From Candidatus Saccharimonadota bacterium (lineage in GTDB: Bacteria > Patescibacteriota > Saccharimonadia > Saccharimonadales > Saccharimonadaceae): a stretch of 64,000 nucleotides of DNA. A program made the translations under genes and the position numbers. Location of the stretch: assembly GCA_028289015.1 (NCBI GenBank), contig JAQGHC010000031.1, positions 1-64,000 of the forward strand, read 5' to 3'. Numbering within the stretch: the stretch's first letter is position 1; every line of letters starts with the position of its first letter. Positions 1-64,000 of this stretch are shown piece after piece. The notes beneath the pieces are model-generated. The model searched no databases, was not told where the DNA came from, and worked only from the letters and a program-made list of their open reading frames with translations.

Positions 1-120
1 TTGCATACTGTTCCTTCAGGCTGGTTACCCGGCTTGTCGGGGCAGACGTCAACCGGAGGGTTGCATACTGTTCCTTCAGGCTGGTTACCCGGCTTGTCGG
101 GGCAGACGTCAACCGGAGGG
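1..120. repeat. Perfect 60-bp tandem duplication (2 copies visible, may continue past the left edge)
   Basis: Bases 1-60 and 61-120 are identical; in the minus-strand ORF each unit encodes NPPVDVCPDKPGNQPEGTVC. Confidence 0.97.
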
Positions 121-1082
121 TTGCGAACGATCGTCTTTACTGGCGGTACTACAGGCGGCATCAGCTTCACGTTCGGCGTCACCTCCGGGAAGGAGGCTGG
201 CTTATTCGTGGGAACTGGTGGCGCCTTAAGGCCGTTGTCGCATAGTAAACGGAATTGACCGCCGCTTGCAACATTGACCCAGATCATAACGCCACATTCG
301 CGGAATCCGCTGTCCCAATCAAAGGTGCCATCGGCGGCTTTCTGGAACGCCATAGCGTCGTACTCCATGCAGGCAGGATTGTAGACGAGCACCCAGTTAA
401 ACGGGTTTTCTTTCTGCGCACGAGTGCCTGCAATTGACGGGTTATTGACTGCTGCGGCCGCCGCCTCTTCGGGTGTCTTTGCGAACGACGCCCCCATGAC
501 AAAGTCACCGGGATGGTTATTCGCATAGTCAGCCCAAGCTTTGGCAGTGATGTCAGTCGTCCAGCCTTTGTCCTGGGTGTACCCAAACTGGTCGACCATC
601 TGCTGAGCATCTGATCGAGTGTTCGGGTTCACAACAGGAGGAGCGACAGGATTTGCCGGACCCATCTGCTGAGCAGCGTTGAGCTGATCTTGGAGGGCCT
701 TATTGGCTGCATCTTTTTCAGCTACCAGCTTTTCAGTGTCGGCGGCTTTCTGCTTTAGCGCATTGGCTTCAACGCTCAGGTCCTTTTTCGTCGTTTCGGA
801 GGCGCTAACCAGCGCATTGTAATCATTGCGCAGAGAGACGTTTCCGACTATCAGCGAAATGACAACGAGGATCGCTATCAGTATGCCAGCGATGGCGAGG
901 GCGGACCTTTTTGAGGTCGTTTCCTGGACGCGTAGTGGACGGGTGTCGCCGTTAAAGACGGGATGGTCTGCATCAGCCTGAGCTTCTTCTTCACGTCTCG
1001 CATTTGCGCGGTTTGCGCGTCTTGCTGCACGTTCTGCTTTGAATTCGGTAACTTTTGTCCGAATATTATTGAATGGATTCAC
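1..1082 (-). CDS. Hypothetical membrane-anchored protein with coiled coil and C-terminal Cys-containing 20-aa repeats (3' end beyond window)
   Basis: Continuous open frame on the minus strand from GTG at 1082 (upstream GAAAGGGGTGAAGT) to the window edge; reads VNPFNNIRTKVTEFKAERAARRANRANARREEEAQ..., a TM segment SALAIAGILIAILVVISLIVGN, a coiled-coil stretch, then NPPVDVCPDKPGNQPEGTVC repeated. Absent from the ORF track, probably because it has no stop inside the window. Confidence 0.8.
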   Translation of the reverse strand, partial: MNPFNNIRTKVTEFKAERAARRANRANARREEEAQADADHPVFNGDTRPLRVQETTSKRSALAIAGILIAILVVISLIVGNVSLRNDYNALVSASETTKKDLSVEANALKQKAADTEKLVAEKDAANKALQDQLNAAQQMGPANPVAPPVVNPNTRSDAQQMVDQFGYTQDKGWTTDITAKAWADYANNHPGDFVMGASFAKTPEEAAAAAVNNPSIAGTRAQKENPFNWVLVYNPACMEYDAMAFQKAADGTFDWDSGFRECGVMIWVNVASGGQFRLLCDNGLKAPPVPTNKPASFPEVTPNVKLMPPVVPPVKTIVRNPPVDVCPDKPGNQPEGTVCNPPVDVCPDKPGNQPEGTVC

Positions 1083-1445
1083 ACTTCACCCCTTTCAGGG
1101 GATAGGAGGTTTCGGATTTAGTGCGTAGTGCGTCATTGAACATTACTGTCCAAATGACACTTGCTGCGAAAACGCAGCACCAAAATGATATGTAAGCCGG
1201 TATGAAAAGGGAAGATATCGCCTTGGTGCCACGTTTTGCAGTTGCACATATTGTGTAACAATCTGACTTGTTAACGATCTTCCGTTACCCTAGATATGTC
1301 TAACGTAACCGATGGTTCTAATGTAGCATAAAACAACCATAATGTCAATGCTTAGGACATATGTTACACGCAAGCACAAACGTAATGACAATACCTACTA
1401 GATGTAGCGGCCGATGCCGGGTGTATACACTATTTTATAATATAG

Positions 1446-1474
1446 TTGACAAAAAATATTAATTAATGTATAAA
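1446..1474 (+). promoter_or_regulatory. Sigma70-like promoter TTGACA-17-TATAAA
   Basis: TTGACA 1446-1451, 17-bp spacer, TATAAA 1469-1474; first ATG at 1502. Confidence 0.65.
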
Positions 1475-1501
1475 CATAACATCACTTAACAGAGACGTTG
1501 A

Positions 1502-1909
1502 ATGATGATTTTGTTTTATACAACGCACATACAAAATCAATTAGGAGTAAAATTGCTTGCTGACAAAGTTATCGAAAGTCACACGCCGCTCCTCGATCAG
1601 GAACAGGTCAAGAGGCTGGATGGTCTTTCGAAAGGTCTCAATTTGAATCAGCCCGATAATCAGAAGATTTTTCTGATTACGGTCGACAAAATGAAACTTG
1701 GCATGAGCACCGACCATATGCTGGAGTATTTGGTCAACAATCGCGATTTGCCGGTCGGAAATGTAATTTCGGCCGTTCGCTTGTCGCCGGATTGCAATGC
1801 TGCTAGGCGTATCCACTGGGGTGCCGAACAGATCAGGCGGCACAAAGAGCGCAGTGGCCGTCCGGCTGCTATGCAGGTCTCAAAAGAAATGGCTGGGTCT
1901 CGCTCATGA
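1502..1909 (+). CDS. Hypothetical protein (135 aa)
   Basis: ORF downstream of a consensus promoter; overlaps the next ORF by 4 nt (ATGA). Confidence 0.65.
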   Translation: MMILFYTTHIQNQLGVKLLADKVIESHTPLLDQEQVKRLDGLSKGLNLNQPDNQKIFLITVDKMKLGMSTDHMLEYLVNNRDLPVGNVISAVRLSPDCNAARRIHWGAEQIRRHKERSGRPAAMQVSKEMAGSRS

Positions 1910-2190
1910 TGAACGAAAAGCGTAGTGATGAACTGACCGACGTCGAAAAGGACGCTCTGCGCAAGCTATATGAAGCAAATCGTGCTCCAGTGCCCAAGAC
2001 GTTCAACAGTACGTGTGCCTTGGCTCGTGCATTGACTGACAACCAGTTGCTGCAGCCCAAAGATGACGCAGCTCAGATGTATAATTCCCTTTACAGACGG
2101 GGATGGATCGTTGTCCGGTACCACAACTCACAGGCAGCGATGCGCCTTTACGCCGTGTCCGATGACTACCTGGCACTTCAGCTGACGTAA
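1906..2190 (+). CDS. Hypothetical protein (94 aa), possibly winged-helix-like
   Basis: ORF overlapping the upstream gene by ATGA, suggesting translational coupling. Confidence 0.6.
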   Translation: MMNEKRSDELTDVEKDALRKLYEANRAPVPKTFNSTCALARALTDNQLLQPKDDAAQMYNSLYRRGWIVVRYHNSQAAMRLYAVSDDYLALQLT

Positions 2191-2210
2191 CAACTCCTAA
2201 CAAACAAGGC

Positions 2211-2270
2211 CCAGAGGGTGTATGTATAGCACACTACCGATTATCGGTAGAAGCGACATACACCCTCTGG
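2211..2270. repeat. Nested perfect inverted repeats (15-bp outer arms, 8-bp inner arms)
   Basis: CCAGAGGGTGTATGT (2211-2225) / ACATACACCCTCTGG (2256-2270), enclosing CTACCGAT-t-ATCGGTAG (2234-2250). Confidence 0.9.
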
Positions 2271-2387
2271 CAGTACAATTTTTACTGTTTACTTACTCGC
2301 TGTGCGAGTTTTTTGTTATTTAGAGGTGGCAGCTCTAGTCAAAGGGGTATTTATTTGCTATAATCATCCAAGTTAATTAAATGTTTT

Positions 2388-2462
2388 GGTCTCATCGTCT
2401 AACGGTTAGGACACCAGGTTTTCATCCTGGCAATCGGAGTTCGATTCTCCGTGAGATCACCA
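2388..2462 (+). tRNA. tRNA-Glu (anticodon TTC), CCA encoded
   Basis: GGTCTCA/TGAGATC acceptor stem, CCAGG-TTTTCAT-CCTGG anticodon arm, CGGAG-TTCGATT-CTCCG T arm, 3' ACCA; TATAAT at 2359-2364 upstream. Confidence 0.95.
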
Positions 2463-2501
2463 AGAAAAGAAGCTCACCATTTGGTGGGCTCTTTTTCTTG
2501 G
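2460..2501 (+). terminator. Hairpin terminator immediately after tRNA-Glu
   Basis: CCAAGAAAA...AGCTCACCA-tt-TGGTGGGCT...TTTTTCTTGG. Confidence 0.75.
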
Positions 2502-2502
2502 T

Positions 2503-2561
2503 GGATTTGCGAAGCAAATCCGAACTCCGCAGGAGTTCGTGCGGCGACGCATTGCCGGCGC
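2503..2561. repeat. Back-to-back small hairpins downstream of the tRNA
   Basis: GGATTTGC-gaa-GCAAATCC (2503-2521), GAACTCC-gca-GGAGTTC (2522-2538), then an imperfect GC-rich dyad GCGGCGACGCATTGCCGGCGC. Confidence 0.8.
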
Positions 2562-2820
2562 TACAATTCAATAGTATAATCTCAACTCTTGGGGGCTATC
2601 AATTACTACGCCGCCTGAATCTCCTGAAATTAAGACAGCATTCGTAGCAGGTCAGTCCATGATTATATTGAAGAAGCAAGGAGCGCAGGATCGTCCACTT
2701 ACTTGCTGACTTAATATGAAAACAGCTTTGGCGTCTATGACCATAGTTATCTGAGCTGTGAAAAAGTGTAAAGTTGTTAAATTCGTTTTATTGTCATTAG
2801 CGTGATAATTGTGTAAAGTA

Positions 2821-5800
2821 ATGAACAATATGCGCATGCGTAAGGATGTTCTGGGACGATTAGGCGATCGGTGGCTGTCGAGTCCTATTTTTCGTGATTT
2901 GCGGCAGCTAACCATCATCAGTATCTCTATAATAGGGCTGTCCATATCATTACTTGTTGTCCAGAGGGTAGTTGCGTCTCCTCCATGTCCATGTACGATA
3001 TTTTCAGCAAATCAGCCAGCATCGAACCCCGGTCTATTCAATGAATCCGGGGGTATTGAGTTGGGTATCAAAATGCGATTTGACCATGATGGATATATAA
3101 CAGGTATTCGTTTTTACAAGATACCAGGGATGGGGGGTGTTCACAGCGCTTCGCTATGGAATTTCGACGGCACCGTTCGTATGGCGAATGCAACGTTCGT
3201 AAATGAGTCAGCATCGGGCTGGCAGGAGGTGCAGTTTGCGCCTGTGGCTGTGACCGCCAACGCAACGTATACCGCTTCGGTTTTTATGGCAGACGGTAAT
3301 TATACGGCAACTAGCAATTACTTCACTAGTCAGATTAATAATTCACCGTTTATCATTCAAAAAAGCGGTGAGGCCTGGGATGGTACTGGCAATTCCGGCC
3401 AAGGCACGTTCAAGTTGTCGTCGAATAGTGTCTACCCAAATGGCTCATTCAATGCTTCTAATTACTGGATTGATGCGACGCATGTCAGTTCGCCTGATAT
3501 TTCACCTCCGTCTATAACTGCACAGACACCGGCTGCAAACAGCACCAACGTGCCAATTACTGATTCTGTAACGGCAACGTTTGATAAGCGGTTAGATCCG
3601 GCAAGCGTTACGAGCAGTACTGTGTTTGTGACTGACGACCAAAATCAGTTGATAAATGGAGCGGTAAGTTATGATGCGGCAACCTCCACACTTAAATTTA
3701 TTGCCGATGCATTATGGGAAAATGGCAAGACGTACACAGTTACTTTAAAGGGAAGTAGCCCTATGATTCAAGATTTCGAGGGGCATAGTTTGGCAGCTGA
3801 TTACAGTTGGTCGTTTACCGCATCTTCAACGCCGTTGTTATGTCCATGTAGCTTACAAAATAATCAGTTACCTACCGATTCAACGACATATCGTGAGGAG
3901 TACGCTAATGGGCTTGAGCTGGGGCAAAAAATCGTTCCAAACACGAATGGATATATCACTGCGCTACGTTTTTATAAGCCACTTATTAGTCCGGACAGTA
4001 GCCGTGCAGGGCACATTTGGGATGCGCAAGGTAATTTGCTGGCAACGGTGAATACTGCTCATGAAAGTGATTATGGATGGCAAGAGGTGCCGCTCGCAGC
4101 ACCGCTGAGTGTCAGTAAAGATCAGTTGTATGTCATATCATTTGGTTTTGCGGTCGGAGATTATCAGGCTACTTTCGGCAAGTTCACGGCGCCAATGGTA
4201 TCACCGGGCTTTACGGCCTATCCGTCGAATGATTCGCATAACACTGCCGTAGGAAACGGTACGGCTAATGCCGTGTATGCTACGGCAGCAGGGAGCTACC
4301 CCTCAAATCCAAGCAATAACAATCCTTATTATTATATCGACGCTGTTTTTAGTAAGCAGATACAAGATAAATCGCCACTTAGCGTCGTTTCCGTTGAACC
4401 AGCTAATGACAGCTACGCAGTGAAACGTTCGACACCGATACGCATTACGTTTGATCAGGCGTTGAATGCTGCATCGGTCACTGCTGCGAACGTGCAGCTG
4501 CGAGATGATGCGAACCAATTAGTACCACGTAGTATTGAATATGATCAAGCTCGGCATGCAATTGTTATTAAGCCTGCGGGTTTGCTTGAAGCGGATACTA
4601 ACTATACTGTCACGATTGCGTCAGGCGCCGCCGACGTACGAGGTGTTGCTTTAGGCTCAGATTATAGCTGGTCATTCACTACTGGCGCATCTGCCGCGCC
4701 AATTAATAGCAGTCAAGGCGCTGGAGGTCCGATTCTGGTTGTAACGGCGCCAGGTGATCCATATGGCAGCTATTATGCGGAAATCTTGCGCACCGAAGGG
4801 ATTCCCTATTTTAGTGTCAAAGATACAAGTCAACTGACGTCAAGTGTATTGGCTCAGTATATGACGGTGTTGCTCGCTCAGGCGAACCTTAGTCAGTCGC
4901 AAGTGGATGTGCTGGATTCATGGGTATCAACTGGGGGTAATCTAGTAGCGATGCGGCCAGATAAGAAATTAGCAGGGCTGCTCGGGTTAACTGATACGGG
5001 TGCCACCAATGTAAATCAGTATCTTCGCGTCGATCCGTCGACGAGGGCTGGTGCAGGTATCGTTAGTCAGTCGATCCAGTTTAAGGGTGTGGCTGACCGC
5101 TATGTTGCAAGCAATGCAATGACGGTGGCGCAATTGTATAGCGACGCTACGACTTCAACGACGCATCCAGCAGTGACAACACGAGTTGTTGGCCAGGGGT
5201 CGGCAAGTGCATTTAGTTATGACTTGGCGCGATCTGTGATTGCACTTCATCAAGGCAATCAGGCATGGTCGGCGCAGGATCGTGATAGAGATGGAGTTAG
5301 GCGTACAAATGATTTATTTTATGGTGCAATGAACGGCGATAATCAGCCTGATTGGCTTGATCAAACAAAGGTGGCTATTCCGCAAGCAGACGAACAGCAG
5401 CGACTACTAATAAATATCATGACAGACGCCATGAAAAAACGATTACCAGCGCCACGATTCTGGTATCTGCCGGGTGACTATAAGGCCGCACTGGTGCTTG
5501 CCGGGGATGATCACAACTTATCTGACAACGAAGGGACGAGGCAGCGTTTTAATGACTGGCTTAATTTGAGCCCGATTGGCTGTTCGCTCACTGATTGGCA
5601 CTGCGTGCGCGCAAGCCATTATGTGTATGTAGGATCAGCATTAACTAACGCACAAGCGATGCAGTTAGCGGGGTATGGTTTCGAGATTGGCGATCATCCG
5701 TCTGATAATCAACTATGTAGTGATGATCAGTCGTATGCTGAATTGTATGCGCAATATTCAAGCGACATGACAGCTTGGCGAGCTAAGTATAGTGGTCTTC

Positions 5801-6771
5801 CTCAGCAGGTGACGACACGATATCACTGCTATGCGTGGAACGACTGGGACATGGTGTCACGGACTAATCAGGCACTAGGTATAAAATATGATTTGAATAC
5901 TGTAGCGTATCCAGTCGGCTGGGTAAGCTCACGAAGTCCGATGGTGACAGGGTCGGGCATGAATATGCGATTAACCGATGCGTCTGGTGCAATGCTGGAT
6001 GTACATCAAGGGGTGACAAATTTTGACAATACGGCTGGGGATAGCGTTGCAATTGCAGCAATGTTCGATAACGCTGTGGGTGTAAATGGCTATTACGGGT
6101 TATTTGGCAGTCATTATGATATGGTGGCTAATAATAAGTATCATGATACGCTTGTCAGTTTGGCAAAAAGTCGTAACATTCCTGTCATTAGTGCAGAGCA
6201 GGCGCTTGAGTGGCTGTCTGGGCGTGAGCAATCAACCATCAGTAGCTTGAGTAGCGCGATGACTGGTCAGGTGACTTTTCGTATTACTACTGCTGAGGGT
6301 GCACATGGCCTTCAAGCGATGATTCCTTTGCAGGATGCGGGTGGTCATATAGTTAGCCTGCTGCGAGACAATCAAAGTGTAGCCTATCGGACGGAAGTTA
6401 TAAAAGGCGTGTCTTATGCTATTTTTGAAGCACAATCTGGGGAGTATGAAGCCCGGTATAGTGACTATGGTCAAGTAGCAAATAAACCAATTGACAACAT
6501 GACAACAGTAAAGCCTGTTAACCTTTCGTCGCGTCAGATGACGGATGCGTCCGTGGCAGCAAATGTAGCGTCTGAATCGGAAAGTCAGGCGGCAGCAACG
6601 CTGCCGCGTAATGCCGTCGCGTCACAACGCAACAGTGATGATAGTAGCGCACTTCATCAGTCGTCTACACCATGGTACGGTACGCCAATCGCCTGGGTAG
6701 TTGCGACCGGTGTGTCTGGAGTAGTAATCGGTGTCGGTTGGCGTCTTATCGCCATGCGGCGTTACTTGTGA
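2821..6771 (+). CDS. Large cell-surface protein: DUF4082 x2, Big_5/SbsA-like Ig domains x2, GATase-like region, polysaccharide-deacetylase-like domain, C-terminal TM
   Basis: Two copies of PCPCxx...ELGxK...GYITxxRFYK...GWQEVP/Q (DUF4082-like), two Big_5-like modules (ITAQTPAANSTNVPITDSVTATFDKRLDPASV; VSVEPANDSYAVKRSTPIRITFDQALNAASV), RFWYLPGDYKAALVLAGDDHNLSD...GFEIGDHPSDNQ, C-terminal TM with positive tail. The ORF track starts at TTG 2809; ATG 2821 chosen here. Confidence 0.8.
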   Translation: MNNMRMRKDVLGRLGDRWLSSPIFRDLRQLTIISISIIGLSISLLVVQRVVASPPCPCTIFSANQPASNPGLFNESGGIELGIKMRFDHDGYITGIRFYKIPGMGGVHSASLWNFDGTVRMANATFVNESASGWQEVQFAPVAVTANATYTASVFMADGNYTATSNYFTSQINNSPFIIQKSGEAWDGTGNSGQGTFKLSSNSVYPNGSFNASNYWIDATHVSSPDISPPSITAQTPAANSTNVPITDSVTATFDKRLDPASVTSSTVFVTDDQNQLINGAVSYDAATSTLKFIADALWENGKTYTVTLKGSSPMIQDFEGHSLAADYSWSFTASSTPLLCPCSLQNNQLPTDSTTYREEYANGLELGQKIVPNTNGYITALRFYKPLISPDSSRAGHIWDAQGNLLATVNTAHESDYGWQEVPLAAPLSVSKDQLYVISFGFAVGDYQATFGKFTAPMVSPGFTAYPSNDSHNTAVGNGTANAVYATAAGSYPSNPSNNNPYYYIDAVFSKQIQDKSPLSVVSVEPANDSYAVKRSTPIRITFDQALNAASVTAANVQLRDDANQLVPRSIEYDQARHAIVIKPAGLLEADTNYTVTIASGAADVRGVALGSDYSWSFTTGASAAPINSSQGAGGPILVVTAPGDPYGSYYAEILRTEGIPYFSVKDTSQLTSSVLAQYMTVLLAQANLSQSQVDVLDSWVSTGGNLVAMRPDKKLAGLLGLTDTGATNVNQYLRVDPSTRAGAGIVSQSIQFKGVADRYVASNAMTVAQLYSDATTSTTHPAVTTRVVGQGSASAFSYDLARSVIALHQGNQAWSAQDRDRDGVRRTNDLFYGAMNGDNQPDWLDQTKVAIPQADEQQRLLINIMTDAMKKRLPAPRFWYLPGDYKAALVLAGDDHNLSDNEGTRQRFNDWLNLSPIGCSLTDWHCVRASHYVYVGSALTNAQAMQLAGYGFEIGDHPSDNQLCSDDQSYAELYAQYSSDMTAWRAKYSGLPQQVTTRYHCYAWNDWDMVSRTNQALGIKYDLNTVAYPVGWVSSRSPMVTGSGMNMRLTDASGAMLDVHQGVTNFDNTAGDSVAIAAMFDNAVGVNGYYGLFGSHYDMVANNKYHDTLVSLAKSRNIPVISAEQALEWLSGREQSTISSLSSAMTGQVTFRITTAEGAHGLQAMIPLQDAGGHIVSLLRDNQSVAYRTEVIKGVSYAIFEAQSGEYEARYSDYGQVANKPIDNMTTVKPVNLSSRQMTDASVAANVASESESQAAATLPRNAVASQRNSDDSSALHQSSTPWYGTPIAWVVATGVSGVVIGVGWRLIAMRRYL

Positions 6772-6786
6772 TGATAAAATAAATAC

Positions 6787-7791
6787 ATGACATATGGCAT
6801 ACGTTTGCGTGGCGTCAATCTTGGCGGCTGGCTGATCCTTGAAAAGTGGATGACGCCCAGCCTGTTTACTGGCACTAAGGCGGTAGACGAATATACTTTA
6901 ATGCAGACATCTGGTGCGAAGGAAAAGATCGAACGGCATCGAAAGACGTTTATTACTGAAGCTGACTTTAAATGGCTGCAGAAAAATGGCATTAACGCCG
7001 TACGGATCCCAATTGGATATTGGATTTTTGATGGCGACGGTCCTTTTACGCCGGCGATCAAATACTTGGACTGGGCGATCCAGATGGCCGACAAATACCA
7101 GCTAAAGGTACTGATTGACCTGCATGGACTAAAGGGGTCGCAGAATGGAAAAGACCATAGCGGACGAATCGGTAAAAATGAATGGCATAAACATAAAGAG
7201 TACCGCCAAGAATCTATCGATATATTAGAGAAGATCGCGCGTCGATATTATGACGAACCGGCGGTTTGGGGGATCGAGATGATAAACGAGCCGAAGTTTG
7301 GCATAGTGCAGTGGAAGCTACGCCGGTTTTATAAGCATGCCTACGATCGGCTACGTGCAGTGGCGCGACCCGGTACGGTGATCGTCTTTCATGATGCGTT
7401 TACGCCACGGTTACTGACGGGCGCACTGTGGCCGGACCCGCGTTATCCCGTCGTTATGGATATTCATTGGTACCAGTTCGGTAGCATATGGCGCAAGCAT
7501 GAGAAGCTGGATGATTATTTTACGCGGGTTTGGCGGCGAGCTTGGTTGCTTATGAAATTACAATCAAAACAGCCGATTATCATCGGTGAATGGAGTGTCG
7601 TTTTGACTCAGGAGGCGCTTGCTGGTCGTAGCCCGCAGGAGGCACAGCAAGCTTTCCAGCGCCACGGCGCCTTGCAGTTAGAAACATACGAGTTCGCCTT
7701 TGGGTGGTTTTACTGGTCCTATAGGACCGAAGAACGCGGAATATGGAACTTTCGTGCACTGATTGAAGATGGGCGAATTTCGCTTAAGTAA
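6787..7791 (+). CDS. Glycoside hydrolase, GH5/exo-1,3-beta-glucanase (BglC)-like
   Basis: RGVNLGGWLILEKWMTPSLF, GINAVRIPIGYW, LKVLIDLHGLKGSQNG, IEMINEPK, PIIIGEWS motifs. Confidence 0.88.
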   Translation: MTYGIRLRGVNLGGWLILEKWMTPSLFTGTKAVDEYTLMQTSGAKEKIERHRKTFITEADFKWLQKNGINAVRIPIGYWIFDGDGPFTPAIKYLDWAIQMADKYQLKVLIDLHGLKGSQNGKDHSGRIGKNEWHKHKEYRQESIDILEKIARRYYDEPAVWGIEMINEPKFGIVQWKLRRFYKHAYDRLRAVARPGTVIVFHDAFTPRLLTGALWPDPRYPVVMDIHWYQFGSIWRKHEKLDDYFTRVWRRAWLLMKLQSKQPIIIGEWSVVLTQEALAGRSPQEAQQAFQRHGALQLETYEFAFGWFYWSYRTEERGIWNFRALIEDGRISLK

Positions 7792-7817
7792 CAGAGAAAA
7801 GTGCTATAATATAACTC

Positions 7818-9236
7818 ATGAGTATTATTTTCAAACGCACCAAGATCTTGGCCACACTTGGCCCGCCAACCAACAACTACGAAGCAATCGAAGCGCTTGC
7901 CACTGCGGGTGTAAACGGATTTCGGCTTAACTTTAGCCACGGTAGCTACGAAGAGCGCGATCAGCAGATCGAATGGATTCGTTCAGCAAGCGACAAGCTT
8001 GGCAAGCCAGTGGCAATTTTACAGGATCTGCAAGGACCGAAGATTCGTCTTGGTAGCTTGAATGAAAATATGAACGTTGAAGCTGGCGATGAAATTATCC
8101 TTGATCACGCCGCGGAACACAACGGCAACGTACTGCCAGTACAGTACAACTTGGCTGAAAAAGTCGAAGTTGGCCAGCCTGTCTTTATCTTTGATGGCAA
8201 GATCCGTACGACAGTCATCGAAATCCCTTCTGATACGGCAATTAAACTTCGTGTTGAAAATTCTGGGACATTAATGAGCCGCAAGGGTATTAATCTTCCT
8301 GATACTGACTTTGGCGGTGACATTCTGACACCAAAAGATATCCAAGACGTTGAATATGGCGCAACTAAAGATATTGATTACGTCGCATTGAGCTTTGTTC
8401 AATCTGCAGACGACATTAATAACCTTCGCCAGATTATGGTCGGCCTTGGTTCGACTGCGCAGATTATCTCAAAGATCGAAACTAAAGCAGCAATCAAAGA
8501 TGAAGTGCTTGAAGAAATCGTGAAAGCCAGCGACGGTGTCATGGTTGCGCGTGGCGACCTAGCGGTTGAAGCTGGCGCCGAAGTGGTACCGATCGTCCAG
8601 CGTCGTATTATTGCACTTTGTCGTAAATATGGAAAACTAAGCATCGTAGCAACACAGATGATGGCAAGTATGGTGGAAAACCCAGACCCAACACGTGCTG
8701 AAGTAAGTGACGTTGCGAACGCTGTTATTCAAGGTGCAGACACTGTTATGTTGTCTGACGAAACGGCAAACGGCAAATACCCGCTTGAAACAGTTGCTGC
8801 AATGAAGCGAGTTATTCTTTATACGCAGGAGCACGCATCTGTTCGCCCGTTGCATGAAGTTGTACAAATGAAGAACACGCAACAAGATGCAATTAGTACT
8901 GCGGCAGTTAACCTTGCTCAGCAATTAAATGTTGTTGCAATTATCTGCGAGACAAAATCAGGTGCCACGGCCGCAAATATTGCTGCTCACCGCCCAAATC
9001 TTCCAATTATCAGCGTAACGAGCCAAAAGCGCTCTGCTCAACAGCTAGCGCTTAGCTATGCAAACAAAAGCTTCGTTCGCCCTGATGGTGAAAAAGCCGG
9101 CTTTGAACTTGCAAAAGAACTAAAGGCTAATAACTTCTTTGGCGCTCAAGACAGGTTGACTGTTGCTATTGTTAGCGGTAAACAACCTGGCCTTATTGGT
9201 GCTACAGACACCATCCGTGTTCGCATGATAGAATAA
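7818..9236 (+). CDS. pyk: Pyruvate kinase
   Basis: RTKILATLGPPTNNYEAIEALATAGVNGFRLNFSHG, ILQDLQGPKIRLG, MVARGDLAVE, TQMMASMVENPDPTRAEVSDVANAV. Confidence 0.98.
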   Translation: MSIIFKRTKILATLGPPTNNYEAIEALATAGVNGFRLNFSHGSYEERDQQIEWIRSASDKLGKPVAILQDLQGPKIRLGSLNENMNVEAGDEIILDHAAEHNGNVLPVQYNLAEKVEVGQPVFIFDGKIRTTVIEIPSDTAIKLRVENSGTLMSRKGINLPDTDFGGDILTPKDIQDVEYGATKDIDYVALSFVQSADDINNLRQIMVGLGSTAQIISKIETKAAIKDEVLEEIVKASDGVMVARGDLAVEAGAEVVPIVQRRIIALCRKYGKLSIVATQMMASMVENPDPTRAEVSDVANAVIQGADTVMLSDETANGKYPLETVAAMKRVILYTQEHASVRPLHEVVQMKNTQQDAISTAAVNLAQQLNVVAIICETKSGATAANIAAHRPNLPIISVTSQKRSAQQLALSYANKSFVRPDGEKAGFELAKELKANNFFGAQDRLTVAIVSGKQPGLIGATDTIRVRMIE

Positions 9237-9262
9237 AGTTACTATATAAAATACGGTGGGGT

Positions 9263-10483
9263 ATGAAATTTTTTAAGCAAACTATTAACACGGTGCCGTT
9301 ACAAGGACAGACCGTTCTTTTGCGTGCAGATTATAACGTGCCATTAAAAAAAGATGGTTCTATTGACGATGATTTTCGTATCCGTGCGAGTCTACCGACG
9401 ATTAAAAAACTACTGGCTGATGGCTGCAAAGTTGTTGTCATCAGCCACTTGGGTCGCCCCGAGGGCCGTGATCCGAAGCTAAGCCTCGAGCCGATTGCGC
9501 AGCGCCTTGCCGAACATCTGGGCGAATCTGTCCGGTTTGTTGATCAGACGATTGGCGACAAAGTCGCCATGGCTATCAAACGTGCGCCAAAATGTAGCGT
9601 TATAGTTTTAGAAAATTTACGTTATTATGCCGAGGAAGAAGCGAATGATGCGGATTTTGCCGCAAAATTAGCCAAAAACTCTGGCGCACGTTATTTTGTA
9701 CAAGACGGCTTTGGTGTCGTGCATCGTGCACATGCAAGCACGTCTGCTATTACGAACTATCTGCCGAGCGTATCGGGCTTACTGCTTGAACGCGAATATT
9801 CAACGATTACAAAAGCGATGAAAGCGCCAAAGCGTCCGCTTGTCGCCGTTATGGGCGGCGCTAAGGTGTCGGATAAAATAGCCGTCATCGCTGAATTTAT
9901 CAAGGTAGCTGACACGATTATTATCGGTGGAGCAATGGCGAATACGTTTTTAGCGTATAAAGGTTATAAAATGGGAAAAAGCAAGTTTGATGTGAACGAG
10001 AACGCAGTACTTGATGACATTTATGCTGCCGCACGTAAAAAAGTAGGTGCTGACAAGGTCGACGACTTTATTATGTTGCCGAGTGACCTGGCGGTTGGTC
10101 AGAGTTTGAGTGCTGACGAAGAACGGCACAATAAACGTGCCGATAAGTTGATGGCAGATGATATCGCGCTTGATATTGGCGACATCAGCATCGAACGGGC
10201 AGTTAAAATCGTTGCAAGCGCGCAGACGGTCGTTTGGAATGGGACGCTTGGATATGCGGAAGTGCCTAATTTTGCGCATGGATCTGCTCGGCTTGCCTTA
10301 GCACTATCAACTCACCCTGATATCACGTCGATTATCGGCGGTGGCGACACGGCTGATTTCGTTTTAAACTGGGATGCCCGAAAAGGGGGCAGCTTTAGTC
10401 ATGTTTCCACCGGTGGCGGAGCTAGTCTTGAATTGATGGCCGGCGAAAAATTACCTGGCATCGAAAGTTTGCTAGACGCATAA
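9263..10483 (+). CDS. pgk: Phosphoglycerate kinase
   Basis: VLLRADYNVPL, VVISHLGRPEGRDPKLSLEPIA, VLENLRYYAEE, AVMGGAKVSDKI. Confidence 0.98.
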   Translation: MKFFKQTINTVPLQGQTVLLRADYNVPLKKDGSIDDDFRIRASLPTIKKLLADGCKVVVISHLGRPEGRDPKLSLEPIAQRLAEHLGESVRFVDQTIGDKVAMAIKRAPKCSVIVLENLRYYAEEEANDADFAAKLAKNSGARYFVQDGFGVVHRAHASTSAITNYLPSVSGLLLEREYSTITKAMKAPKRPLVAVMGGAKVSDKIAVIAEFIKVADTIIIGGAMANTFLAYKGYKMGKSKFDVNENAVLDDIYAAARKKVGADKVDDFIMLPSDLAVGQSLSADEERHNKRADKLMADDIALDIGDISIERAVKIVASAQTVVWNGTLGYAEVPNFAHGSARLALALSTHPDITSIIGGGDTADFVLNWDARKGGSFSHVSTGGGASLELMAGEKLPGIESLLDA

Positions 10484-10526
10484 TGACAATTAAGCTACAC
10501 TAGTAGCAAAGAAGCGTAAGTAGTAT

Positions 10527-11309
10527 ATGTCACGAGATAAGAAACTTATTATTGGTAACTGGAAAATGAACCTCAATACGCATGAGGCAAGTTTGTATTT
10601 GCACAAACTTGCACAGGCTGTTGACGTACATCGCGACGTTGAAGTGGTGCTTGCGCCAACGCTGTTAGCATTGCAGTCTCTTAGTTTGCAGATTGACCGC
10701 CGTCAGTTTAAATTGGCGGTTCAAAACTTTTACTGGCGTGACCACGGTGCGTACACCGGCGAAGTTTCAGCAACGCAGCTACGTGGTATCGTCGATTATG
10801 CACTTGTCGGTCATTCCGAGCGACGCCATGTCTTTAATGAATCAGATAAAGACACTCGCAATAAAGTACAGGCAGCTATTCGAAATCATATTCACCCTGT
10901 GCTTTGTATCGGCGAGACAGCAAGCGAACGTGCTGCTGGCGAAACGCACGACATTTTGCACGATCAATTAATTGGTGGACTGGCGAATGTTTCAAGCGAA
11001 GAGCTTGAGGACGTAATTATAGCTTACGAGCCAGTATGGGCAATCGGTACTGGGGATAATGCTTTGCCGGGTGATGTAATTAAAGCTGTGACGGCAATTC
11101 GCAGCCAAATAAAGCACTTATATGGTAACATCGCGGCAAAGAATATTCGTGTTCTTTACGGCGGAAGCGTAAAAGCGGACAGTGCGGCAGATTATCTTGC
11201 GATTGAAGGCGTAGACGGGCTGTTGGTTGGTGGGGCTAGCCTAGAAGCGCATGCTTTTGTAGAAATAATAAAAAAAGCACATAATGACTCTTCGGTTATA
11301 AAGAAATAG
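10527..11309 (+). CDS. tpiA: Triosephosphate isomerase
   Basis: IIGNWKMNLN, ALVGHSERR, IIAYEPVWAIGTG, VLYGGSVKADSAADYLAIEGVDGLLVGGASL. Confidence 0.98.
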   Translation: MSRDKKLIIGNWKMNLNTHEASLYLHKLAQAVDVHRDVEVVLAPTLLALQSLSLQIDRRQFKLAVQNFYWRDHGAYTGEVSATQLRGIVDYALVGHSERRHVFNESDKDTRNKVQAAIRNHIHPVLCIGETASERAAGETHDILHDQLIGGLANVSSEELEDVIIAYEPVWAIGTGDNALPGDVIKAVTAIRSQIKHLYGNIAAKNIRVLYGGSVKADSAADYLAIEGVDGLLVGGASLEAHAFVEIIKKAHNDSSVIKK

Positions 11310-11319
11310 GGGCGAGGAA

Positions 11320-12576
11320 ATGAGCGAAATGGATTTTGATGAATTAGATAAAGCGGTTAACACGCTCATGAATGACGTCCCAAAAGCGGAGCTGCTTAAA
11401 ACGGACAGTATTAAAACGCTTACTATAAAATCTACTCTCACTGATGAATCTCGGCCTTCCTTTGACAAGCTTGATTCAGCACTAGCTGAAGTGAATGGCG
11501 CTAGCGCGGCTGCTATCCAAAAACCAACCGTATCATCTCCGTCTCGCAGCGTTGCTCCATCATTAGCGACCCGTCGCGGCGGCCGCTTTATGGATGTCGT
11601 TCACCCGTCATCAGACATGAAGACGGGAGTAACATCTACTTTACCTAGATCACGCCAAGGTGTCACAATAGAACCTATCGGGAAACTTTTACCGAGAAAA
11701 TCCGACGACCAATCTGAGGCGATAGCTTCTTTGGTGGGTGATGTACCCATACGGTCAAATACCCCCGTTGAAGTTGCGGAAGATGTCACTGCTAACATAG
11801 CCCATACCACCCCTGCGAATGATTGGCCCGACCCGCTGGAGATGTCGGAGTATACTCCCGCACAAAACACGAGCGACGCGACTCTAGAAATAGAGGAGCT
11901 GGTCGTAGGTGACGTAGTGGAAGTTGAAGTTCCTACTAATGAACCGTCAACGATATTTCCCTCTGATGATACTATAGAGTTTGAAGACCCCAAATCACTA
12001 ACATCACCATTCATTGCTGACGCGAAGGTAGAAAAGCGTCCACTGGGCGGTGCGCCTGTTGATGAACCCGGCCATGCTCCAGTTTTAGGCGTCCTTGCAG
12101 CCGATAATATGCCTACCACGCTTGATCCCGCAAATCAGCTACCACCAATGCCTGATGTCGTAGGGACGCATCTTCCTCCAGAGTTACAAAGTAATCTCAT
12201 GGCTATTGAAGCCGATGGAGGCACGACCGCGCCAGCTGTACAGGCTCGCGAAGAGGTGAACACTATGCCAGCGCCTACGCTCATTGTTGAATCACAAAAG
12301 ACGCCTGATGTCGCTACGCTAATTGCAGAAACAAAGCCGGCAACTGTTGAGGTGGCGACCATATCTGGACCTACATCTATTCCGCAACAGTATCATGAAG
12401 AGCTTAGCACGAGTGATGAATCTAACGGATCGATCTACGACACCGATTCATATCATCAACCTCTTGCTCACCCAGCAAAAACCAAATCAGGATGGCTATG
12501 GATCGTATGGATTCTTTTATTGTTGATTGCCGGTGGCGGTGGCGCAGTTGCACTCTATTTCCTTGGTATTATCTAA
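11320..12576 (+). CDS. Hypothetical acidic low-complexity protein with a single C-terminal TM
   Basis: 418-aa ORF with C-terminal SGWLWIVWILLLLIAGGGGAVALYFLGII. Confidence 0.75.
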   Translation: MSEMDFDELDKAVNTLMNDVPKAELLKTDSIKTLTIKSTLTDESRPSFDKLDSALAEVNGASAAAIQKPTVSSPSRSVAPSLATRRGGRFMDVVHPSSDMKTGVTSTLPRSRQGVTIEPIGKLLPRKSDDQSEAIASLVGDVPIRSNTPVEVAEDVTANIAHTTPANDWPDPLEMSEYTPAQNTSDATLEIEELVVGDVVEVEVPTNEPSTIFPSDDTIEFEDPKSLTSPFIADAKVEKRPLGGAPVDEPGHAPVLGVLAADNMPTTLDPANQLPPMPDVVGTHLPPELQSNLMAIEADGGTTAPAVQAREEVNTMPAPTLIVESQKTPDVATLIAETKPATVEVATISGPTSIPQQYHEELSTSDESNGSIYDTDSYHQPLAHPAKTKSGWLWIVWILLLLIAGGGGAVALYFLGII

Positions 12577-12612
12577 CCCATTCCTAGTAAAAATTCGTTA
12601 TAATAGATAGTA

Positions 12613-14724
12613 ATGGATGTATTTAAAGACCTTAATCCCGCGCAAGCAGACGCGGTAAAAACGACGTCAGGCCCTGTGCTTATTTTAGCTGGTGCGGGGA
12701 GCGGTAAGACAAAGACATTGACGCATCGTATAGCGTACTTGATGATGAATGAACGCATCTGGCCGAATGAAATTCTAGCCGTTACATTCACGAACAAGGC
12801 AGCCAAAGAAATGCGCGAACGTCTTGGCCAGTTGATTGGCCAAGAGGGTTCAGCTCGTTCATTTATGCCGTGGATGGGTACGTTTCACGGCATCTGTGTG
12901 CGTTTATTGCGACAGGATGGTGACAAGATTGGGATTCAGTCTAATTACGTTATTTATGACGAAGATGATCGTCAGGGTCTTATTAAGCAGGCGATGAAGC
13001 AACTTTCGATTGCCGACAAACAAATTAAGCCCCGTGCTGTTAGTAGCGCAATTTCAAATGCCAAAAATGAACTTCTCAGTCCGGAAGAATTTGCTGCAAG
13101 TAGTCATTATCCATTTCAGCAAGCAGTTGCGAAGATATATGCAGTCTACGAAAAAATGCGAATCGAAGCTGGCGCCCTTGATTTTGACGATCTTTTAATC
13201 GAAACAGTACGATTATTCCGAGATCAGCCAGAAATACGCAAAAAGTGGCGCTCGCAGTTCAAGCACATCCTCATCGACGAATATCAAGATACAAATGCGG
13301 CCCAGTATGCGATTGTTAAAAGCCTGGTAGGTGAAGAGCGAAACATCTGTGTCGTCGGTGATGACTGGCAGTCTATTTACAGTTGGCGCGGCGCAGACTT
13401 TACTAACATTCTCAATTTTGAGCGTGATTTTCCTGGCGCAAAAGTAATTAAGCTCGAGCAAAATTACCGTAGTAGCGGTGCTATTCTTGAGGCTGCAAAC
13501 AATGTGATTACAAAAAATATTCAACGCACCGATAAAGAGCTATGGACCGCAGAGCCAGCTGGCGCGCCCGTTCAGGTTCATCCAGTCTATGATGAAGCCG
13601 AAGAGGCCTACGCGGTTGTTAGTCGCATAAGCGTACAGGCAACAATGGGCGCACGCAAGTATGGTGAGTTTGCTATTTTGTATCGCACCAACTCGCAAAG
13701 CTACACGCTTGAGCGCGCCTTATTGCAACAGCGCGTACCATATCAAATTGTTGGTGGTGTTCGATTCTATGATCGTAAAGAAATAAAAGACATTATTGCT
13801 TATCTACGCTTGCTTTATCAGCCGAATGACCGGATGAGTTTTAGTCGGATAGTAAATATCCCAACGCGCGGCATAGGTGCGACAAGCCTCGAAAAGTTTC
13901 TTATTTGGCAGGCAAGTAGCGGCTTAGATATTGTATCGGCACTGGTTAATGCCGACCAGACGAGCAGTGTTATGGCACGTGCCCGTACGGCATTTGTAGC
14001 GCTCGGCGAGATGCTCCGCGTACTGCAGTCGCAAGTAGTAACTGATACGTCACCTAGTGAAATTATCGAAACGTTAATCAATAAAACTGGCTATCGCAAC
14101 TATATTCTGGATGGTACGCCGCAGGCTGAAGAGCGCGAAGCAAATATCGGCGCGCTTATCTCTGACGCTAAATCGTTCGCCTCGTTACCTGATTTTCTAG
14201 AGGAAGTCGCTTTGATGTCGAGTGCGGATACAAACAGTCACGAGCAAAAAGTGACACTCATGACCATTCACGCCGCCAAAGGTCTGGAATTTCCAGTCGT
14301 CTTTATGGTGGGCATGGAAGAGGGAATCTTCCCGCATTCTCGCGTGCACGAAGCCGGTCCTGCCGAGCTAGAGGAGGAGCGACGTCTGTGTTATGTCGGG
14401 ATGACCCGTGCTCGCGAAGAGCTACATCTGAGCTACGCCCAAAGCCGTCTGCAGTTTGGGCAGCGAAGTTACAATCCGGTGTCGCGATTTCTAGCCGACA
14501 TGGGACATGAGCTGATGTCAGCGCCCGCACCTTCGTTTAACAAACAAGATGAATATGATGAATTTAATGATGGACCAGGTCTGGATATCGGTGATAACGT
14601 CCGCTCTGCAATGTTTGGTGTAGGCGAAGTCATTGATATTGACGGGCTGGCTGTGACGGTGAATTTTGAGAATGGTAAGACTAAAAAATTGAACGTTCAG
14701 TTTGCCCGTCTTGAAAAGATATGA
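12613..14724 (+). CDS. pcrA: UvrD/PcrA-family superfamily 1 DNA helicase
   Basis: LNPAQADAVKTTSGPVLILAGAGSGKTKTLTHRIAYL, VTFTNKAAKEMRERL, LIDEYQDTNAAQY, MTIHAAKGLEFPVVFMVGMEEGIFPH; TATAAT 8 nt upstream of the ATG. Confidence 0.96.
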   Translation: MDVFKDLNPAQADAVKTTSGPVLILAGAGSGKTKTLTHRIAYLMMNERIWPNEILAVTFTNKAAKEMRERLGQLIGQEGSARSFMPWMGTFHGICVRLLRQDGDKIGIQSNYVIYDEDDRQGLIKQAMKQLSIADKQIKPRAVSSAISNAKNELLSPEEFAASSHYPFQQAVAKIYAVYEKMRIEAGALDFDDLLIETVRLFRDQPEIRKKWRSQFKHILIDEYQDTNAAQYAIVKSLVGEERNICVVGDDWQSIYSWRGADFTNILNFERDFPGAKVIKLEQNYRSSGAILEAANNVITKNIQRTDKELWTAEPAGAPVQVHPVYDEAEEAYAVVSRISVQATMGARKYGEFAILYRTNSQSYTLERALLQQRVPYQIVGGVRFYDRKEIKDIIAYLRLLYQPNDRMSFSRIVNIPTRGIGATSLEKFLIWQASSGLDIVSALVNADQTSSVMARARTAFVALGEMLRVLQSQVVTDTSPSEIIETLINKTGYRNYILDGTPQAEEREANIGALISDAKSFASLPDFLEEVALMSSADTNSHEQKVTLMTIHAAKGLEFPVVFMVGMEEGIFPHSRVHEAGPAELEEERRLCYVGMTRAREELHLSYAQSRLQFGQRSYNPVSRFLADMGHELMSAPAPSFNKQDEYDEFNDGPGLDIGDNVRSAMFGVGEVIDIDGLAVTVNFENGKTKKLNVQFARLEKI

Positions 14725-15179
14725 GATTGCATTATTTTATGGGCCGGATACTTAGCCCGTTTCACACTTCTTTTTTTATCATTTATAACAAATTGTTTCA
14801 TACGCCTCGCGCCAGGGTATTGGTTTGGAATGAGAACAATGAGCTGCTATTAGTGCGTAACTGGGCGGGTACACAGCAGTGGGGGCTGCCGGGGGGTGGA
14901 GTAGAGGGTAAAGAGAGTCCTATTAATGCCGCAAAGCGCGAACTATATGAGGAAATCGGCGTCAAGATGCCATTTACGGATTTCCTTCACGTCGCAACCT
15001 TACACCAGCAATATGAGGCATGGATCTATACAGTAATGATCCCGAGAGTTGCTATTCCGGATAAACCACATAATCCATGGGAGATTACCGATATACGATG
15101 GTTCTCACCCGAAGATCTACCGGCCGATATTTCCCCTTTGGTACCCCTGACGCTTAAGCACCTGTCAAAATCAGATTGA
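14721..15179 (+). CDS. NUDIX hydrolase
   Basis: GGGVEGKESPINAAKRELYEEIGV Nudix box; overlaps pcrA by 4 nt. Confidence 0.92.
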   Translation: MRLHYFMGRILSPFHTSFFIIYNKLFHTPRARVLVWNENNELLLVRNWAGTQQWGLPGGGVEGKESPINAAKRELYEEIGVKMPFTDFLHVATLHQQYEAWIYTVMIPRVAIPDKPHNPWEITDIRWFSPEDLPADISPLVPLTLKHLSKSD

Positions 15180-15230
15180 TATTGGTATAATAAAACGAGT
15201 GCACCGCGGAGGTGTTTACTCCCCTAATTT

Positions 15231-16442
15231 ATGAGAATTCTATCACGCAAATCAACCATTCCCTACAGCATCATCGCGACAGTTTTCTGTGCGTTTGTTA
15301 TGACTTTGGGTGTTATTTTAGCAAATCGTGCTCACGCGGCATCTGTGGCTGATATCGCGACGGGTGAACATTTAATTACACTGCACGATGGCGGTCGTGA
15401 CCGCGGCATCCTCTCGAGCGCAACGACACTTCGCCAGGCCTTCAAAGAGGCTGGCATTCAAATTGACCCGGATGACATGGTAGAACCAAGTCTGGATGAG
15501 ACGCTCATCGCAAGCCATTATGACGTGAATGTTTACCGCGCTCGGCCCGTCACTGTAGTGGATGGTGCGTTGCGCACAAAAATTCTATCGCCTTATCAGA
15601 CGCCTGAACAGATCGTAGATCATGCTGCCATTCAGCTTCAGGACGAAGATATAACGATTGTCAGTGCAAATACGGATATGGTCAGTCAAGGTGCTGGCCT
15701 GCAGGTGACGATTGATCGCGCTACGCCTTTTACCTTTGTGTTGTACGGCAAAAGAGTAACCGCGTATACGCAAGGTCTGACTGTCGGTGAAATGTTGACG
15801 CAAAAAGGGGTTAAACTTGCGCAGAATGACATGTTATCAACGCCTAAATCAACTCCAGTTACCGCTGGTATGACTGTCGAATTATGGCGTGAGGGTAAGC
15901 AGACAATAACCGAAGAGGCTGACGTCGCGTTCGAAACTGAAAAAATTCAAGACGCTGACCGTGATTTGGGCTACAAAGACATTAAAACTCCCGGCGTAGC
16001 TGGAAAGCGAACAGTGAGCTACGAGATTGAAATGAAAAACGGCGTTGAAATCAGCCGTAAAGAGATTCAAAGTGTTACGACAAAAGAACCTGTCAAACAG
16101 GTTGAAGTTGTCGGTGCTAAATTGCCAACGCCAATGAATCCCACCGAAGCGCAGACGCTTGGTCGTCAGATGATGCTCGACTATGGATTTGGCGAGGATC
16201 AATGGCCGTGTCTATATAATCTGTGGATGCGCGAATCTGGATGGAAGACGACTGCGGGCAACCAAAGCTCTGGAGCATATGGCATTCCGCAAGCCTTACC
16301 GGCAAGCAAAATGGCCTCAGTCGGTCCGGACTACCTCACGAATGCAGCAACGCAAATTACTTGGGGCCTTGGGTATGTCAAGGGCCGATACAACACGCCG
16401 TGTGGCGCGTGGAGTAGTTTCCAGGCAAAGGGCTGGTACTAG
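15231..16442 (+). CDS. Rpf/YabE-like secreted cell-wall hydrolase (DUF348 + G5 + lysozyme/transglycosylase-like C-terminus)
   Basis: N-terminal TM/signal, DUF348-like repeats, G5-like module (VSYEIEMKNGVEISRKEIQSVTTKEPVKQVEVVG), C-terminal LWMRESGWKTTAGNQSSGAYGIPQALPASKMA. Confidence 0.88.
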   Translation: MRILSRKSTIPYSIIATVFCAFVMTLGVILANRAHAASVADIATGEHLITLHDGGRDRGILSSATTLRQAFKEAGIQIDPDDMVEPSLDETLIASHYDVNVYRARPVTVVDGALRTKILSPYQTPEQIVDHAAIQLQDEDITIVSANTDMVSQGAGLQVTIDRATPFTFVLYGKRVTAYTQGLTVGEMLTQKGVKLAQNDMLSTPKSTPVTAGMTVELWREGKQTITEEADVAFETEKIQDADRDLGYKDIKTPGVAGKRTVSYEIEMKNGVEISRKEIQSVTTKEPVKQVEVVGAKLPTPMNPTEAQTLGRQMMLDYGFGEDQWPCLYNLWMRESGWKTTAGNQSSGAYGIPQALPASKMASVGPDYLTNAATQITWGLGYVKGRYNTPCGAWSSFQAKGWY

Positions 16443-16443
16443 A

Positions 16444-17226
16444 ATGGCGGGTCCAAATAAATCTCTCGGTCAACATTGGCTGCGCGACCGCGACGTATTG
16501 GCACACATCGCTGATTGCGCCGAATTAACAGCTGACGATACGGTGTTAGAGATTGGTCCTGGCTTGGGAACGCTCACTAGTGAGTTACTTCGCCGTAGCA
16601 AAAAGGTTGTCGCGGTCGAATTTGATGAAGAGTTGGCGCGCAAACTGCCCGCACAATTTCCGGGTAAAGATTTAACAGTCGTACAAAGCGATATTCTTTC
16701 CTTTGATCTGTCCGATTTAACGCTCGGGTACAAAGTTGTGGCGAATGTTCCATATTACATTACCAGTAAAATCGTGCAATTATTAATGACTGCTGATAAT
16801 AAACCGGACGTTGCGGTGTTATTGGTGCAAAAAGAGGTTGCTGAACGGCTTGCTGCGCGTCCGGGTGACATGAGTATTTTAGCTGTCAGCGCGCAGTTAT
16901 TCGCCGAGGTGACGCTAGGCGATGTGGTCGGTGCAGAGATGTTTACGCCACCACCAAAAGTTGATAGTCAGGTGGTTGTATTGAAAACTCGTCACACGCC
17001 GTTTCTAACCGACGTGGATGAAAAAGATTTCTTTCGTGTCGTAAAAGCCGGCTTTTCAGCCAAACGAAAGATGCTCCGTTCAAGCTTGTCTGGCGGATTA
17101 GGCGTATCGAAAGATCAAGCTGAAACCTACTTGCAAGCTGCTAAGATTAGAACCGATGATCGCGCAGAGAGTCTATCTCTTGACCAATGGCAAGATTTAA
17201 CGAGAATTGTTTGTGGTACGCGCTAA
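16444..17226 (+). CDS. rsmA: 16S rRNA (adenine1518/1519-N6) dimethyltransferase
   Basis: MAGPNKSLGQHWLRD, LEIGPGLGTLTSELL, VVANVPYYITSKIV. Start corrected from the ORF track (16183) to the ATG at 16444. Confidence 0.95.
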   Translation: MAGPNKSLGQHWLRDRDVLAHIADCAELTADDTVLEIGPGLGTLTSELLRRSKKVVAVEFDEELARKLPAQFPGKDLTVVQSDILSFDLSDLTLGYKVVANVPYYITSKIVQLLMTADNKPDVAVLLVQKEVAERLAARPGDMSILAVSAQLFAEVTLGDVVGAEMFTPPPKVDSQVVVLKTRHTPFLTDVDEKDFFRVVKAGFSAKRKMLRSSLSGGLGVSKDQAETYLQAAKIRTDDRAESLSLDQWQDLTRIVCGTR

Positions 17227-17920
17227 TCAGCCGACTATCTTTGGTAATTCTATCGTCGTCGGCGTTTCGTCCATCGATGACGGCAGTATGCGCTTTGCAT
17301 TTGACGATGAAAGTGAAGTCCGTCAAAACCGTATTAATTTTTTGCGACAACTAGATATAGACCCGACGCAGGCCACGTTAGTCCAGGTGTCTTATGAAGA
17401 CACTACTGATTTTACTCGGTATCGGATTGTCGATGATGAAAACCTGGGCGAGGGCATACTTGCGCCGATCTCAGGGCTGCATGCAGATGCCCTCGTCGTT
17501 ACTCGTCCTGATCAGGCACTCTTTTTGCCCTTGGCTGATTGTATCGGTGCAGTCATTTATGATCCGGAGGCTCAAGTTATGATGGTGTCGCACTTAGGGC
17601 GACATAGTGTCGAAGCGGACGGGGCACTAAAAAGTATTCGCTACCTCGAACAAGAGTTCGGTACCGTGGCGACTGACGTAAAGATCTGGTTGAGTCCTGC
17701 GGTAGGTGGCGACAGCTATCCATTACATGCGTTTAATGGCCGTAGCTTGCAAGAGGTGGTCTGCGAGCAGTTCGAGCGCGCTGGGGTGGGGCTGGAGCAG
17801 ATTGAGGCGAGTGACATCGATACGAGCGAGGATGATAATTATTTCTCTCACAGTGAATATCTCGCGGGGAATCAAATGACCGACGGTCGTTTTGCGATCG
17901 TTGCGATGATGCGCGATTAA
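17207..17920 (+). CDS. YfiH/PgeF family (polyphenol oxidase/laccase domain) protein
   Basis: DALVVTRPDQALFLPLADCIGAVIYDP, VSHLGRHSVE; overlaps the rsmA end. Confidence 0.85.
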   Translation: MFVVRANQPTIFGNSIVVGVSSIDDGSMRFAFDDESEVRQNRINFLRQLDIDPTQATLVQVSYEDTTDFTRYRIVDDENLGEGILAPISGLHADALVVTRPDQALFLPLADCIGAVIYDPEAQVMMVSHLGRHSVEADGALKSIRYLEQEFGTVATDVKIWLSPAVGGDSYPLHAFNGRSLQEVVCEQFERAGVGLEQIEASDIDTSEDDNYFSHSEYLAGNQMTDGRFAIVAMMRD

Positions 17921-17947
17921 TCTCTCTCTGTTATAATGAAAACAATT

Positions 17948-19462
17948 ATGGGAAAGAAACTATACATCACTACCGCCATCCCGTACGTTAACGGCACGCC
18001 GCATATCGGTAATGCCCTTGATTATTTGTTGGCCGATATCTGGACGCGCTATCAAAAACAAAATGGCAAAGAAGTTCGCTTCCAAGTAGGGACTGATGAG
18101 CATGGTAATAAAATTGCCGCCAAGGCTGCTGATAATGGCTTAGAACCAAAAGCCTATACTGATCAAATGTATGGTAATTTTGAGGCGCTCATGCAAAAAA
18201 TGAATGCTAGTTATACAGATTTTATTCGTACGACTGACCCGCATCATATAGGTGCCGTGCAATATATCTGGCAGAAATTACAACCGTATATATACAAAGG
18301 CAGCTACGAAGGGTGGTATTGCCAAGGCTGTGAATCATTTGTGACCGATAAAGAGGCGACGTCTAATAACGGTGTTTGTCCTGATCATAATCAGCCATAC
18401 CAACGATTAAGTGAAGATAACTACTACCTTAAAACCAGTGCGTTTACTGATAAAGTTCGTGAAGCAATTGACACCGGCCGCATGGAAATCGTCCCTGAAT
18501 TTCGAAAAAAAGAATTCTTAGAGCTGATTAAAGATGGCATTCAGGACGTTAGTATTTCACGTCCTCGTAAAAACCTCAGCTGGGGAGTCCCTGTTCCTGG
18601 CGATTCGGAACAGATTATGTACGTGTGGATTGATGCGCTAGCCAACTACATTACCGTTCTTGGGTATCCTGACAAAGCCGGCTGGGAAGAATATTGGCCA
18701 GCAGATGTACAAGTGATCGGTAAGGATATCCTACGTTTCCATGCAGGTATTTGGCCAGCGATGCTACTAGGCCTTGAGTTGTCGTTACCAAAAAAGCTGC
18801 TCGTTCACGGATTTGTAAATGTTGGTGGCGCCAAGATGAGCAAGACGGTGGGTAACGTCGTTGACCCAAACAAGATTATCGACGAGTATGGACTCGATGC
18901 ATTCCGTTATTTCTTCTCTCGTCATATCCCGACGCTGGATGACGGTGATTTCACTTGGGAAAAATTTGAAACGGCTTACAATACTGAACTTGGCAACGAC
19001 TTGGGTAATTTGATTTCTCGCGTGTCTGGGATGGTTACTCGCTACCAGAGTGGCGTGGTTGGTGATGCATTGCAATCGGATCATGATATGAAGCCGTATT
19101 TTGATGCAATGAATAACCTGCAATTTGATCAGGCGCTTGATAATGTATGGCTGACGGTTCGCTCGTTGAATAAATATATCGAAATGGTAAAGCCATGGGA
19201 AATTGCCAAAAGCCGTGGCACTGATCCTGACGCGGAAGCGCACTTGGGGGAGGTGCTTGGTCATGCGGTTGGAACGCTTGTTCAAATTGGGCATCAACTT
19301 GCGCCATTTCTGCCGACGACATCTGACGTCATTGCGAAGACGTTTGGTAGTGGCGTTGTCGTACCGATTGAATCTGTCGGCGGTTTATTTCCAAAGATTT
19401 ACCAATACTCAGAAGATCCACGTACAGCGACAGCCGCACCTGCTCCCGTTAAAGAGGCGTAA
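17948..19462 (+). CDS. metG: Methionyl-tRNA synthetase
   Basis: LYITTAIPYVNGTPHIGNAL, VGTDEHGNKI, GAKMSKTVGNVVDP. Confidence 0.97.
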   Translation: MGKKLYITTAIPYVNGTPHIGNALDYLLADIWTRYQKQNGKEVRFQVGTDEHGNKIAAKAADNGLEPKAYTDQMYGNFEALMQKMNASYTDFIRTTDPHHIGAVQYIWQKLQPYIYKGSYEGWYCQGCESFVTDKEATSNNGVCPDHNQPYQRLSEDNYYLKTSAFTDKVREAIDTGRMEIVPEFRKKEFLELIKDGIQDVSISRPRKNLSWGVPVPGDSEQIMYVWIDALANYITVLGYPDKAGWEEYWPADVQVIGKDILRFHAGIWPAMLLGLELSLPKKLLVHGFVNVGGAKMSKTVGNVVDPNKIIDEYGLDAFRYFFSRHIPTLDDGDFTWEKFETAYNTELGNDLGNLISRVSGMVTRYQSGVVGDALQSDHDMKPYFDAMNNLQFDQALDNVWLTVRSLNKYIEMVKPWEIAKSRGTDPDAEAHLGEVLGHAVGTLVQIGHQLAPFLPTTSDVIAKTFGSGVVVPIESVGGLFPKIYQYSEDPRTATAAPAPVKEA

Positions 19463-20209
19463 ATGTTAATAGATACGCATTGCCATATTCACGAGACGGA
19501 ATATCCGCTTGATGTCAGCGAAGTGTTACGGCACGCGCAGGATGCAGGCGTGGCAAAGATGATCTGTGTCGGCACGAGCGAGCAAAGTTCACTCGAAGCA
19601 ACTCAATTTGCCGAAATGCACGACCATATCTATGCCAGCATAGGTGTGCATCCACACGAGGCGAAGGACGGATATGGTAAGCTTGCCGAAATGAACAGTA
19701 CAAAAGTGATTGCCGTAGGTGAAATTGGCCTTGATTATTTTTATACCCACAGTTCGCGCGACGTACAGATAGCCGCTTTGAAAGATCAAATTGAATTAGC
19801 AATCGACCGTGATTTGCCAATAATTTTTCATGTTCGCGACGCTTTTGATGATTTTTGGCCGATATATGACAGCTATTCATCGAAAATCAGGGGTGTCCTG
19901 CATAGTTTTACTGATTCTCGTGACAATATGACAGCAGCAGTCGCACGGGGGTTATACATTGGCGTGAATGGCATAAGCACGTTCACTAAGGATAAAAAAC
20001 AACAGGAGATGTTCGCGGCGATTCCGACAGGTCATTTACTACTTGAAACTGACGCGCCTTTCTTGACACCTACGCCTTTACGTGGTACTGTGAATGAGCC
20101 AGCATTTGTAAGATATGTCGCCGAACATCATGCGAAAATCCGTGGATTATCGCTCGAAGAAATCGCGACACAAACGTCAACAAATGCGCATGCGTTATTC
20201 GCACTCTAA
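19463..20209 (+). CDS. tatD: TatD-family DNase
   Basis: LIDTHCHIHETEY, SIGVHPHEA, AVGEIGLDYF, LLETDAPFLTPTPLRGTVNEPAFV. Confidence 0.95.
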   Translation: MLIDTHCHIHETEYPLDVSEVLRHAQDAGVAKMICVGTSEQSSLEATQFAEMHDHIYASIGVHPHEAKDGYGKLAEMNSTKVIAVGEIGLDYFYTHSSRDVQIAALKDQIELAIDRDLPIIFHVRDAFDDFWPIYDSYSSKIRGVLHSFTDSRDNMTAAVARGLYIGVNGISTFTKDKKQQEMFAAIPTGHLLLETDAPFLTPTPLRGTVNEPAFVRYVAEHHAKIRGLSLEEIATQTSTNAHALFAL

Positions 20210-20258
20210 ACACAAACAGTAAAACATACCAACTTTAACAGTTAAGTGGGAGTTTACT

Positions 20259-20672
20259 ATGCAACAGGAACAATACACGCCACGTAATTTCGATCAGCCA
20301 AGCCAGCACTCTGGCACTGTTTTTGAACATAACGATCAGATCGATTTGCATGCTAGCGAGCTTGAGGCTCAGCGTGCTCGCGCTGATATTGACGCTGCGA
20401 CACAGTCACACGAGGAAAAAGCGCAGCAGGGCTTAGAGCATGCACCGTTGTCTCCTCAGGAAGTCGTTAGGACGATTGGACTTAGGGTTGTTTTCGAATT
20501 ACGAAAAGGCTATCAGGATAGATCTCTAAACCTGGAGGATGAAGAATTGGCGCCGACGTCGGAATTATTCAATCCGGAAAATGGTCAACCTGATCAGTAT
20601 TTGGCGAAATCACGGAACACTGCCGATCAGTCAAAAATTTCTTCAAAGGAAGATTTTGATCTAGCCGCATAG
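20259..20672 (+). CDS. Hypothetical protein (137 aa)
   Basis: ORF in line with flanking genes; no recognised domain. Confidence 0.65.
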   Translation: MQQEQYTPRNFDQPSQHSGTVFEHNDQIDLHASELEAQRARADIDAATQSHEEKAQQGLEHAPLSPQEVVRTIGLRVVFELRKGYQDRSLNLEDEELAPTSELFNPENGQPDQYLAKSRNTADQSKISSKEDFDLAA

Positions 20673-20681
20673 TGTAAAATT

Positions 20682-21119
20682 ATGAGTAGCCTATTTAAAA
20701 AAGCACTTCAATTAATAACCGGCGAAAGCGATAGTGACGCCACTACGCTTCGCATGCCTAAAAAGCATCTATTCCGAAATTTCACCGAGCGAGAATTAAT
20801 TCAGCTGGAAAGTGAAATCGGTGCAAAATTATTTGGCCCCGTTCCGCAAGGTTTTCGCCGTGAGTTTTTTTGCCTCGATGAAAACACCTGGATCTGGTAC
20901 GAAGAGGGACCGAACACGAAAACGGGCGAAGTAGAGCAATCAACGACGCGTTATGAAGTCCACGATAACGGCATTTTAAAAGTGCAGGGTGGCTCGCGCT
21001 ATACCTTTATTGAAGGTGCCGAGCTCGATAACTTAGTTATGGCGACGCGTATGTATTACGAGCAAGTGGCTCGCGGAGTTTACAAACGCGACCCTCGTAC
21101 GGGTAAAATGCTAGCGTGA
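20682..21119 (+). CDS. Hypothetical protein (145 aa)
   Basis: ORF MSSLFKKALQLITGESDSD...; no recognised domain. Confidence 0.75.
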   Translation: MSSLFKKALQLITGESDSDATTLRMPKKHLFRNFTERELIQLESEIGAKLFGPVPQGFRREFFCLDENTWIWYEEGPNTKTGEVEQSTTRYEVHDNGILKVQGGSRYTFIEGAELDNLVMATRMYYEQVARGVYKRDPRTGKMLA

Positions 21120-21141
21120 CTTTGCTATACTAGTAAAAGTG

Positions 21142-22296
21142 ATGATTAATGAATTACTCTACTTGGACCATGCTGCCGCGACGCCACTTGACGCACGCGT
21201 TCTTAAGGTAATGCAGCCGTATTATACCGACCAATTCTTCAACCCCTCTAGTCCGTATGTTTTGGCGCTTACGGTTCGGCATGATTACGAAGCAGCAAAG
21301 CAAACCATAGCACAAACGATCGGCGCGAAAGGTGACGAATTAGTGATGACCGCCGGCGCAACGGAATCTATAAATCTTGCGTTCAATAGTATTGGTGGTC
21401 ACGTTGTCACGGCTAATATTGAGCACCATGCGGTGCTAGCCGCCGCGAAACGATACGATCATACGATTATTTCCAGTGACGAAAAAGGTATAGTGTCGGC
21501 CGACGCCGTACGACTAGCTATCCGTGCTGATACTCGCCTAGTAAGTATCGCCTTAGCCAACAATGAGCTTGGCACTATTCAGCCGCTTCGGGATATCGCG
21601 ACTGTTATTCACGACGAACGTGAAAAGCGACGACAAGTCGGCGATACGACGCCAATATACTTACATTCTGACGCGTCGCAAGGTGCAGGTCAGCTTGATA
21701 TCCATGTTTCGCGCTTAGGTGTGGATCTGTTGACGCTGAATGCCGGCAAAGTGTACGGTCCAAAGCAAGTCGGTTTATTATGGGCATCAAGCCACGTCGT
21801 ATTGAATGCACAAATTGTTGGTGGCGGGCAAGAGCGCGGCCTTCGGAGCGGTACTGAAAACGTCGCTGGCGTCGTGGGATTCGCCAAGGCGATGGAGCTT
21901 GCCGATGTGCATAGAAAATATGAATCTGAGCGTTTACGTACATTGCGCGACGAGCTACAGCAAAAGCTAACAACGACCTTCGAGGATGCGGTTGTCTCCG
22001 GATCACAAAAGCGTCGCTTGCCAAGTCATCTGCATATCTCTTTCCCCGGCCTCGATGCTGAGCGTCTTATATTCGCCTTAGAGATGCGCGGCGTTATGGT
22101 GGCAACGGGTAGCGCCTGCGCTGCTAATAAGGGTACTCGTTCGCACGTCCTAACGGCAATTAATTTACCGCCAGAAGTAGCTGATGGCAGCTTGCGCTTA
22201 ACGTTAGGGCATTTATCTACCGAGGAAACGATTGCTAAGGCCGGCGCTATTATCATTGAAGAAATAGTTCGCGAACGAGAGAGATTAACAAAATGA
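21142..22296 (+). CDS. Cysteine desulfurase (NifS/IscS family)
   Basis: YLDHAAATPLDARVLKVMQPYY, TAGATESINLA, HSDASQGAGQL, LTLNAGKVYGPKQVGLLW, GSACAANK. Confidence 0.95.
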   Translation: MINELLYLDHAAATPLDARVLKVMQPYYTDQFFNPSSPYVLALTVRHDYEAAKQTIAQTIGAKGDELVMTAGATESINLAFNSIGGHVVTANIEHHAVLAAAKRYDHTIISSDEKGIVSADAVRLAIRADTRLVSIALANNELGTIQPLRDIATVIHDEREKRRQVGDTTPIYLHSDASQGAGQLDIHVSRLGVDLLTLNAGKVYGPKQVGLLWASSHVVLNAQIVGGGQERGLRSGTENVAGVVGFAKAMELADVHRKYESERLRTLRDELQQKLTTTFEDAVVSGSQKRRLPSHLHISFPGLDAERLIFALEMRGVMVATGSACAANKGTRSHVLTAINLPPEVADGSLRLTLGHLSTEETIAKAGAIIIEEIVRERERLTK

Positions 22297-22895
22297 AAGC
22301 AATTATAACAATTTTCGTTGCCATTATTGTGATCACCGTAGGCTTAACTGTTTATCTGAGCCCTGATGATCTTGCGAAATGCCAAGATTCGCCAGACAAT
22401 ACCCCCTCATGTCAGCCAGTAGATGCGATCGTTGCGATTAGTGGCGGCGATACGTCATCACGTGCAAGAGAGGCGATTGAGTTGTATAAAAAAGGCTGGG
22501 CGCCAAAACTAATCTTCTCGGGTGCTGCTCAGGACAAATCTGGTCCGTCAAATGCAGAAGTAATGCGCGGTGCGGCTATTGATGCGGGCGTACCGGATAA
22601 GGATATTATTACCGAGGACGAGGGAGAGACAACTCGTCAGAATGCCGAGAATACCTTGGATATTTTTCAACAAAACGAAATTTCATCAGTGATATTGGTA
22701 ACCTCTGGCTATCACCAACGCCGTTCAAGCCTGGAATTTAACAAACGGTCGGAAGGATTAGTAAATGTTCGAAACCATCCTGTTGCAATTGACAGGCAGT
22801 GGTCTAGCTTGTGGTGGTTAACGCCTACGGGTTGGTATTTGGCGACAGGGGAATTCGTTAAGATCATCTTATTTTACATAGGTGGTACCCGATGA
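22293..22895 (+). CDS. YdcF-like DUF218 family membrane protein
   Basis: DAIVAISGG, RAREAIELYKKGWAPKLIFSG, ITEDEGETTRQNAENT, VILVTSGYHQRRS. Confidence 0.88.
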   Translation: MKAIITIFVAIIVITVGLTVYLSPDDLAKCQDSPDNTPSCQPVDAIVAISGGDTSSRAREAIELYKKGWAPKLIFSGAAQDKSGPSNAEVMRGAAIDAGVPDKDIITEDEGETTRQNAENTLDIFQQNEISSVILVTSGYHQRRSSLEFNKRSEGLVNVRNHPVAIDRQWSSLWWLTPTGWYLATGEFVKIILFYIGGTR

Positions 22896-23929
22896 CAAAA
22901 GTATACGTTGGAATGAGTGGTGGTGTTGACAGCAGTTTAACTGCGGCTTTGCTGAAAGAACAAGGTTATGATGTGACCGGTGTCTACATGAAGAACTGGA
23001 CAAAGGACTTACCTGGCATGAAATGCCCATGGGCGGATGATTTGGCTGACGCGAAGCGTGTTGCCGTGCAGCTAGGGATTGATTTTAAAGTTTTTGACTT
23101 CGAGAATGAATACAAGCATAAAGTCGTTGATTATATGATTGATGAATACAAGGCCGGACGGACGCCAAACCCCGACATTATGTGTAACCAGGAAGTGAAG
23201 TTTAAGATTTTTCTTGAAACTGCCCTTGAAGACGGCGCAGATTTGATCGCAACCGGTCATTATGCGCGGGCTGAAGACGGCGTATTGAAAATGGCAACCG
23301 ACACCAACAAAGATCAGACGTATTTCCTCTACCGCGTGACAGGTGCCGCACTTAAAAAAACCTTATTCCCACTTGGTGAATACACAAAGCCGACTGTGCG
23401 CGATATGGCGAAAGCGCGTGGATTGTTTACTGCGGGTAAAAAGGATTCGCAAGGTATCTGTTTTGTTGGAAAAGTTGGCATCCGTGAATTTTTGTCGCAA
23501 TACGTCGAACAAGTTCCTGGTGAAATTATCGATAAAAAATCTGGTAAAACATTAGGACATCACGACGGCGCAATTTTTTACACACTTGGCCAGCGTCACG
23601 GACTCGATCTGGGCGGGGGGTTGCCGTACTATGTCGTCGGGAAGGACATGGGTAAAAACGAAGTTTACGTCACGACGGATCTGAATGATGAAACGCTATG
23701 GAAAGACACAGTCCAGCTTAAGGCGGTTCATTGGATCAACGATGCGCCGGCTGCTGGCGTGTATACAATTCGCATTCGCCACCGTGCAACGCTAACGAAC
23801 GCAGACTTGTCGTTCGATGAATCACGCGCCAAACTAACGATCCATGATCAACAGCGGGCAATTGCTAGCGGTCAATCGGTTGTTATCTATCGCGACGACG
23901 TCTGTCTTGGTGGCGGAATCGTCCTGTAA
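22892..23929 (+). CDS. mnmA: tRNA-specific 2-thiouridylase
   Basis: VYVGMSGGVDSSLTAALLKEQGYDVTGVYMKNW, TPNPDIMCNQEVKFKIFL, ATGHYAR, KKDSQGICFVGK. Confidence 0.97.
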   Translation: MTKVYVGMSGGVDSSLTAALLKEQGYDVTGVYMKNWTKDLPGMKCPWADDLADAKRVAVQLGIDFKVFDFENEYKHKVVDYMIDEYKAGRTPNPDIMCNQEVKFKIFLETALEDGADLIATGHYARAEDGVLKMATDTNKDQTYFLYRVTGAALKKTLFPLGEYTKPTVRDMAKARGLFTAGKKDSQGICFVGKVGIREFLSQYVEQVPGEIIDKKSGKTLGHHDGAIFYTLGQRHGLDLGGGLPYYVVGKDMGKNEVYVTTDLNDETLWKDTVQLKAVHWINDAPAAGVYTIRIRHRATLTNADLSFDESRAKLTIHDQQRAIASGQSVVIYRDDVCLGGGIVL

Positions 23930-23999
23930 TTTAATTCACTGAATATTTTACTAAAGTCCGTCATAGTTAACTTACGCGAACTAATAAAAGGAGGTGTAC

Positions 24000-24185
24000 A
24001 TGGGTTTATTTGACGATACAAAAAAGAAAGCTGAAGATGCAAAAGATGGCCTCGACGAAAAGATGAATAATGTAGAGAACAAGTTACACGAAGAAAAGGG
24101 CAAAGCAGAGGGCGATCGAGAACAGTCTGAAGCAAACGGGCGAAATGATGAACCGGAGTATGAGAATGAGGAAAAAATAGTCTAG
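24000..24185 (+). CDS. Small charged helical protein (CsbD-like character)
   Basis: Strong SD AAGGAGGTGT just before ATG 24000; MGLFDDTKKKAEDAKDGLDEKMNNVENKLHEEKGKAEGDREQ. Confidence 0.75.
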   Translation: MGLFDDTKKKAEDAKDGLDEKMNNVENKLHEEKGKAEGDREQSEANGRNDEPEYENEEKIV

Positions 24186-24217
24186 CCTATAGCTATAAAA
24201 GCAGATGAAAATTTATT

Positions 24218-24246
24218 GCGCAACCGGTATGGCGGTTGCGCTTTTT
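24218..24246 (+). terminator. Intrinsic terminator
   Basis: GCGCAACCG-gtatgg-CGGTTGCGC-TTTTT. Confidence 0.9.
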
Positions 24247-24347
24247 ACCAACGCCAAATCAAAACTACTCGCGAGATCTATCAGCTAGACAACGGCGCAT
24301 ACTTTACTAAATGCTGACAGGCTTCTCATCTGTTATAATGGATGTAT

Positions 24348-26225
24348 ATGAACGCTCAACAAATTCGCAACGCTTACTTACAATTCTTTAAAGATCGTCA
24401 ACATGCGGTTATTCCTCGTGCGCCTTTAATGCTAAAGGATGATCCAACGACATTATTTACTGGTAGTGGAATGCAGCCATTGCTGCCGTATCTTTTAGGT
24501 AACGAGCACCCTGCCGGCGTTCGTTTGACCGACAGTCAGACATGTCTTCGCGCACAGGATATCGAAGACGTCGGCGACAATCGTCATACGACTTTCTTTG
24601 AGATGTTGGGCAACTGGTCTATGGGTGATTATTTTAAGGAGCAGCAGATTCGTTGGTTTTTTGAATTTCTTACTGATGTTGTCGGTTTGGATCCAAACAA
24701 GATTTACGTAACCTGTTTTATCGGCGATGAAGCGCACGGCATTCCGCGTGACGACGAAGCAGCGAGTATCTGGCAACAAGTGTTTGCCGAAAAAGGTATC
24801 GATAATAAAATTGTCGAACTTGGTAGCGCTGAAAACGGCGACAAGCTAGGCACGCAAGGCGGGCGTATTTTCTTTTACGATGACGGCGAAAACTGGTGGT
24901 CTCGTGGTGGCGGTCTAGATAAAACACCGATCGGTGACCCATGCGGTCCTGATAGCGAAGTGTTTTACGACTTTGGTCCGCAAAATCATGCCCCAGGATA
25001 TGGCTTGGCGCATCCTGCCAGTGATAGCGGCCAGTTTATGGAAATCGGCAACCAAGTCTTTATGCAGTACCGTCGATTAGATGACGGCAGCTTCGAACCG
25101 CTTGCTCGCAAGAACGTTGACTTTGGCGGTGGCATGGAGCGTATTGCGGCGGCACAAATTGATAGTCCTGACGTATTCCGCATTAGCGTACTATGGCCAA
25201 TTGTTGAAAAGCTCCAGACGCTTAGTGGTAAAAAGTACGAAAGCCATACCAAAAGTATGCGCGTGATTGCCGACCACCTTCGTGCGGCGACCTTCCTTGC
25301 TGTCGATGGTGTTGTGCCAGCAAATAAAGAGCAGGGCTATGTCATGCGCCGTTTGTTGCGACGCGCGATTCGTTTTGCATTCGATCTGGGTATCCAGCAG
25401 AATTTTTTTGAATCAATTGTTCCGGTGATTACTGATCTATATCATGATGACTACCCAGAAGTTGCCGCCAAACGCGACGAAGTCGTGACAATCCTCGCCA
25501 AGGAAGAGAAAGTCTTCCGCCAGACACTCCGTAAGGGCCTAAAACAACTAGAAAAATATGCGGTGGACGGTTTGACCGGCAGTGAACTATTTACGTTGTA
25601 CGACACCTACGGTTTTCCTGTCGAGTTATCAACTGAAGAGGCGTACAAGCAAGAGATAACTCTTTCAATGAACTGGCGTCAAGAATTTGACGACAAAATG
25701 TTAGAGCAGCGTACCCGTTCGCAAACTGCCGCAAAAGGTACCTTCAAGGGTGGTCTTGGTGGACAGACAATGCAACACATGAAATATCATACCGCGACAC
25801 ACCTGATGTATGCGGCATTAAAGCAAGTTGTAGGTGATCACGTTACTCAGCACGGTAGTAATATTACCGAAGAACGGCTTCGTTTCGACTTTAACAATGA
25901 TGAAAAGGTTACCCGTGAACAGTTGGACGAAGTGGAGCGAATCGTCAACGAGCAAATTGCCGCCGACCTGCCAGTTTCTTTCCATGAGTATCCAACCGAC
26001 GAAGCGTTTAATATGGGCGCAATCGGCGCATTCGGTGACAAATACGGCGACACGGTAAAAGTCTATCAAATGGGCGAAGGCGACCAGCGCTTCAGTTTTG
26101 AAATTTGTGGCGGTCCCCACGTTGATCATACGGCGCAATTAGCCGAAGGTGGTAAAACGTTTAAAATCACTAAAGAAGAATCAAGCTCGGCTGGCATTCG
26201 CCGCGTCAAAGCAATTTTAGCGTAA
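24348..26225 (+). CDS. alaS: Alanyl-tRNA synthetase, short form (catalytic + editing domains)
   Basis: RNAYLQFFKDRQHAVIPRAPL, FTGSGMQPLLPYLLG, GFPVELSTEEA, HTATHLMYAAL, CGGPHVDHTAQL; ends about 20 aa after the CGGPHV motif. Start placed at ATG 24348, 8 nt after TATAAT. Confidence 0.95.
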   Translation: MNAQQIRNAYLQFFKDRQHAVIPRAPLMLKDDPTTLFTGSGMQPLLPYLLGNEHPAGVRLTDSQTCLRAQDIEDVGDNRHTTFFEMLGNWSMGDYFKEQQIRWFFEFLTDVVGLDPNKIYVTCFIGDEAHGIPRDDEAASIWQQVFAEKGIDNKIVELGSAENGDKLGTQGGRIFFYDDGENWWSRGGGLDKTPIGDPCGPDSEVFYDFGPQNHAPGYGLAHPASDSGQFMEIGNQVFMQYRRLDDGSFEPLARKNVDFGGGMERIAAAQIDSPDVFRISVLWPIVEKLQTLSGKKYESHTKSMRVIADHLRAATFLAVDGVVPANKEQGYVMRRLLRRAIRFAFDLGIQQNFFESIVPVITDLYHDDYPEVAAKRDEVVTILAKEEKVFRQTLRKGLKQLEKYAVDGLTGSELFTLYDTYGFPVELSTEEAYKQEITLSMNWRQEFDDKMLEQRTRSQTAAKGTFKGGLGGQTMQHMKYHTATHLMYAALKQVVGDHVTQHGSNITEERLRFDFNNDEKVTREQLDEVERIVNEQIAADLPVSFHEYPTDEAFNMGAIGAFGDKYGDTVKVYQMGEGDQRFSFEICGGPHVDHTAQLAEGGKTFKITKEESSSAGIRRVKAILA

Positions 26226-26349
26226 GCAAACTGTCTACATTTTGCAGTGTCGTCATCGGATGTGTCTGCTATTTGTAGCGAAATGCGGTAAATAATACCT
26301 GCGATACTTTGGTAGCATAAGGGTCTTTGAGGTATAATGAGTATTAATC

Positions 26350-27615
26350 ATGGTATTTGAAAATATTCTTCGCAAGTCAAACAAACAACCAGACAGTGAC
26401 TACGTTGTTGCTCTCGACATAGGAACTGAATTTGTTAAGGCGCTCATTGCTAAAATAAATGACGATAACTTAGAAATTATTGGTGTTGGACGCGCCCGTC
26501 AAGATGTCAGCGATATGCATAGCGGGGCGATCGCGGATATCTCGGGGGTTGTTCGTAATTGCGAAGAGGCGTTGTCTGCAGCCGAAGAGCAGGCGGGATT
26601 GCAAGCAAAGCGCGTCGTTATCGGTATTGCCGGTGAACTTGTAAAGGGTGTAACAAACACGATCCGCTACCGCCGACCTCAGCCGGATCGACCTTTGGAT
26701 GTTGCTGAAATGGAATTTATCATTGAAAAGGTCCAAGAACGTGCCCAAGCCAAAGCGCAAAAACAAATCGCGCTTGAAACGGGCAATGAGGACGTCGAGG
26801 TTAAGCTAGTGAATAGCGCGCTTGTGACTATTCATATTGACGGATACAAAGTCAGTAACCCAATTGGATTTCAGGGCAAGGACATTGCGGTGCAGATATA
26901 TACCGCATTCGCCCCTATGGTGCACATCGGTGCTCTTGAGCGCGTCGCAGACGAATTGGCGCTTGAATTAGTCGCTGTTGCCGCTGAACCGTTCGCCGTT
27001 AGCCGTGCTGTCCTCGGCACTGACACCAGTAGTAATATTACCGCTATTCTCGTCGATGTCGGTGGTGGCACGACAGATATTGCTGTCGTTAATGATGGTG
27101 GCGTTGAAGGCACGAAGATGTTTGGCATTGGTGGCCGTAGCTTTACACGGACGATCGCCAGTGAAATGGACCTTAATTACAGCGACGCCGAAAAACTTAA
27201 AGTCAATATAGATAGTCCACAAGTTAAAGTCAGCGTAGCTAAAGATGCAAATGCTGCTATCGAGAAGACTTTAAATGTGTGGATTGCTGGCGTAGAGTTA
27301 GCGCTCGATGACTTTGAATCCGTCGATCACTTGCCAAATCGTATTTTATTATGCGGCGGTGGTGCCAGCCTGACAAAGCTAGTTGATGCGCTATCAAAGC
27401 GCGAATGGTATAAAGAATTACCGTTCACTAAGCGACCAACAGTTCAACATATCGCTCCATCAGAAGTGGCGGGTATCACTGATACGACAGGGGACGTTAA
27501 CGACCATACCTTTATCACTGCCATGGGATTGCTACGTGTCGGCTATGATACAATTGTAGGCAGTAGTGACGCTGATACGATCAAAGATAAACTAAATCGG
27601 ATCTTACGAATATAA
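26350..27615 (+). CDS. FtsA/PilM-like actin-fold ATPase
   Basis: YVVALDIGTEFVKALIAKI, SHS2-like middle region, ILVDVGGGTTDIAVVNDGGVEGTKMFGIGGRSFTRTIA, ILLCGGGASLTKL. Confidence 0.88.
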   Translation: MVFENILRKSNKQPDSDYVVALDIGTEFVKALIAKINDDNLEIIGVGRARQDVSDMHSGAIADISGVVRNCEEALSAAEEQAGLQAKRVVIGIAGELVKGVTNTIRYRRPQPDRPLDVAEMEFIIEKVQERAQAKAQKQIALETGNEDVEVKLVNSALVTIHIDGYKVSNPIGFQGKDIAVQIYTAFAPMVHIGALERVADELALELVAVAAEPFAVSRAVLGTDTSSNITAILVDVGGGTTDIAVVNDGGVEGTKMFGIGGRSFTRTIASEMDLNYSDAEKLKVNIDSPQVKVSVAKDANAAIEKTLNVWIAGVELALDDFESVDHLPNRILLCGGGASLTKLVDALSKREWYKELPFTKRPTVQHIAPSEVAGITDTTGDVNDHTFITAMGLLRVGYDTIVGSSDADTIKDKLNRILRI

Positions 27616-27617
27616 AC

Positions 27618-29270
27618 ATGAATAAAGACGTTATATACATAGATGTAGAAGATGACATCACCGCAATAATCGGTAAAGTTAAAGATGCCAAGCAAAAAGT
27701 TGTTGCTTTGGTGCCGCCGAAACGCATCGGCATACTACAAAGCACGGTAAATCTTCGCCTGTTGGCGCGTGCGGCTAGCCAGGCTGACAAGCATTTAGTT
27801 ATTATCAGCAATAATCCGGCTCTTATCGCCCTTTCGGCCGCAGCAAAGCTGCCCGTTGCGAAAAATCTTCAAAGTAAGCCTGAAATGGCTGAAATTGCAG
27901 CGTTAGATATCGACGATGGTGAAGACGTTATTGACGGTGCACAGTTGCCCGTGGGCGAACTTGCACGAACCGCGGATGCAAAGCCGCCACAAGTTGTAGC
28001 CGTAAACAATCCTGCTATCGACAATGCGATTGATGAGAACGTGGCCGAAGATATGCCAGGACGCGCACTGCCACCTGCGCCAGGTCAACTGCCAGGAAAA
28101 GCACGGACAAAGAGTGGTATCAAGGTGCCTAATTTTAATGATTTCCGTAAAAAATTGTTACTCATTATCGCTGCCGGTGTCTTACTGATCGCATTCTTAG
28201 TCTGGAGCGTCTTTTTTGCTCCACGTGCGACTGTGCAAATTACCGCACGTACGTCCGATTCGTCGGTTAACAACAATGTGACGCTGGGCGATAATCTAAA
28301 AACCGACCTGACTGCCAATACGGTAAGGGTTGCCACGCAACAGGTTAAAAAAGCAACGTCAGTAGAGTTTGATGCGACGGGGTCTAAAGATATTGGCGAA
28401 AAAGCAACCGGAACCGTTGTTTTCTCGACAGAGTCAATTAGCGCGCTAGGTAAAACAATCCCTGCCGGTACAGTCCTGGCATCAACGAGCGGCATGACAT
28501 ATGTCACTAATGCTAGCGTTACTATGACTATCGAAAACTACAAAGGTGCGACGACTGTCGTTACTGCAGAAGCACGCGGCGCGAAAGCGAACGGTGCGAG
28601 CGGAGTGGTTACCGGTGCGCCATCTGGCATTAATGCTTCTTTACAAGGCGCCACAACTGGTGGTACTGACAAGACTATTACTATAGTAACGGCCGAAGAT
28701 ATCCAAAAAGCGACAGAGCAATTAAAAGCTCAAGACGTGGAAGCGATTAAGAAAGAGCTTAGCACTACGCTTGGTAAAGATGTCATTATCGTCGAACAGA
28801 CATTCAAGGCATCTGACGGCGCGCCTGTGTCCGTGCCAGGTGTTGATCAGGAAGTGGCTACTAATATTAAACCAAAGCTAACGAGTGAAGTAACGTACAG
28901 CCTTAGTGCTGTAGATAAAAATGAATTAAACGACTATCTGGATGCTCATTTTACAAAGCAGCTAGAAGGTATCAAGGATCAGCGTACTTATGATAACGGC
29001 GCCGATAAAGTCACTTTTACGAACGTTAACGCTGTCGAATCTGGGTTTACGGCAAGTATCGTTGCAACAGCAAAAATTGGACCAAAGGTTGAGGATTCTG
29101 TCATCAAAAACATATCTAAGGGCAAGCGTTATGGTGAGATTCAATCAAGTATCGAAGCGATTCAAGGTGTCGACACAGTCGACGTTAAATTCTGGCCATT
29201 CTGGGTAAATGCTGCACCTAGTGACATTAAAAAGATTAATGTAGAGTTTAGATTGCATGAGTCAAAATAA
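27618..29270 (+). CDS. Single-pass membrane protein with a baseplate-J-like extracytoplasmic region
   Basis: 550-aa ORF 3 nt after the ATPase gene; TM KLLLIIAAGVLLIAFLVWSVFFAPRATVQITART followed by beta-rich modules. Confidence 0.65.
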   Translation: MNKDVIYIDVEDDITAIIGKVKDAKQKVVALVPPKRIGILQSTVNLRLLARAASQADKHLVIISNNPALIALSAAAKLPVAKNLQSKPEMAEIAALDIDDGEDVIDGAQLPVGELARTADAKPPQVVAVNNPAIDNAIDENVAEDMPGRALPPAPGQLPGKARTKSGIKVPNFNDFRKKLLLIIAAGVLLIAFLVWSVFFAPRATVQITARTSDSSVNNNVTLGDNLKTDLTANTVRVATQQVKKATSVEFDATGSKDIGEKATGTVVFSTESISALGKTIPAGTVLASTSGMTYVTNASVTMTIENYKGATTVVTAEARGAKANGASGVVTGAPSGINASLQGATTGGTDKTITIVTAEDIQKATEQLKAQDVEAIKKELSTTLGKDVIIVEQTFKASDGAPVSVPGVDQEVATNIKPKLTSEVTYSLSAVDKNELNDYLDAHFTKQLEGIKDQRTYDNGADKVTFTNVNAVESGFTASIVATAKIGPKVEDSVIKNISKGKRYGEIQSSIEAIQGVDTVDVKFWPFWVNAAPSDIKKINVEFRLHESK

Positions 29271-29664
29271 ATCATATATCGCTTTGGATGTAGGTGAAAA
29301 AAGGATCGGTGTCGCGGTCGGTGACAGCGGAGTGCGTATTGCGATTCCATTTGATACGATCGAAACGGATGGCACTGAAATTGAGCGCATAGCTCATGTT
29401 ATTATTGAGGAAAAGGTTGATGTTGTCGTTGTGGGGTATCCACGCAATCAATCAGGAGAACCGACTGCTCAAACCGCCTACGTTGAAACTTTTGCTAAAC
29501 AGTTAACAAATATTGCTCCCAACTTGGTATTTCAAGACGAATCGTTAACGAGCATTTTAGCCGAACAGCGACTTCAATCGCATAAAAAACCCTACGTAAA
29601 AGGCGATATCGACGCATTAGCTGCGGCGATGATTCTCCAAGATTATATGGAGCAACGCTTATGA
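29257..29664 (+). CDS. ruvX: YqgF-family Holliday junction resolvase
   Basis: YIALDVGEKRIGVAVGDS, VVVGYPRNQSGEPTAQT, FQDESLTSILAEQRL, DIDALAAAMILQDYME. Confidence 0.94.
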   Translation: MSQNKSYIALDVGEKRIGVAVGDSGVRIAIPFDTIETDGTEIERIAHVIIEEKVDVVVVGYPRNQSGEPTAQTAYVETFAKQLTNIAPNLVFQDESLTSILAEQRLQSHKKPYVKGDIDALAAAMILQDYMEQRL

Positions 29665-30914
29665 AAAATGATATCATTCCTCCGCGTCCGCCGTTAGGAA
29701 TTCCGCCGCGGCCTTCACGAAATCCTCACAATCCCAATGATTCGCAGCCAATTCCCACCCCGACACTATCGGCGCCCGAAGCTTTTTCACTACCCCTACG
29801 TGATGAGTCGCAGACCGTTGCTTCTAGTGTCGAAGAAGTAGTCGATTCGACAGTTCATCCGCGCAAGCCATATGTTAGATGGGTAGTAATTGGTACTATT
29901 GGCATTATTCTGTTATTCGGCGGGTTACTCGCATGGTATATTATGGCGTTACGTCCAGCCGCATCCGCTGATGCTGCTCGAATCAACGTCGCAATTGAAA
30001 GTGGCAGCGCCCCATCGCAGATTAGCGAAATGTTGCAAAACGAAAAGGTTATTCGTAGTAAGATGGCTTTTGATGTCTACGTGCGCATTCACGGCCTACG
30101 TAATAAACTCCAGGCCGGAACCTTTAGCTTGTCGCCAGCTGATTCTACTGCGCAAATCGTAGATAATCTGACGTCAGGCAAGGCTGAGCAATTTGATATT
30201 ACGTTTTATCCAGGCGCGACGCTTGATATCGCGTCCACCTCTGCCGACAAAACGCCATCACATAGGCAGGTCCTAGAAAAGCTGGGTTATTCGAGCAATG
30301 AGATTACTGAAGCATTTAATGCTTCATATGTGGCGGAATATCCACTACTGTTTAGCGATAAGCCTAATTCTGCAAACATAGAGGGATATATTTACGGTCA
30401 AACGTACAAAATAGCTAGCGGGTCGTCTGTGAAGCAGATATTATCGCGCACGTTTGCTGAATACGAGACTCAAATCAAAGAAAATAACATTGTTAAGGCA
30501 TACAGCGATCAAGGTCTTAATTTGTATCAAGGGATTACGCTTGCATCTATTATTCAGCGTGAAGTGCCGACAGCTGCCGACCAAAAACAGGTTGCACAAG
30601 TCTTTCTAAAACGCTACCGCGAAGGAGGTCTATTAGGCTCTGACGTTACCTACCACTATGCAGCCGACAAAACGGGGGTCGCGCGTGATTTCAACCTGAA
30701 TTCACCGTACAATACGCGTAAAGTTGTAGGACTACCCCCCGGTCCGATCGCATCACCAGGCATTAGTGCGCTGCTAGCAGTTGCCTCGCCAGCGCCAGGT
30801 GATTATGTGTATTTCTTGAGCGGTGATGACAATAAGACTTATTTTGCACATACGAACGAAGAGCATGAAGCTAACATTGTGAACCACTGCGCGTATAAGT
30901 GCTCGTTACCGTAA
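29661..30914 (+). CDS. mltG: MltG-like endolytic transglycosylase
   Basis: Single TM; LYQGITLASIIQREVPTAADQKQVAQVFLKR, SPYNTRKVVGLPPGPIASPGISALLAVASPAPGDYVYFL. Confidence 0.95.
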   Translation: MKNDIIPPRPPLGIPPRPSRNPHNPNDSQPIPTPTLSAPEAFSLPLRDESQTVASSVEEVVDSTVHPRKPYVRWVVIGTIGIILLFGGLLAWYIMALRPAASADAARINVAIESGSAPSQISEMLQNEKVIRSKMAFDVYVRIHGLRNKLQAGTFSLSPADSTAQIVDNLTSGKAEQFDITFYPGATLDIASTSADKTPSHRQVLEKLGYSSNEITEAFNASYVAEYPLLFSDKPNSANIEGYIYGQTYKIASGSSVKQILSRTFAEYETQIKENNIVKAYSDQGLNLYQGITLASIIQREVPTAADQKQVAQVFLKRYREGGLLGSDVTYHYAADKTGVARDFNLNSPYNTRKVVGLPPGPIASPGISALLAVASPAPGDYVYFLSGDDNKTYFAHTNEEHEANIVNHCAYKCSLP

Positions 30915-30945
30915 GCTTGACAAATTTATGTAATTATAAAATAAA

Positions 30946-30974
30946 TTGACATTTAATACAAGAATTGTTAATAT
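30946..30974 (+). promoter_or_regulatory. Sigma70-like promoter TTGACA-17-TAATAT
   Basis: TTGACA 30946-30951, exactly 17 bp, TAATAT 30969-30974. Confidence 0.75.
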
Positions 30975-30981
30975 TATTACA

Positions 30982-31225
30982 GCGCATTTGTGAATTAACT
31001 TACTACGTATCGGCAGTAGTCGAATCCACGGAAAAGTCTGATACATAAATGAGCCTACCGACAAATGTCGCACGGATACCGAAACAACTTTTTATCTAAT
31101 ATCAATTAATTCTAAGGTCGACAGTGTATCCCGTTCTATTTGCGAGAAGTAAGACAGAGTAAGGTAGACGCCTTTGCAGTAATGCAGACGGCAGGAGAAC
31201 GATTATTCGTAATCATCAATCCGCT
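30982..31225 (+). promoter_or_regulatory. Long (~240 nt) 5' leader of the LysM-CHAP gene; possible riboswitch
   Basis: Non-coding stretch between a consensus promoter and the hydrolase ORF with conserved-looking segments such as CGAATCCACGGAAAAG; class not established. Confidence 0.4.
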
Positions 31226-32428
31226 ATGGCTTTGGCCCAAGCGAAAACTGCTCAGTTGAAGCAAACAGTGTTTGCAGGTGATACTTTTAATACTAAACGA
31301 ATTAAAGGCGGTCCGAAATCAACTGCTATTGCAGCGTATTCTGGTGTATTCTTGCTAGTCATGTCGATGGTCGCCATCGGCTATCAGCCCCCACAAAAAG
31401 TAGATAGCGTTGCTAGCGCCGTCAATACTGTCGCAGCGACTAGTGCTATATCTGCAGACCAGCCGTCAGTCGATGAGATTGTTGCGACAAATGTCGCTGC
31501 AGGTATCGCATCGCGCGCTAATTTGCCTATCGCAAATGAGATTGCCAACCAGTCAGTGTCACTATCAATTCAAAGTCAATTAGCACAAAATGACACCAAT
31601 ACCATCACAAAACCTCAGATTGTTGAATTATCTGCCGGTAATCGAACTATCAAAGAGTACGTCGTCAAGGAAGGCGAGACTGTTGAGAGTATCGCCGCAC
31701 AAAAGAGCATCACGCCTGATACTATCAAGTGGGCGAACGGCTTGTCTGGCAGTGCGATCCCTGCGGGCAAGGTGTTAACTATCCTTCCTGTCGACGGCGT
31801 CTACTACACCGTAAAAGCAGGCGATACGGTTGAAAGTATCGCGGCAAAATACAATGTTTCACCCCAGAGTATTACGACTCATAACGATCTTGAGCTAACT
31901 GGCCTCGCTAACGGCGTCAAAATAGTCCTACCAGGCGGTACGATGCCTGCGAATGAACGTCCAGGATATCAGGCTCCACAGGTGGCACGCGTCTTTACGA
32001 GCAACGCTTATAGTAATAATAGCTTTCGTTATGCTGGTGGGTTTGCTGGCGGTGATGTCTTTAATATTCGTCGCAATGTCAAAAGTACAACCCCCGGTAA
32101 TACGAATGCATGGGGTAACTGTACGTGGTATGCGTGGGAGCGTCGATCTGAAATGGGCCGACCACTACCATCTGGCGCTTTAGGCAATGCTGCGCAGTGG
32201 AATACGTCGCTAGGTGCAATGGGTTATCGTGTCGACTCAGTGCCTCAAGTCGGGGCTATCTTCCAAAATGGTGGCGGCTACGGCCACGTCGGTATCGTAG
32301 AAGGTTTCCAGGCTGATGGATCAGTGATCGTGAGTGAGATGAATAACTACTCAGGCGGCGGGTACAATGGTATTAATGACCGTATCATTCCTGTCAATCA
32401 AATTGGTATGTTTAACTACATCCATTAA
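31226..32428 (+). CDS. Secreted peptidoglycan hydrolase with two LysM motifs and a CHAP domain
   Basis: EYVVKEGETVESIAAQKSITPDTIKWANGL and YTVKAGDTVESIAAKYNVSPQSITTHNDL; CHAP: NAWGNCTWYAWERR...GHVGIVEGFQADGSVIVSEMNNY. Confidence 0.92.
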   Translation: MALAQAKTAQLKQTVFAGDTFNTKRIKGGPKSTAIAAYSGVFLLVMSMVAIGYQPPQKVDSVASAVNTVAATSAISADQPSVDEIVATNVAAGIASRANLPIANEIANQSVSLSIQSQLAQNDTNTITKPQIVELSAGNRTIKEYVVKEGETVESIAAQKSITPDTIKWANGLSGSAIPAGKVLTILPVDGVYYTVKAGDTVESIAAKYNVSPQSITTHNDLELTGLANGVKIVLPGGTMPANERPGYQAPQVARVFTSNAYSNNSFRYAGGFAGGDVFNIRRNVKSTTPGNTNAWGNCTWYAWERRSEMGRPLPSGALGNAAQWNTSLGAMGYRVDSVPQVGAIFQNGGGYGHVGIVEGFQADGSVIVSEMNNYSGGGYNGINDRIIPVNQIGMFNYIH

Positions 32429-32458
32429 TCAGTAATAAAACGATTATCACACAATTAC

Positions 32459-32489
32459 ATTCGCCTCTGTCAATACAGAGGCGAATTTG
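32459..32489 (+). terminator. Intrinsic-terminator-like hairpin
   Basis: ATTCGCCTCTG-tcaata-CAGAGGCGAAT-TTG directly before the obgE -10 box. Confidence 0.75.
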
Positions 32490-32498
32490 CTATAATAG

Positions 32499-33791
<1,293 letters not shown>

Positions 33792-33806
33792 AACAGTATA
33801 ATACTG

Positions 33807-33835
33807 TTGACATTGATGCACTAATGTGATAATAT
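33807..33835 (+). promoter_or_regulatory. Sigma70-like promoter TTGACA-17-TAATAT
   Basis: TTGACA 33807-33812, 17-bp spacer, TAATAT 33830-33835, with no long ORF downstream for about 800 nt. Confidence 0.75.
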
Positions 33836-33841
33836 GTGAAA

Positions 33842-34612
33842 TACCATCAAATGCCCATTAGTTTTTTGATCGGTTCATTGACAAGTTGGATATTATTTTT
33901 GCTACAGCATTTTGTGTATTATTTTAGTGCTCAATATGCTGTAGCAAACCCCGAATACCGAAATTCGGACTAGGTTGACAGCATTTCATTTTGCGAAGTC
34001 GCGCCATGGGCCAAGTACCCACACGGTGGCTATGCCACTATTGCCCCATAGATTCGCACTCGAGAGCCATAACGATGGCATAATCTGAAAGAAGGTGATT
34101 TGAATGACCCGAGCATCCCCGATGCCCAGCATCAACCTCAAACTCAATCTGATGAACTGAATCGCCGGCGCCTCGAGCATCTGATATAAAGGAGCGAACA
34201 TAATGGTTCGATCTGGCTTTACTTAGTGGTTTTTTACTCCCATACTGGGTGAGTTCCGGTAGTTCAAAAAACAATACATCTGAAAGGATGTGTCATGTTG
34301 AGACAATTGTCCGTCTAGCACTCTCGCAAGGAGTGCGCCCCGGTTTTGGCCTGCCTTTCATTACGTAAGTGTGACAGGAGGCTTGTCCGCCTAGAGGTTG
34401 TGATCATCAGAATAGTCATTTCGTGGACAGATTCAGTGTCGCTTTCTATTCATCAGATCCAAGCGTTCTTACGCCCTCAGTGTTATGTATTATCATAACG
34501 GACATCCCCGAGAAGGGTAGCCACTGCAGCATTGCCGCGCTACCCTTCTCGGACCCCCCATTTATCCAACTTGTTCAATTTATACCACGCCAACTTCGTT
34601 TGGCGTGCTTTT
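33842..34612 (+). ncRNA. Candidate long structured non-coding RNA (or mini-ORF transcript)
   Basis: Bounded by a consensus promoter and a U-tract hairpin; contains a 13-bp perfect stem (33898-33910/33936-33948), a 14-bp perfect stem (34508-34521/34539-34552), GCACTC-tcgcaag-GAGTGC and others; no convincing long CDS. Confidence 0.5.
34587..34612 (+). terminator. Intrinsic terminator
   Basis: ACGCCAA-cttcgt-TTGGCGT-GCTTTT. Confidence 0.8.
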
Positions 34613-34645
34613 CATTGTCAAAAAATAGCTGCTATAATACAAGTA

Positions 34646-36082
34646 ATGGCAAAAACATTCTTTTTTTATGATCTCGAAACCAGTGGATTAAACCCTCGTG
34701 ATGATCGGATTATGCAGTTTGCGGGTATTCGTACTGATATGGATTTACAGCCGATCGGTGAGCCGTATAATGTTTTGGTAAAATTAAATGACGATACGCT
34801 GCCAACACCCGAAGCATTGATGGTGACGGGAATTACGCCGCAACAGACACAAGCCGACGGATACACCGAGTCGGAATTTGCGAAATTATTGATGGATGAG
34901 GTGTTTACCCCAGATACGATTGCAACTGGATTTAACAGCATACGATTTGACGATGAGTTCGTCAGACATTTATTGTGGCGAAATTTTTACGATCCCTATG
35001 AATGGGCTTGGAAAGATGGCCGTTCGCGCTGGGATCTGCTGGATGTAACGCGCATGACTCGTGCCTTGCGGCCAGAGGGTATTGAGTGGCCAGTTGTCGA
35101 TGGTAAGGCCGTTAACAAATTAGAACTCATCACCAAAATAAATGGCATTGATCATTTCAAGGCCCATGACGCGCTGAGTGATGTTGAAGCGCTCATTGCA
35201 GTTACAGGACTCATTAAAGCCCGCCAGCCGCAATTATTCGAATATTTATTAAAGATGCGTGACAAGAACGAACTTAAGAAGCTTATCAACCTGGATGATA
35301 AGCAACCGTTTGTCTATGTGAGTGGACGCTATGATGCTGAGTTTCATAAAGCGACGGTTGCATTCCCGTTGACCTCTGGCAAAAATGGTAATATTGTCGT
35401 GTATGACCTTCGTTATGATCCGACACCGTTTCTTGGTATGTCAGCAGACGAGCTAAAGAAAAAAATGTACGCCACCTGGGAAGAGCGTCAAGAAGACGGC
35501 TTTATGCAAATACCCGTCAAAGAGTTGCAGTACAATAAACTACCAGCTGTTGCGCCATTAGGGGTGCTGAACCAGGCTGAAGGGTGGCAAAAGGTACAAT
35601 TGGATATTGCGACAGTCGAAAAGAATCGCACTACTCTAATCGGAGCGCCACATTTTGCTGAAAATATTCGCAGCGTGTTCGAACAGCGAGCTGAATTTAA
35701 AAAGTCACCCGATCCAGAGGCACAATTGTATGACGGATTCGTACAAGATAGAGATCGTCTGCGAATCGAAACGGTTCGAAATGCCAGACCACGCGAACTG
35801 GCGGATTTTCATCCTGAATTTACCGACGAAAGATTAAACCCGTTACTTTTGCATTACAAAGCCCGTAACTTTCCACAAAGCTTAAGCGAGGATGAATCGC
35901 GAGCATGGGAGATGTGGCGAGCCGATCATATTAATGAACGCCTCCCTCAATTTATGAAGTCATTGCAATCGATTGCCGCAAAAGAGCAGGATGAGCAGAA
36001 ACAGTTCGTTCTGCAAGAATTGCAGCTATGGGCCGAAAGTATTATTCCAAGCGATATGTCAGACCAGGATAGCGAAAACTAG
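34646..36082 (+). CDS. sbcB: Exodeoxyribonuclease I
   Basis: FFFYDLETSGLNPRDDRIMQFAGIRTDMDL, TGFNSIRFDDEFVRHLLWRNFYDPYEWAWKDGRSRWDLLDVTRMTRALRPEGIEWP, KAHDALSDVEALIAV. Start at ATG 34646, 7 nt after TATAAT, rather than the ORF-track 34532. Confidence 0.95.
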   Translation: MAKTFFFYDLETSGLNPRDDRIMQFAGIRTDMDLQPIGEPYNVLVKLNDDTLPTPEALMVTGITPQQTQADGYTESEFAKLLMDEVFTPDTIATGFNSIRFDDEFVRHLLWRNFYDPYEWAWKDGRSRWDLLDVTRMTRALRPEGIEWPVVDGKAVNKLELITKINGIDHFKAHDALSDVEALIAVTGLIKARQPQLFEYLLKMRDKNELKKLINLDDKQPFVYVSGRYDAEFHKATVAFPLTSGKNGNIVVYDLRYDPTPFLGMSADELKKKMYATWEERQEDGFMQIPVKELQYNKLPAVAPLGVLNQAEGWQKVQLDIATVEKNRTTLIGAPHFAENIRSVFEQRAEFKKSPDPEAQLYDGFVQDRDRLRIETVRNARPRELADFHPEFTDERLNPLLLHYKARNFPQSLSEDESRAWEMWRADHINERLPQFMKSLQSIAAKEQDEQKQFVLQELQLWAESIIPSDMSDQDSEN

Positions 36083-36369
36083 ATTTCGCTGAAGCGTTGC
36101 TTAGGTAGGTGTGCTTTTGTTGCCGGTTTTTGCAGCGAAGTGTGACGACTAAGCATAAGATGTAGAATCTCACGTCCGGTGGAGTAAAATAGTATTGCAC
36201 AAATTACCGTGCAGATCATCAGAAGCATCACGTTTGCCGGTACGACAATTTCCGTCCCAGGGATGATACCCAATAGTAAAAACATGAATAACGCGTTCAA
36301 AAAGCCCGTTTCGACGGCGATTACGCTTAAAAATGTTACGATACTTACTATAAAAATTATTTTTTTCAT
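36079..36369 (-). CDS. Small membrane protein
   Basis: MKKIIFIVSIVTFLSVIAVETGFLNALFMFLLLGIIPGTEIVVPANVMLLMICTVICAILFYSTGREIL; AAAGGTG upstream. Confidence 0.65.
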   Translation of the reverse strand: MKKIIFIVSIVTFLSVIAVETGFLNALFMFLLLGIIPGTEIVVPANVMLLMICTVICAILFYSTGREILHLMLSRHTSLQKPATKAHLPKQRFSEI

Positions 36370-36722
36370 TTTCCACACCTTTTTGCTATCTTTACTTCAA
36401 CTAATAGTAACAATGCGAATTCAGACATGCAACGATAAGCAGTATTTATTGATTAAAATAAATAAAGTGTTAATGCTGTTATGTAAATTTCATCATGCGA
36501 GTGACGTTACTGTAATCAAATTTAACATTGTACGAGGCTTGACGGTGTCATTGCCTCGTGGTGTATACAGCAAGTTGACGCAAGGACTTCCAGAAAGGTA
36601 CGCAACGGTAGGCCTAATTATTCCTGTAAGCCAGGCCACGATTGAAGGATCGATGCAGCGGAACAAAAGTTCGAGGGGGTAATTCGACAATCAGCAGCGT
36701 CTCCTATTTTCATGAATTCTTC

Positions 36723-36825
36723 TTGACTAGTTGTCAGTGTCTGCCTGTAAAAGGTAGGCAGTGGTCGTAGATGGAGGTGTACCCCGGCCATTGTTACATT
36801 CGCTGCAAAGACCGGGGGTGTTTTC
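36723..36825 (+). ncRNA. Possible small RNA or attenuator upstream of uvrA
   Basis: TTGACT-17-TGTAAA followed about 30 nt later by ACCCCGG...CCGGGGGTGTTTTC hairpin. Confidence 0.3.
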
Positions 36826-36875
36826 ATAGATGGCGACTGGAAGAAGAGGTTTAAAAAATGCTATAATAAGTAAAT

Positions 36876-39692
36876 ATGCCAGAGTTTATACGAGTTACTG
36901 GAGCGAGAGAGCACAACCTAAAGAATATCGACGTAGAAATTCCACGCGATAAGTTGGTTGTTATCACTGGTTTATCGGGGAGCGGTAAATCCAGCCTGGC
37001 CTTTGATACGATTTACGCTGAAGGACAGCGACGGTATGTCGAGAGTCTTTCTAGCTACGCCCGCCAATTCTTGGGTATCATGAACAAACCCGACGTCGAT
37101 TCAATTGATGGTTTGTCACCGGCTATTTCTATTGATCAAAAATCGACCAGTCGTAATCCGCGCAGTACGGTAGCAACTGTCACTGAAATCTATGATTACC
37201 TGCGCTTGCTGTTTGCGCGCATTGGCGTGCCGCACTGTCCCGTGTGTGGCAAAGAGGTGTCTCGTCGTACGCCGCAGGCGATTATTGATGAAGTCATGAA
37301 AATTGAAAACGGCACTAAATTAATGATTTTAGCGCCAATCGTCAAAGCGAAAAAAGGCGAGTTCGCGCATGTGCCAGAGCAATATCGACGTTTAGGGTTT
37401 GCCCGAGCGCGCGTCGACGGTGTCGTCTATTCGCTAGATGAATTTCCCGATCTTGCAAAAACTTATAAGCACGACATTGAAATTGTCGTTGATCGTATTG
37501 TGATGAATGATGACATGCAAGGACGAGTCACGCAGTCTGTTGAACAGGCGTTGGAAATTGCAGAAGGTGTCGTCGAGCTGTTGAATGCTGAAACGGACAC
37601 TGTAACGGCATTCAGTCAGCGCTACGCATGTATCGACCATCCCAACGAGGATATTCCGGAGTTGGAGCCCCGACTATTTAGCTTTAATGCACCACAGGGC
37701 GCTTGTCCGGTGTGTACTGGTCTTGGTAGTCGCTTAGAAGTGGATCCTGAGCTAGTCTTTAACCCCAATCTGACTATTATCGAGGGGGCAATTCGCCCTT
37801 ATAATCGCGTCAATAGTGATGCTTGGTATATGAAACGACTGGGCGTTGTAGCAGAACAACATAAGTTTAGTCTGAATGTCCCAGTTAGTGAACTAAACGC
37901 AAAGGATTTGGAGAAAATTCTTTATGGCACTGGCGACACTAAATACAAGGTTCGCATCGGGGCTGGTCGCAGCTATGAATCAACCTACGAAGGGGTTATT
38001 CCGAACCTTGAACGACGACATAAAGAAACCGACAGTGAATTTATGCGTAAAGACATCGAAAGATTTATGCGCGAACGACGTTGTCATGTGTGTAAGGGTG
38101 CTCGTCTAAAACCGGTTGTATTAGCCATCACCGTTCATGGCCTCAGTATTATGGATATTTGTAACCTGGGCGTCGATGATGCGTTGGATCTGTTTACGAA
38201 CACGCTGCAATTAACAGAGCAGGAATTATTCATTGCTCGTCAAATCATGAAAGAGATTAATTCGCGGCTTGGGTTTATGAGTAATGTCGGGCTAAATTAT
38301 CTTGAGTTAGCGCGTGCCGCAAACACACTATCTGGTGGCGAGGCGCAGCGTATTCGTTTGGCGACGCAAATTGGGTCAGGATTACAGGGTGTATTGTATG
38401 TTTTAGACGAGCCTTCAATTGGCTTGCACCAACGCGACAATGACCGCCTGATTATGACGTTGAAACATCTGCGCGATCTGGGGAATACCGTTCTTGTGGT
38501 AGAGCATGATGAGGATACGATTCGTCAGGCAGATTATCTGCTAGATATCGGGCCTGGTGCGGGTATCGCTGGCGGCCAAGTCGTTGCGGCAGGGACGCCG
38601 GAAGAGGTCGCGAATAATCCAGCAAGCATGACTGGTCGTTATCTTTCTGGCAAAGAGAAAATTGACGTGCCAAAAAAGCGCAGAGCAATTATGAAAGATC
38701 GCCAGCTGGTGATTCGGGGTGCGAAAGAAAACAATCTTAAAAATATTGACGTATCATTTCCGTTGGGTGTGTTGACAGTAGTAAGCGGTGTGAGTGGCAG
38801 TGGTAAATCAACACTTGTCAATGATATCCTTGCCAAGGAATTGTCTGCGCGTCTACACCGTTCGCATGTAGTTCCTGGTGCGCACGAAAACATCGAGGGT
38901 ATCAAACACCTGGATAAAGCGATAGTCATCGATCAGTCGGCAATCGGTCGCACGCCTCGATCCAACCCTGCAACCTACACTGGTGTCTTTACGCCAATCC
39001 GCGAACTATTCGCGGGCACCCCTGAGGCAAATATTCGTGGCTATAAAGCTGGTCGCTTTAGCTTTAACGTCAAGGGTGGCCGCTGCGAAAACTGTCAGGG
39101 CGACGGGGTAATTAAGATTGAAATGCACTTTTTGCCAGATGTCTACGTTGTCTGTGATGTATGTAAAGGCAAGCGCTATAATCGGGAAGCACTCGAAATT
39201 AAATTCAAAGACAAAACGATTAGCGACATACTTGATATGACCGTCGAACAGGCCGCGGATTTCTTTGAAAACATTCCAACGATTGCGCGTAAACTTACGA
39301 CGCTTGTTGAAGTAGGGCTAGGATACATCCGCCTTGGGCAGCCGGCAACAACCTTTAGCGGTGGCGAAGCTCAGCGCATTAAACTCGCGACAGAGTTATC
39401 ACGCCGTCCGACGGGAAAGACGCTATATATTCTTGACGAGCCTACTACTGGTTTGCATAGCGCAGACGTAAAACGATTACTTGGCATTTTGCAAAAGTTA
39501 GTCGAGACTGGTAACAGTATGGTTATCATTGAACATAATCTCGATGTCATTAAAGCTGCCGATCATATCATCGATATGGGTCCTGAGGGTGGGCTAGGCG
39601 GTGGTACGGTTGTTGCTGAGGGTACACCTGAAGCGATTACGAAAGTAAAAGCATCGTTTACAGGAAAGTATCTTAAGCCTCTTTTGAAATAA
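36876..39692 (+). CDS. uvrA: UvrABC system protein A
   Basis: [62 protein letters not shown], two ABC signatures ([33 protein letters not shown]), CxxC zinc motifs. Confidence 0.99.
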
Positions 39693-40383
39693 ATTTACGG
39701 CGCAGACGTGATGATGCGTACGTGTCAATTGCGATTGTAATCGCCAATATCGCAAATGCCAAGCCGACCGATGCGGTTACGTCAGTGAGCCAATGGTAGC
39801 CAAGATAGATGCGACTAAATGCAACGAGTGTAATGCCCGCTACTGTCGCCATTCCCCAAAATACTACACGACGTACTGTTGGTGCGGCGACGCAGAAGAA
39901 ATAAGCTAGCACTAATAATAGTACAGCGATGCCAAGTGTATGACCTGACGGAAACGAGTATGATATTGCGGCATGTGACTCTAGCAAATCGGTCACTGTT
40001 GGTCGTTCTCGTGCTGTGAACACTTTGATGGCTGCAGATACGATATATGCCAATGTCATTGAAAAGACGAGCAGCGTAGGTCGCCAAAAATCTTTTTTGC
40101 GCCACGCCCATAGGGCCGCTCCTATGAGCGAAAAAATGCTTAGCGCAACAGGCGATGATAGATCGGTAACGACCCGCATGATTGCTGCTAACGTCGGATC
40201 ATAGCTGGATATTGTCCAGGCCAATAAAGGTGCGTCATATGTCGCTAAATCTTCCTGTTCTTTCACCCCGTCATAAATAGACAGAAATAGCGCTAGTCCG
40301 ATTGCGAACAAGGTAGCTATCAGAACGTTCCGGCGAGAGAAGATATTTTGTCGGGATTTGATGAATTGTATTATAGGTTTCAT
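39673..40383 (-). CDS. PAP2-family membrane phosphatase
   Basis: KVFTARERPT, SYSFPSGHTLGIAVLL, FSRIYLGYHWLTDVTAS; 3' end overlaps convergent uvrA by about 20 bp. Confidence 0.93.
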   Translation of the reverse strand: MKPIIQFIKSRQNIFSRRNVLIATLFAIGLALFLSIYDGVKEQEDLATYDAPLLAWTISSYDPTLAAIMRVVTDLSSPVALSIFSLIGAALWAWRKKDFWRPTLLVFSMTLAYIVSAAIKVFTARERPTVTDLLESHAAISYSFPSGHTLGIAVLLLVLAYFFCVAAPTVRRVVFWGMATVAGITLVAFSRIYLGYHWLTDVTASVGLAFAILAITIAIDTYASSRLRRKFISKEA

Positions 40384-40392
40384 GTGTAGAAA

Positions 40393-41067
40393 TTAGTTCT
40401 TTCTGGTCAGGACCGATTTAATTTGTTGTTGAGTCGCATTCCAAATAATAGTCCGTTGTTTTTTATCTTTTAGAATGTGAATTACTGGTGGTAGCACCGA
40501 AAGAAGAATGATGACAATGATAATCGGCAGTAAGACAGTGTCGATTTCTATGCCAGCTTTTTCAAACTGTACACCGACAAAGTAACCAAGATAAGTTACG
40601 CCTGCTGCCCATAGTATTCCACCGATAAGGTTAAAGCCAAGGAAGCGTTTGTATTCCATTTTTCCAACGCCTGCAACGACGGGCGCGAACGTACGAACGA
40701 TAGGAATAAAGCGGGCGATGATGATTGTTTTGCCGCCATGTTTTTCATAGAAGTGTTGGGCTTTGAGGATATTTTCCTGTCGGAAGAATAACGAATTTGG
40801 CCGCTTAAAGACTGAGGGGCCAAATTTGCGCCCAAATGAATAACCCACGCTGTCTCCGACGACGGCGGCGACGAATAAAATAGCGACCAGTACATGGATG
40901 TTAACATCCAAGAAGCCGCTGTATACTAAAAAGCCAGCAGTAAATAACAGGCTGTCACCGGGAAGAAAGAAGCCAATTAGCAGCCCTGATTCGGCAAATA
41001 TCACTAAAGCAATACCGAGAACCCCAGCCCATTTGATAAAGTCGATTAAGTCTACACCAGGAATCAT
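40393..41067 (-). CDS. DedA-family (SNARE-associated) membrane protein
   Basis: ESGLLIGFFLPGDSLLFTAGFL, FYEKHGGKTIIIARFIPIVRTFAPVVAGVGKM, GILWAAGVTYLGYFVG. Confidence 0.95.
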   Translation of the reverse strand: MIPGVDLIDFIKWAGVLGIALVIFAESGLLIGFFLPGDSLLFTAGFLVYSGFLDVNIHVLVAILFVAAVVGDSVGYSFGRKFGPSVFKRPNSLFFRQENILKAQHFYEKHGGKTIIIARFIPIVRTFAPVVAGVGKMEYKRFLGFNLIGGILWAAGVTYLGYFVGVQFEKAGIEIDTVLLPIIIVIILLSVLPPVIHILKDKKQRTIIWNATQQQIKSVLTRKN

Positions 41068-41134
41068 ATACTCTTATTTTAGCACAACAGAGTAAAAATG
41101 GTATAATAGACTACAGACCGAATTTAGGAGGACT

Positions 41135-41821
41135 ATGAACGACATTACATTAAACTTAGAAGAACGAACAGCAGAAGGAAAGCGCGTACATCAATTACGT
41201 CACGATGGATTTGTTCCAAGTGTGGTGTATGGTGGCAAAGCCGCACCTATTTCTACTCAATCACAAGCGGTTGAGACATTAAAGGCAGTCAAAGCTGCTG
41301 GCAAACACTCACCGGTACATTTAACTATTTCTGGTAAAAAACAGCTTGCTATTATCAAAACAATTGATTTTGATCCAGTGAAGCACACACTTCGCCACGT
41401 CGCATTCCATGCTATCAATCAGAACGAAAAGATCGTCACCGAAGTACCAATCGTACTTATTGGTGAAGGCGAAAGCGTTGCGGAAAAAGCTGGCTTGATT
41501 ATCCTTCAAGCGATTGAAAAAATGGAAATACGCGCATTGCCAAATAACCTGCCTGAATCTCTTGAGATTTCAATTATCGATCTTGCGACAGCTGACGACA
41601 AGCTAACGATTGGTGATATTAAACTACCTAAGGGCGTTGAATTTGCCGACGTCGAGCAAGATACTGATCTTGTGATTGCGAATGTTTACGAACCAAGCGC
41701 ATTACAGGCTGCAAATGACGCTGCCGGCGGTGAAGCGGAAGACGAATCATCCGTTGAATCCGAAAAGGGGACCGATACAACTGCAGCTAGTGATGATGCT
41801 GCAAAAGCTGACGCTAAATAG
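41135..41821 (+). CDS. rplY: 50S ribosomal protein L25 (CTC/TL5 family)
   Basis: TLNLEERTAEGKRVHQLRHDGFVPSVVYGG, IKTIDFDPVKHTLRHVAFHAI; SD AGGAGG before ATG. Confidence 0.93.
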   Translation: MNDITLNLEERTAEGKRVHQLRHDGFVPSVVYGGKAAPISTQSQAVETLKAVKAAGKHSPVHLTISGKKQLAIIKTIDFDPVKHTLRHVAFHAINQNEKIVTEVPIVLIGEGESVAEKAGLIILQAIEKMEIRALPNNLPESLEISIIDLATADDKLTIGDIKLPKGVEFADVEQDTDLVIANVYEPSALQAANDAAGGEAEDESSVESEKGTDTTAASDDAAKADAK

Positions 41822-41850
41822 TTAACGGCTCGTGTCCATCTCATGCTAAT

Positions 41851-41882
41851 AAAAATCGCTGCGTATGATCGCAGCGATTTTT
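41851..41882. terminator. Intrinsic terminator, symmetric
   Basis: AAAAATCGCTGCG-tatgat-CGCAGCGATTTTT perfect 13-bp stem. Confidence 0.92.
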
Positions 41883-42002
41883 ATATGGACTGCGGTGTAG
41901 TAATTTATGACATAGTATCTTGCTATTCTTTGTAATGATTGTATATTTAAGACAAGTCAACGTGTCAAGATATGCCGTACATCCGAAACAGCGAAAGGTT
42001 AT

Positions 42003-44780
42003 ATGCAGAGAGAATTTGGTCCGAAAAATTTCAACCGTGCACCAGTAAAGGGGTATAGCACCCAACCGCGCACGAATATTCAAAACAATTTATATGTTAG
42101 TCCCGCAGAACAAGGCCAGCAATGGGCGCGCCGCGAACGAAGAGACTATCAGGCTGCGTACGGTGAACTAGACCCTTCCTGGAACGCGACGCTAACACTC
42201 GAACGGTCGCCACTCGGCAATGAAGATCTGCCGATTGCTGATAAAAAAGGTGAAATTTCTGAGTCAATTAGAAATAATCCAGTCACCATTATCATCGGCG
42301 AGACGGGTAGCGGTAAAAGTACGCAGGTTGTGCAAATGGGACTCGAGCTGAATTTTGAACGAGTCATTCAAACTCAACCCCGGCGCATTGCCGCAGTAAC
42401 TCTTGCTGATCGAATTGGCGATGAAATTACTCGTCGCTGGCCGGATGTACCGCGCGATATTTCAGCGTACCATACCGGTGAGCGTAGCACGGCAACTGAC
42501 AATACGCGTATTATTAATGTCACGGCTGGTGTCATGTTCGCGCAGGATATTCACAATAGGCCACGCGTCGATAGCGAACTGATTATTCTCGACGAAGTGC
42601 ACGAGCGTGAGATGGTCACGAACATTAATATGGCTATTGCTCGGCAGGCATTACTCGACAATCCTGGCATGCGACTAGTTATCCAAAGCGCCACAATGGA
42701 TCCAGGTCCAATTCAAGAGTACTTTGGCAAAGCTTTGGGTGTGGACATCCCCGTTATTGAAGTCGAGGGTCGGACATTTGGTGTTGATATTCAAGAATTT
42801 CCGCAAGATACATCAGTGCAACGAGCGGTGGCGCGTGCAACTGAAATGTTTGAACTAGATAAACGTCAAAAAGAAATGGTCGCTGATGGCTACGAAGGGC
42901 CGCTACTGCCAACTGACTTTCTTGTCGTGTGTCCTGGACGACGCGAGATTAGCGATTGGACTGATGAGATACTTGAGGCGCTGCCGGATGAGATCGCCCA
43001 GTCGTCAGTCATTTTACCGCTCCATAGTAAAATGTCACCAAAGGATCAGCAAAAGGCACTCAAAACTGGCTATCCAGGTCTGAAGATTATTATGGCGACA
43101 AATACTGCCAAGACGAGCTTAACTATTGATGGCTTGGCGGGAATTATTGATTGTGGGTATGCTCGTCACCAAGTTGTCGACGAGAATGGTGTTGTCAGTC
43201 TCGCCCTATATGAAACATCCTACGCTGATCGTATGCAATGGGCTGGGCGAAGTGGGCGCACTGCTCCAGGCTGGTGTGATCAGACGCGTATGAATGAAGA
43301 TATGCCGTTTACGCCGTTACTGAAAGCGGAGGCATATGAAACGCCTGAAGCACAGCGTATTAATCCTGATAGTTATGTTTTAGGGTTAGCAGCAATTGGC
43401 ATTGATCTTGCGACATTAGAGACGCCGGATTGGATTAATCCAGCGGCGATTTCCCGTGCTAAAGAGAATTTACGGGTACTGGGTGCCTTTGATGATAACT
43501 ACGAGATCACATCAATGGGGCGACGCATGACCGAGTTTCCAATTGATCAGCCAACATCAGCCCGTATGTTGGCTGAAGCGGATCAGTATTCTCCGCAAGT
43601 GCGTGCTTACACGGCGGCAATTGTTGCCTCGCATGAAGCTGGCGGCTTGCAATTATTTACCCACGAGGCTGGCCGTCGCTGGAAAGGTGAGAATGGGCTG
43701 ACTGAGGAAGAAAGTTCGGACTTACTGGCGCAACTCGACATTTTTATTGCTATTCAAGATATGAATTCATATAAGCAACAAAAGTATGATTTAGATATTA
43801 AAAACATCGAACGAGCTAAGGAGACCTTTTGGAAGATCCTTCGCAGAAATGACGGACAGACCGACTCGCTTGTTCCACCAACCCAAGAACAGCGAGAAGA
43901 GATTTTAAATTGTATCTATGCCGGTATGCCTGATTTCATTTATCGCTATAGCGGTGCTAATAAAGCTATTGGACTCCATACCTATACTGGCGTCAGTAAA
44001 GATATGGTCACTCCACGATCACTCAGTAATCGTAGTGTTGTTATGGGAAAGCATCCGTTTGTCGTCGGGACGCCTCGTTTGACGGAGCGATATGTCGCGG
44101 GTCAGCGCGTTGAAAAGCCAATCATTGAAACGATCACGAGAGTTGATGACATAGGTGTACTCGGACGGGTGGCGCTAAGTCAGTGCGAATGGAAGCAGGA
44201 AGGTAATGTAAAATGGCGCGACGGCCGACCAACGTTAAACGTGCGTCAATTCTTTAAGGGGATCGATCTTGGTCGGACTGAAGAGCGGGAGGCTGAGCCT
44301 TCAGAGCTAACACGTAATGCAGTCATTGCCTACGCTCTGGCTCATCCTGGAGAGGCGCAGCAAAGCCTCCGTACGATTAAGGCGCAACTCGAACACTTAG
44401 CGCATTTAACGACCGAGCCGGTAGCTCAATTAACACAAGATGAACTTGTTGGGCGAGTGCGACAAGCTGCGCCTGATGACATTCTCGATCCGTTTATGAT
44501 CGATGTTAATCTGCATCAGATGGGCATTACAATTGATACCTATATATCTGCGGAAAGGCGAGAGCAGATTATAACTAATGCGCCTGCGCAGGTCCCAGCT
44601 GGTGGTGTGACATTCCCTGTTACCTATCAGAGTGGGCGGCCGTTAATTCGTCGTTATGATAATGCAAATTTGGTGCACCTGCCAGATAGCGTCCAGCTTC
44701 CGGACGGCAGGGAAGTGAAATTTGTCTATGAACGCAAAGAATATACGGCAGGTGAGATAAAAAGCATCACGGGCTATTAA
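42003..44780 (+). CDS. hrpA: DEAH-box RNA helicase, HrpA-like
   Basis: VTIIIGETGSGKSTQVVQMGLE, TQPRRIAAVTLADRI, LIILDEVHERE, IQSATMDP, QWAGRSGRTAPGWC. Confidence 0.92.
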   Translation: MQREFGPKNFNRAPVKGYSTQPRTNIQNNLYVSPAEQGQQWARRERRDYQAAYGELDPSWNATLTLERSPLGNEDLPIADKKGEISESIRNNPVTIIIGETGSGKSTQVVQMGLELNFERVIQTQPRRIAAVTLADRIGDEITRRWPDVPRDISAYHTGERSTATDNTRIINVTAGVMFAQDIHNRPRVDSELIILDEVHEREMVTNINMAIARQALLDNPGMRLVIQSATMDPGPIQEYFGKALGVDIPVIEVEGRTFGVDIQEFPQDTSVQRAVARATEMFELDKRQKEMVADGYEGPLLPTDFLVVCPGRREISDWTDEILEALPDEIAQSSVILPLHSKMSPKDQQKALKTGYPGLKIIMATNTAKTSLTIDGLAGIIDCGYARHQVVDENGVVSLALYETSYADRMQWAGRSGRTAPGWCDQTRMNEDMPFTPLLKAEAYETPEAQRINPDSYVLGLAAIGIDLATLETPDWINPAAISRAKENLRVLGAFDDNYEITSMGRRMTEFPIDQPTSARMLAEADQYSPQVRAYTAAIVASHEAGGLQLFTHEAGRRWKGENGLTEEESSDLLAQLDIFIAIQDMNSYKQQKYDLDIKNIERAKETFWKILRRNDGQTDSLVPPTQEQREEILNCIYAGMPDFIYRYSGANKAIGLHTYTGVSKDMVTPRSLSNRSVVMGKHPFVVGTPRLTERYVAGQRVEKPIIETITRVDDIGVLGRVALSQCEWKQEGNVKWRDGRPTLNVRQFFKGIDLGRTEEREAEPSELTRNAVIAYALAHPGEAQQSLRTIKAQLEHLAHLTTEPVAQLTQDELVGRVRQAAPDDILDPFMIDVNLHQMGITIDTYISAERREQIITNAPAQVPAGGVTFPVTYQSGRPLIRRYDNANLVHLPDSVQLPDGREVKFVYERKEYTAGEIKSITGY

Positions 44781-44800
44781 AAGCCGATTTGGCATGAAAA

Positions 44801-44840
44801 AGTCGGGGTTTCCAGGCTACTGCCTGTACTAACCCCGACT
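44801..44840. terminator. Hairpin between convergent genes
   Basis: AGTCGGGGTT-...CAGG-ctactg-CCTG...-AACCCCGACT. Confidence 0.75.
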
Positions 44841-44853
44841 CGTTCATTTATAG

Positions 44854-45534
44854 TCAGTGCGAAATTTGCTCGCCCCAGCTTTTCAGTCGGGCAAGCTCGC
44901 GTCCGGTCGGAATATACTGCCTTTCCTGGTCGAGGGGATAAGATCCACTAAAAGGAAGATCGTATTCTAGTGCCTGCGCCGGCGGGATGTAGTTGACGAC
45001 AACTCGACCCGTTTCAGCAAAAAACACTGTCCACTTGGTCTGAGTCCATTCGGATGCTTGGCCAGTAGGAAGATGAAGTGCAACTCTGCTGCCGTCCGGG
45101 TCAACGTATTTGCACACGCTCCCTTCCGCGATTGCCAACACAATGGCTTCATGCATCAGGGTTTGACTGTCCCCCTGGGCTAACTTTTTCCGGCCAATGC
45201 GCGAATCCTCTTTGCCTGCGTGGAAGTCGTGGTAGTCCTGCATGTGCTGAACTGACGATTTTGATCCCGGGCCGTGATTGATGTCCAATGCAACCTTCAC
45301 GAGGAGCAGGTGATAGCTGTCGGCATAAATCACACCGTAATCCCTGCTTTTTTTCAGCGCTCTGATGATGGCCCCAGCCATGTCGGAGAGCTTCATGTTG
45401 CGATTTTGATTTTGCTTGGCGAGATCACGAGTGAATCGCTGTTCGGCTTTTGGCCGTTTCCATTCCCTGATATGCTGAGACACTACAACAGCCCCCAGTA
45501 CTATAAATGAACGTATCAGCACTATTACGGTCAT
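44854..45534 (-). CDS. Hypothetical protein with N-terminal TM (226 aa)
   Basis: ORF MTVIVLIRSFIVLGAVVVSQHIREWKRPKAEQRF...; no recognised domain. Confidence 0.65.
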   Translation of the reverse strand: MTVIVLIRSFIVLGAVVVSQHIREWKRPKAEQRFTRDLAKQNQNRNMKLSDMAGAIIRALKKSRDYGVIYADSYHLLLVKVALDINHGPGSKSSVQHMQDYHDFHAGKEDSRIGRKKLAQGDSQTLMHEAIVLAIAEGSVCKYVDPDGSRVALHLPTGQASEWTQTKWTVFFAETGRVVVNYIPPAQALEYDLPFSGSYPLDQERQYIPTGRELARLKSWGEQISH

Positions 45535-45645
45535 GAAAAATGACGTAAGTAAGCCCTGTTGATGGCAACAGGTATGCGCTTAAGGGGATTATCTCGCTTT
45601 GATTAGTGAATGTCAATACAAAACTGTGACTTAGGTCACAATAGG

Positions 45646-47427
45646 CTACTTTTCGATAAAGCCGCCACTTTGATGCGACCAGAGATTGGCGTAGATGCCT
45701 TTTTGCTCCAACAGTTCAGCATGTGTGCCATTCTCAGTAATCGTACCTTGCTCCAGAACAATAATACGATCCAGCTTTGCGATCGTAGAAAGCCGGTGTG
45801 CGATAACGATTGAGGTTCGGTTCTTCATCAATTTTTCTAAGGCATCTTGAATTAATTTTTCACTCTCACTATCGAGTGCGCTCGTGGCTTCGTCTAGGAT
45901 AAGAATCGGCGCATCTTTCAGGATTGCTCGAGCGATAGCAATACGCTGGCGCTGGCCGCCTGATAATTTGACGCCCCGTTCTCCAACGATTGTATCTAGT
46001 CCTTCAGGTAATGTTTCGATAAACTGCAGTGCATTCGCCTGTTTGACTGCTATCATGATTTCACCATCGCTTGCATCGGGCTTGCCGTAGGCAATGTTAT
46101 CGCGGAGACTCCTATGGAATAGATATGGTTCTTGTGGGACGTAAGCAATGTTTGCACGCAGTGATTGCTGAGATATGTCTCGGATGTCTTTCCCGTCGAT
46201 AGTGACTGTACCTTTGCTAACGTCAGCAAATCGTAGAATTAATTTCGTCAGTGTTGTTTTTCCGCCGCCACTATAACCAGCTAGGCCAATGCGCTCACCA
46301 GCTTGAATCTCCACAGATAGATCATTGATGACGGCCTGTGTGTTACCTGGATATTCAAAGGACACGTTCTCTAGCCGAACAGCACCCTCATGAATAGCGA
46401 GCGTTTGCGCATGCTTTTTGTCTTTTACTTCTGGTGTGATACTTAAGACTTCTGTAATATCGGCAGCGTCGAGGAATGCCTGTTCGACGCCGCGAATGAT
46501 TGGTGAAATGTCAAAGAGGGAACCAGTAAGGCGACCAAAGTATGTGACGGCAAAAATCAGCCCAGCAATGGATATACCATCGGTTGTATAGAGCCATATA
46601 CAAAAAGCCATTGTAATAATCTGAAAAGCAAACAATGTACTTTGACGAAGCTGACCTTCCTTCTCGATGACGTCGATTTCCTGCTGGACAACTTTTTCAA
46701 TGTCATGCCGACCTTGGGTGACGTGGTGAATTTCACGCTGCTCAGTCGCAAAAGCTCGGACGATCTGCTGATTGCCGATAATATCAGCAATAAGACCATT
46801 AAGCTTTGAAGTCATTAGTTTACGTCGGTGACGAATTGGTCCGCGTTTGCCAGTGCCTACGACGCTCCTCCATATTAATACGCCAGTCACCAGCGTGAGG
46901 GGAAGAAGGAGAATCGGTGAAAGAATGGCTATGACGATGAGGCTCGTAACATAGTTCACGATCAAGCCACTCGCCTGCAGATACACTACATCCATAATTG
47001 AAATGATAGAATGTGCAAACTTTGATACATCGCCCGCAAGTGAGCCAACTTTGTGATTGGCGAAGAACTGTTCGCTATGACTAGATAGGGATAGCATTGC
47101 GCGTTCAAGTAATGTCGTCTGGATATGCTCTTCATGATAGAAGAGTCGACGGAAGCCGATTGTCGAAGTAATGACGGAGGCGACGGAAATGATAGCGGCA
47201 ATCAACAGGAGGGTTGAGGCGTGCTGCCAATTATGAGGCTCTGTTATGAGCGACTGGATGATAAGGCTAAATAGCAGCGGCAGGGCGACGATGTACAGGA
47301 AGCGGTTGAGCAGAATGAGAATAGTGTATAAAAAAAATAATTTTTTATTTTTGCGAATCTCTTGCCAATAGATAGCAAGTGTTTTTCGCGCGATCTTAGG
47401 GTCGGTTCGGTTTAGTAGTTTTGGCAT
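45646..47427 (-). CDS. ABC exporter (fused permease/ATPase)
   Basis: Six-TM-like N-terminus; GERIGLAGYSGGGKTTLTKLILRF, VKLSGGQRQRIAIARAILKDAPILILDEATSALDSESE, SIVIAHRLSTI. Confidence 0.96.
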   Translation of the reverse strand: MPKLLNRTDPKIARKTLAIYWQEIRKNKKLFFLYTILILLNRFLYIVALPLLFSLIIQSLITEPHNWQHASTLLLIAAIISVASVITSTIGFRRLFYHEEHIQTTLLERAMLSLSSHSEQFFANHKVGSLAGDVSKFAHSIISIMDVVYLQASGLIVNYVTSLIVIAILSPILLLPLTLVTGVLIWRSVVGTGKRGPIRHRRKLMTSKLNGLIADIIGNQQIVRAFATEQREIHHVTQGRHDIEKVVQQEIDVIEKEGQLRQSTLFAFQIITMAFCIWLYTTDGISIAGLIFAVTYFGRLTGSLFDISPIIRGVEQAFLDAADITEVLSITPEVKDKKHAQTLAIHEGAVRLENVSFEYPGNTQAVINDLSVEIQAGERIGLAGYSGGGKTTLTKLILRFADVSKGTVTIDGKDIRDISQQSLRANIAYVPQEPYLFHRSLRDNIAYGKPDASDGEIMIAVKQANALQFIETLPEGLDTIVGERGVKLSGGQRQRIAIARAILKDAPILILDEATSALDSESEKLIQDALEKLMKNRTSIVIAHRLSTIAKLDRIIVLEQGTITENGTHAELLEQKGIYANLWSHQSGGFIEK

Positions 47428-47567
47428 CGGGGCGTTGATCTTTCCTGTGTTAGTTTAGATGGGTGATAGATAATATCGCTATAGGTTTGGTCGTCCAAAT
47501 AATTGCGCATAGTGGATTACACATAAGTAATCATAGTAAAAGTAATTATATAGTATAATATATAGCG

Positions 47568-48479
47568 ATGCAAAAGATTTTACTTTATTACAAATTCACT
47601 CCGATCAGCGATCCTGCGACGATGAAACTATGGCAAAAGACCCTTTGCGATAGTCTTAATTTAAAAGGTCGTATTTTGATTTCACCTCATGGTATTAATG
47701 GTACGGTCGGCGGTAATATGGATGATCTAAAAGCCTATATTAAGGCAACGAAAGAGTTTGCTGGATTCAAAAAAATTGTCTTCAAATGGAGCGATGGTGG
47801 GCGCGAAAACTTCCCTCGCATGAGTGTCAAAGCGCGCCGCGAGCTTGTTGGGTTTCAGAATAGCGAAAATGAGTTTGACGTTGACGAGAGCGGCGTAATT
47901 GGCGGCGGCATTCATCTTAAGCCGCGTCAGGTGCATGAACTTATTGAAAAGTATGGTGATGATGTCGTATTTTTTGATGGACGTAACGAGCACGAAGCGA
48001 AAATTGGCAAGTTCAAAGATGCGGTTGTGCCAAATACGAATACGTCGCGTGATTTTATTGCCGAACTTGAGAGTGATAAGTATGATGACATCAAAAATAA
48101 AAAAGTCATTACTTATTGTACTGGCGGTATTCGCTGCGAAGTTATTAGCGCTATGATGAAAAAGCGTGGATTTAAGGATGTCTACCAGATCGATGGTGGA
48201 ATCGTAAAATACGGCGAAACATACGGTGACGACGGCCTTTGGGAAGGCAGTTTGCGCGTGTTTGACGACCGCATGACCGTTGATTTTAGTGATCACGCTA
48301 AGGTAATAGGTGAATGTACTCACTGTGGTGGTCCGACGAATAACTATGAGAACTGCGCGTGGGCGAACTGTAACGACCTAGTATTGATCTGCCTGCACTG
48401 CAAGCAGAATCCGGATCTGTTATTTCATACCGAAGCTTGCCGAGAAAAAGCTAAGATCACGGCAATGGCAAACGCATAA
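47568..48479 (+). CDS. trhO: tRNA uridine(34) hydroxylase TrhO/YceA-like rhodanese protein
   Basis: LLYYKFTPISDP, LKGRILISPHGINGTVGG, RNEHEAKIGKFKDAVVPNTNTSRDF, ITYCTGGIRCEVISAMMKKRGFKDVYQIDGGIVKY, Cys-rich C-terminus. Confidence 0.93.
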   Translation: MQKILLYYKFTPISDPATMKLWQKTLCDSLNLKGRILISPHGINGTVGGNMDDLKAYIKATKEFAGFKKIVFKWSDGGRENFPRMSVKARRELVGFQNSENEFDVDESGVIGGGIHLKPRQVHELIEKYGDDVVFFDGRNEHEAKIGKFKDAVVPNTNTSRDFIAELESDKYDDIKNKKVITYCTGGIRCEVISAMMKKRGFKDVYQIDGGIVKYGETYGDDGLWEGSLRVFDDRMTVDFSDHAKVIGECTHCGGPTNNYENCAWANCNDLVLICLHCKQNPDLLFHTEACREKAKITAMANA

Positions 48480-48510
48480 ATCTCAATTTTGTAATCTAGT
48501 TTACTGAAAA

Positions 48511-48535
48511 AGCGCTAAATGTAGTGCTTTTTTTG
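48511..48535 (+). terminator. Intrinsic terminator after trhO
   Basis: AGCGCT-aaatgt-AGTGCT-TTTTTTTG. Confidence 0.8.
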
Positions 48536-48554
48536 TTAAAAATGCGCTATCTTG

Positions 48555-48583
48555 TTGACATCTAGCGTTAATGAGTATATTAT
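48555..48583 (+). promoter_or_regulatory. Consensus sigma70-like promoter TTGACA-17-TATTAT
   Basis: TTGACA 48555-48560, 17-bp spacer, TATTAT 48578-48583. Confidence 0.8.
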
Positions 48584-48616
48584 CACTACAAATGTAAGTT
48601 GGTTGGGTGTTGTTGA

Positions 48617-48654
48617 ACGGGTGGATGCGCGAATAGTGCGCCCACTCGTTTTTG
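48617..48654 (+). terminator. Early terminator/attenuator-like hairpin about 30 nt after the predicted TSS
   Basis: ACGGGTGG-atGCGC-gaatagt-GCGC-CCACTCGT-TTTTG (8-bp outer stem with one G.U, 4-bp inner stem, U-tract). Confidence 0.75.
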
Positions 48655-48738
48655 TTATCCCTGAATAACCACTAGGATGACGGCTCGTTTACGGGCAAAT
48701 TCCACAACTCCGACCTTCTTTCAATATAAGGAGACAAC

Positions 48739-48789
48739 ATGTTGCCGATGATAGCTGGAGCGATAGTAAATAAAGGTGTGCGAGTATGA
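48739..48789 (+). CDS. 16-aa leader peptide MLPMIAGAIVNKGVRV
   Basis: SD AAGGAG 5 nt before ATG 48739; stop TGA 48787-48789 overlaps the ATG (48786) of the next gene as ATGA. Confidence 0.55.
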   Translation: MLPMIAGAIVNKGVRV

Positions 48790-49811
48790 AAAATCATAAT
48801 GAACGATCTTTCAATTCATCAACTGAATACGTAGAAAAACGAAGGCTGAGTACGTTGACTAAGAGAGTTGGCTTGGTGGCGCTAGCTGGCACACTTGCTA
48901 CTAGTGGCGCTCTAGGTGCAGTAAGTGCATTCAACAGCTATAACGTAGTAGAGACTAAAAGCACAGCCCAAAGCGGTAAGGCTGAAATTATTGAATTCGA
49001 TGCTGATTATGAGGCGCATTGCTGGACGGCAACCAAGATTCAAGTCACTGGGTCGGGCACTAAAGATGAGACTATGGCTGTGGGTGTCAGCTTGGGCTGG
49101 CAAACTTCGATGGTAGATGCGTTGTATAAACAGACACTTTGCGTAGATTCCACCAAGGTCAATTACGAAGTTAATCAAGCGACCGGTGAAGTTGGTATAA
49201 ATATTCCCAATAAAGACGTCATTAGTACCCAGACTGATATTATTTTAGCACTAAAGGAAGGTCAGGGTATTAGGCCTTATGGGGATCAAACACCGGGATA
49301 TGTAATCGGTGAAAGTTTGACGAAAATGAGTGAAGCTCTCCCGATCATCGAATATTTCCCTAATACTCTTAAGAATGTAGACGAACAAGACAAAAACGCT
49401 AGTTTACGGCTAAATATGGGCCTAATTCTCGGTGCAAAAGCGGCTAAAGAGCAGTGTCAGAAAGAAACATGGGCATTAGCTGCAAAGCCGTTTGAGAATG
49501 GCGTCAAGCGGATGGTTAGTGTGGGGTTGTCAGTGGCACAAGCGATGCGTCCCGATGCTAATATTGATCCAACGAAAGTGAGTGTCACAGTCGAAGGAAA
49601 GCCGATTGACAAGCTTGATGCTCCGGGTGATAAATCCAACATTGATGACGCAATCAAGCAGATAGAAGAATATGCTAGCTCAAACAAGAACTTTACGCTA
49701 TTACCTCCAGAAATGAGTGGATGCGAAGTTTCTGAAGAGGTCAAGAAGCTACCTACCCAGAGTGAGTCGAAGACGAAAATTGTTAATCAAGAGTATGCAC
49801 GACATGAATAA
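48786..49811 (+). CDS. Secreted/membrane hypothetical protein, first gene of the five-gene operon
   Basis: N-terminal TM (RVGLVALAGTLATSGALGAVSAF) with a soluble ectodomain; SD AAAGGTG. Confidence 0.85.
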   Translation: MKNHNERSFNSSTEYVEKRRLSTLTKRVGLVALAGTLATSGALGAVSAFNSYNVVETKSTAQSGKAEIIEFDADYEAHCWTATKIQVTGSGTKDETMAVGVSLGWQTSMVDALYKQTLCVDSTKVNYEVNQATGEVGINIPNKDVISTQTDIILALKEGQGIRPYGDQTPGYVIGESLTKMSEALPIIEYFPNTLKNVDEQDKNASLRLNMGLILGAKAAKEQCQKETWALAAKPFENGVKRMVSVGLSVAQAMRPDANIDPTKVSVTVEGKPIDKLDAPGDKSNIDDAIKQIEEYASSNKNFTLLPPEMSGCEVSEEVKKLPTQSESKTKIVNQEYARHE

Positions 49812-50208
49812 TTACAATCTACCTCCACAGTGGCAGACATTCGAAAAGGTAACGATTGGTGACAGGGATTACGTACGTGATCTTACGACGGAAATATCAG
49901 TTCCTTTTGATATTTCAAATCCATCTCACGCGGCACTTCTCGCTCCAGCAGCCGAGCCTGAGTCAGGGACATGGCAAGATGTGCACTCCAGCAAGGGAAA
50001 TAAGCGTTCGTATACGCTCGGTTCTCGTGTTGCAATGGGCAGCTTCGCAATAGGAATGCTATTGACACCTTTTGCTTATAAGGCTGCTGGAAAATCGGCA
50101 TACGATGTAATGAATGCGATTAATCCATTAGAAGATAAAGTATTAGAGCAGACTACAGTTTGGGAGGATGTTATGAGTACCTTTAATGGCAGTGAGGAGA
50201 AGAAATAA
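49795..50208 (+). CDS. Small single-TM hypothetical protein, second operon gene
   Basis: MHDMNNYNLPPQWQTFEKV...GSRVAMGSFAIGMLLTPFAYKAAGKSAYDVMN; overlaps flanking genes. Start set to 49795 (ORF track 49717). Confidence 0.75.
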   Translation: MHDMNNYNLPPQWQTFEKVTIGDRDYVRDLTTEISVPFDISNPSHAALLAPAAEPESGTWQDVHSSKGNKRSYTLGSRVAMGSFAIGMLLTPFAYKAAGKSAYDVMNAINPLEDKVLEQTTVWEDVMSTFNGSEEKK

Positions 50209-51797
50209 TGAATATTCGACGAAATAAATACAATCCTGAGAATCGAAATGGTGATCGAATGCCACCCGCAGATGCGCGGGCATTTAAGGAAGAGAACGGA
50301 CAAATATATAAAAGAGTGGGTGTCGACTTCGGTCCGGGCTATACATATGTTCCAGTAGATACTCCTGTAGCAGATGCGCCCGTACAGCTGCCTTCAGCGG
50401 CCCTACGAATGGAAGATCGTTTCCGCGCTGCCCTTGCCGCTTCGCAAATCACAACAGAGCGTACAGCTGATATTCAGCCTTCGAGCGCTGATAAAGCAGA
50501 AACATTACAGCGAGCATTGCGGGCGCAGGAAGGTCTTCGTCAACATATCGTACAGGAGCTTGCCGATATACAAGAAGCGAATGCAAGAGAAGAAATGGAT
50601 AGGGTAAGAGAAGAAATGGACACGCAAAATGCACTTGATCAAGAAGCATTAAAATACGTTGTGACTACGGGTGGCGTAGTAGGTATACCGAAGATGCCGT
50701 TACCTGCACATAACTCGCAGATAAATACTTCCACGGTTGCTCATAGTTCGGAGCGTAAAAGCGTGGAAGCGCAAGATAAACCGACGCGCGCACGAATGAA
50801 TCGTAAAGTAAGCGCACGGGTTCTCGTAGCTTCCGGTGTTCTTGTTGTTGGAGCAGGTGCGGCCGCTGCTGTCGTCGTACCTAATGACTTAACTGCGGCA
50901 TTTTTGGGAAAGAATGATACGCAAGGTAATGACGAAGCGAAAGAAATGCTCCCTTTGCCAACAGCGGCATTGGTTGATTCTTTTGCTGGATGTTTAGATG
51001 ATAATGGCGCAGGCCCATCGTTAATCGACCTACCCGTTACTTCGCAAATCGAGGTAGGATATTCGTATACTGGATCTAAAAATACTCCAAAAATACTTGA
51101 AACAAGTTTTTACGATGATAATAATAAGCTGATTAAAGCAAACGCCAAGCCGGTTATTGTTACCTCCAACGCACCCGCAAAAGTCGCTGCATGTATACCA
51201 GAAGCGGATCGTGTGACTGCTGTCACTGCCGAAGGTAGCAAGGTGACAGTTGATTTGTCGAAAATTTCAACTCAGTTATATCAGGATGTCAATGTCGGTG
51301 AAATTGCACGTGGCTTTGCTGTTTCTAATACGGTGGCGAATCCATTGACTGACCTTTACCCATTAGCTGAAGTGATCAACGGCATCGTAGAGGAAAGTAA
51401 AGCACGGCCAGATACCGATGAAAAAATGACCCCTGAAATTGCAGCCGGTATACAGCGAAATTATGACGACAAGAGTAATGTCGTCGCCGAAATACGCCAG
51501 GCTCAAGTCAAAACTGTACAGGCTCTCATTCGTCCTGGTGGTGGATATGCGGAAAAAATCAAAGCGTTTGTTAAAGAGCGTATAGTGGAAAAAATCAAAG
51601 CGAGGGCCGCGGAATTAAAACAGCAAGGTTTGACGGATGTTGAGTCGCCAAGTGTTGTCTTTGTGTCTGAGGCAGAAAACCTTGAAGAAAAAAATCCTGA
51701 ACCCCCACAAGTGGACAGCTTTAAATTAGCTGATGCGGTGAAAATTACTAGCTTTCCTAATACATTAAATTCTGCCATACCAGAGGCGAAAAAATAA
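50208..51797 (+). CDS. Membrane-anchored hypothetical protein with coiled-coil N-terminus and an ectodomain, third operon gene
   Basis: TM ARVLVASGVLVVGAGAAAAVVV; ectodomain layout resembles gene 1 (beta segment then long helical segment). Confidence 0.85.
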   Translation: MNIRRNKYNPENRNGDRMPPADARAFKEENGQIYKRVGVDFGPGYTYVPVDTPVADAPVQLPSAALRMEDRFRAALAASQITTERTADIQPSSADKAETLQRALRAQEGLRQHIVQELADIQEANAREEMDRVREEMDTQNALDQEALKYVVTTGGVVGIPKMPLPAHNSQINTSTVAHSSERKSVEAQDKPTRARMNRKVSARVLVASGVLVVGAGAAAAVVVPNDLTAAFLGKNDTQGNDEAKEMLPLPTAALVDSFAGCLDDNGAGPSLIDLPVTSQIEVGYSYTGSKNTPKILETSFYDDNNKLIKANAKPVIVTSNAPAKVAACIPEADRVTAVTAEGSKVTVDLSKISTQLYQDVNVGEIARGFAVSNTVANPLTDLYPLAEVINGIVEESKARPDTDEKMTPEIAAGIQRNYDDKSNVVAEIRQAQVKTVQALIRPGGGYAEKIKAFVKERIVEKIKARAAELKQQGLTDVESPSVVFVSEAENLEEKNPEPPQVDSFKLADAVKITSFPNTLNSAIPEAKK

Positions 51798-51811
51798 GAC
51801 TTGAGATCAAT

Positions 51812-52630
51812 ATGTCTGAACAATCACCTAGCACTCCTTTCGAATCCTTCGTCGTCCCCACGCCTGAAGAGTTGTCTGAATTTGGCGTGCGTTTAGAACA
51901 AGCGGTGGCGGCCCATCAGCCAGAGGGGGGTGTAGAGGGGGATCGCAATGAGTTGAAGGAGGATTATGAGGCTGCAAGCGCGGACCATGCAAAAAAACGG
52001 GCAGAGATAGTGGCTGCGCAGGCTAGTATCAATGAGGTGCAAGAAGAAATAGTAGACATCATAGACAGTATGAGTAACGATGATGCAATGATCCCCGAAG
52101 ATGAACCATCGGCAGCTGAAATGATTCGCACTCGGACGGATATACTGTATGGTCGTTTACGTAAAAGTAAACAAAAAAAAGCGCATCTAGTACAGACTAT
52201 CAAAATCCTGCAGCAGGAAATGGACGCCATAAGTGCATACAAAGACCGTAATCGACAAGCTGAGCAACATTTAGTGGACAGGGGGGTGACACTAAGACAA
52301 GAGTTGAGTCGTCTTGCTTTAGTGATGAGCGCCATAGGCAATCTTGGAGAGCTGAAGCCTACCTTACCTCGTTATGCTGATAGGTATCATTACTTCCCGG
52401 CAGAGAGCGATAATGGTTTGGATGATTTTATCAATATAGGAGCAGAACCTGGAGAACGGTATACGACGGTATCGCTTCCTGTGCCCTTTGTCGTGCCAGT
52501 TATGGCGGCCGACGAATTAGCCGTTGTGCCACAAGAGGCCCCTATTAGACCCGTCCTCCCTCCCGTGCAAATTTCACCCAAGACGCAAAAAAAGTTTTTA
52601 AAGCCAATAACGAATATGAACAGAAGATAA
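51812..52630 (+). CDS. Cytoplasmic coiled-coil protein, fourth operon gene
   Basis: 272-aa ORF with a long heptad-rich region AASADHAKKRAEIVAAQASINEVQEEIVDIIDS. Confidence 0.8.
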   Translation: MSEQSPSTPFESFVVPTPEELSEFGVRLEQAVAAHQPEGGVEGDRNELKEDYEAASADHAKKRAEIVAAQASINEVQEEIVDIIDSMSNDDAMIPEDEPSAAEMIRTRTDILYGRLRKSKQKKAHLVQTIKILQQEMDAISAYKDRNRQAEQHLVDRGVTLRQELSRLALVMSAIGNLGELKPTLPRYADRYHYFPAESDNGLDDFINIGAEPGERYTTVSLPVPFVVPVMAADELAVVPQEAPIRPVLPPVQISPKTQKKFLKPITNMNRR

Positions 52631-52643
52631 GGTAGAGTATATT

Positions 52644-55406
52644 ATGGAACGAGCAGTAAAAAGACAGTCACCATTCGATATCAATCTGACACCGGAGAAT
52701 ATTGATGGTTATGTGGATACATTTTTGAGTCAGGTTACTCCAGAGTGTCTTATTGGTACGGCGGATGAGCGTACCGCGTTCACTGCAATATTATCGGGTT
52801 TTAAGGGTAATATCCGTAATCAGGTTTCTAGGTTTCAGGCGGATACGACGCTAAGAAAAATAGATGAAGCGGTTGCCGCAAAGCATTACGAACAAGTGCA
52901 ACACGTCCTTGATTCTGGCGCAGTGACGGAGGATTTTATCGCTACCATTCGCGAAGTTCCAGTACTTTTTAGCCCGGTGCAAAAAAACATCGACATGCTT
53001 CGCGCAAAAGCGCTCGAGGATCAATGTCAGGCGCGCACTGCAAACACAAAATCATCCGCCACACTCCGCGAGACAGCGAAACATTCGGCACAAGTAGCGG
53101 CGGCTTACGCAGCTGATACCCCGGTATTAAAGCGTGGCCCAAAAACATTGATTGGCGAGCAGTACAATCTTTTAAAGCTTAGTGAGGCACGACAAAGTAT
53201 GCCTAAAAATGATCCAGCACGAAAAGACATTGACGGCATCGTCAGTGATGCATATGGAGAAAACTATGCCTTAAAAGAGACGAGCGCCACGGCTGAGCGC
53301 GTTCGTCAGGTGTTCGCTACATTCGCTACAGCGGCGGTGTTAACTACCGTCGCCAATCCCGCAGCGTATGCAAGCGAGACCAAAACTTCCCAAGTAATTC
53401 CTAACGAGACGAAGCCTGATGAGCGTGTCATCACCATTAATGACAAAGTTCGCATACCCGTTCCTGTAAATCAAATAGTAAGTATTGAAGAAAAAAACGT
53501 AAACACCTCTTCACTGGACGATAGTAGAAGTAGTTCGAGTCAAATAGCCCAGGAAAAGCAAGAAAAATCTCAGGTGGTACCAAAGAAACCTGAAAAAAAT
53601 CCTCTAAGCGCAAATGAACAAGTTGATGAAGTCAAAACAAAGTCGCAGGAATCACCTAATAAGAGTGAAGAGAAAACCAGTGATCGTAAGGCCGATGCGT
53701 TAGTCTTCCGGATACCACGCTCCGCCGCTAGTGACAAGCAGGCCAACAAGGTGAGCGACGATCTTGATTTACGTTTACCAGATACTTCACTTGAGGAAGA
53801 TAAATTACACGAAACTCCACTCCACGATACACTGGTCGGTAGGACAACTAATGCAGAGGGCGAAAAAGCGTATATAAATACAGATAATGAGAAGCGGTCG
53901 ACTGAAAGACGCGAGGCTGAAGAAGGAGAAAATAAACCAGCCGTCAATAAGGCCGGAGAAAAAAATCGTGACGCATCAGCATCAAACGATCGTGCAGAGA
54001 GTGTTTTAGCGTCTCGTGATAAAAAAGCGGCCATACCTCAAGCGCAAATTGAAGGTATATTGGACGAACCTAAGCTTATTTTTAAAATACCACGCGAAAA
54101 GAAGTCTCTGAGTGAAGAGAAGCCTATCCAAATCACACTTGACGAGACTGACGAGAGTTTCCGTTTTTCGTTGAAAAAAGGTCAAAAAAGTACCGGTGTA
54201 AAACCAATTGAACTACCTGACGGGTTAGAGATCGTTCCAATCCCTACTGTTCCTATTCCTGCACCAGAAGCACCTGCGCCTGCAATCGAACAGGCGCCTG
54301 TGAGCGAAACTGACTTCGTTCAAGCAGCACAAAAAATGATAGAGCGCGGCGGCGTTTGGGAGCGACGCGGGATAGCCATGAAGTTCTTTATTGAAGATCC
54401 CGAACTTGCCTGCACGCCATCTCAAGCGGCAGGAATCGTCGGCAACTTACTGGGCGAGTCTGGTCCTGAAATGAATCCAGGACAGAATCAATTCGGTGGC
54501 CCAGCATTTGGTATTGTGCAGTGGGAGGCTTCACGCCTTCAAGACCTTAAGGAATTTGCAAAAGAGAACCTAACAGATTTCAAGACCCAACTTAATTTCA
54601 TGAAGCATGAGTTACTCGGAAAGGAGCGCAGCGCATTTGCCGCTATCAAGACCGCAACAAATCGCAAAGACGCTGCGCTGATTGTGCGTGAACGATACGA
54701 GCGACCAAGGGTGCACCGTGATCAAGAGCGAATAGACTATGCCAATGAAGTAGGTGACGCATTCAACAAAGAATACCAGGCTGTACAGGCAGCTAAATTA
54801 CCTGCAAAATCTGAAACAACAAGCCCGGATAACATCCTTGTCGGATGGCCAACAACGGGCGAAGAAGCCATGGAGCTATTTAATCAGTGCGACTCACGCT
54901 GGGGGAATATCCTTAGTCCGAATGGACTCAAGGCGTGCTTGAATGCGTGTGGTCCGACGAATATCGCCATGGCGGTGCAGCTATTAAAGCCCGATCTTGA
55001 TGTTACGCCAAAAGAAACGATTGAATATGCGAATGCAAACAAACTGTGGTTTACGCCAGAAAGAGGTGCGCCAGATTCTGGCGGAGTTACGTATGACGGA
55101 ATGCTTCAACTTGCAAAGAATTGGGGTGTGAATGGCAATAAGATGGGCCCGAACTCATTGAAAGATTTCGAGGCCTACAAGAAGATACTTGAAGATGGTG
55201 GGGTAATTATTGCGGCAGGCACTGGCCCGGCACCGTTTGTGATGCCAAAAGATGGTGCGCATTTCGTCACGATTCGTGGAATTACGAAGGATGGAAAATT
55301 CTTGGTTGCAGATCCGTATCCAAAGACGCCTGATACAAATACTGTCGCGTGGGATGCGCAACAAATTATGAATAGCACATTCGGCGCAGTTGTTTTATAC
55401 AAGTAG
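52644..55406 (+). CDS. Large protein with phage-tail lysozyme-like (Phage_lysozyme2) and C39-like peptidase domains, fifth operon gene
   Basis: SQAAGIVGNLLGESGPEMNPGQNQFGGPAFGIVQWEASRLQDLKEFA (lysozyme-like) and NACGPTNIAMAVQLL...GGVIIAAGTG...GAHFVTIRGITKDGKFLVADPYP (C39-like); TM-like VRQVFATFATAAVLTTVANPAAYA about 220 aa in. Confidence 0.85.
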   Translation: MERAVKRQSPFDINLTPENIDGYVDTFLSQVTPECLIGTADERTAFTAILSGFKGNIRNQVSRFQADTTLRKIDEAVAAKHYEQVQHVLDSGAVTEDFIATIREVPVLFSPVQKNIDMLRAKALEDQCQARTANTKSSATLRETAKHSAQVAAAYAADTPVLKRGPKTLIGEQYNLLKLSEARQSMPKNDPARKDIDGIVSDAYGENYALKETSATAERVRQVFATFATAAVLTTVANPAAYASETKTSQVIPNETKPDERVITINDKVRIPVPVNQIVSIEEKNVNTSSLDDSRSSSSQIAQEKQEKSQVVPKKPEKNPLSANEQVDEVKTKSQESPNKSEEKTSDRKADALVFRIPRSAASDKQANKVSDDLDLRLPDTSLEEDKLHETPLHDTLVGRTTNAEGEKAYINTDNEKRSTERREAEEGENKPAVNKAGEKNRDASASNDRAESVLASRDKKAAIPQAQIEGILDEPKLIFKIPREKKSLSEEKPIQITLDETDESFRFSLKKGQKSTGVKPIELPDGLEIVPIPTVPIPAPEAPAPAIEQAPVSETDFVQAAQKMIERGGVWERRGIAMKFFIEDPELACTPSQAAGIVGNLLGESGPEMNPGQNQFGGPAFGIVQWEASRLQDLKEFAKENLTDFKTQLNFMKHELLGKERSAFAAIKTATNRKDAALIVRERYERPRVHRDQERIDYANEVGDAFNKEYQAVQAAKLPAKSETTSPDNILVGWPTTGEEAMELFNQCDSRWGNILSPNGLKACLNACGPTNIAMAVQLLKPDLDVTPKETIEYANANKLWFTPERGAPDSGGVTYDGMLQLAKNWGVNGNKMGPNSLKDFEAYKKILEDGGVIIAAGTGPAPFVMPKDGAHFVTIRGITKDGKFLVADPYPKTPDTNTVAWDAQQIMNSTFGAVVLYK

Positions 55407-55460
55407 AAATCTAACTAATACTTCAATTTCAGATTCTGGTAATTAAAATCTCAGGTAGAT

Positions 55461-55508
55461 GCTGGCGCTCCACTCAACGTTTCGTTGAATAGAGCGCCAG
55501 CTTTGTTT
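55461..55508. terminator. Long hairpin between convergent genes
   Basis: GCTGGCGCTC-...TCAACG-ttt-CGTTGA...-GAGCGCCAGC-TTTGTTTT. Confidence 0.88.
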
Positions 55509-55521
55509 TCGGTGTAAAAGG

Positions 55522-57045
55522 TTACGAAGCGGGGTTCAGCATTTCTCTGAGCTCCCGTTTCGCTACCGTTGAAGCAACCTCTTCGATCTGCGCTTGTAGG
55601 CCTGGTGTCGTATCTGCGCCTTCAAGGGCGCGGATGAGCCGCTTGATGAGTAGATTTTCTGCGGTAGCAGGCGTCGCCTTTACCAGGGTAGATGGCTCGT
55701 CACGTTCTCTCAACCGACGGTTGACGTGATATTTTTTCTGCTCCAGAGTCGGAACTTCTTGCTTGAAGCAATCCACCAAAATGCGTGCATATGCGACAAG
55801 TGTCTCAAGGCCCGTTTCTTCCGGTAGAACAGATGCCGGCTTGCCATCACGAATCCATTGACTGAATGGAACCATGTAGATTTTTTTGCCGGTAAATTCC
55901 TTTCGCTCCTCGTCGTAGTCGAATCCAAGGTCACGCAACAGCTGGGTGGGGTCATCCGTCCAGTATGGCGGCTTCTTTTCTTTAGTTTTGTGGTCAATCT
56001 GTGCTGCAACCAGTTCGGTTGCGACTGAATGGAATCTTTGAAGAAATTTTCCTACTGTATTGCCTTCATGGGTTCCATTGATGACGACGAATGAGTGTTT
56101 TTGAAGCTTGTCGATGTGATTAAGTTGGTAAAGATTGATCATTGTCGACAATAGCGTATTGAACGTGGCCATGTCGTCTGCAACTGCAGGGAACAGCACG
56201 ACATCAGCTTCAAGGAACAGCCCCTCGTTAGCTGCGTGGCTATTGCCATTACCGGTATCACCAAAGCAGTTGCGGTATTTTGGCCGCAACGTTTGATGCA
56301 TCGACAAGAACTCCTCCATCGTGAACTTGTTGTTTGTCGTATTCGGATCAGAAAGTAGCGCGTAGACGCTCGTCTGCTTGTGCTTGCCGAGGTTTTCGCA
56401 TGCCGTCTCATGATCGATGATCAGGTCATGATCAGCAAGAACGTCGTTTAGGAGCGATTGCTCGCTTCTGCGCAAATCCAGCCGCAAATTAACCGTTCCG
56501 TCATTCTCATTACCTTCGAGTAAGAGATTGGCGACCGTTGCAAGCCATGAATGCAAGACGGCCAAGTTTGTGATGAGCGGTGTTTTGCCGGCACCACCCT
56601 TGGACGCCATGACGACAATCGTGCGTTTCATTCCTTTCAAAAGTTGCAGAATGTACGCGAGCTCCGCGTATGCCACTTCCAGCTCGATTTGCCTTTGTAG
56701 CTTCGCTTGCTCAGGCCTGAAAAGGACATCGTTAGCGCTAGTTGGATTGAACAGGTGTACTATTCTTTGAGCCACGCTCTTAACGGTTGCCGCAACGTCT
56801 TCAGGTCCTTCGTCCCGACTTTCGTCAAAACTATATAGTTCTAAGCTATCGTTGCGGAGCGCCTTAAGTGCATCCTCAACACCATTAACTAGCCGCAGGA
56901 CATGTGCCCGCTCAGACACCACTTTCGCAGTCTGGTCAACTTCACCATCACCCAGTGATGGTGCCCTGCTTGGCTTTTCCGGAGGAGAAAATGCCTGTTT
57001 TTCGGGGTATTCACGCTGGGTGAGTTCAACCACATTTTGCGACAT
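55522..57045 (-). CDS. ParA/MinD-like P-loop ATPase with long N- and C-terminal extensions
   Basis: RTIVVMASKGGAGKTPLITNLAVL deviant Walker A; later ADVVLFPAVADDMATFNTLLSTM and SFVVINGTHEGN resemble ParA switch regions. Confidence 0.75.
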   Translation of the reverse strand: MSQNVVELTQREYPEKQAFSPPEKPSRAPSLGDGEVDQTAKVVSERAHVLRLVNGVEDALKALRNDSLELYSFDESRDEGPEDVAATVKSVAQRIVHLFNPTSANDVLFRPEQAKLQRQIELEVAYAELAYILQLLKGMKRTIVVMASKGGAGKTPLITNLAVLHSWLATVANLLLEGNENDGTVNLRLDLRRSEQSLLNDVLADHDLIIDHETACENLGKHKQTSVYALLSDPNTTNNKFTMEEFLSMHQTLRPKYRNCFGDTGNGNSHAANEGLFLEADVVLFPAVADDMATFNTLLSTMINLYQLNHIDKLQKHSFVVINGTHEGNTVGKFLQRFHSVATELVAAQIDHKTKEKKPPYWTDDPTQLLRDLGFDYDEERKEFTGKKIYMVPFSQWIRDGKPASVLPEETGLETLVAYARILVDCFKQEVPTLEQKKYHVNRRLRERDEPSTLVKATPATAENLLIKRLIRALEGADTTPGLQAQIEEVASTVAKRELREMLNPAS

Positions 57046-57304
57046 TTTGAAGCCTTTCATGTGTATGGACGATGGGAATCTTATTCATTACACCGAATTG
57101 TTAATGTGCGTCTCACCTGACGCTCAAACTCGGTTCTAGAATGAAGCGAGCGAATGACAGGGAGTCTGTTTTCGCTGTTTGTTTGATGCTGATTATAGCA
57201 TTTTAATGCATATTTAACAATAGATTTGCCTAATTGTATAGCAAATTGCCTTGCGTAAATATTGTGATGATAAAACAGACATAACCACGTATAATATAGA
57301 GTGA

Positions 57305-58783
57305 ATGAATGCGAAACTCGAAACAAAATTAAAAACACTGCCACGGTCCTCCGGAGTGTACTTTCATAAGTCGGTGAGCGGTGAAATTATATATGTCGGC
57401 AAAGCGGCGGTTTTGAAAAATCGGGTTCGTCAGTATTTTCAAAGTACGCGTGATATGGATGTGAAAACCAGAGCACTCGTTGCTGAAATTGATGATACGG
57501 ACTGGATAGAAACAGAAAGTGAAATCGACGCGCTCTTTCTGGAATCTGAAATGGTCAAGCGCTATATGCCGCGCTATAACATTCTACTGCGAGACGACAA
57601 GTCGCAGACATTTGTGCGCATCGATATGAAGAGCGAGTGGCCGTATGTCTGTTTTACGCGTAATCCGGCCGATGACGATGCGGAATATTTCGGACCGTAC
57701 TATAACGGGTTTGCCGTCAAGAAGGCCCTGCGGTACCTGCGTAAGACGTTTCCGTACTACACCAAGCCGCGTACGACAGGTAGACCGGATTTGGATGCCC
57801 ACTTGGGACTGAGTCCGTCGGCGACGACGACATCTGAGCAGTATCGTAATAGTCTGCGCAATCTTATTCGCTATCTCAAAGGCGAACGGGTGGCATTGGT
57901 GAGAGAAATCGAGCGTGATATGAAAACGGCCGCAGGGCTGCAGGATTTTGAAATGGCGGTACTGTACCGCAACCGGCTCAATAACCTCCGTGAATTACAG
58001 CGTAGGATTATGTTCGGCGACAAAGAATTTTTAGATATCAGCAAAGACAAAGCGCTTAGTGACCTACGCGACTTGTTAGGTCTGAAAAAGTTACCAGCAC
58101 GCATCGAGGGTTACGATATTTCGCATATGAGCGGAACGAATGTGGTTGCTAGTATGGTCGTGTTCAGTAACGGGGCGAGCGATAGAGCAAACTACCGCAA
58201 ATTCAAGACGCGCATTGAACATAACAATGATTTTTATAACATGCACGAAACACTGACACGGCGGTTGAGCGAAAAAAACATTAAAGCCTGGGGGTGTCCA
58301 GATTTGATGTTGATTGACGGTGGTAAAGGGCAATTAGATGCAGCGCTACAGGCGCGTGACGAACGTGAGCAGACCAAAATTCCATTTATCGGCCTTGCAA
58401 AACGCGAAGAGCAGATCGTTATCCATCATCAAAAATCGGGTGTTATTTTAAACAAAGATAAATTAAGAGAATTAGACGGCTACGTGACGGTAACAGAAGA
58501 TTTCACACTCGTAAACCTACCGCATAGTACACATATAATCAAGTTGTTGCAGCGCATCCGTGACGAATCACATCGCTTTGCCGTTAGCTATCATACGGTA
58601 TTAAAGCGTCAAAAACAGACGGCAAGCGCCCTTGAAGACATACCTGGTATCGGCCCAACTACCCGAAAAAAGCTGATCAAGACTTTTGGTAGTTTGCGCG
58701 GCGTACAGGCCGCGACACCAGAGCAGCTAATTGTCGCGATCGGACCCGCTAAAGCGAAGATTTTAACGCAGTACCTGCCTTAG
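57305..58783 (+). CDS. uvrC: UvrABC system protein C (short, Fe-S cysteines absent)
   Basis: LPRSSGVYFHKSVSGEIIYVGKAAVLKNRVRQYF, EIDALFLESEMVKRYMPRYNILLRDDKS, YDISHMSGTNVVASMVVF, DLMLIDGGKGQLDAAL, HhH DIPGIGPTTRKKLIKTFGSLRGVQAATPEQL. Confidence 0.96.
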   Translation: MNAKLETKLKTLPRSSGVYFHKSVSGEIIYVGKAAVLKNRVRQYFQSTRDMDVKTRALVAEIDDTDWIETESEIDALFLESEMVKRYMPRYNILLRDDKSQTFVRIDMKSEWPYVCFTRNPADDDAEYFGPYYNGFAVKKALRYLRKTFPYYTKPRTTGRPDLDAHLGLSPSATTTSEQYRNSLRNLIRYLKGERVALVREIERDMKTAAGLQDFEMAVLYRNRLNNLRELQRRIMFGDKEFLDISKDKALSDLRDLLGLKKLPARIEGYDISHMSGTNVVASMVVFSNGASDRANYRKFKTRIEHNNDFYNMHETLTRRLSEKNIKAWGCPDLMLIDGGKGQLDAALQARDEREQTKIPFIGLAKREEQIVIHHQKSGVILNKDKLRELDGYVTVTEDFTLVNLPHSTHIIKLLQRIRDESHRFAVSYHTVLKRQKQTASALEDIPGIGPTTRKKLIKTFGSLRGVQAATPEQLIVAIGPAKAKILTQYLP

Positions 58784-58951
58784 TTGACTTGCTACGTCGT
58801 AACTCGTATTGAAAAAACGAAAAGAGCCAACCTTCGACGTATGTCATGGACAACGGAGGGTGCTGAATTTTGACGATTGTTGTCTATATAGTACTTATGT
58901 TATATTTAGACCAACATCTAGTACAGTATAAAATAAAAAGGACAATATCAT

Positions 58952-60487
58952 ATGAGCCACGGTGGCAAGTTGCGTTCCAGTCTAGGATTTACGCTTGTAG
59001 AGCTTAGCGCGGTTATTTTTATTATTAGCATTTTGGCAACTATTGTTATTTTTAGTATTGGCTCTTGGCGAGAAAAGGTCGCTACTAGTGAAGTACTTAG
59101 TGATTTGAACGGCGTAAAAGCAGCTATGGAGAATGCGCGTAACTTCGGTGATGCGTATCCTAGTACCTTGCCTTCTGGATTTTCTAAAAGTAAGAATGTT
59201 GACGTGACGCTATATGCTAGCAGCCCTACGTATTATTGTGTCGATGCATCCAGTAAGGTAAAAACATCAATAAAATATTTCATCGATGTTGATGTAAATG
59301 GAAAAGTCAGAGAGCCAATGCGGGGTGGATGTGCGACTGGCGAAGCAATTGCAGGTGGGGCCGTTGCTGGCTGGAGTGATATTTCGCTTTCGTCAGGCAA
59401 TGTTTGCGGCGTTATTGATAGCCGTGCTTACTGTGACGGCGTTAATACGTATGGCGAGGTAGGTGATAACACAACCACAGACCGTAATAGTCTGACTCCT
59501 GTTAACGTGACGGGCGTACTAAGTGGTAAAAAAGTGACAGATATCGCTGTCGGTCTGGATCATGGGTGCGCACTAAGTGAAGGTAAAGTTTATTGTTGGG
59601 GGCGAAACACATACGGCGAACTGGGTAATGGGAATAATACGAATAGCTTATATCCGGTTGCGGTTAGTGCGACTGGTGTTTTAGCGGGCAAGACGGTCAC
59701 GGCAATTTCTGCCGGTGGTCACCATACTTGTGCGATTGCAACTAGCCTTATCTATTGCTGGGGGCTTAACGCAAGCGGCCAATTAGGTGATAGTACGACG
59801 ACCCACTCGAACATCCCTGTTGCAGTGATTGCATCCGGCGCGCTCTCAGGTAAAACGATTACAGCGGTCAGTGGCGGTGATTTACACACCTGCGCTATTG
59901 GATCTGGGGCTGCTTATTGTTGGGGTTCAAATTCTGGCGGTCAGGTTGGTGACGATACGGTTGTTCAAAAAACTGCACCAACCGCAGTTACCGCAACTGG
60001 CGTCCTGTCGGGTAAAAATATTGATACGATCAGTGCGGGGGGCGCTCATACCTGCGCTGCAGCAACGGGCCTTGCTTATTGTTGGGGTGATAATACGTAT
60101 GGTCAATTGGGTGATAATACGGTTGTTCAAAAGCTAGTACCGACTGCCGTTCACACGGCAAGTGGACTTAGTGGCAAAACCGTGACGAAAATTGACACGA
60201 ACTTGTATCACACCTGCGCGCTTGCTAGCGGTGTTGCCTATTGTTGGGGGCGGAACCATTATGGTCAGATGGGCGATAATACGGTTGTTCAAAAATCAGT
60301 CCCAACAGAGGTATATGCCGGGGGTGCGTTAAGCGGTAAAGCGATGACGGACATTAAAGTCGGCGCACTTACGTCTTGTGCGATAACCACCACGAATGCA
60401 TATTGTTGGGGATATGGCGGCTACGGGCAGTTGAATAATGGTGGAACGGCAAATAGTAGTGTGCCCGTTGTGTCGACAAATCCATAA
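58952..60487 (+). CDS. Type IV prepilin-like N-terminus fused to RCC1-repeat beta-propeller
   Basis: SSLGFTLVELSAVIFIISILATIVIFSI class-III-signal-like segment followed by repeated HTCA...YCWG.N.YGQLGDNT units. Confidence 0.93.
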   Translation: MSHGGKLRSSLGFTLVELSAVIFIISILATIVIFSIGSWREKVATSEVLSDLNGVKAAMENARNFGDAYPSTLPSGFSKSKNVDVTLYASSPTYYCVDASSKVKTSIKYFIDVDVNGKVREPMRGGCATGEAIAGGAVAGWSDISLSSGNVCGVIDSRAYCDGVNTYGEVGDNTTTDRNSLTPVNVTGVLSGKKVTDIAVGLDHGCALSEGKVYCWGRNTYGELGNGNNTNSLYPVAVSATGVLAGKTVTAISAGGHHTCAIATSLIYCWGLNASGQLGDSTTTHSNIPVAVIASGALSGKTITAVSGGDLHTCAIGSGAAYCWGSNSGGQVGDDTVVQKTAPTAVTATGVLSGKNIDTISAGGAHTCAAATGLAYCWGDNTYGQLGDNTVVQKLVPTAVHTASGLSGKTVTKIDTNLYHTCALASGVAYCWGRNHYGQMGDNTVVQKSVPTEVYAGGALSGKAMTDIKVGALTSCAITTTNAYCWGYGGYGQLNNGGTANSSVPVVSTNP

Positions 60488-60518
60488 TTTGGTATAGGTA
60501 AGGAAAACTGATAATTTA

Positions 60519-61727
60519 ATGAAAAATGATTTTTTTAAGAGTAATCGTCGTCGACTAATAGAAAGGTTGAATGGCGGAATTATCGTGATGTCTGCGTATG
60601 CGCAAATGCAGCGTAGTAACGACATGGCGTTTAACTTCGAGCAGGAAGCGAATTTTTGGTGGCTAACCGGTATTGATTTTCCTGATTGGTGGATGATTAT
60701 TGACGGGACTCGAAACAAAAGCTGGCTGGTTGCCCCGCGAATTAGCGCATCTCATGAAATATTTGACGGAAGCCTTTCAGCTGATAGCGCTAAGGAGATT
60801 AGCGGCGTAGATGCAATATTGACACAGGATGAGGCCCAAAGTATGCTTCGTGATTTAAGCAAGAAGCATAGTGTTGTGTACGTATTGGGCGAGCAGCCGC
60901 ATGCCGAGCATCTGGATTTTATACTCAACCCAGCTATAAAGTCATTACGCGAACATGTCAGCAGAATCTTTGCAACTGTCCAAGATTGCCGAATAGAGCT
61001 AGCGGCCCTACGAGCCATAAAGCAGCCTGAAGAGATTGTCGCTATGAAGTCGGCAATCGATATTACTATTGACGGTTTTGAAACAGTTAAGCGGAAGTTG
61101 ACAACGGCAAGTTACGAATATGAAATTGAAGCAGAATTTAATTATTATTTTCGTATGCACGGCGCAAGTGGGCATGCATATGATCCGATAGTCGCCGGTG
61201 GCCAACATGCATGTACATTGCACTACATTGCAAATAGCCAAAAGTTAAAGAAACGCCAGCTGTTGCTGTTAGATGTCGGTGCGCGCGTTGGTGGTTACGC
61301 AGCCGACATTACAAGAACATACGCTTATGGCGAGCCGACTAAGCGTCAAATTGATATCCACGGGGCCGTGCAGGCGGCGCAGCGTGAAATCATTGCTATG
61401 ATTCAGCCAAATCTTTCCGTCGAGCAATACCAAACGAATGTTGATAAGGTAATGTCCGACGCGTTAATCGGTCTTGGGTTGATGGCGAATTATAATGACA
61501 TGGATAGTTATCGTAAGTATTTTCCACATGCAGTCAGTCACGGCCTGGGGATTGATGTGCACGATAGCCTTGGGGCGCCAAAATTTCTACAAAAGGGGAT
61601 GGTAGTAACTGTCGAACCAGGTATTTACATCCCTGAAGAAGGAATAGGTGTCAGGATCGAGGATGACATCCTGATAACAGCATCCGGAAATCTTAATATG
61701 AGCCAGCGGCTCTCGACAGATCTGTAA
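60519..61727 (+). CDS. pepP: Xaa-Pro aminopeptidase (M24B)
   Basis: AMP_N-like N-terminus; LLLDVGARVGGYAADITRTYAYG, HAVSHGLGIDVHD, GMVVTVEPGIYIPEEGIGVRIEDDILIT. Confidence 0.95.
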   Translation: MKNDFFKSNRRRLIERLNGGIIVMSAYAQMQRSNDMAFNFEQEANFWWLTGIDFPDWWMIIDGTRNKSWLVAPRISASHEIFDGSLSADSAKEISGVDAILTQDEAQSMLRDLSKKHSVVYVLGEQPHAEHLDFILNPAIKSLREHVSRIFATVQDCRIELAALRAIKQPEEIVAMKSAIDITIDGFETVKRKLTTASYEYEIEAEFNYYFRMHGASGHAYDPIVAGGQHACTLHYIANSQKLKKRQLLLLDVGARVGGYAADITRTYAYGEPTKRQIDIHGAVQAAQREIIAMIQPNLSVEQYQTNVDKVMSDALIGLGLMANYNDMDSYRKYFPHAVSHGLGIDVHDSLGAPKFLQKGMVVTVEPGIYIPEEGIGVRIEDDILITASGNLNMSQRLSTDL

Positions 61728-61753
61728 AAAATGATTACAATAGATGATAGTTT

Positions 61754-62146
61754 ATGAAAAAACAATTTTACTTGTTTATCCTGCGATGGATGCTAAATTC
61801 ATTTGGACTGTGGGTAGCAGTTCGTATCTTTGGTACGGGATATAGCGACGCGGAGCTTAACTCTAGTACCTGGGTATTTTTAGTCGCAGGATTGATCTTC
61901 TCGATTATTAATGCAATTTTACGTCCCATAGTAATTATCTTGTCATTACCGGCAATACTAGTTACATTGGGACTATTTATGATCGTAGTGAACGGCTTGA
62001 TGGTGTATATATCATTAAAACTTGCACCGGGCCTGCACATGACGTTCATGTACTCGATGATTACGGGAATAGTCTTAAGTCTGGTAAACTATATAGTTAG
62101 TGGTGCACTGGAATTGCAATATATGCGTCAACGGGAGAGAGAATAA
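61754..62146 (+). CDS. YvlD / phage holin family 4-like membrane protein
   Basis: Four TM segments; FSIINAILRPIVIILSLPAILVTLGLFMIVVNGLMVYI. Confidence 0.88.
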   Translation: MKKQFYLFILRWMLNSFGLWVAVRIFGTGYSDAELNSSTWVFLVAGLIFSIINAILRPIVIILSLPAILVTLGLFMIVVNGLMVYISLKLAPGLHMTFMYSMITGIVLSLVNYIVSGALELQYMRQRERE

Positions 62147-62382
62147 TGAATATTGATAATATCTTACAAATTGTAACAATCGGATCATCTTTACTGATGA
62201 TTCTGGCAATCTTGCTCCAGCAGCGTGGCGCTAGTCTCGGTGCCGGGTTTGGTAGCTCAGGCGAACTATATACGACACGTCGTGGTTTGGATAAAAACCT
62301 ATTTGAAGCATCGATTGTTTTAGCAGTCGTCTTTGTCTTATCTATCCTAGTTGGCCTGCTCTTACCAGTTTTTGGTGCGTAG
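62146..62382 (+). CDS. secG: Preprotein translocase subunit SecG
   Basis: SLLMILAILLQQRGASLGAGFGSSGELYTTRRGLDK; two TM segments. Confidence 0.93.
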   Translation: MNIDNILQIVTIGSSLLMILAILLQQRGASLGAGFGSSGELYTTRRGLDKNLFEASIVLAVVFVLSILVGLLLPVFGA

Positions 62383-62391
62383 GAGGTATCT

Positions 62392-64000
62392 ATGGCAGAT
62401 GATAAACGAGGGTGGCAACAACTGCAAAAGCTAAAATTTGACCGAAAAAAAATCTCTAAGCGGGTCAAAAAAGCCGAAGGTGCGACCATGCGCCATGCTC
62501 ATAAATTTATCGTAGGCAGACTTGATAATATGCGCGACGTTCGCCGTCATATTCTTGGTTGGTTGATGCTTGTCGGTGTTTTGATCGCTATCGTAGCTAT
62601 TCAGTTGATGTGGTTTCAGCAAAGTTACAAGATGACGGCCGCAGCGACTGGCGGGACATACGCTGAAGCATCGCTAGGTCCTATCGAGACCTTAAATCCG
62701 CTTTACGCCGCGTCGAATGCCGAAATAGCGTCAAGTCATCTTTTATTTTCATCGTTATATACGTATGACGAATCCGGCAATTTGCGCGGCGATCTTGCAG
62801 AAAGTATAGAGATGGATGATTCTGGTACGCTATACACGGTTAAGATACGATCCGATGCGCAGTGGCATGACGGGCGTAAGCTTAATGCCAATGACATTGC
62901 CTTTACTGTTAACCTTATAAAAAATCCGTCAGCACGCACTCCACTTCGTAATAGTTGGCGTGATGTTATGGTGAAGGCAATTGACGATACGACCCTGCAG
63001 TTCCAGCTGCCGGCATCGTATGCTGCCTTTTCACACGCATTAACATTTGCTGTATTGCCTGAGCATGTTTTAGGTAACATAGAACCAAGCACGATTCGTG
63101 AGAATGTCTTTAGTCGTGCACCTGTAGGTAGCGGTCCATTCAGTTTCAGACTGTTGCAAACGGTTAGTGTGAAGCATCGTGTGGCGCAGATGACTGCATT
63201 CGAAAATTACTATCGTGGCATACCGCGTATTAATCGATTCGAAGTCCATGCTTATAGTGATCGAGAGGAGATTGTCAAGGCCGTGAAAACAGGGCAGGTT
63301 AACGCTGCGGCTGACTTGTCGACTGGTAATTTAACACAGATAGATACAAAGAATTACAAGGTTGTTTCTCGACCGGTCAATGCAGGGGTATATGCGCTGC
63401 TGAATGTAGACTCCCCGGTGTTAAAAGACAAGGCTGTACGTCAGGCGCTGCAGCTTGCGACCGATTCCGCAGTCATTCGTAAGGGTCTGGAAGTGAAGTT
63501 GCCGCACTCTGACCACCCTAACGCACAATCGGGTATCCGCACATTAAAAAAACCCGCTCTGGATCTTCCATTTGTAAATGGGCAGTTGTCCGGTACGGAT
63601 ATTCCTGTTCGCCCCAATTTTGATATAGTGCGCGCAGGTGAATTACTTGACTCTACTGGGTGGAGATTAGCCGGTGGTATCCGAAAAAATGACGCTGGTC
63701 AAGTCTTAACGCTAAATGTCGCAACGACGAAAAATGCTGATTACGAAAAGTCGCTTGAGATCCTCGTTGGTCAGTGGCGTCAATTGGGTATCACGATTAA
63801 TACGAACGTTGTCGATACAAATGACCCGTCCAGTAATTTTGCTCAATACGTTCTTCGACCCCGGAGTTACGACGTGCTGCTCTATGAACTAGAGATCGGT
63901 GCAGATCCTGATGTGTATGCTTATTGGTATTCTTCACAAGCGAATGAAAATGGAAAAAACTTTTCAAATTACAAAAGTGCAACCGCTGATGCTGCGCTTG
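62392..64000 (+). CDS. Peptide/solute ABC-transporter substrate-binding protein (SBP_bac_5), N-terminal TM anchored; 3' end beyond window
   Basis: SD AGGAGG; cytoplasmic basic N-terminus, TM HILGWLMLVGVLIAIVAIQLMW, then GPIETLNPLYAASNAEI...LAESIEMDDSGTLYTVKIRSDAQWHDGRKLNANDIAFTVNLI. Not in the ORF track because no stop lies inside the window. Confidence 0.92.
   Translation, partial: MADDKRGWQQLQKLKFDRKKISKRVKKAEGATMRHAHKFIVGRLDNMRDVRRHILGWLMLVGVLIAIVAIQLMWFQQSYKMTAAATGGTYAEASLGPIETLNPLYAASNAEIASSHLLFSSLYTYDESGNLRGDLAESIEMDDSGTLYTVKIRSDAQWHDGRKLNANDIAFTVNLIKNPSARTPLRNSWRDVMVKAIDDTTLQFQLPASYAAFSHALTFAVLPEHVLGNIEPSTIRENVFSRAPVGSGPFSFRLLQTVSVKHRVAQMTAFENYYRGIPRINRFEVHAYSDREEIVKAVKTGQVNAAADLSTGNLTQIDTKNYKVVSRPVNAGVYALLNVDSPVLKDKAVRQALQLATDSAVIRKGLEVKLPHSDHPNAQSGIRTLKKPALDLPFVNGQLSGTDIPVRPNFDIVRAGELLDSTGWRLAGGIRKNDAGQVLTLNVATTKNADYEKSLEILVGQWRQLGITINTNVVDTNDPSSNFAQYVLRPRSYDVLLYELEIGADPDVYAYWYSSQANENGKNFSNYKSATADAAL

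Follow-up and report, generated by a model that had tools for sequence, protein, structure and literature searches.

The type I toxin mRNAs of the hok family are very stable messengers with small ORFs, in which the 3′ end pairs to the 5′ region. In tmRNA the ends are paired and a short ORF lies within a structured RNA. OLE, ROOL, GOLLD and HEARO are several hundred nucleotides long and have an elaborate fold and a closing stem; to our knowledge none of them carries a set of ORFs led by Shine-Dalgarno (SD) sites. Hammerhead ribozymes occur in phages and mobile elements. That an RNA of a bacterial symbiont can reach its host is seen with the SsrA RNA excreted by Vibrio fischeri (PMC7665748). We compare with these systems a unit located between obg and the exonuclease I gene (exoI) of a Saccharibacterium, and its relatives in other genomes of the order.

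The transcription unit between obg and exoI

In the window, by which we mean the whole 64,000-nt stretch of DNA analysed, obg ends at 33791 and exoI starts at 34646, leaving a gap of 854 nt. A first-pass annotation had placed a large structured non-coding RNA of unknown class in this gap. Its description of the transcription signals was accurate. All features of the unit given below are on the plus strand. A sigma-70-type promoter with perfect spacing, TTGACA-17-TAATAT with an extended -10 (TG before the -10), is found at 33807..33835. At the other end an intrinsic terminator (34586..34612), consisting of an 8-bp stem (34586-34607) and a T-run, stands ahead of a separate second -10, TATAAT, which ends at 34638 and belongs to the exonuclease gene itself. 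No strong antisense promoter was noted among the transcription signals of the unit.

The folding energy of the RNA is -259.6 kcal/mol compared with -206.0 ± 6.2 kcal/mol for shuffled sequences (z = -8.7). A 5′ leader hairpin, ACCATCAA ... TTGATcGGT (33843..33874), is present in the MFE fold. It is followed by a conserved (T)ACATTGA-like linker (33875..33881), defined in alignment A2 where its T and A columns are near-invariant, which leads to an end-closing helix and overlaps the first bases of that helix. Here the 5′ arm GACAAGTTGGATA (33880..33892) pairs over 13 bp with the 3′ arm TATCCAACTTGTT (34563..34575); the arms are 670 nt apart and the whole RNA is closed by this pairing. This most important stem was absent from the dense set listed in the first-pass annotation, although the stems that were listed are indeed there. 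An inverted repeat at 33898/33925 (24 nt, 83%) forms a long hairpin beside the 5′ arm (33898..33948), a perfect 14-bp repeat at 34508/34539 forms a hairpin beside the 3′ arm (34508..34552), and GCACTC at 34318-34323 pairs with GAGTGC at 34331-34336. Its promoter, strong fold, end helix and terminator show this to be a genuine transcription unit.

There is good support for a large structured RNA that falls outside the described classes. None of 4227 Rfam families, including OLE, ROOL, GOLLD, SRP, 6S and riboswitches, exceeded its gathering threshold in the window unit, and matches under permissive settings were at chance level. Rfam covariance models likewise gave no known family over threshold in 14 relatives, and only tRNAs in 15 further copies. 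The absence of RNase P RNA, tmRNA and SRP RNA from the region, previously judged from their conserved cores, was borne out by covariance-model searches: neither a match to RNase P RNA (RF00010) nor its conserved P4 core was found, and the tRNA-like domain of tmRNA (RF00023) is absent according to both ARAGORN and Rfam. A hok-like type I toxin mRNA was rejected, as the peptides, read by eye, are not hydrophobic as a rule. A retron RNA was also rejected, since the neighbours of the window copy are obg and exonuclease I and no reverse transcriptase was seen near the copies when ORFs were read by eye. In the whole genome G000 (93.6% complete), RNase P RNA (RF00010) and tmRNA were both without a match above threshold, while the models detected both in control genomes; either both are divergent, or their genes are in the part of the genome that is missing. 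Elsewhere in the window, a lysM-TM7 RNA (RF03005, 112 bits) is located at 31053-31197, upstream of a LysM/CHAP-like gene; this RNA and the relatives of exonuclease I described next mark the genome as a Saccharibacterium (TM7).

Relatives, further copies and a hammerhead subclass

Relatives were obtained as the upstream regions of exoI from searches with exonuclease I (ExoI) in many genomes. The closest ExoI relatives are mostly in Saccharibacteria records, and no ExoI relative was found in viral contigs. In many genomes obg and exoI are nearly gapless, including the congener G002 (93 nt), whereas in others 350-900 nt are inserted between them with the same architecture as in the window. The order of parts is promoter, 5′ hairpin, ACATTGA-like linker, end helix of 12-19 bp, long hairpin, interior, GC-rich hairpin, 3′ arm and terminator. 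Promoters equivalent to that at 33807-33835 are found upstream of most relatives. The pairing of the leader hairpin is kept despite altered sequence in G003, L181, L182 and others; most relatives also have a long hairpin of unrelated sequence at the position matching 33898-33948 and a GC-rich hairpin at the place corresponding to 34508-34552. The end arms too vary in sequence while their pairing is kept (GACAAGTTGGATA/TATCCAACTTGTT, TAGACGAGAAGTA/TACTTCTCGTCTA, CTTGCTAGAAGACTGA/TCAGTCTTCTAGCAAG). MAFFT misaligns the hairpin of the 5′ leader, so that RNAalifold predicted zero pairs on its alignment; a sequence-only model, R1, was used instead. In many elements the motif ACAACTGAATAG / ACAACTCAATAG recurs in the 3′ portion, ahead of the final hairpin.

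Using an element finder that combines end helix, flanking hairpins and T-run, we detected the architecture in 37 of 116 non-redundant Saccharibacteria ExoI-upstream regions and in 0 of 116 shuffled ones. Reverse complements gave 17 matches, a control that is uninformative because helices survive reverse complementation, so that the shuffle control is the only one that counts. In this run and in the likelihood test described below, L224 was given a wrong end helix and some ORFs a wrong start.

The sequence model of the 5′ part also matches away from obg-exoI, and most of the better matches have an end helix where expected. A genome may have several copies, and the order has such copies in three or more of its families. 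The end helix of L259 measures 17 bp, and obg and exoI of that genome are only 67 nt apart; L260 is an end-clamped copy in another family, a single genome adds the three copies L261, L262 and L266, and L264 is a further copy with an end helix away from obg-exoI; later matches added L314, L316, L323 and L327. At obg-exoI itself, one genome has two tandem copies (L139). Single-gene units are found flanked by housekeeping genes (obg-exoI; the typA region). Two studies of Saccharibacteria gene expression and essential genes did not mention such an RNA in the terms searched.

The window copy keeps its terminator, while in some members a type III hammerhead ribozyme (RF00008) replaces it. In L316 and L327 the ribozyme is located just 3′ of the 3′ arm of the end helix, ∼90 nt further on in L327, with respective scores of 38.1 bits (E 2.2e-5) and 42.2 bits (E 1.5e-6) against a gathering score of 48.5 bits; hammerheads in three genomes exceed that score, and the one in L264 was recognized by core pattern only. 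The core CUGAUGAG...CGAAA and three stems of a type III hammerhead are found in this subclass only (L316, L327, L264 and others). Across the order, 46 of 295 genomes have hammerheads at E ≤ 1e-4, with a maximum of eight in one genome, and the loci looked at lie among ordinary genes. At 10 of 30 hammerhead loci an end helix with a score of at least 12 ends no more than 8 nt from the ribozyme, compared with 4 of 237 control positions. Apparently, then, the ribozyme takes over the terminator's role as maker of the 3′ end. We know of no description of a hammerhead tied to an end-clamped cargo mRNA, and in openly licensed papers no link was found between hammerhead ribozymes and Saccharibacteria. 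Among hammerhead loci L363-L392 not all adjoin an end helix, and some flank mobile-element-like genes (L387, a gene pair). L316 also holds, within its end-clamped unit, a weak match to RAGATH-10 RNA (1602-1684; 28.8 bits, threshold 41.2).

Short ORFs, cargo and codon usage

The first-pass annotation had found no plausible long coding sequence in the unit. The longest ORFs are without a Pfam match, among them the minus-strand ORF 34038-34274 that had been considered as a possible protein family, but three short SD-led ORFs had been missed. Across 42 interiors, 78 SD-led short ORFs were counted on the sense strand versus 37 on the reverse strand and 27 ± 5 in shuffles, about three times the shuffle frequency.

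The ORFs are of three kinds. ORF A of the window (34203..34226; SD AAAGGAG, stop TAG) encodes MVRSGFT. Its counterparts in relatives are 7-9 aa long and end in SGFT, SGFI or similar (MDWPSGFT, MHYSGFT, MYTSGFI, MLYWSGFI). Such an ending occurs in 11 of 37 elements and in 0 on the reverse strands, and its Ser codons are synonymous (TCN or AGT), which demonstrates conservation of the SGFT ending at the level of the predicted peptide. ORF B (34295..34318; SD AAAGGAT, stop TAG) encodes MLRQLSV, and the GCACTC/GAGTGC hairpin (34318-34336) is directly after its stop; kind B is typically ∼5 aa and M(K/R)R-like, with MKRxR/MRRHM-type peptides in relatives, several of which have a hairpin directly 3′. 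ORF C (34104..34160; SD GAAGGTGAT, stop TGA), encoding MTRASPMPSINLKLNLMN, is a small example of the third kind, a longer cargo ORF of 18-213 aa present in many copies. G or C ends 11 of its 15 non-Met codons (p 0.02), a signal that is weak alone, and ORF C showed no conservation in G003. Taken by itself, the window copy offers weak evidence for coding, and weak evidence for the codon dialect described below; the family carries the case.

The cargo of other members is diverse. It includes 30-47-aa Ser/Thr-rich peptides, products with apparent signal peptides by eye (L139b/L211, G041, L198, L261), a protein with an LPRTG (LPXTG-like) anchor (L260) and a membrane protein (L323). Searches of Pfam, NCBIfam, plasmids and phages found almost no homologues, the exception being the L264 cargo, for which the top match among plasmids is from Rhodococcus (36.5%, E 6e-18). 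L264, L316 and L323 have the identical end arm TGACAAGCAGACA and different cargo proteins, so the end-clamped scaffold looks like a carrier with exchangeable cargo.

In a dozen cargo ORFs from unrelated genomes GC3 is 0.92-1.00, compared with 0.40-0.53 for ExoI of the same genomes. The GC3 of 578 neighbouring genes is 0.455, with a 99th percentile of 0.66, and that of the highly expressed rpsL averages 0.45. GC at the first and second codon positions of the cargo is much less extreme than at the third; the bias is therefore one of codon choice and not of base composition alone. A likelihood test assigned a high-GC3 cargo ORF to 16 of 46 elements, while many members, including most of the window's copy, contain micro-ORFs only and no high-GC signature. 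TGA is the stop of 24 of 30 cargo ORFs (taken by rule) versus 6 of 149 ExoI and Obg genes (p 7e-19), and pooled cargo codon usage correlates with that of four Rhodococcus plasmid genes at rho 0.88 versus 0.34 with the epibionts' own genes; these stop and codon-usage counts are conservative because L127 and L259 are represented in the set by out-of-frame ORFs. High GC3 was also seen outside the clamp. A leaderless lipoprotein gene that starts almost at its promoter (L261:173-673, minus strand; GC3 0.80) adjoins an end-clamped unit, and ORFs with GC3 of 0.89 and 0.83 occur among otherwise normal genes at L114:3827-4264 and L157:2515-2847 (minus strand).

The homologous cargos L150 and L152 differ in the amino acid at 9 of 42 codons, with the frame kept and gaps of whole codons. 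Their three third-position changes are all G<->C. The ExoI genes of these genomes differ at 118 of 474 third positions, and only 6 of these changes are G<->C. This comparison suggests that selection maintains cargo GC3 even as the peptide changes fast, L150/L152 being the only close homologous cargo pair and the sole basis of the argument for maintenance.

Interpretation and comparison with known RNAs

As a member of the family, the window unit has a promoter, 5′ hairpin, end helix in the 12-19 bp range, flanking hairpins, a 3′ end made by a terminator (in some members a ribozyme) and SD-led ORFs. The first-pass annotation was right that the RNA is structured and of an undescribed class, as judged from Rfam, fold and family, but not in calling it non-coding, given the SD-led ORF excess, the SGFT/SGFI endings and the foreign codon usage; on this evidence the term highly structured, end-clamped mRNA probably fits it better. 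Comparison of the sequences establishes the architecture, the SD-led ORFs, the conservation of SGFT and the cargo's foreign choice of codons and stops.

The unit would give rise to a ∼770-nt messenger-like RNA, in which the 13-bp helix, flanked by strong hairpins, would hold the 5′ and 3′ ends together. Ends clamped in this way would be hard for nucleases to attack, and the clamp may thereby confer stability. The interior has SD sites and very short ORFs, and in other members cargo ORFs of 30-213 aa sit in the same scaffold. The dialect suggests a high-GC (actinobacterial) host as the intended place of translation of this cargo, a host that might be reached via the epibionts' unusual essential type IV secretion apparatus. 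The known hosts of Saccharibacteria are Actinobacteria, and the essential apparatus has neither a recognizable coupling protein nor a relaxase, so its substrate is open (PMC10633639). We consider it about an even chance that these are stable end-clamped mRNAs for variable peptides and proteins, possibly delivered to and translated in such a host. The full proposal, that Saccharibacteria deliver nuclease-resistant end-clamped mRNAs with cargo in the dialect of the actinobacterial host as bacterium-to-bacterium mRNA effectors, we put forward tentatively. The signal peptides and the LPXTG anchor in some cargo speak against translation in the host, since export by the epibiont itself would account for them as well.

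The main rival is that the same clamped mRNA is translated by the Saccharibacterium itself, as a long-lived message for secreted or surface peptides that evolve fast and whose genes came from high-GC hosts and are repeatedly replaced; we regard this as possible though doubtful. We had entertained the idea that the genomes are without release factor 2 (RF2), leaving TGA-ended cargo untranslatable at home, but RF2 is present in nearly all of them. TGA therefore works at home, and the dialect is no proof that the cargo is untranslatable there. Home translation would also agree with the signal peptides and LPXTG-like anchor of several cargos, with the Rhodococcus match of the L264 cargo and with the high GC3 of the unclamped lipoprotein gene beside L261. 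It needs, however, repeated import of a dozen unrelated ORFs, always inside one scaffold type. The divergence of L150 and L152 in peptide but not in GC3 favours maintenance over recent import, and the bacteria's own highly expressed genes are not high in GC3.

It is improbable that the units are part of a mobile element or phage shuttling between Actinobacteria and Saccharibacteria, with codon usage from the element's other host and a clamp or ribozyme that aids spread. Several copies occur per genome, some of them clustered, and both the occurrence of hammerheads in phages and mobile elements and the gene pair at L387 are in keeping with it. Against this, housekeeping genes flank the single-gene units, none of the units was seen to include an integrase, transposase or phage gene, and phage and plasmid matches are absent for most of the cargo searched. 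Very improbable is a purely non-coding structural RNA with incidental short ORFs and with start sites that are incidental or ribosome-binding decoys: the structure does lie mostly outside the ORFs and those of the window copy are only 7-18 aa and poorly conserved, but the SD-ORF excess is confined to the sense strand, SGFT is kept with synonymous Ser codons, cargo GC3 is specific to codon phase and the L150/L152 frame survives with whole-codon gaps.

If delivery is true, an epibiont would reprogram its bacterial host by messenger RNA, not by protein or DNA, and the RNAs would be a candidate substrate for the essential and puzzling type IV secretion apparatus of Saccharibacteria. We know of no bacterial precedent for effector delivery by mRNA. 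Even if translated at home, they would represent an end-clamped type of multi-ORF mRNA that is new as a class and combines conserved micro-peptides with hypervariable cargo, spread across an order of hard-to-study bacteria and absent from Rfam.

Among the described systems, the hok family shares with the end-clamped RNAs a small-ORF mRNA with long-distance 5′-3′ pairing. In the end-clamped RNAs, however, the pairing is a clamp of 12-19 bp with all ORFs inside it, there are several ORFs per RNA, no antisense RNA was noticed, and the cargo has foreign codon usage and is not a short hydrophobic toxin. OLE, ROOL, GOLLD and HEARO are alike in size, elaborate fold and closing stem, but their covariance models matched none of the end-clamped units searched. 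Paired ends and an internal short ORF are common to tmRNA and the end-clamped RNAs; the latter have no tRNA-like domain and contain several ORFs with SD sites. The SsrA RNA of Vibrio fischeri is carried by vesicles into an animal host and acts as a non-coding RNA, whereas for the end-clamped RNAs we propose a bacterial host and translation.

What the first reader, a model, noticed from the sequence alone, without database searches (positions are those of the whole stretch)
48555..55406. Five-gene surface/cell-wall-attack operon with lysozyme + C39-like terminal gene and no recognised relatives for the other four genes
Seen: genes at 48786, 49795, 50208, 51812 and 52644 are co-directional, overlapping or within 15 nt of each other, and end at a strong hairpin (55461-55508). 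Three of the first four carry a single TM; the fourth is a coiled coil. The fifth carries phage-tail-lysozyme-like and C39-like domains after a long low-complexity linker. Established: Phage_lysozyme2-type domains cut peptidoglycan, and C39 domains are papain-like peptidases often linked to peptide export or processing. Inference: this could be an envelope-spanning, peptidoglycan-penetrating or effector-delivery apparatus, for example for host attachment by an epibiont. It is the best candidate in the window for an undescribed system.
Basis: partly seen in the sequence, partly recalled or inferred. Interest (0 to 1): 0.85.

Follow-up and report, generated by a model that had tools for sequence, protein, structure and literature searches.

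The report
Saccharibacterial swappable wall-hydrolase surface operon
A tiny parasitic-type bacterium carries a rare, very fast-changing set of surface genes whose last protein holds two cell-wall-cutting domains that are exchanged for other wall cutters in related species, so it may be a tuneable tool for getting through a partner bacterium's wall.

Summary
The five-gene observation is right. The genes are co-directional and nearly touching. They start at a good promoter (48555-48583) and end at a strong terminator (55461-55509). Genes 1, 2, 3 and also 5 have one membrane segment each (N-in, C-out); gene 4 is a soluble coiled coil. Gene 5 carries Phage_lysozyme2 and C39 domains with the expected catalytic residues in place. 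The unit is wider than reported: a convergent ParA-like ATPase (55522-57060) belongs with it.

The block fills the trhO-uvrC interval. I found it in only four genomes: this one, JJ.18, JJ.33 and RYN_419 (profile hits in 4 of 396 family genomes). Same-genus G002 and G004 lack it there. Order and topology persist while protein identity falls to 22-37% (TrhO 78-91%). The terminal enzymes are swapped: lysozyme+C39; lysozyme and C39 on two proteins; M23. The genome has a separate T4SS-linked lysozyme+C39 paralogue. P6 relatives elsewhere sit in T4SS-like loci.

Best reading: an accessory, VirB1-like peptidoglycan-hydrolase presentation module, probably for opening a wall at host contact; this is not shown. 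'Effector-delivery apparatus' is unsupported: no channel or secretion ATPase is in the block. Novelty: new variant of a known kind; genes 1-4 have no recognised family.

The parts
48555..48583 (+). promoter (TTGACA-17 nt-TATTAT)
   Evidence: 11 of 12 consensus matches; conserved in JJ.18
48584..48785 (+). roughly 200-nt 5' untranslated leader, possibly structured
   Evidence: folding z -2.5 in the window and -2.1 in JJ.18; 69% identical to JJ.18 against 61 +/- 4% for shuffles; no Rfam family
48739..48789 (+). 16-codon ORF MLPMIAGAIVNKGVRV* with a good Shine-Dalgarno; its stop overlaps the gene-1 ATG (ATGA)
   Evidence: read from sequence; the JJ.18 gene-1 start lies near this position in the alignment
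48786..49811 (+). P1: 341 aa, single hydrophobic segment (28-46), Cys-containing ectodomain; no known family
49795..50208 (+). P2: 137 aa, short N-terminal part, one weakly hydrophobic segment (79-97), short exterior tail; no known family
50208..51797 (+). P3: 529 aa, helical N-terminal half, one hydrophobic segment (206-224), ectodomain; no known family
51812..52630 (+). P4: 272 aa soluble coiled-coil protein, no signal or clear membrane segment
52644..55406 (+). P5: 920 aa; N-terminal domain 1-222, hydrophobic segment 223-241 plus AYA motif, roughly 340-aa charged/Pro linker, lysozyme and C39 domains
54411..54764 (+). Phage_lysozyme2 domain of P5 (residues 590-707; candidate catalytic Glu605)
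   Evidence: Pfam E 7.6e-24; alignment
54876..55319 (+). Peptidase_C39_2 domain of P5 (residues 745-892; Cys769, His873, Asp890)
   Evidence: Pfam E 1.1e-7; alignment with JJ.33 and the T4SS paralogue
55461..55509 (+). intrinsic terminator hairpin plus T-tract between the convergent P5 and P6
   Evidence: -27.8 kcal/mol, z -5.6
55522..57060 (-). P6: 512 aa ParA/MinD-like ATPase, convergent, kept with the block in JJ.33 and probably JJ.18
47568..48479 (+). left flank trhO (rhodanese-type tRNA hydroxylase), not part of the block
57305..58783 (+). right flank uvrC, not part of the block

Best explanation
The block is an accessory, rapidly evolving envelope module that presents swappable peptidoglycan hydrolases outside the cell. 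P1, P2, P3 and P5 are inserted N-in/C-out with one membrane segment each. Their N-terminal parts, together with the coiled-coil P4 and possibly the ParA-like P6, form a cytoplasmic side that would gather or place the complex, while P1 and P3 give exterior domains. P5 holds its lysozyme and C39 domains on a long linker; an A-x-A motif after its membrane segment may let signal peptidase release the exterior half. The two domains would cut glycan strands and peptide bridges and open a local gap in a wall. Because the genome has a separate T4SS-linked enzyme of the same domain pair, and related genomes exchange the enzyme type at this locus, the most likely target is a partner (host) cell's wall at the contact site: a VirB1-like job, tuned to the host. 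Shown: operon layout, topology pattern, domain content with catalytic residues in place, syntenic recurrence, enzyme swapping, P6 similarity to T4SS-locus ParA. Inferred: complex formation, exterior placement, processing, target and purpose.
For: Locus recurrence: trhO-[block]-ParA-uvrC is complete in JJ.33 (L068; gene lengths 563/338/178/542/181/764/423 aa), and seen as far as the contigs reach in JJ.18 and RYN_419. Enzyme swap: window lysozyme+C39 on one protein; JJ.33 C39 (563 aa) and lysozyme (764 aa) on two proteins with the same layout and similar linker motifs; RYN_419 M23 E 2.4e-10; JJ.18 M23 E 2e-19. One positively preceded hydrophobic segment in each of P1, P2, P3 and P5 across genomes. 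Catalytic residues E605, C769, H873, D890 align. Paralogue P0023 with lysozyme+C39 follows the genome's own T4SS-like operon. A study of Patescibacteria T4SS reports that VirB4-adjacent peptidase and lysozyme homologues are essential for epibiotic growth of Ca. S. epibionticum (PMC12102498). P6 shares KGGxxKTP, NExxG and DxGN motifs with ParA proteins inside T4SS-like loci of other Saccharibacteria (L061-L064) and a conjugative Paenarthrobacter plasmid; such loci also carry wall hydrolases (NlpC/P60+M23, CHAP). A pilin-propeller gene, similar in kind to the host-binding PilX2, lies directly after uvrC.
Against: No experiment. The block occurs in 4 of 396 family genomes, so it is not a core requirement for epibiosis. 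P2, P4 and the P5 N-terminal domain show no significant sequence match to their positional counterparts; their equivalence rests on order, length and topology. Fast divergence is not special to the block: the T4SS-linked VirB6-like protein and hydrolase are also about 32% identical between G000 and G004 while the VirB4-like ATPase is 92%. Structure models of P1 and P3 were too poor to use (pLDDT 48 and 35). The enzymes could act on the cell's own wall. JJ.18 is a mixed assembly with three trhO fragments, so its two block contigs may come from different strains.
Confidence: 0.5

Rival explanations
1. Self-directed wall remodelling: P4/P6 position the membrane proteins at pole or septum and the hydrolases open the cell's own peptidoglycan for growth, division or pilus assembly.
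For: ParA/MinD-like ATPase and a coiled-coil partner resemble placement systems in general; lysozyme and M23 domains are common in own-wall enzymes.
Against: Absent from same-genus G002 and G004 at the locus and from nearly all family genomes, unusual for a division function; enzyme types are swapped between close relatives.
Confidence: 0.22
2. A remnant or offshoot of a conjugation-type T4SS locus: ParA and the VirB1-like enzyme were kept, the channel genes lost or replaced by P1-P4.
For: P6 relatives head T4SS-like operons that carry wall hydrolases; in G075 such an operon adjoins uvrC as P6 does here.
Against: P1-P4 show no match to T4SS components; the hydrolase domain trees are unresolved; order is maintained across four genomes, unlike a decaying remnant.
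Confidence: 0.15
3. Exported wall lysins used against competitors (bacteriocin-like) rather than for host penetration, with P1-P4 giving export or self-protection.
For: A constant N-terminal layout with exchanged C-terminal enzymes resembles polymorphic-toxin layouts; the A-x-A motif after the hydrophobic segment suggests possible release.
Against: No immunity gene recognised; four co-encoded membrane and coiled-coil proteins are more than a secreted lysin needs.
Confidence: 0.1

Closest known systems
VirB1-type two-domain peptidoglycan hydrolases of monoderm T4SS (TraG of pIP501, PrgK of pCF10, TrsG/CD419)
   Same: Two wall-cutting domains in one exported protein encoded in a multi-gene envelope operon; glycosidase plus peptidase logic.
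   Different: Different domain families (Phage_lysozyme2 + C39, not SLT + CHAP); a 220-aa N-terminal domain before the membrane segment; no VirB4/VirB6 in the operon.
Saccharibacterial T4SS-linked lysozyme/C39 protein (own genome P0023, contig C12)
   Same: Same domain pair, 36% identity over 289 residues.
   Different: Ordinary N-terminal signal (residues 7-25), no N-terminal domain; follows a T4SS-like operon; such lysozyme proteins are found in many family genomes with a variable second domain.
Actinobacterial conjugative plasmid T4SS locus with ParA (Paenarthrobacter ureafaciens NZ_CP101182: CHAP protein, ParA, DUF6668, SCO6880, DUF87, TraM)
   Same: ParA of the same motif set beside a wall hydrolase and membrane proteins.
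   Different: The window block lacks the SCO6880, VirB4-like and coupling proteins and has P1-P4 instead; P6 is convergent.
Phage tail-lysozyme (PF18013) of tape-measure proteins
   Same: The lysozyme domain matches PHROG tail tape-measure families (E 3e-14).
   Different: No phage structural genes around; no relative of P5 in IMG/VR by pattern scan.

Membership tests
T4SS VirB1-like peptidoglycan hydrolase | tandem glycosidase and peptidase wall-hydrolase domains with catalytic residues | tested here: met
   Phage_lysozyme2 and C39_2 with E605, C769, H873, D890; biochemical activity not tested
T4SS VirB1-like peptidoglycan hydrolase | encoded with VirB4/VirB6/VirB3-type genes | tested here: not met
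   none among P1-P6; the genome's T4SS-like operon is on contig C12 with its own hydrolase
T4SS VirB1-like peptidoglycan hydrolase | needed for assembly or transfer by a T4SS | not testable with these tools
   needs genetics
T4SS-locus ParA subfamily | deviant Walker A KGGxxKTP, NExxG and DxGN motifs | tested here: met
   met by window P6; JJ.33 P6 keeps KGGxxKT and DTGN but not KTP or NExxG
T4SS-locus ParA subfamily | located in a T4SS locus | tested here: not met
   only P1-P5 and uvrC adjoin it here
Complete secretion system (T4SS/T7SS-like) | channel or polytopic membrane protein plus secretion ATPase in the locus | tested here: not met
   only single-segment proteins and a ParA-like ATPase
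Known anti-phage defence system | match to PADLOC models | tested here: not met
   no hits for P1-P6
Prophage or phage tail cassette | phage structural neighbours | tested here: not met
   neighbours are housekeeping genes; only the lysozyme and M23 domains resemble phage proteins
C39 bacteriocin-processing exporter | C39 domain fused to an ABC transporter | tested here: not met
   C39 sits C-terminal in P5; the ABC gene at 45646 is separate, on the opposite strand and without C39

The most novel reading that the evidence does not exclude
P1-P6 form a previously undescribed, self-contained contact machine of Saccharibacteria: ParA-placed, membrane-anchored complexes whose exterior hydrolase head is exchanged between species to match the host's wall, working beside the propeller pilin and the T4SS.
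Probability: 0.2. Interest if true: 0.85.

Novelty: new variant of a known kind. Interest (0 to 1): 0.58.

Why it matters
How ultrasmall epibionts get through the thick wall of a host is open. A locus where the wall-cutting head is swapped while order and topology are kept offers a direct way to ask whether wall chemistry sets host range, and four of its proteins have no recognised family.

Tried and rejected
AlphaFold of P1 (3 rows) and P3 (4 rows): pLDDT 48 and 35; Foldseek of P1 against PDB gave no match better than E 0.2; not used. A suspected kinship of the P1 and P3 ectodomains (DUF4230-like pattern, from memory) was not supported: z 0.8, no Pfam hit. Profile search of PDB sequences for P1/P3: nothing credible. 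Viral contigs: no relative of P5 or P6; the P3 alignment was too variable to scan. Domain trees of lysozyme and C39 were unresolved, so the origin of the P5 domains is open. Defence-system and phage-cassette readings rejected. The idea that extreme divergence is unique to this block was rejected after the T4SS control. A transglycosylase-like region before M23 in RYN_419 P5 has no Pfam or PDB support and is only a guess. The names VirB4/VirB6/PrgI-like for genes in L028-L041 and L061-L064 rest on context, size and membrane segments; NCBIfam did not name those tested from L061-L063.
Full report
What is there. Five + strand ORFs (P1 48786-49811, P2 49795-50208, P3 50208-51797, P4 51812-52630, P5 52644-55406) overlap or lie within 14 nt of each other. 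They follow an 11/12 promoter at 48555-48583 and end at a hairpin with a T-tract (z -5.6). On the other strand a ParA-like gene, P6 (55522-57060), converges on the same terminator. P5 has Phage_lysozyme2 (E 7.6e-24) and Peptidase_C39_2 (E 1.1e-7); P1-P4 match nothing above curated cut-offs in Pfam or NCBIfam; P1, P3 and P4 have no informative PHROGs match and P1-P4 none in PADLOC.

Topology. A hydropathy scan gives one hydrophobic segment each, preceded by several K/R, in P1 (28-46), P2 (79-97), P3 (206-224) and P5 (223-241), and the same in their positional counterparts; P4 has no clear membrane segment and is coiled-coil-like. In all four P5-type proteins (window, RYN_419 and two in JJ.33) the segment is followed by an Ala-rich stretch that can be read as a signal-peptidase motif (AYA-SE, SHA-AE, SVA-AE, AAA-AP). 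The candidate catalytic residues E605, C769, H873 and D890 align with relatives, except that the JJ.33 C39 protein has Asn in place of the Asp.

Neighbourhood in relatives. The block fills the interval between trhO and uvrC. In the same genus, G002 and G004 have the two flanks without the block. RYN_419 (G001) has trhO, then P3-like 419 aa, P4-like 341 aa and P5-like 696+ aa ending in an M23 peptidase at the contig end; it has no P1 or P2 there. JJ.18 (G003) has trhO, then P1-, P2- and P3-like genes to the contig end, and on another contig an M23-bearing protein convergent with a P6-like gene. A scan of 85,488 species genomes with TrhO gave 80 loci; one more, JJ.33 (G082, another genus of the family), holds the whole block: trhO, 563 aa (C39), 338, 178, 542, 181, 764 aa (lysozyme), convergent ParA 423 aa, uvrC. 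The second lysozyme copy in the JJ.33 764-aa protein lacks the Glu and looks inactive. Profile searches of 396 Saccharimonadaceae genomes found P3 only in these four genomes and P1 in three. Elsewhere the interval carries unrelated genes, so it looks like a variable spot.

How sure is the equivalence of genes? Significant matches: P3 window-JJ.18 (E 4e-6 among 1202 proteins), P6 window-JJ.33 (7e-5), P6 window-JJ.18 (4e-39) and the catalytic domains. P1 of JJ.33 and JJ.18 are mutual best hits with E about 0.05. P2, P4 and the P5 N-terminal domain do not match by sequence. Their equivalence is an inference from order, length and topology.

Rate. Against JJ.33, TrhO is 82% and the UvrC N-terminus 84% identical, while P1-P6 are 22-29%. 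The control tempers this: in the T4SS-like operon of G000 and G004 the VirB4-like ATPase is 92% identical, but the VirB6-like protein and the hydrolase are 32%. Exposed parts of Saccharibacterial machines seem to diverge fast in general. What sets the block apart is that its cytoplasmic proteins (P4, P6) diverge as well.

T4SS links. The genome carries a lysozyme+C39 paralogue (442 aa) with a normal signal sequence at the end of a PrgI/VirB4/VirB6-like operon beside recF, dnaN and dnaA. The counterpart in JJ.33 is 42% identical and lies in the same setting; RYN_419 has the start of one. So the block is additional to that machinery. A study of Patescibacteria T4SS notes that VirB4-adjacent peptidase and lysozyme homologues are essential for epibiotic growth of Ca. 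Southlakia epibionticum (PMC12102498). P6 relatives elsewhere sit in T4SS-like loci: four Saccharibacterial genomes and a conjugative Paenarthrobacter plasmid, with shared KGGxxKTP, NExxG and DxGN motifs. A Rhodococcus plasmid hit has no such context in its flanks, so the link is not universal.

Mechanism. The most likely reading is an anchored or released pair of wall hydrolases on a long linker, held with P1-P3 in the membrane and organised from inside by P4 and perhaps P6, opening peptidoglycan at a contact site. That the wall is the host's is inferred from the swap of enzyme types between relatives, from the presence of a second, T4SS-linked enzyme, and from the neighbouring propeller pilin; it is not shown. 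Own-wall remodelling is the main rival.

Verdict. Observation confirmed and enlarged; interpretation partly supported (surface and wall attack yes, delivery apparatus no). It is a new variant of a known kind, with four unassigned protein families and a modest chance of being something new.

Noticed in passing
58952-60487: Pilin-type N-terminus (N_methyl, just under cut-off) fused to RCC1 propeller repeats, in kind like PilX2, the propeller minor pilin that aids host binding in N. lyticus (PMC12206443). The same slot after uvrC holds pilins with fn3 and phage tail-collar domains in L069.
   Followed up: partly
31053-31197: lysM-TM7 RNA (RF03005, 112 bits) just upstream of a LysM+CHAP gene at 31226-32428.
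   Followed up: no
15231-16442: Secreted DUF348/G5 protein overlapping ksgA; relatives in L021, L022 and L039 carry a C-terminal lysozyme domain, the window copy shows no Pfam hit there.
   Followed up: partly
L061:1288-3747: Terminal gene of a T4SS-like locus fuses NlpC/P60 (below cut-off), an endonuclease/exonuclease/phosphatase domain and M23: a nuclease joined to wall hydrolases.
   Followed up: no
48584-48785: Leader upstream of P1 is structured (z -2.5) and partly conserved in JJ.18; CCTTCTTT lies just before AAGGAG and may cover the ribosome site.
   Followed up: partly
L028 and L029: T4SS-like operon of G000 and G004: VirB4-like ATPase 92% identical but VirB6-like protein and hydrolase 32%, a strong inside/outside contrast in rate.
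   Followed up: partly
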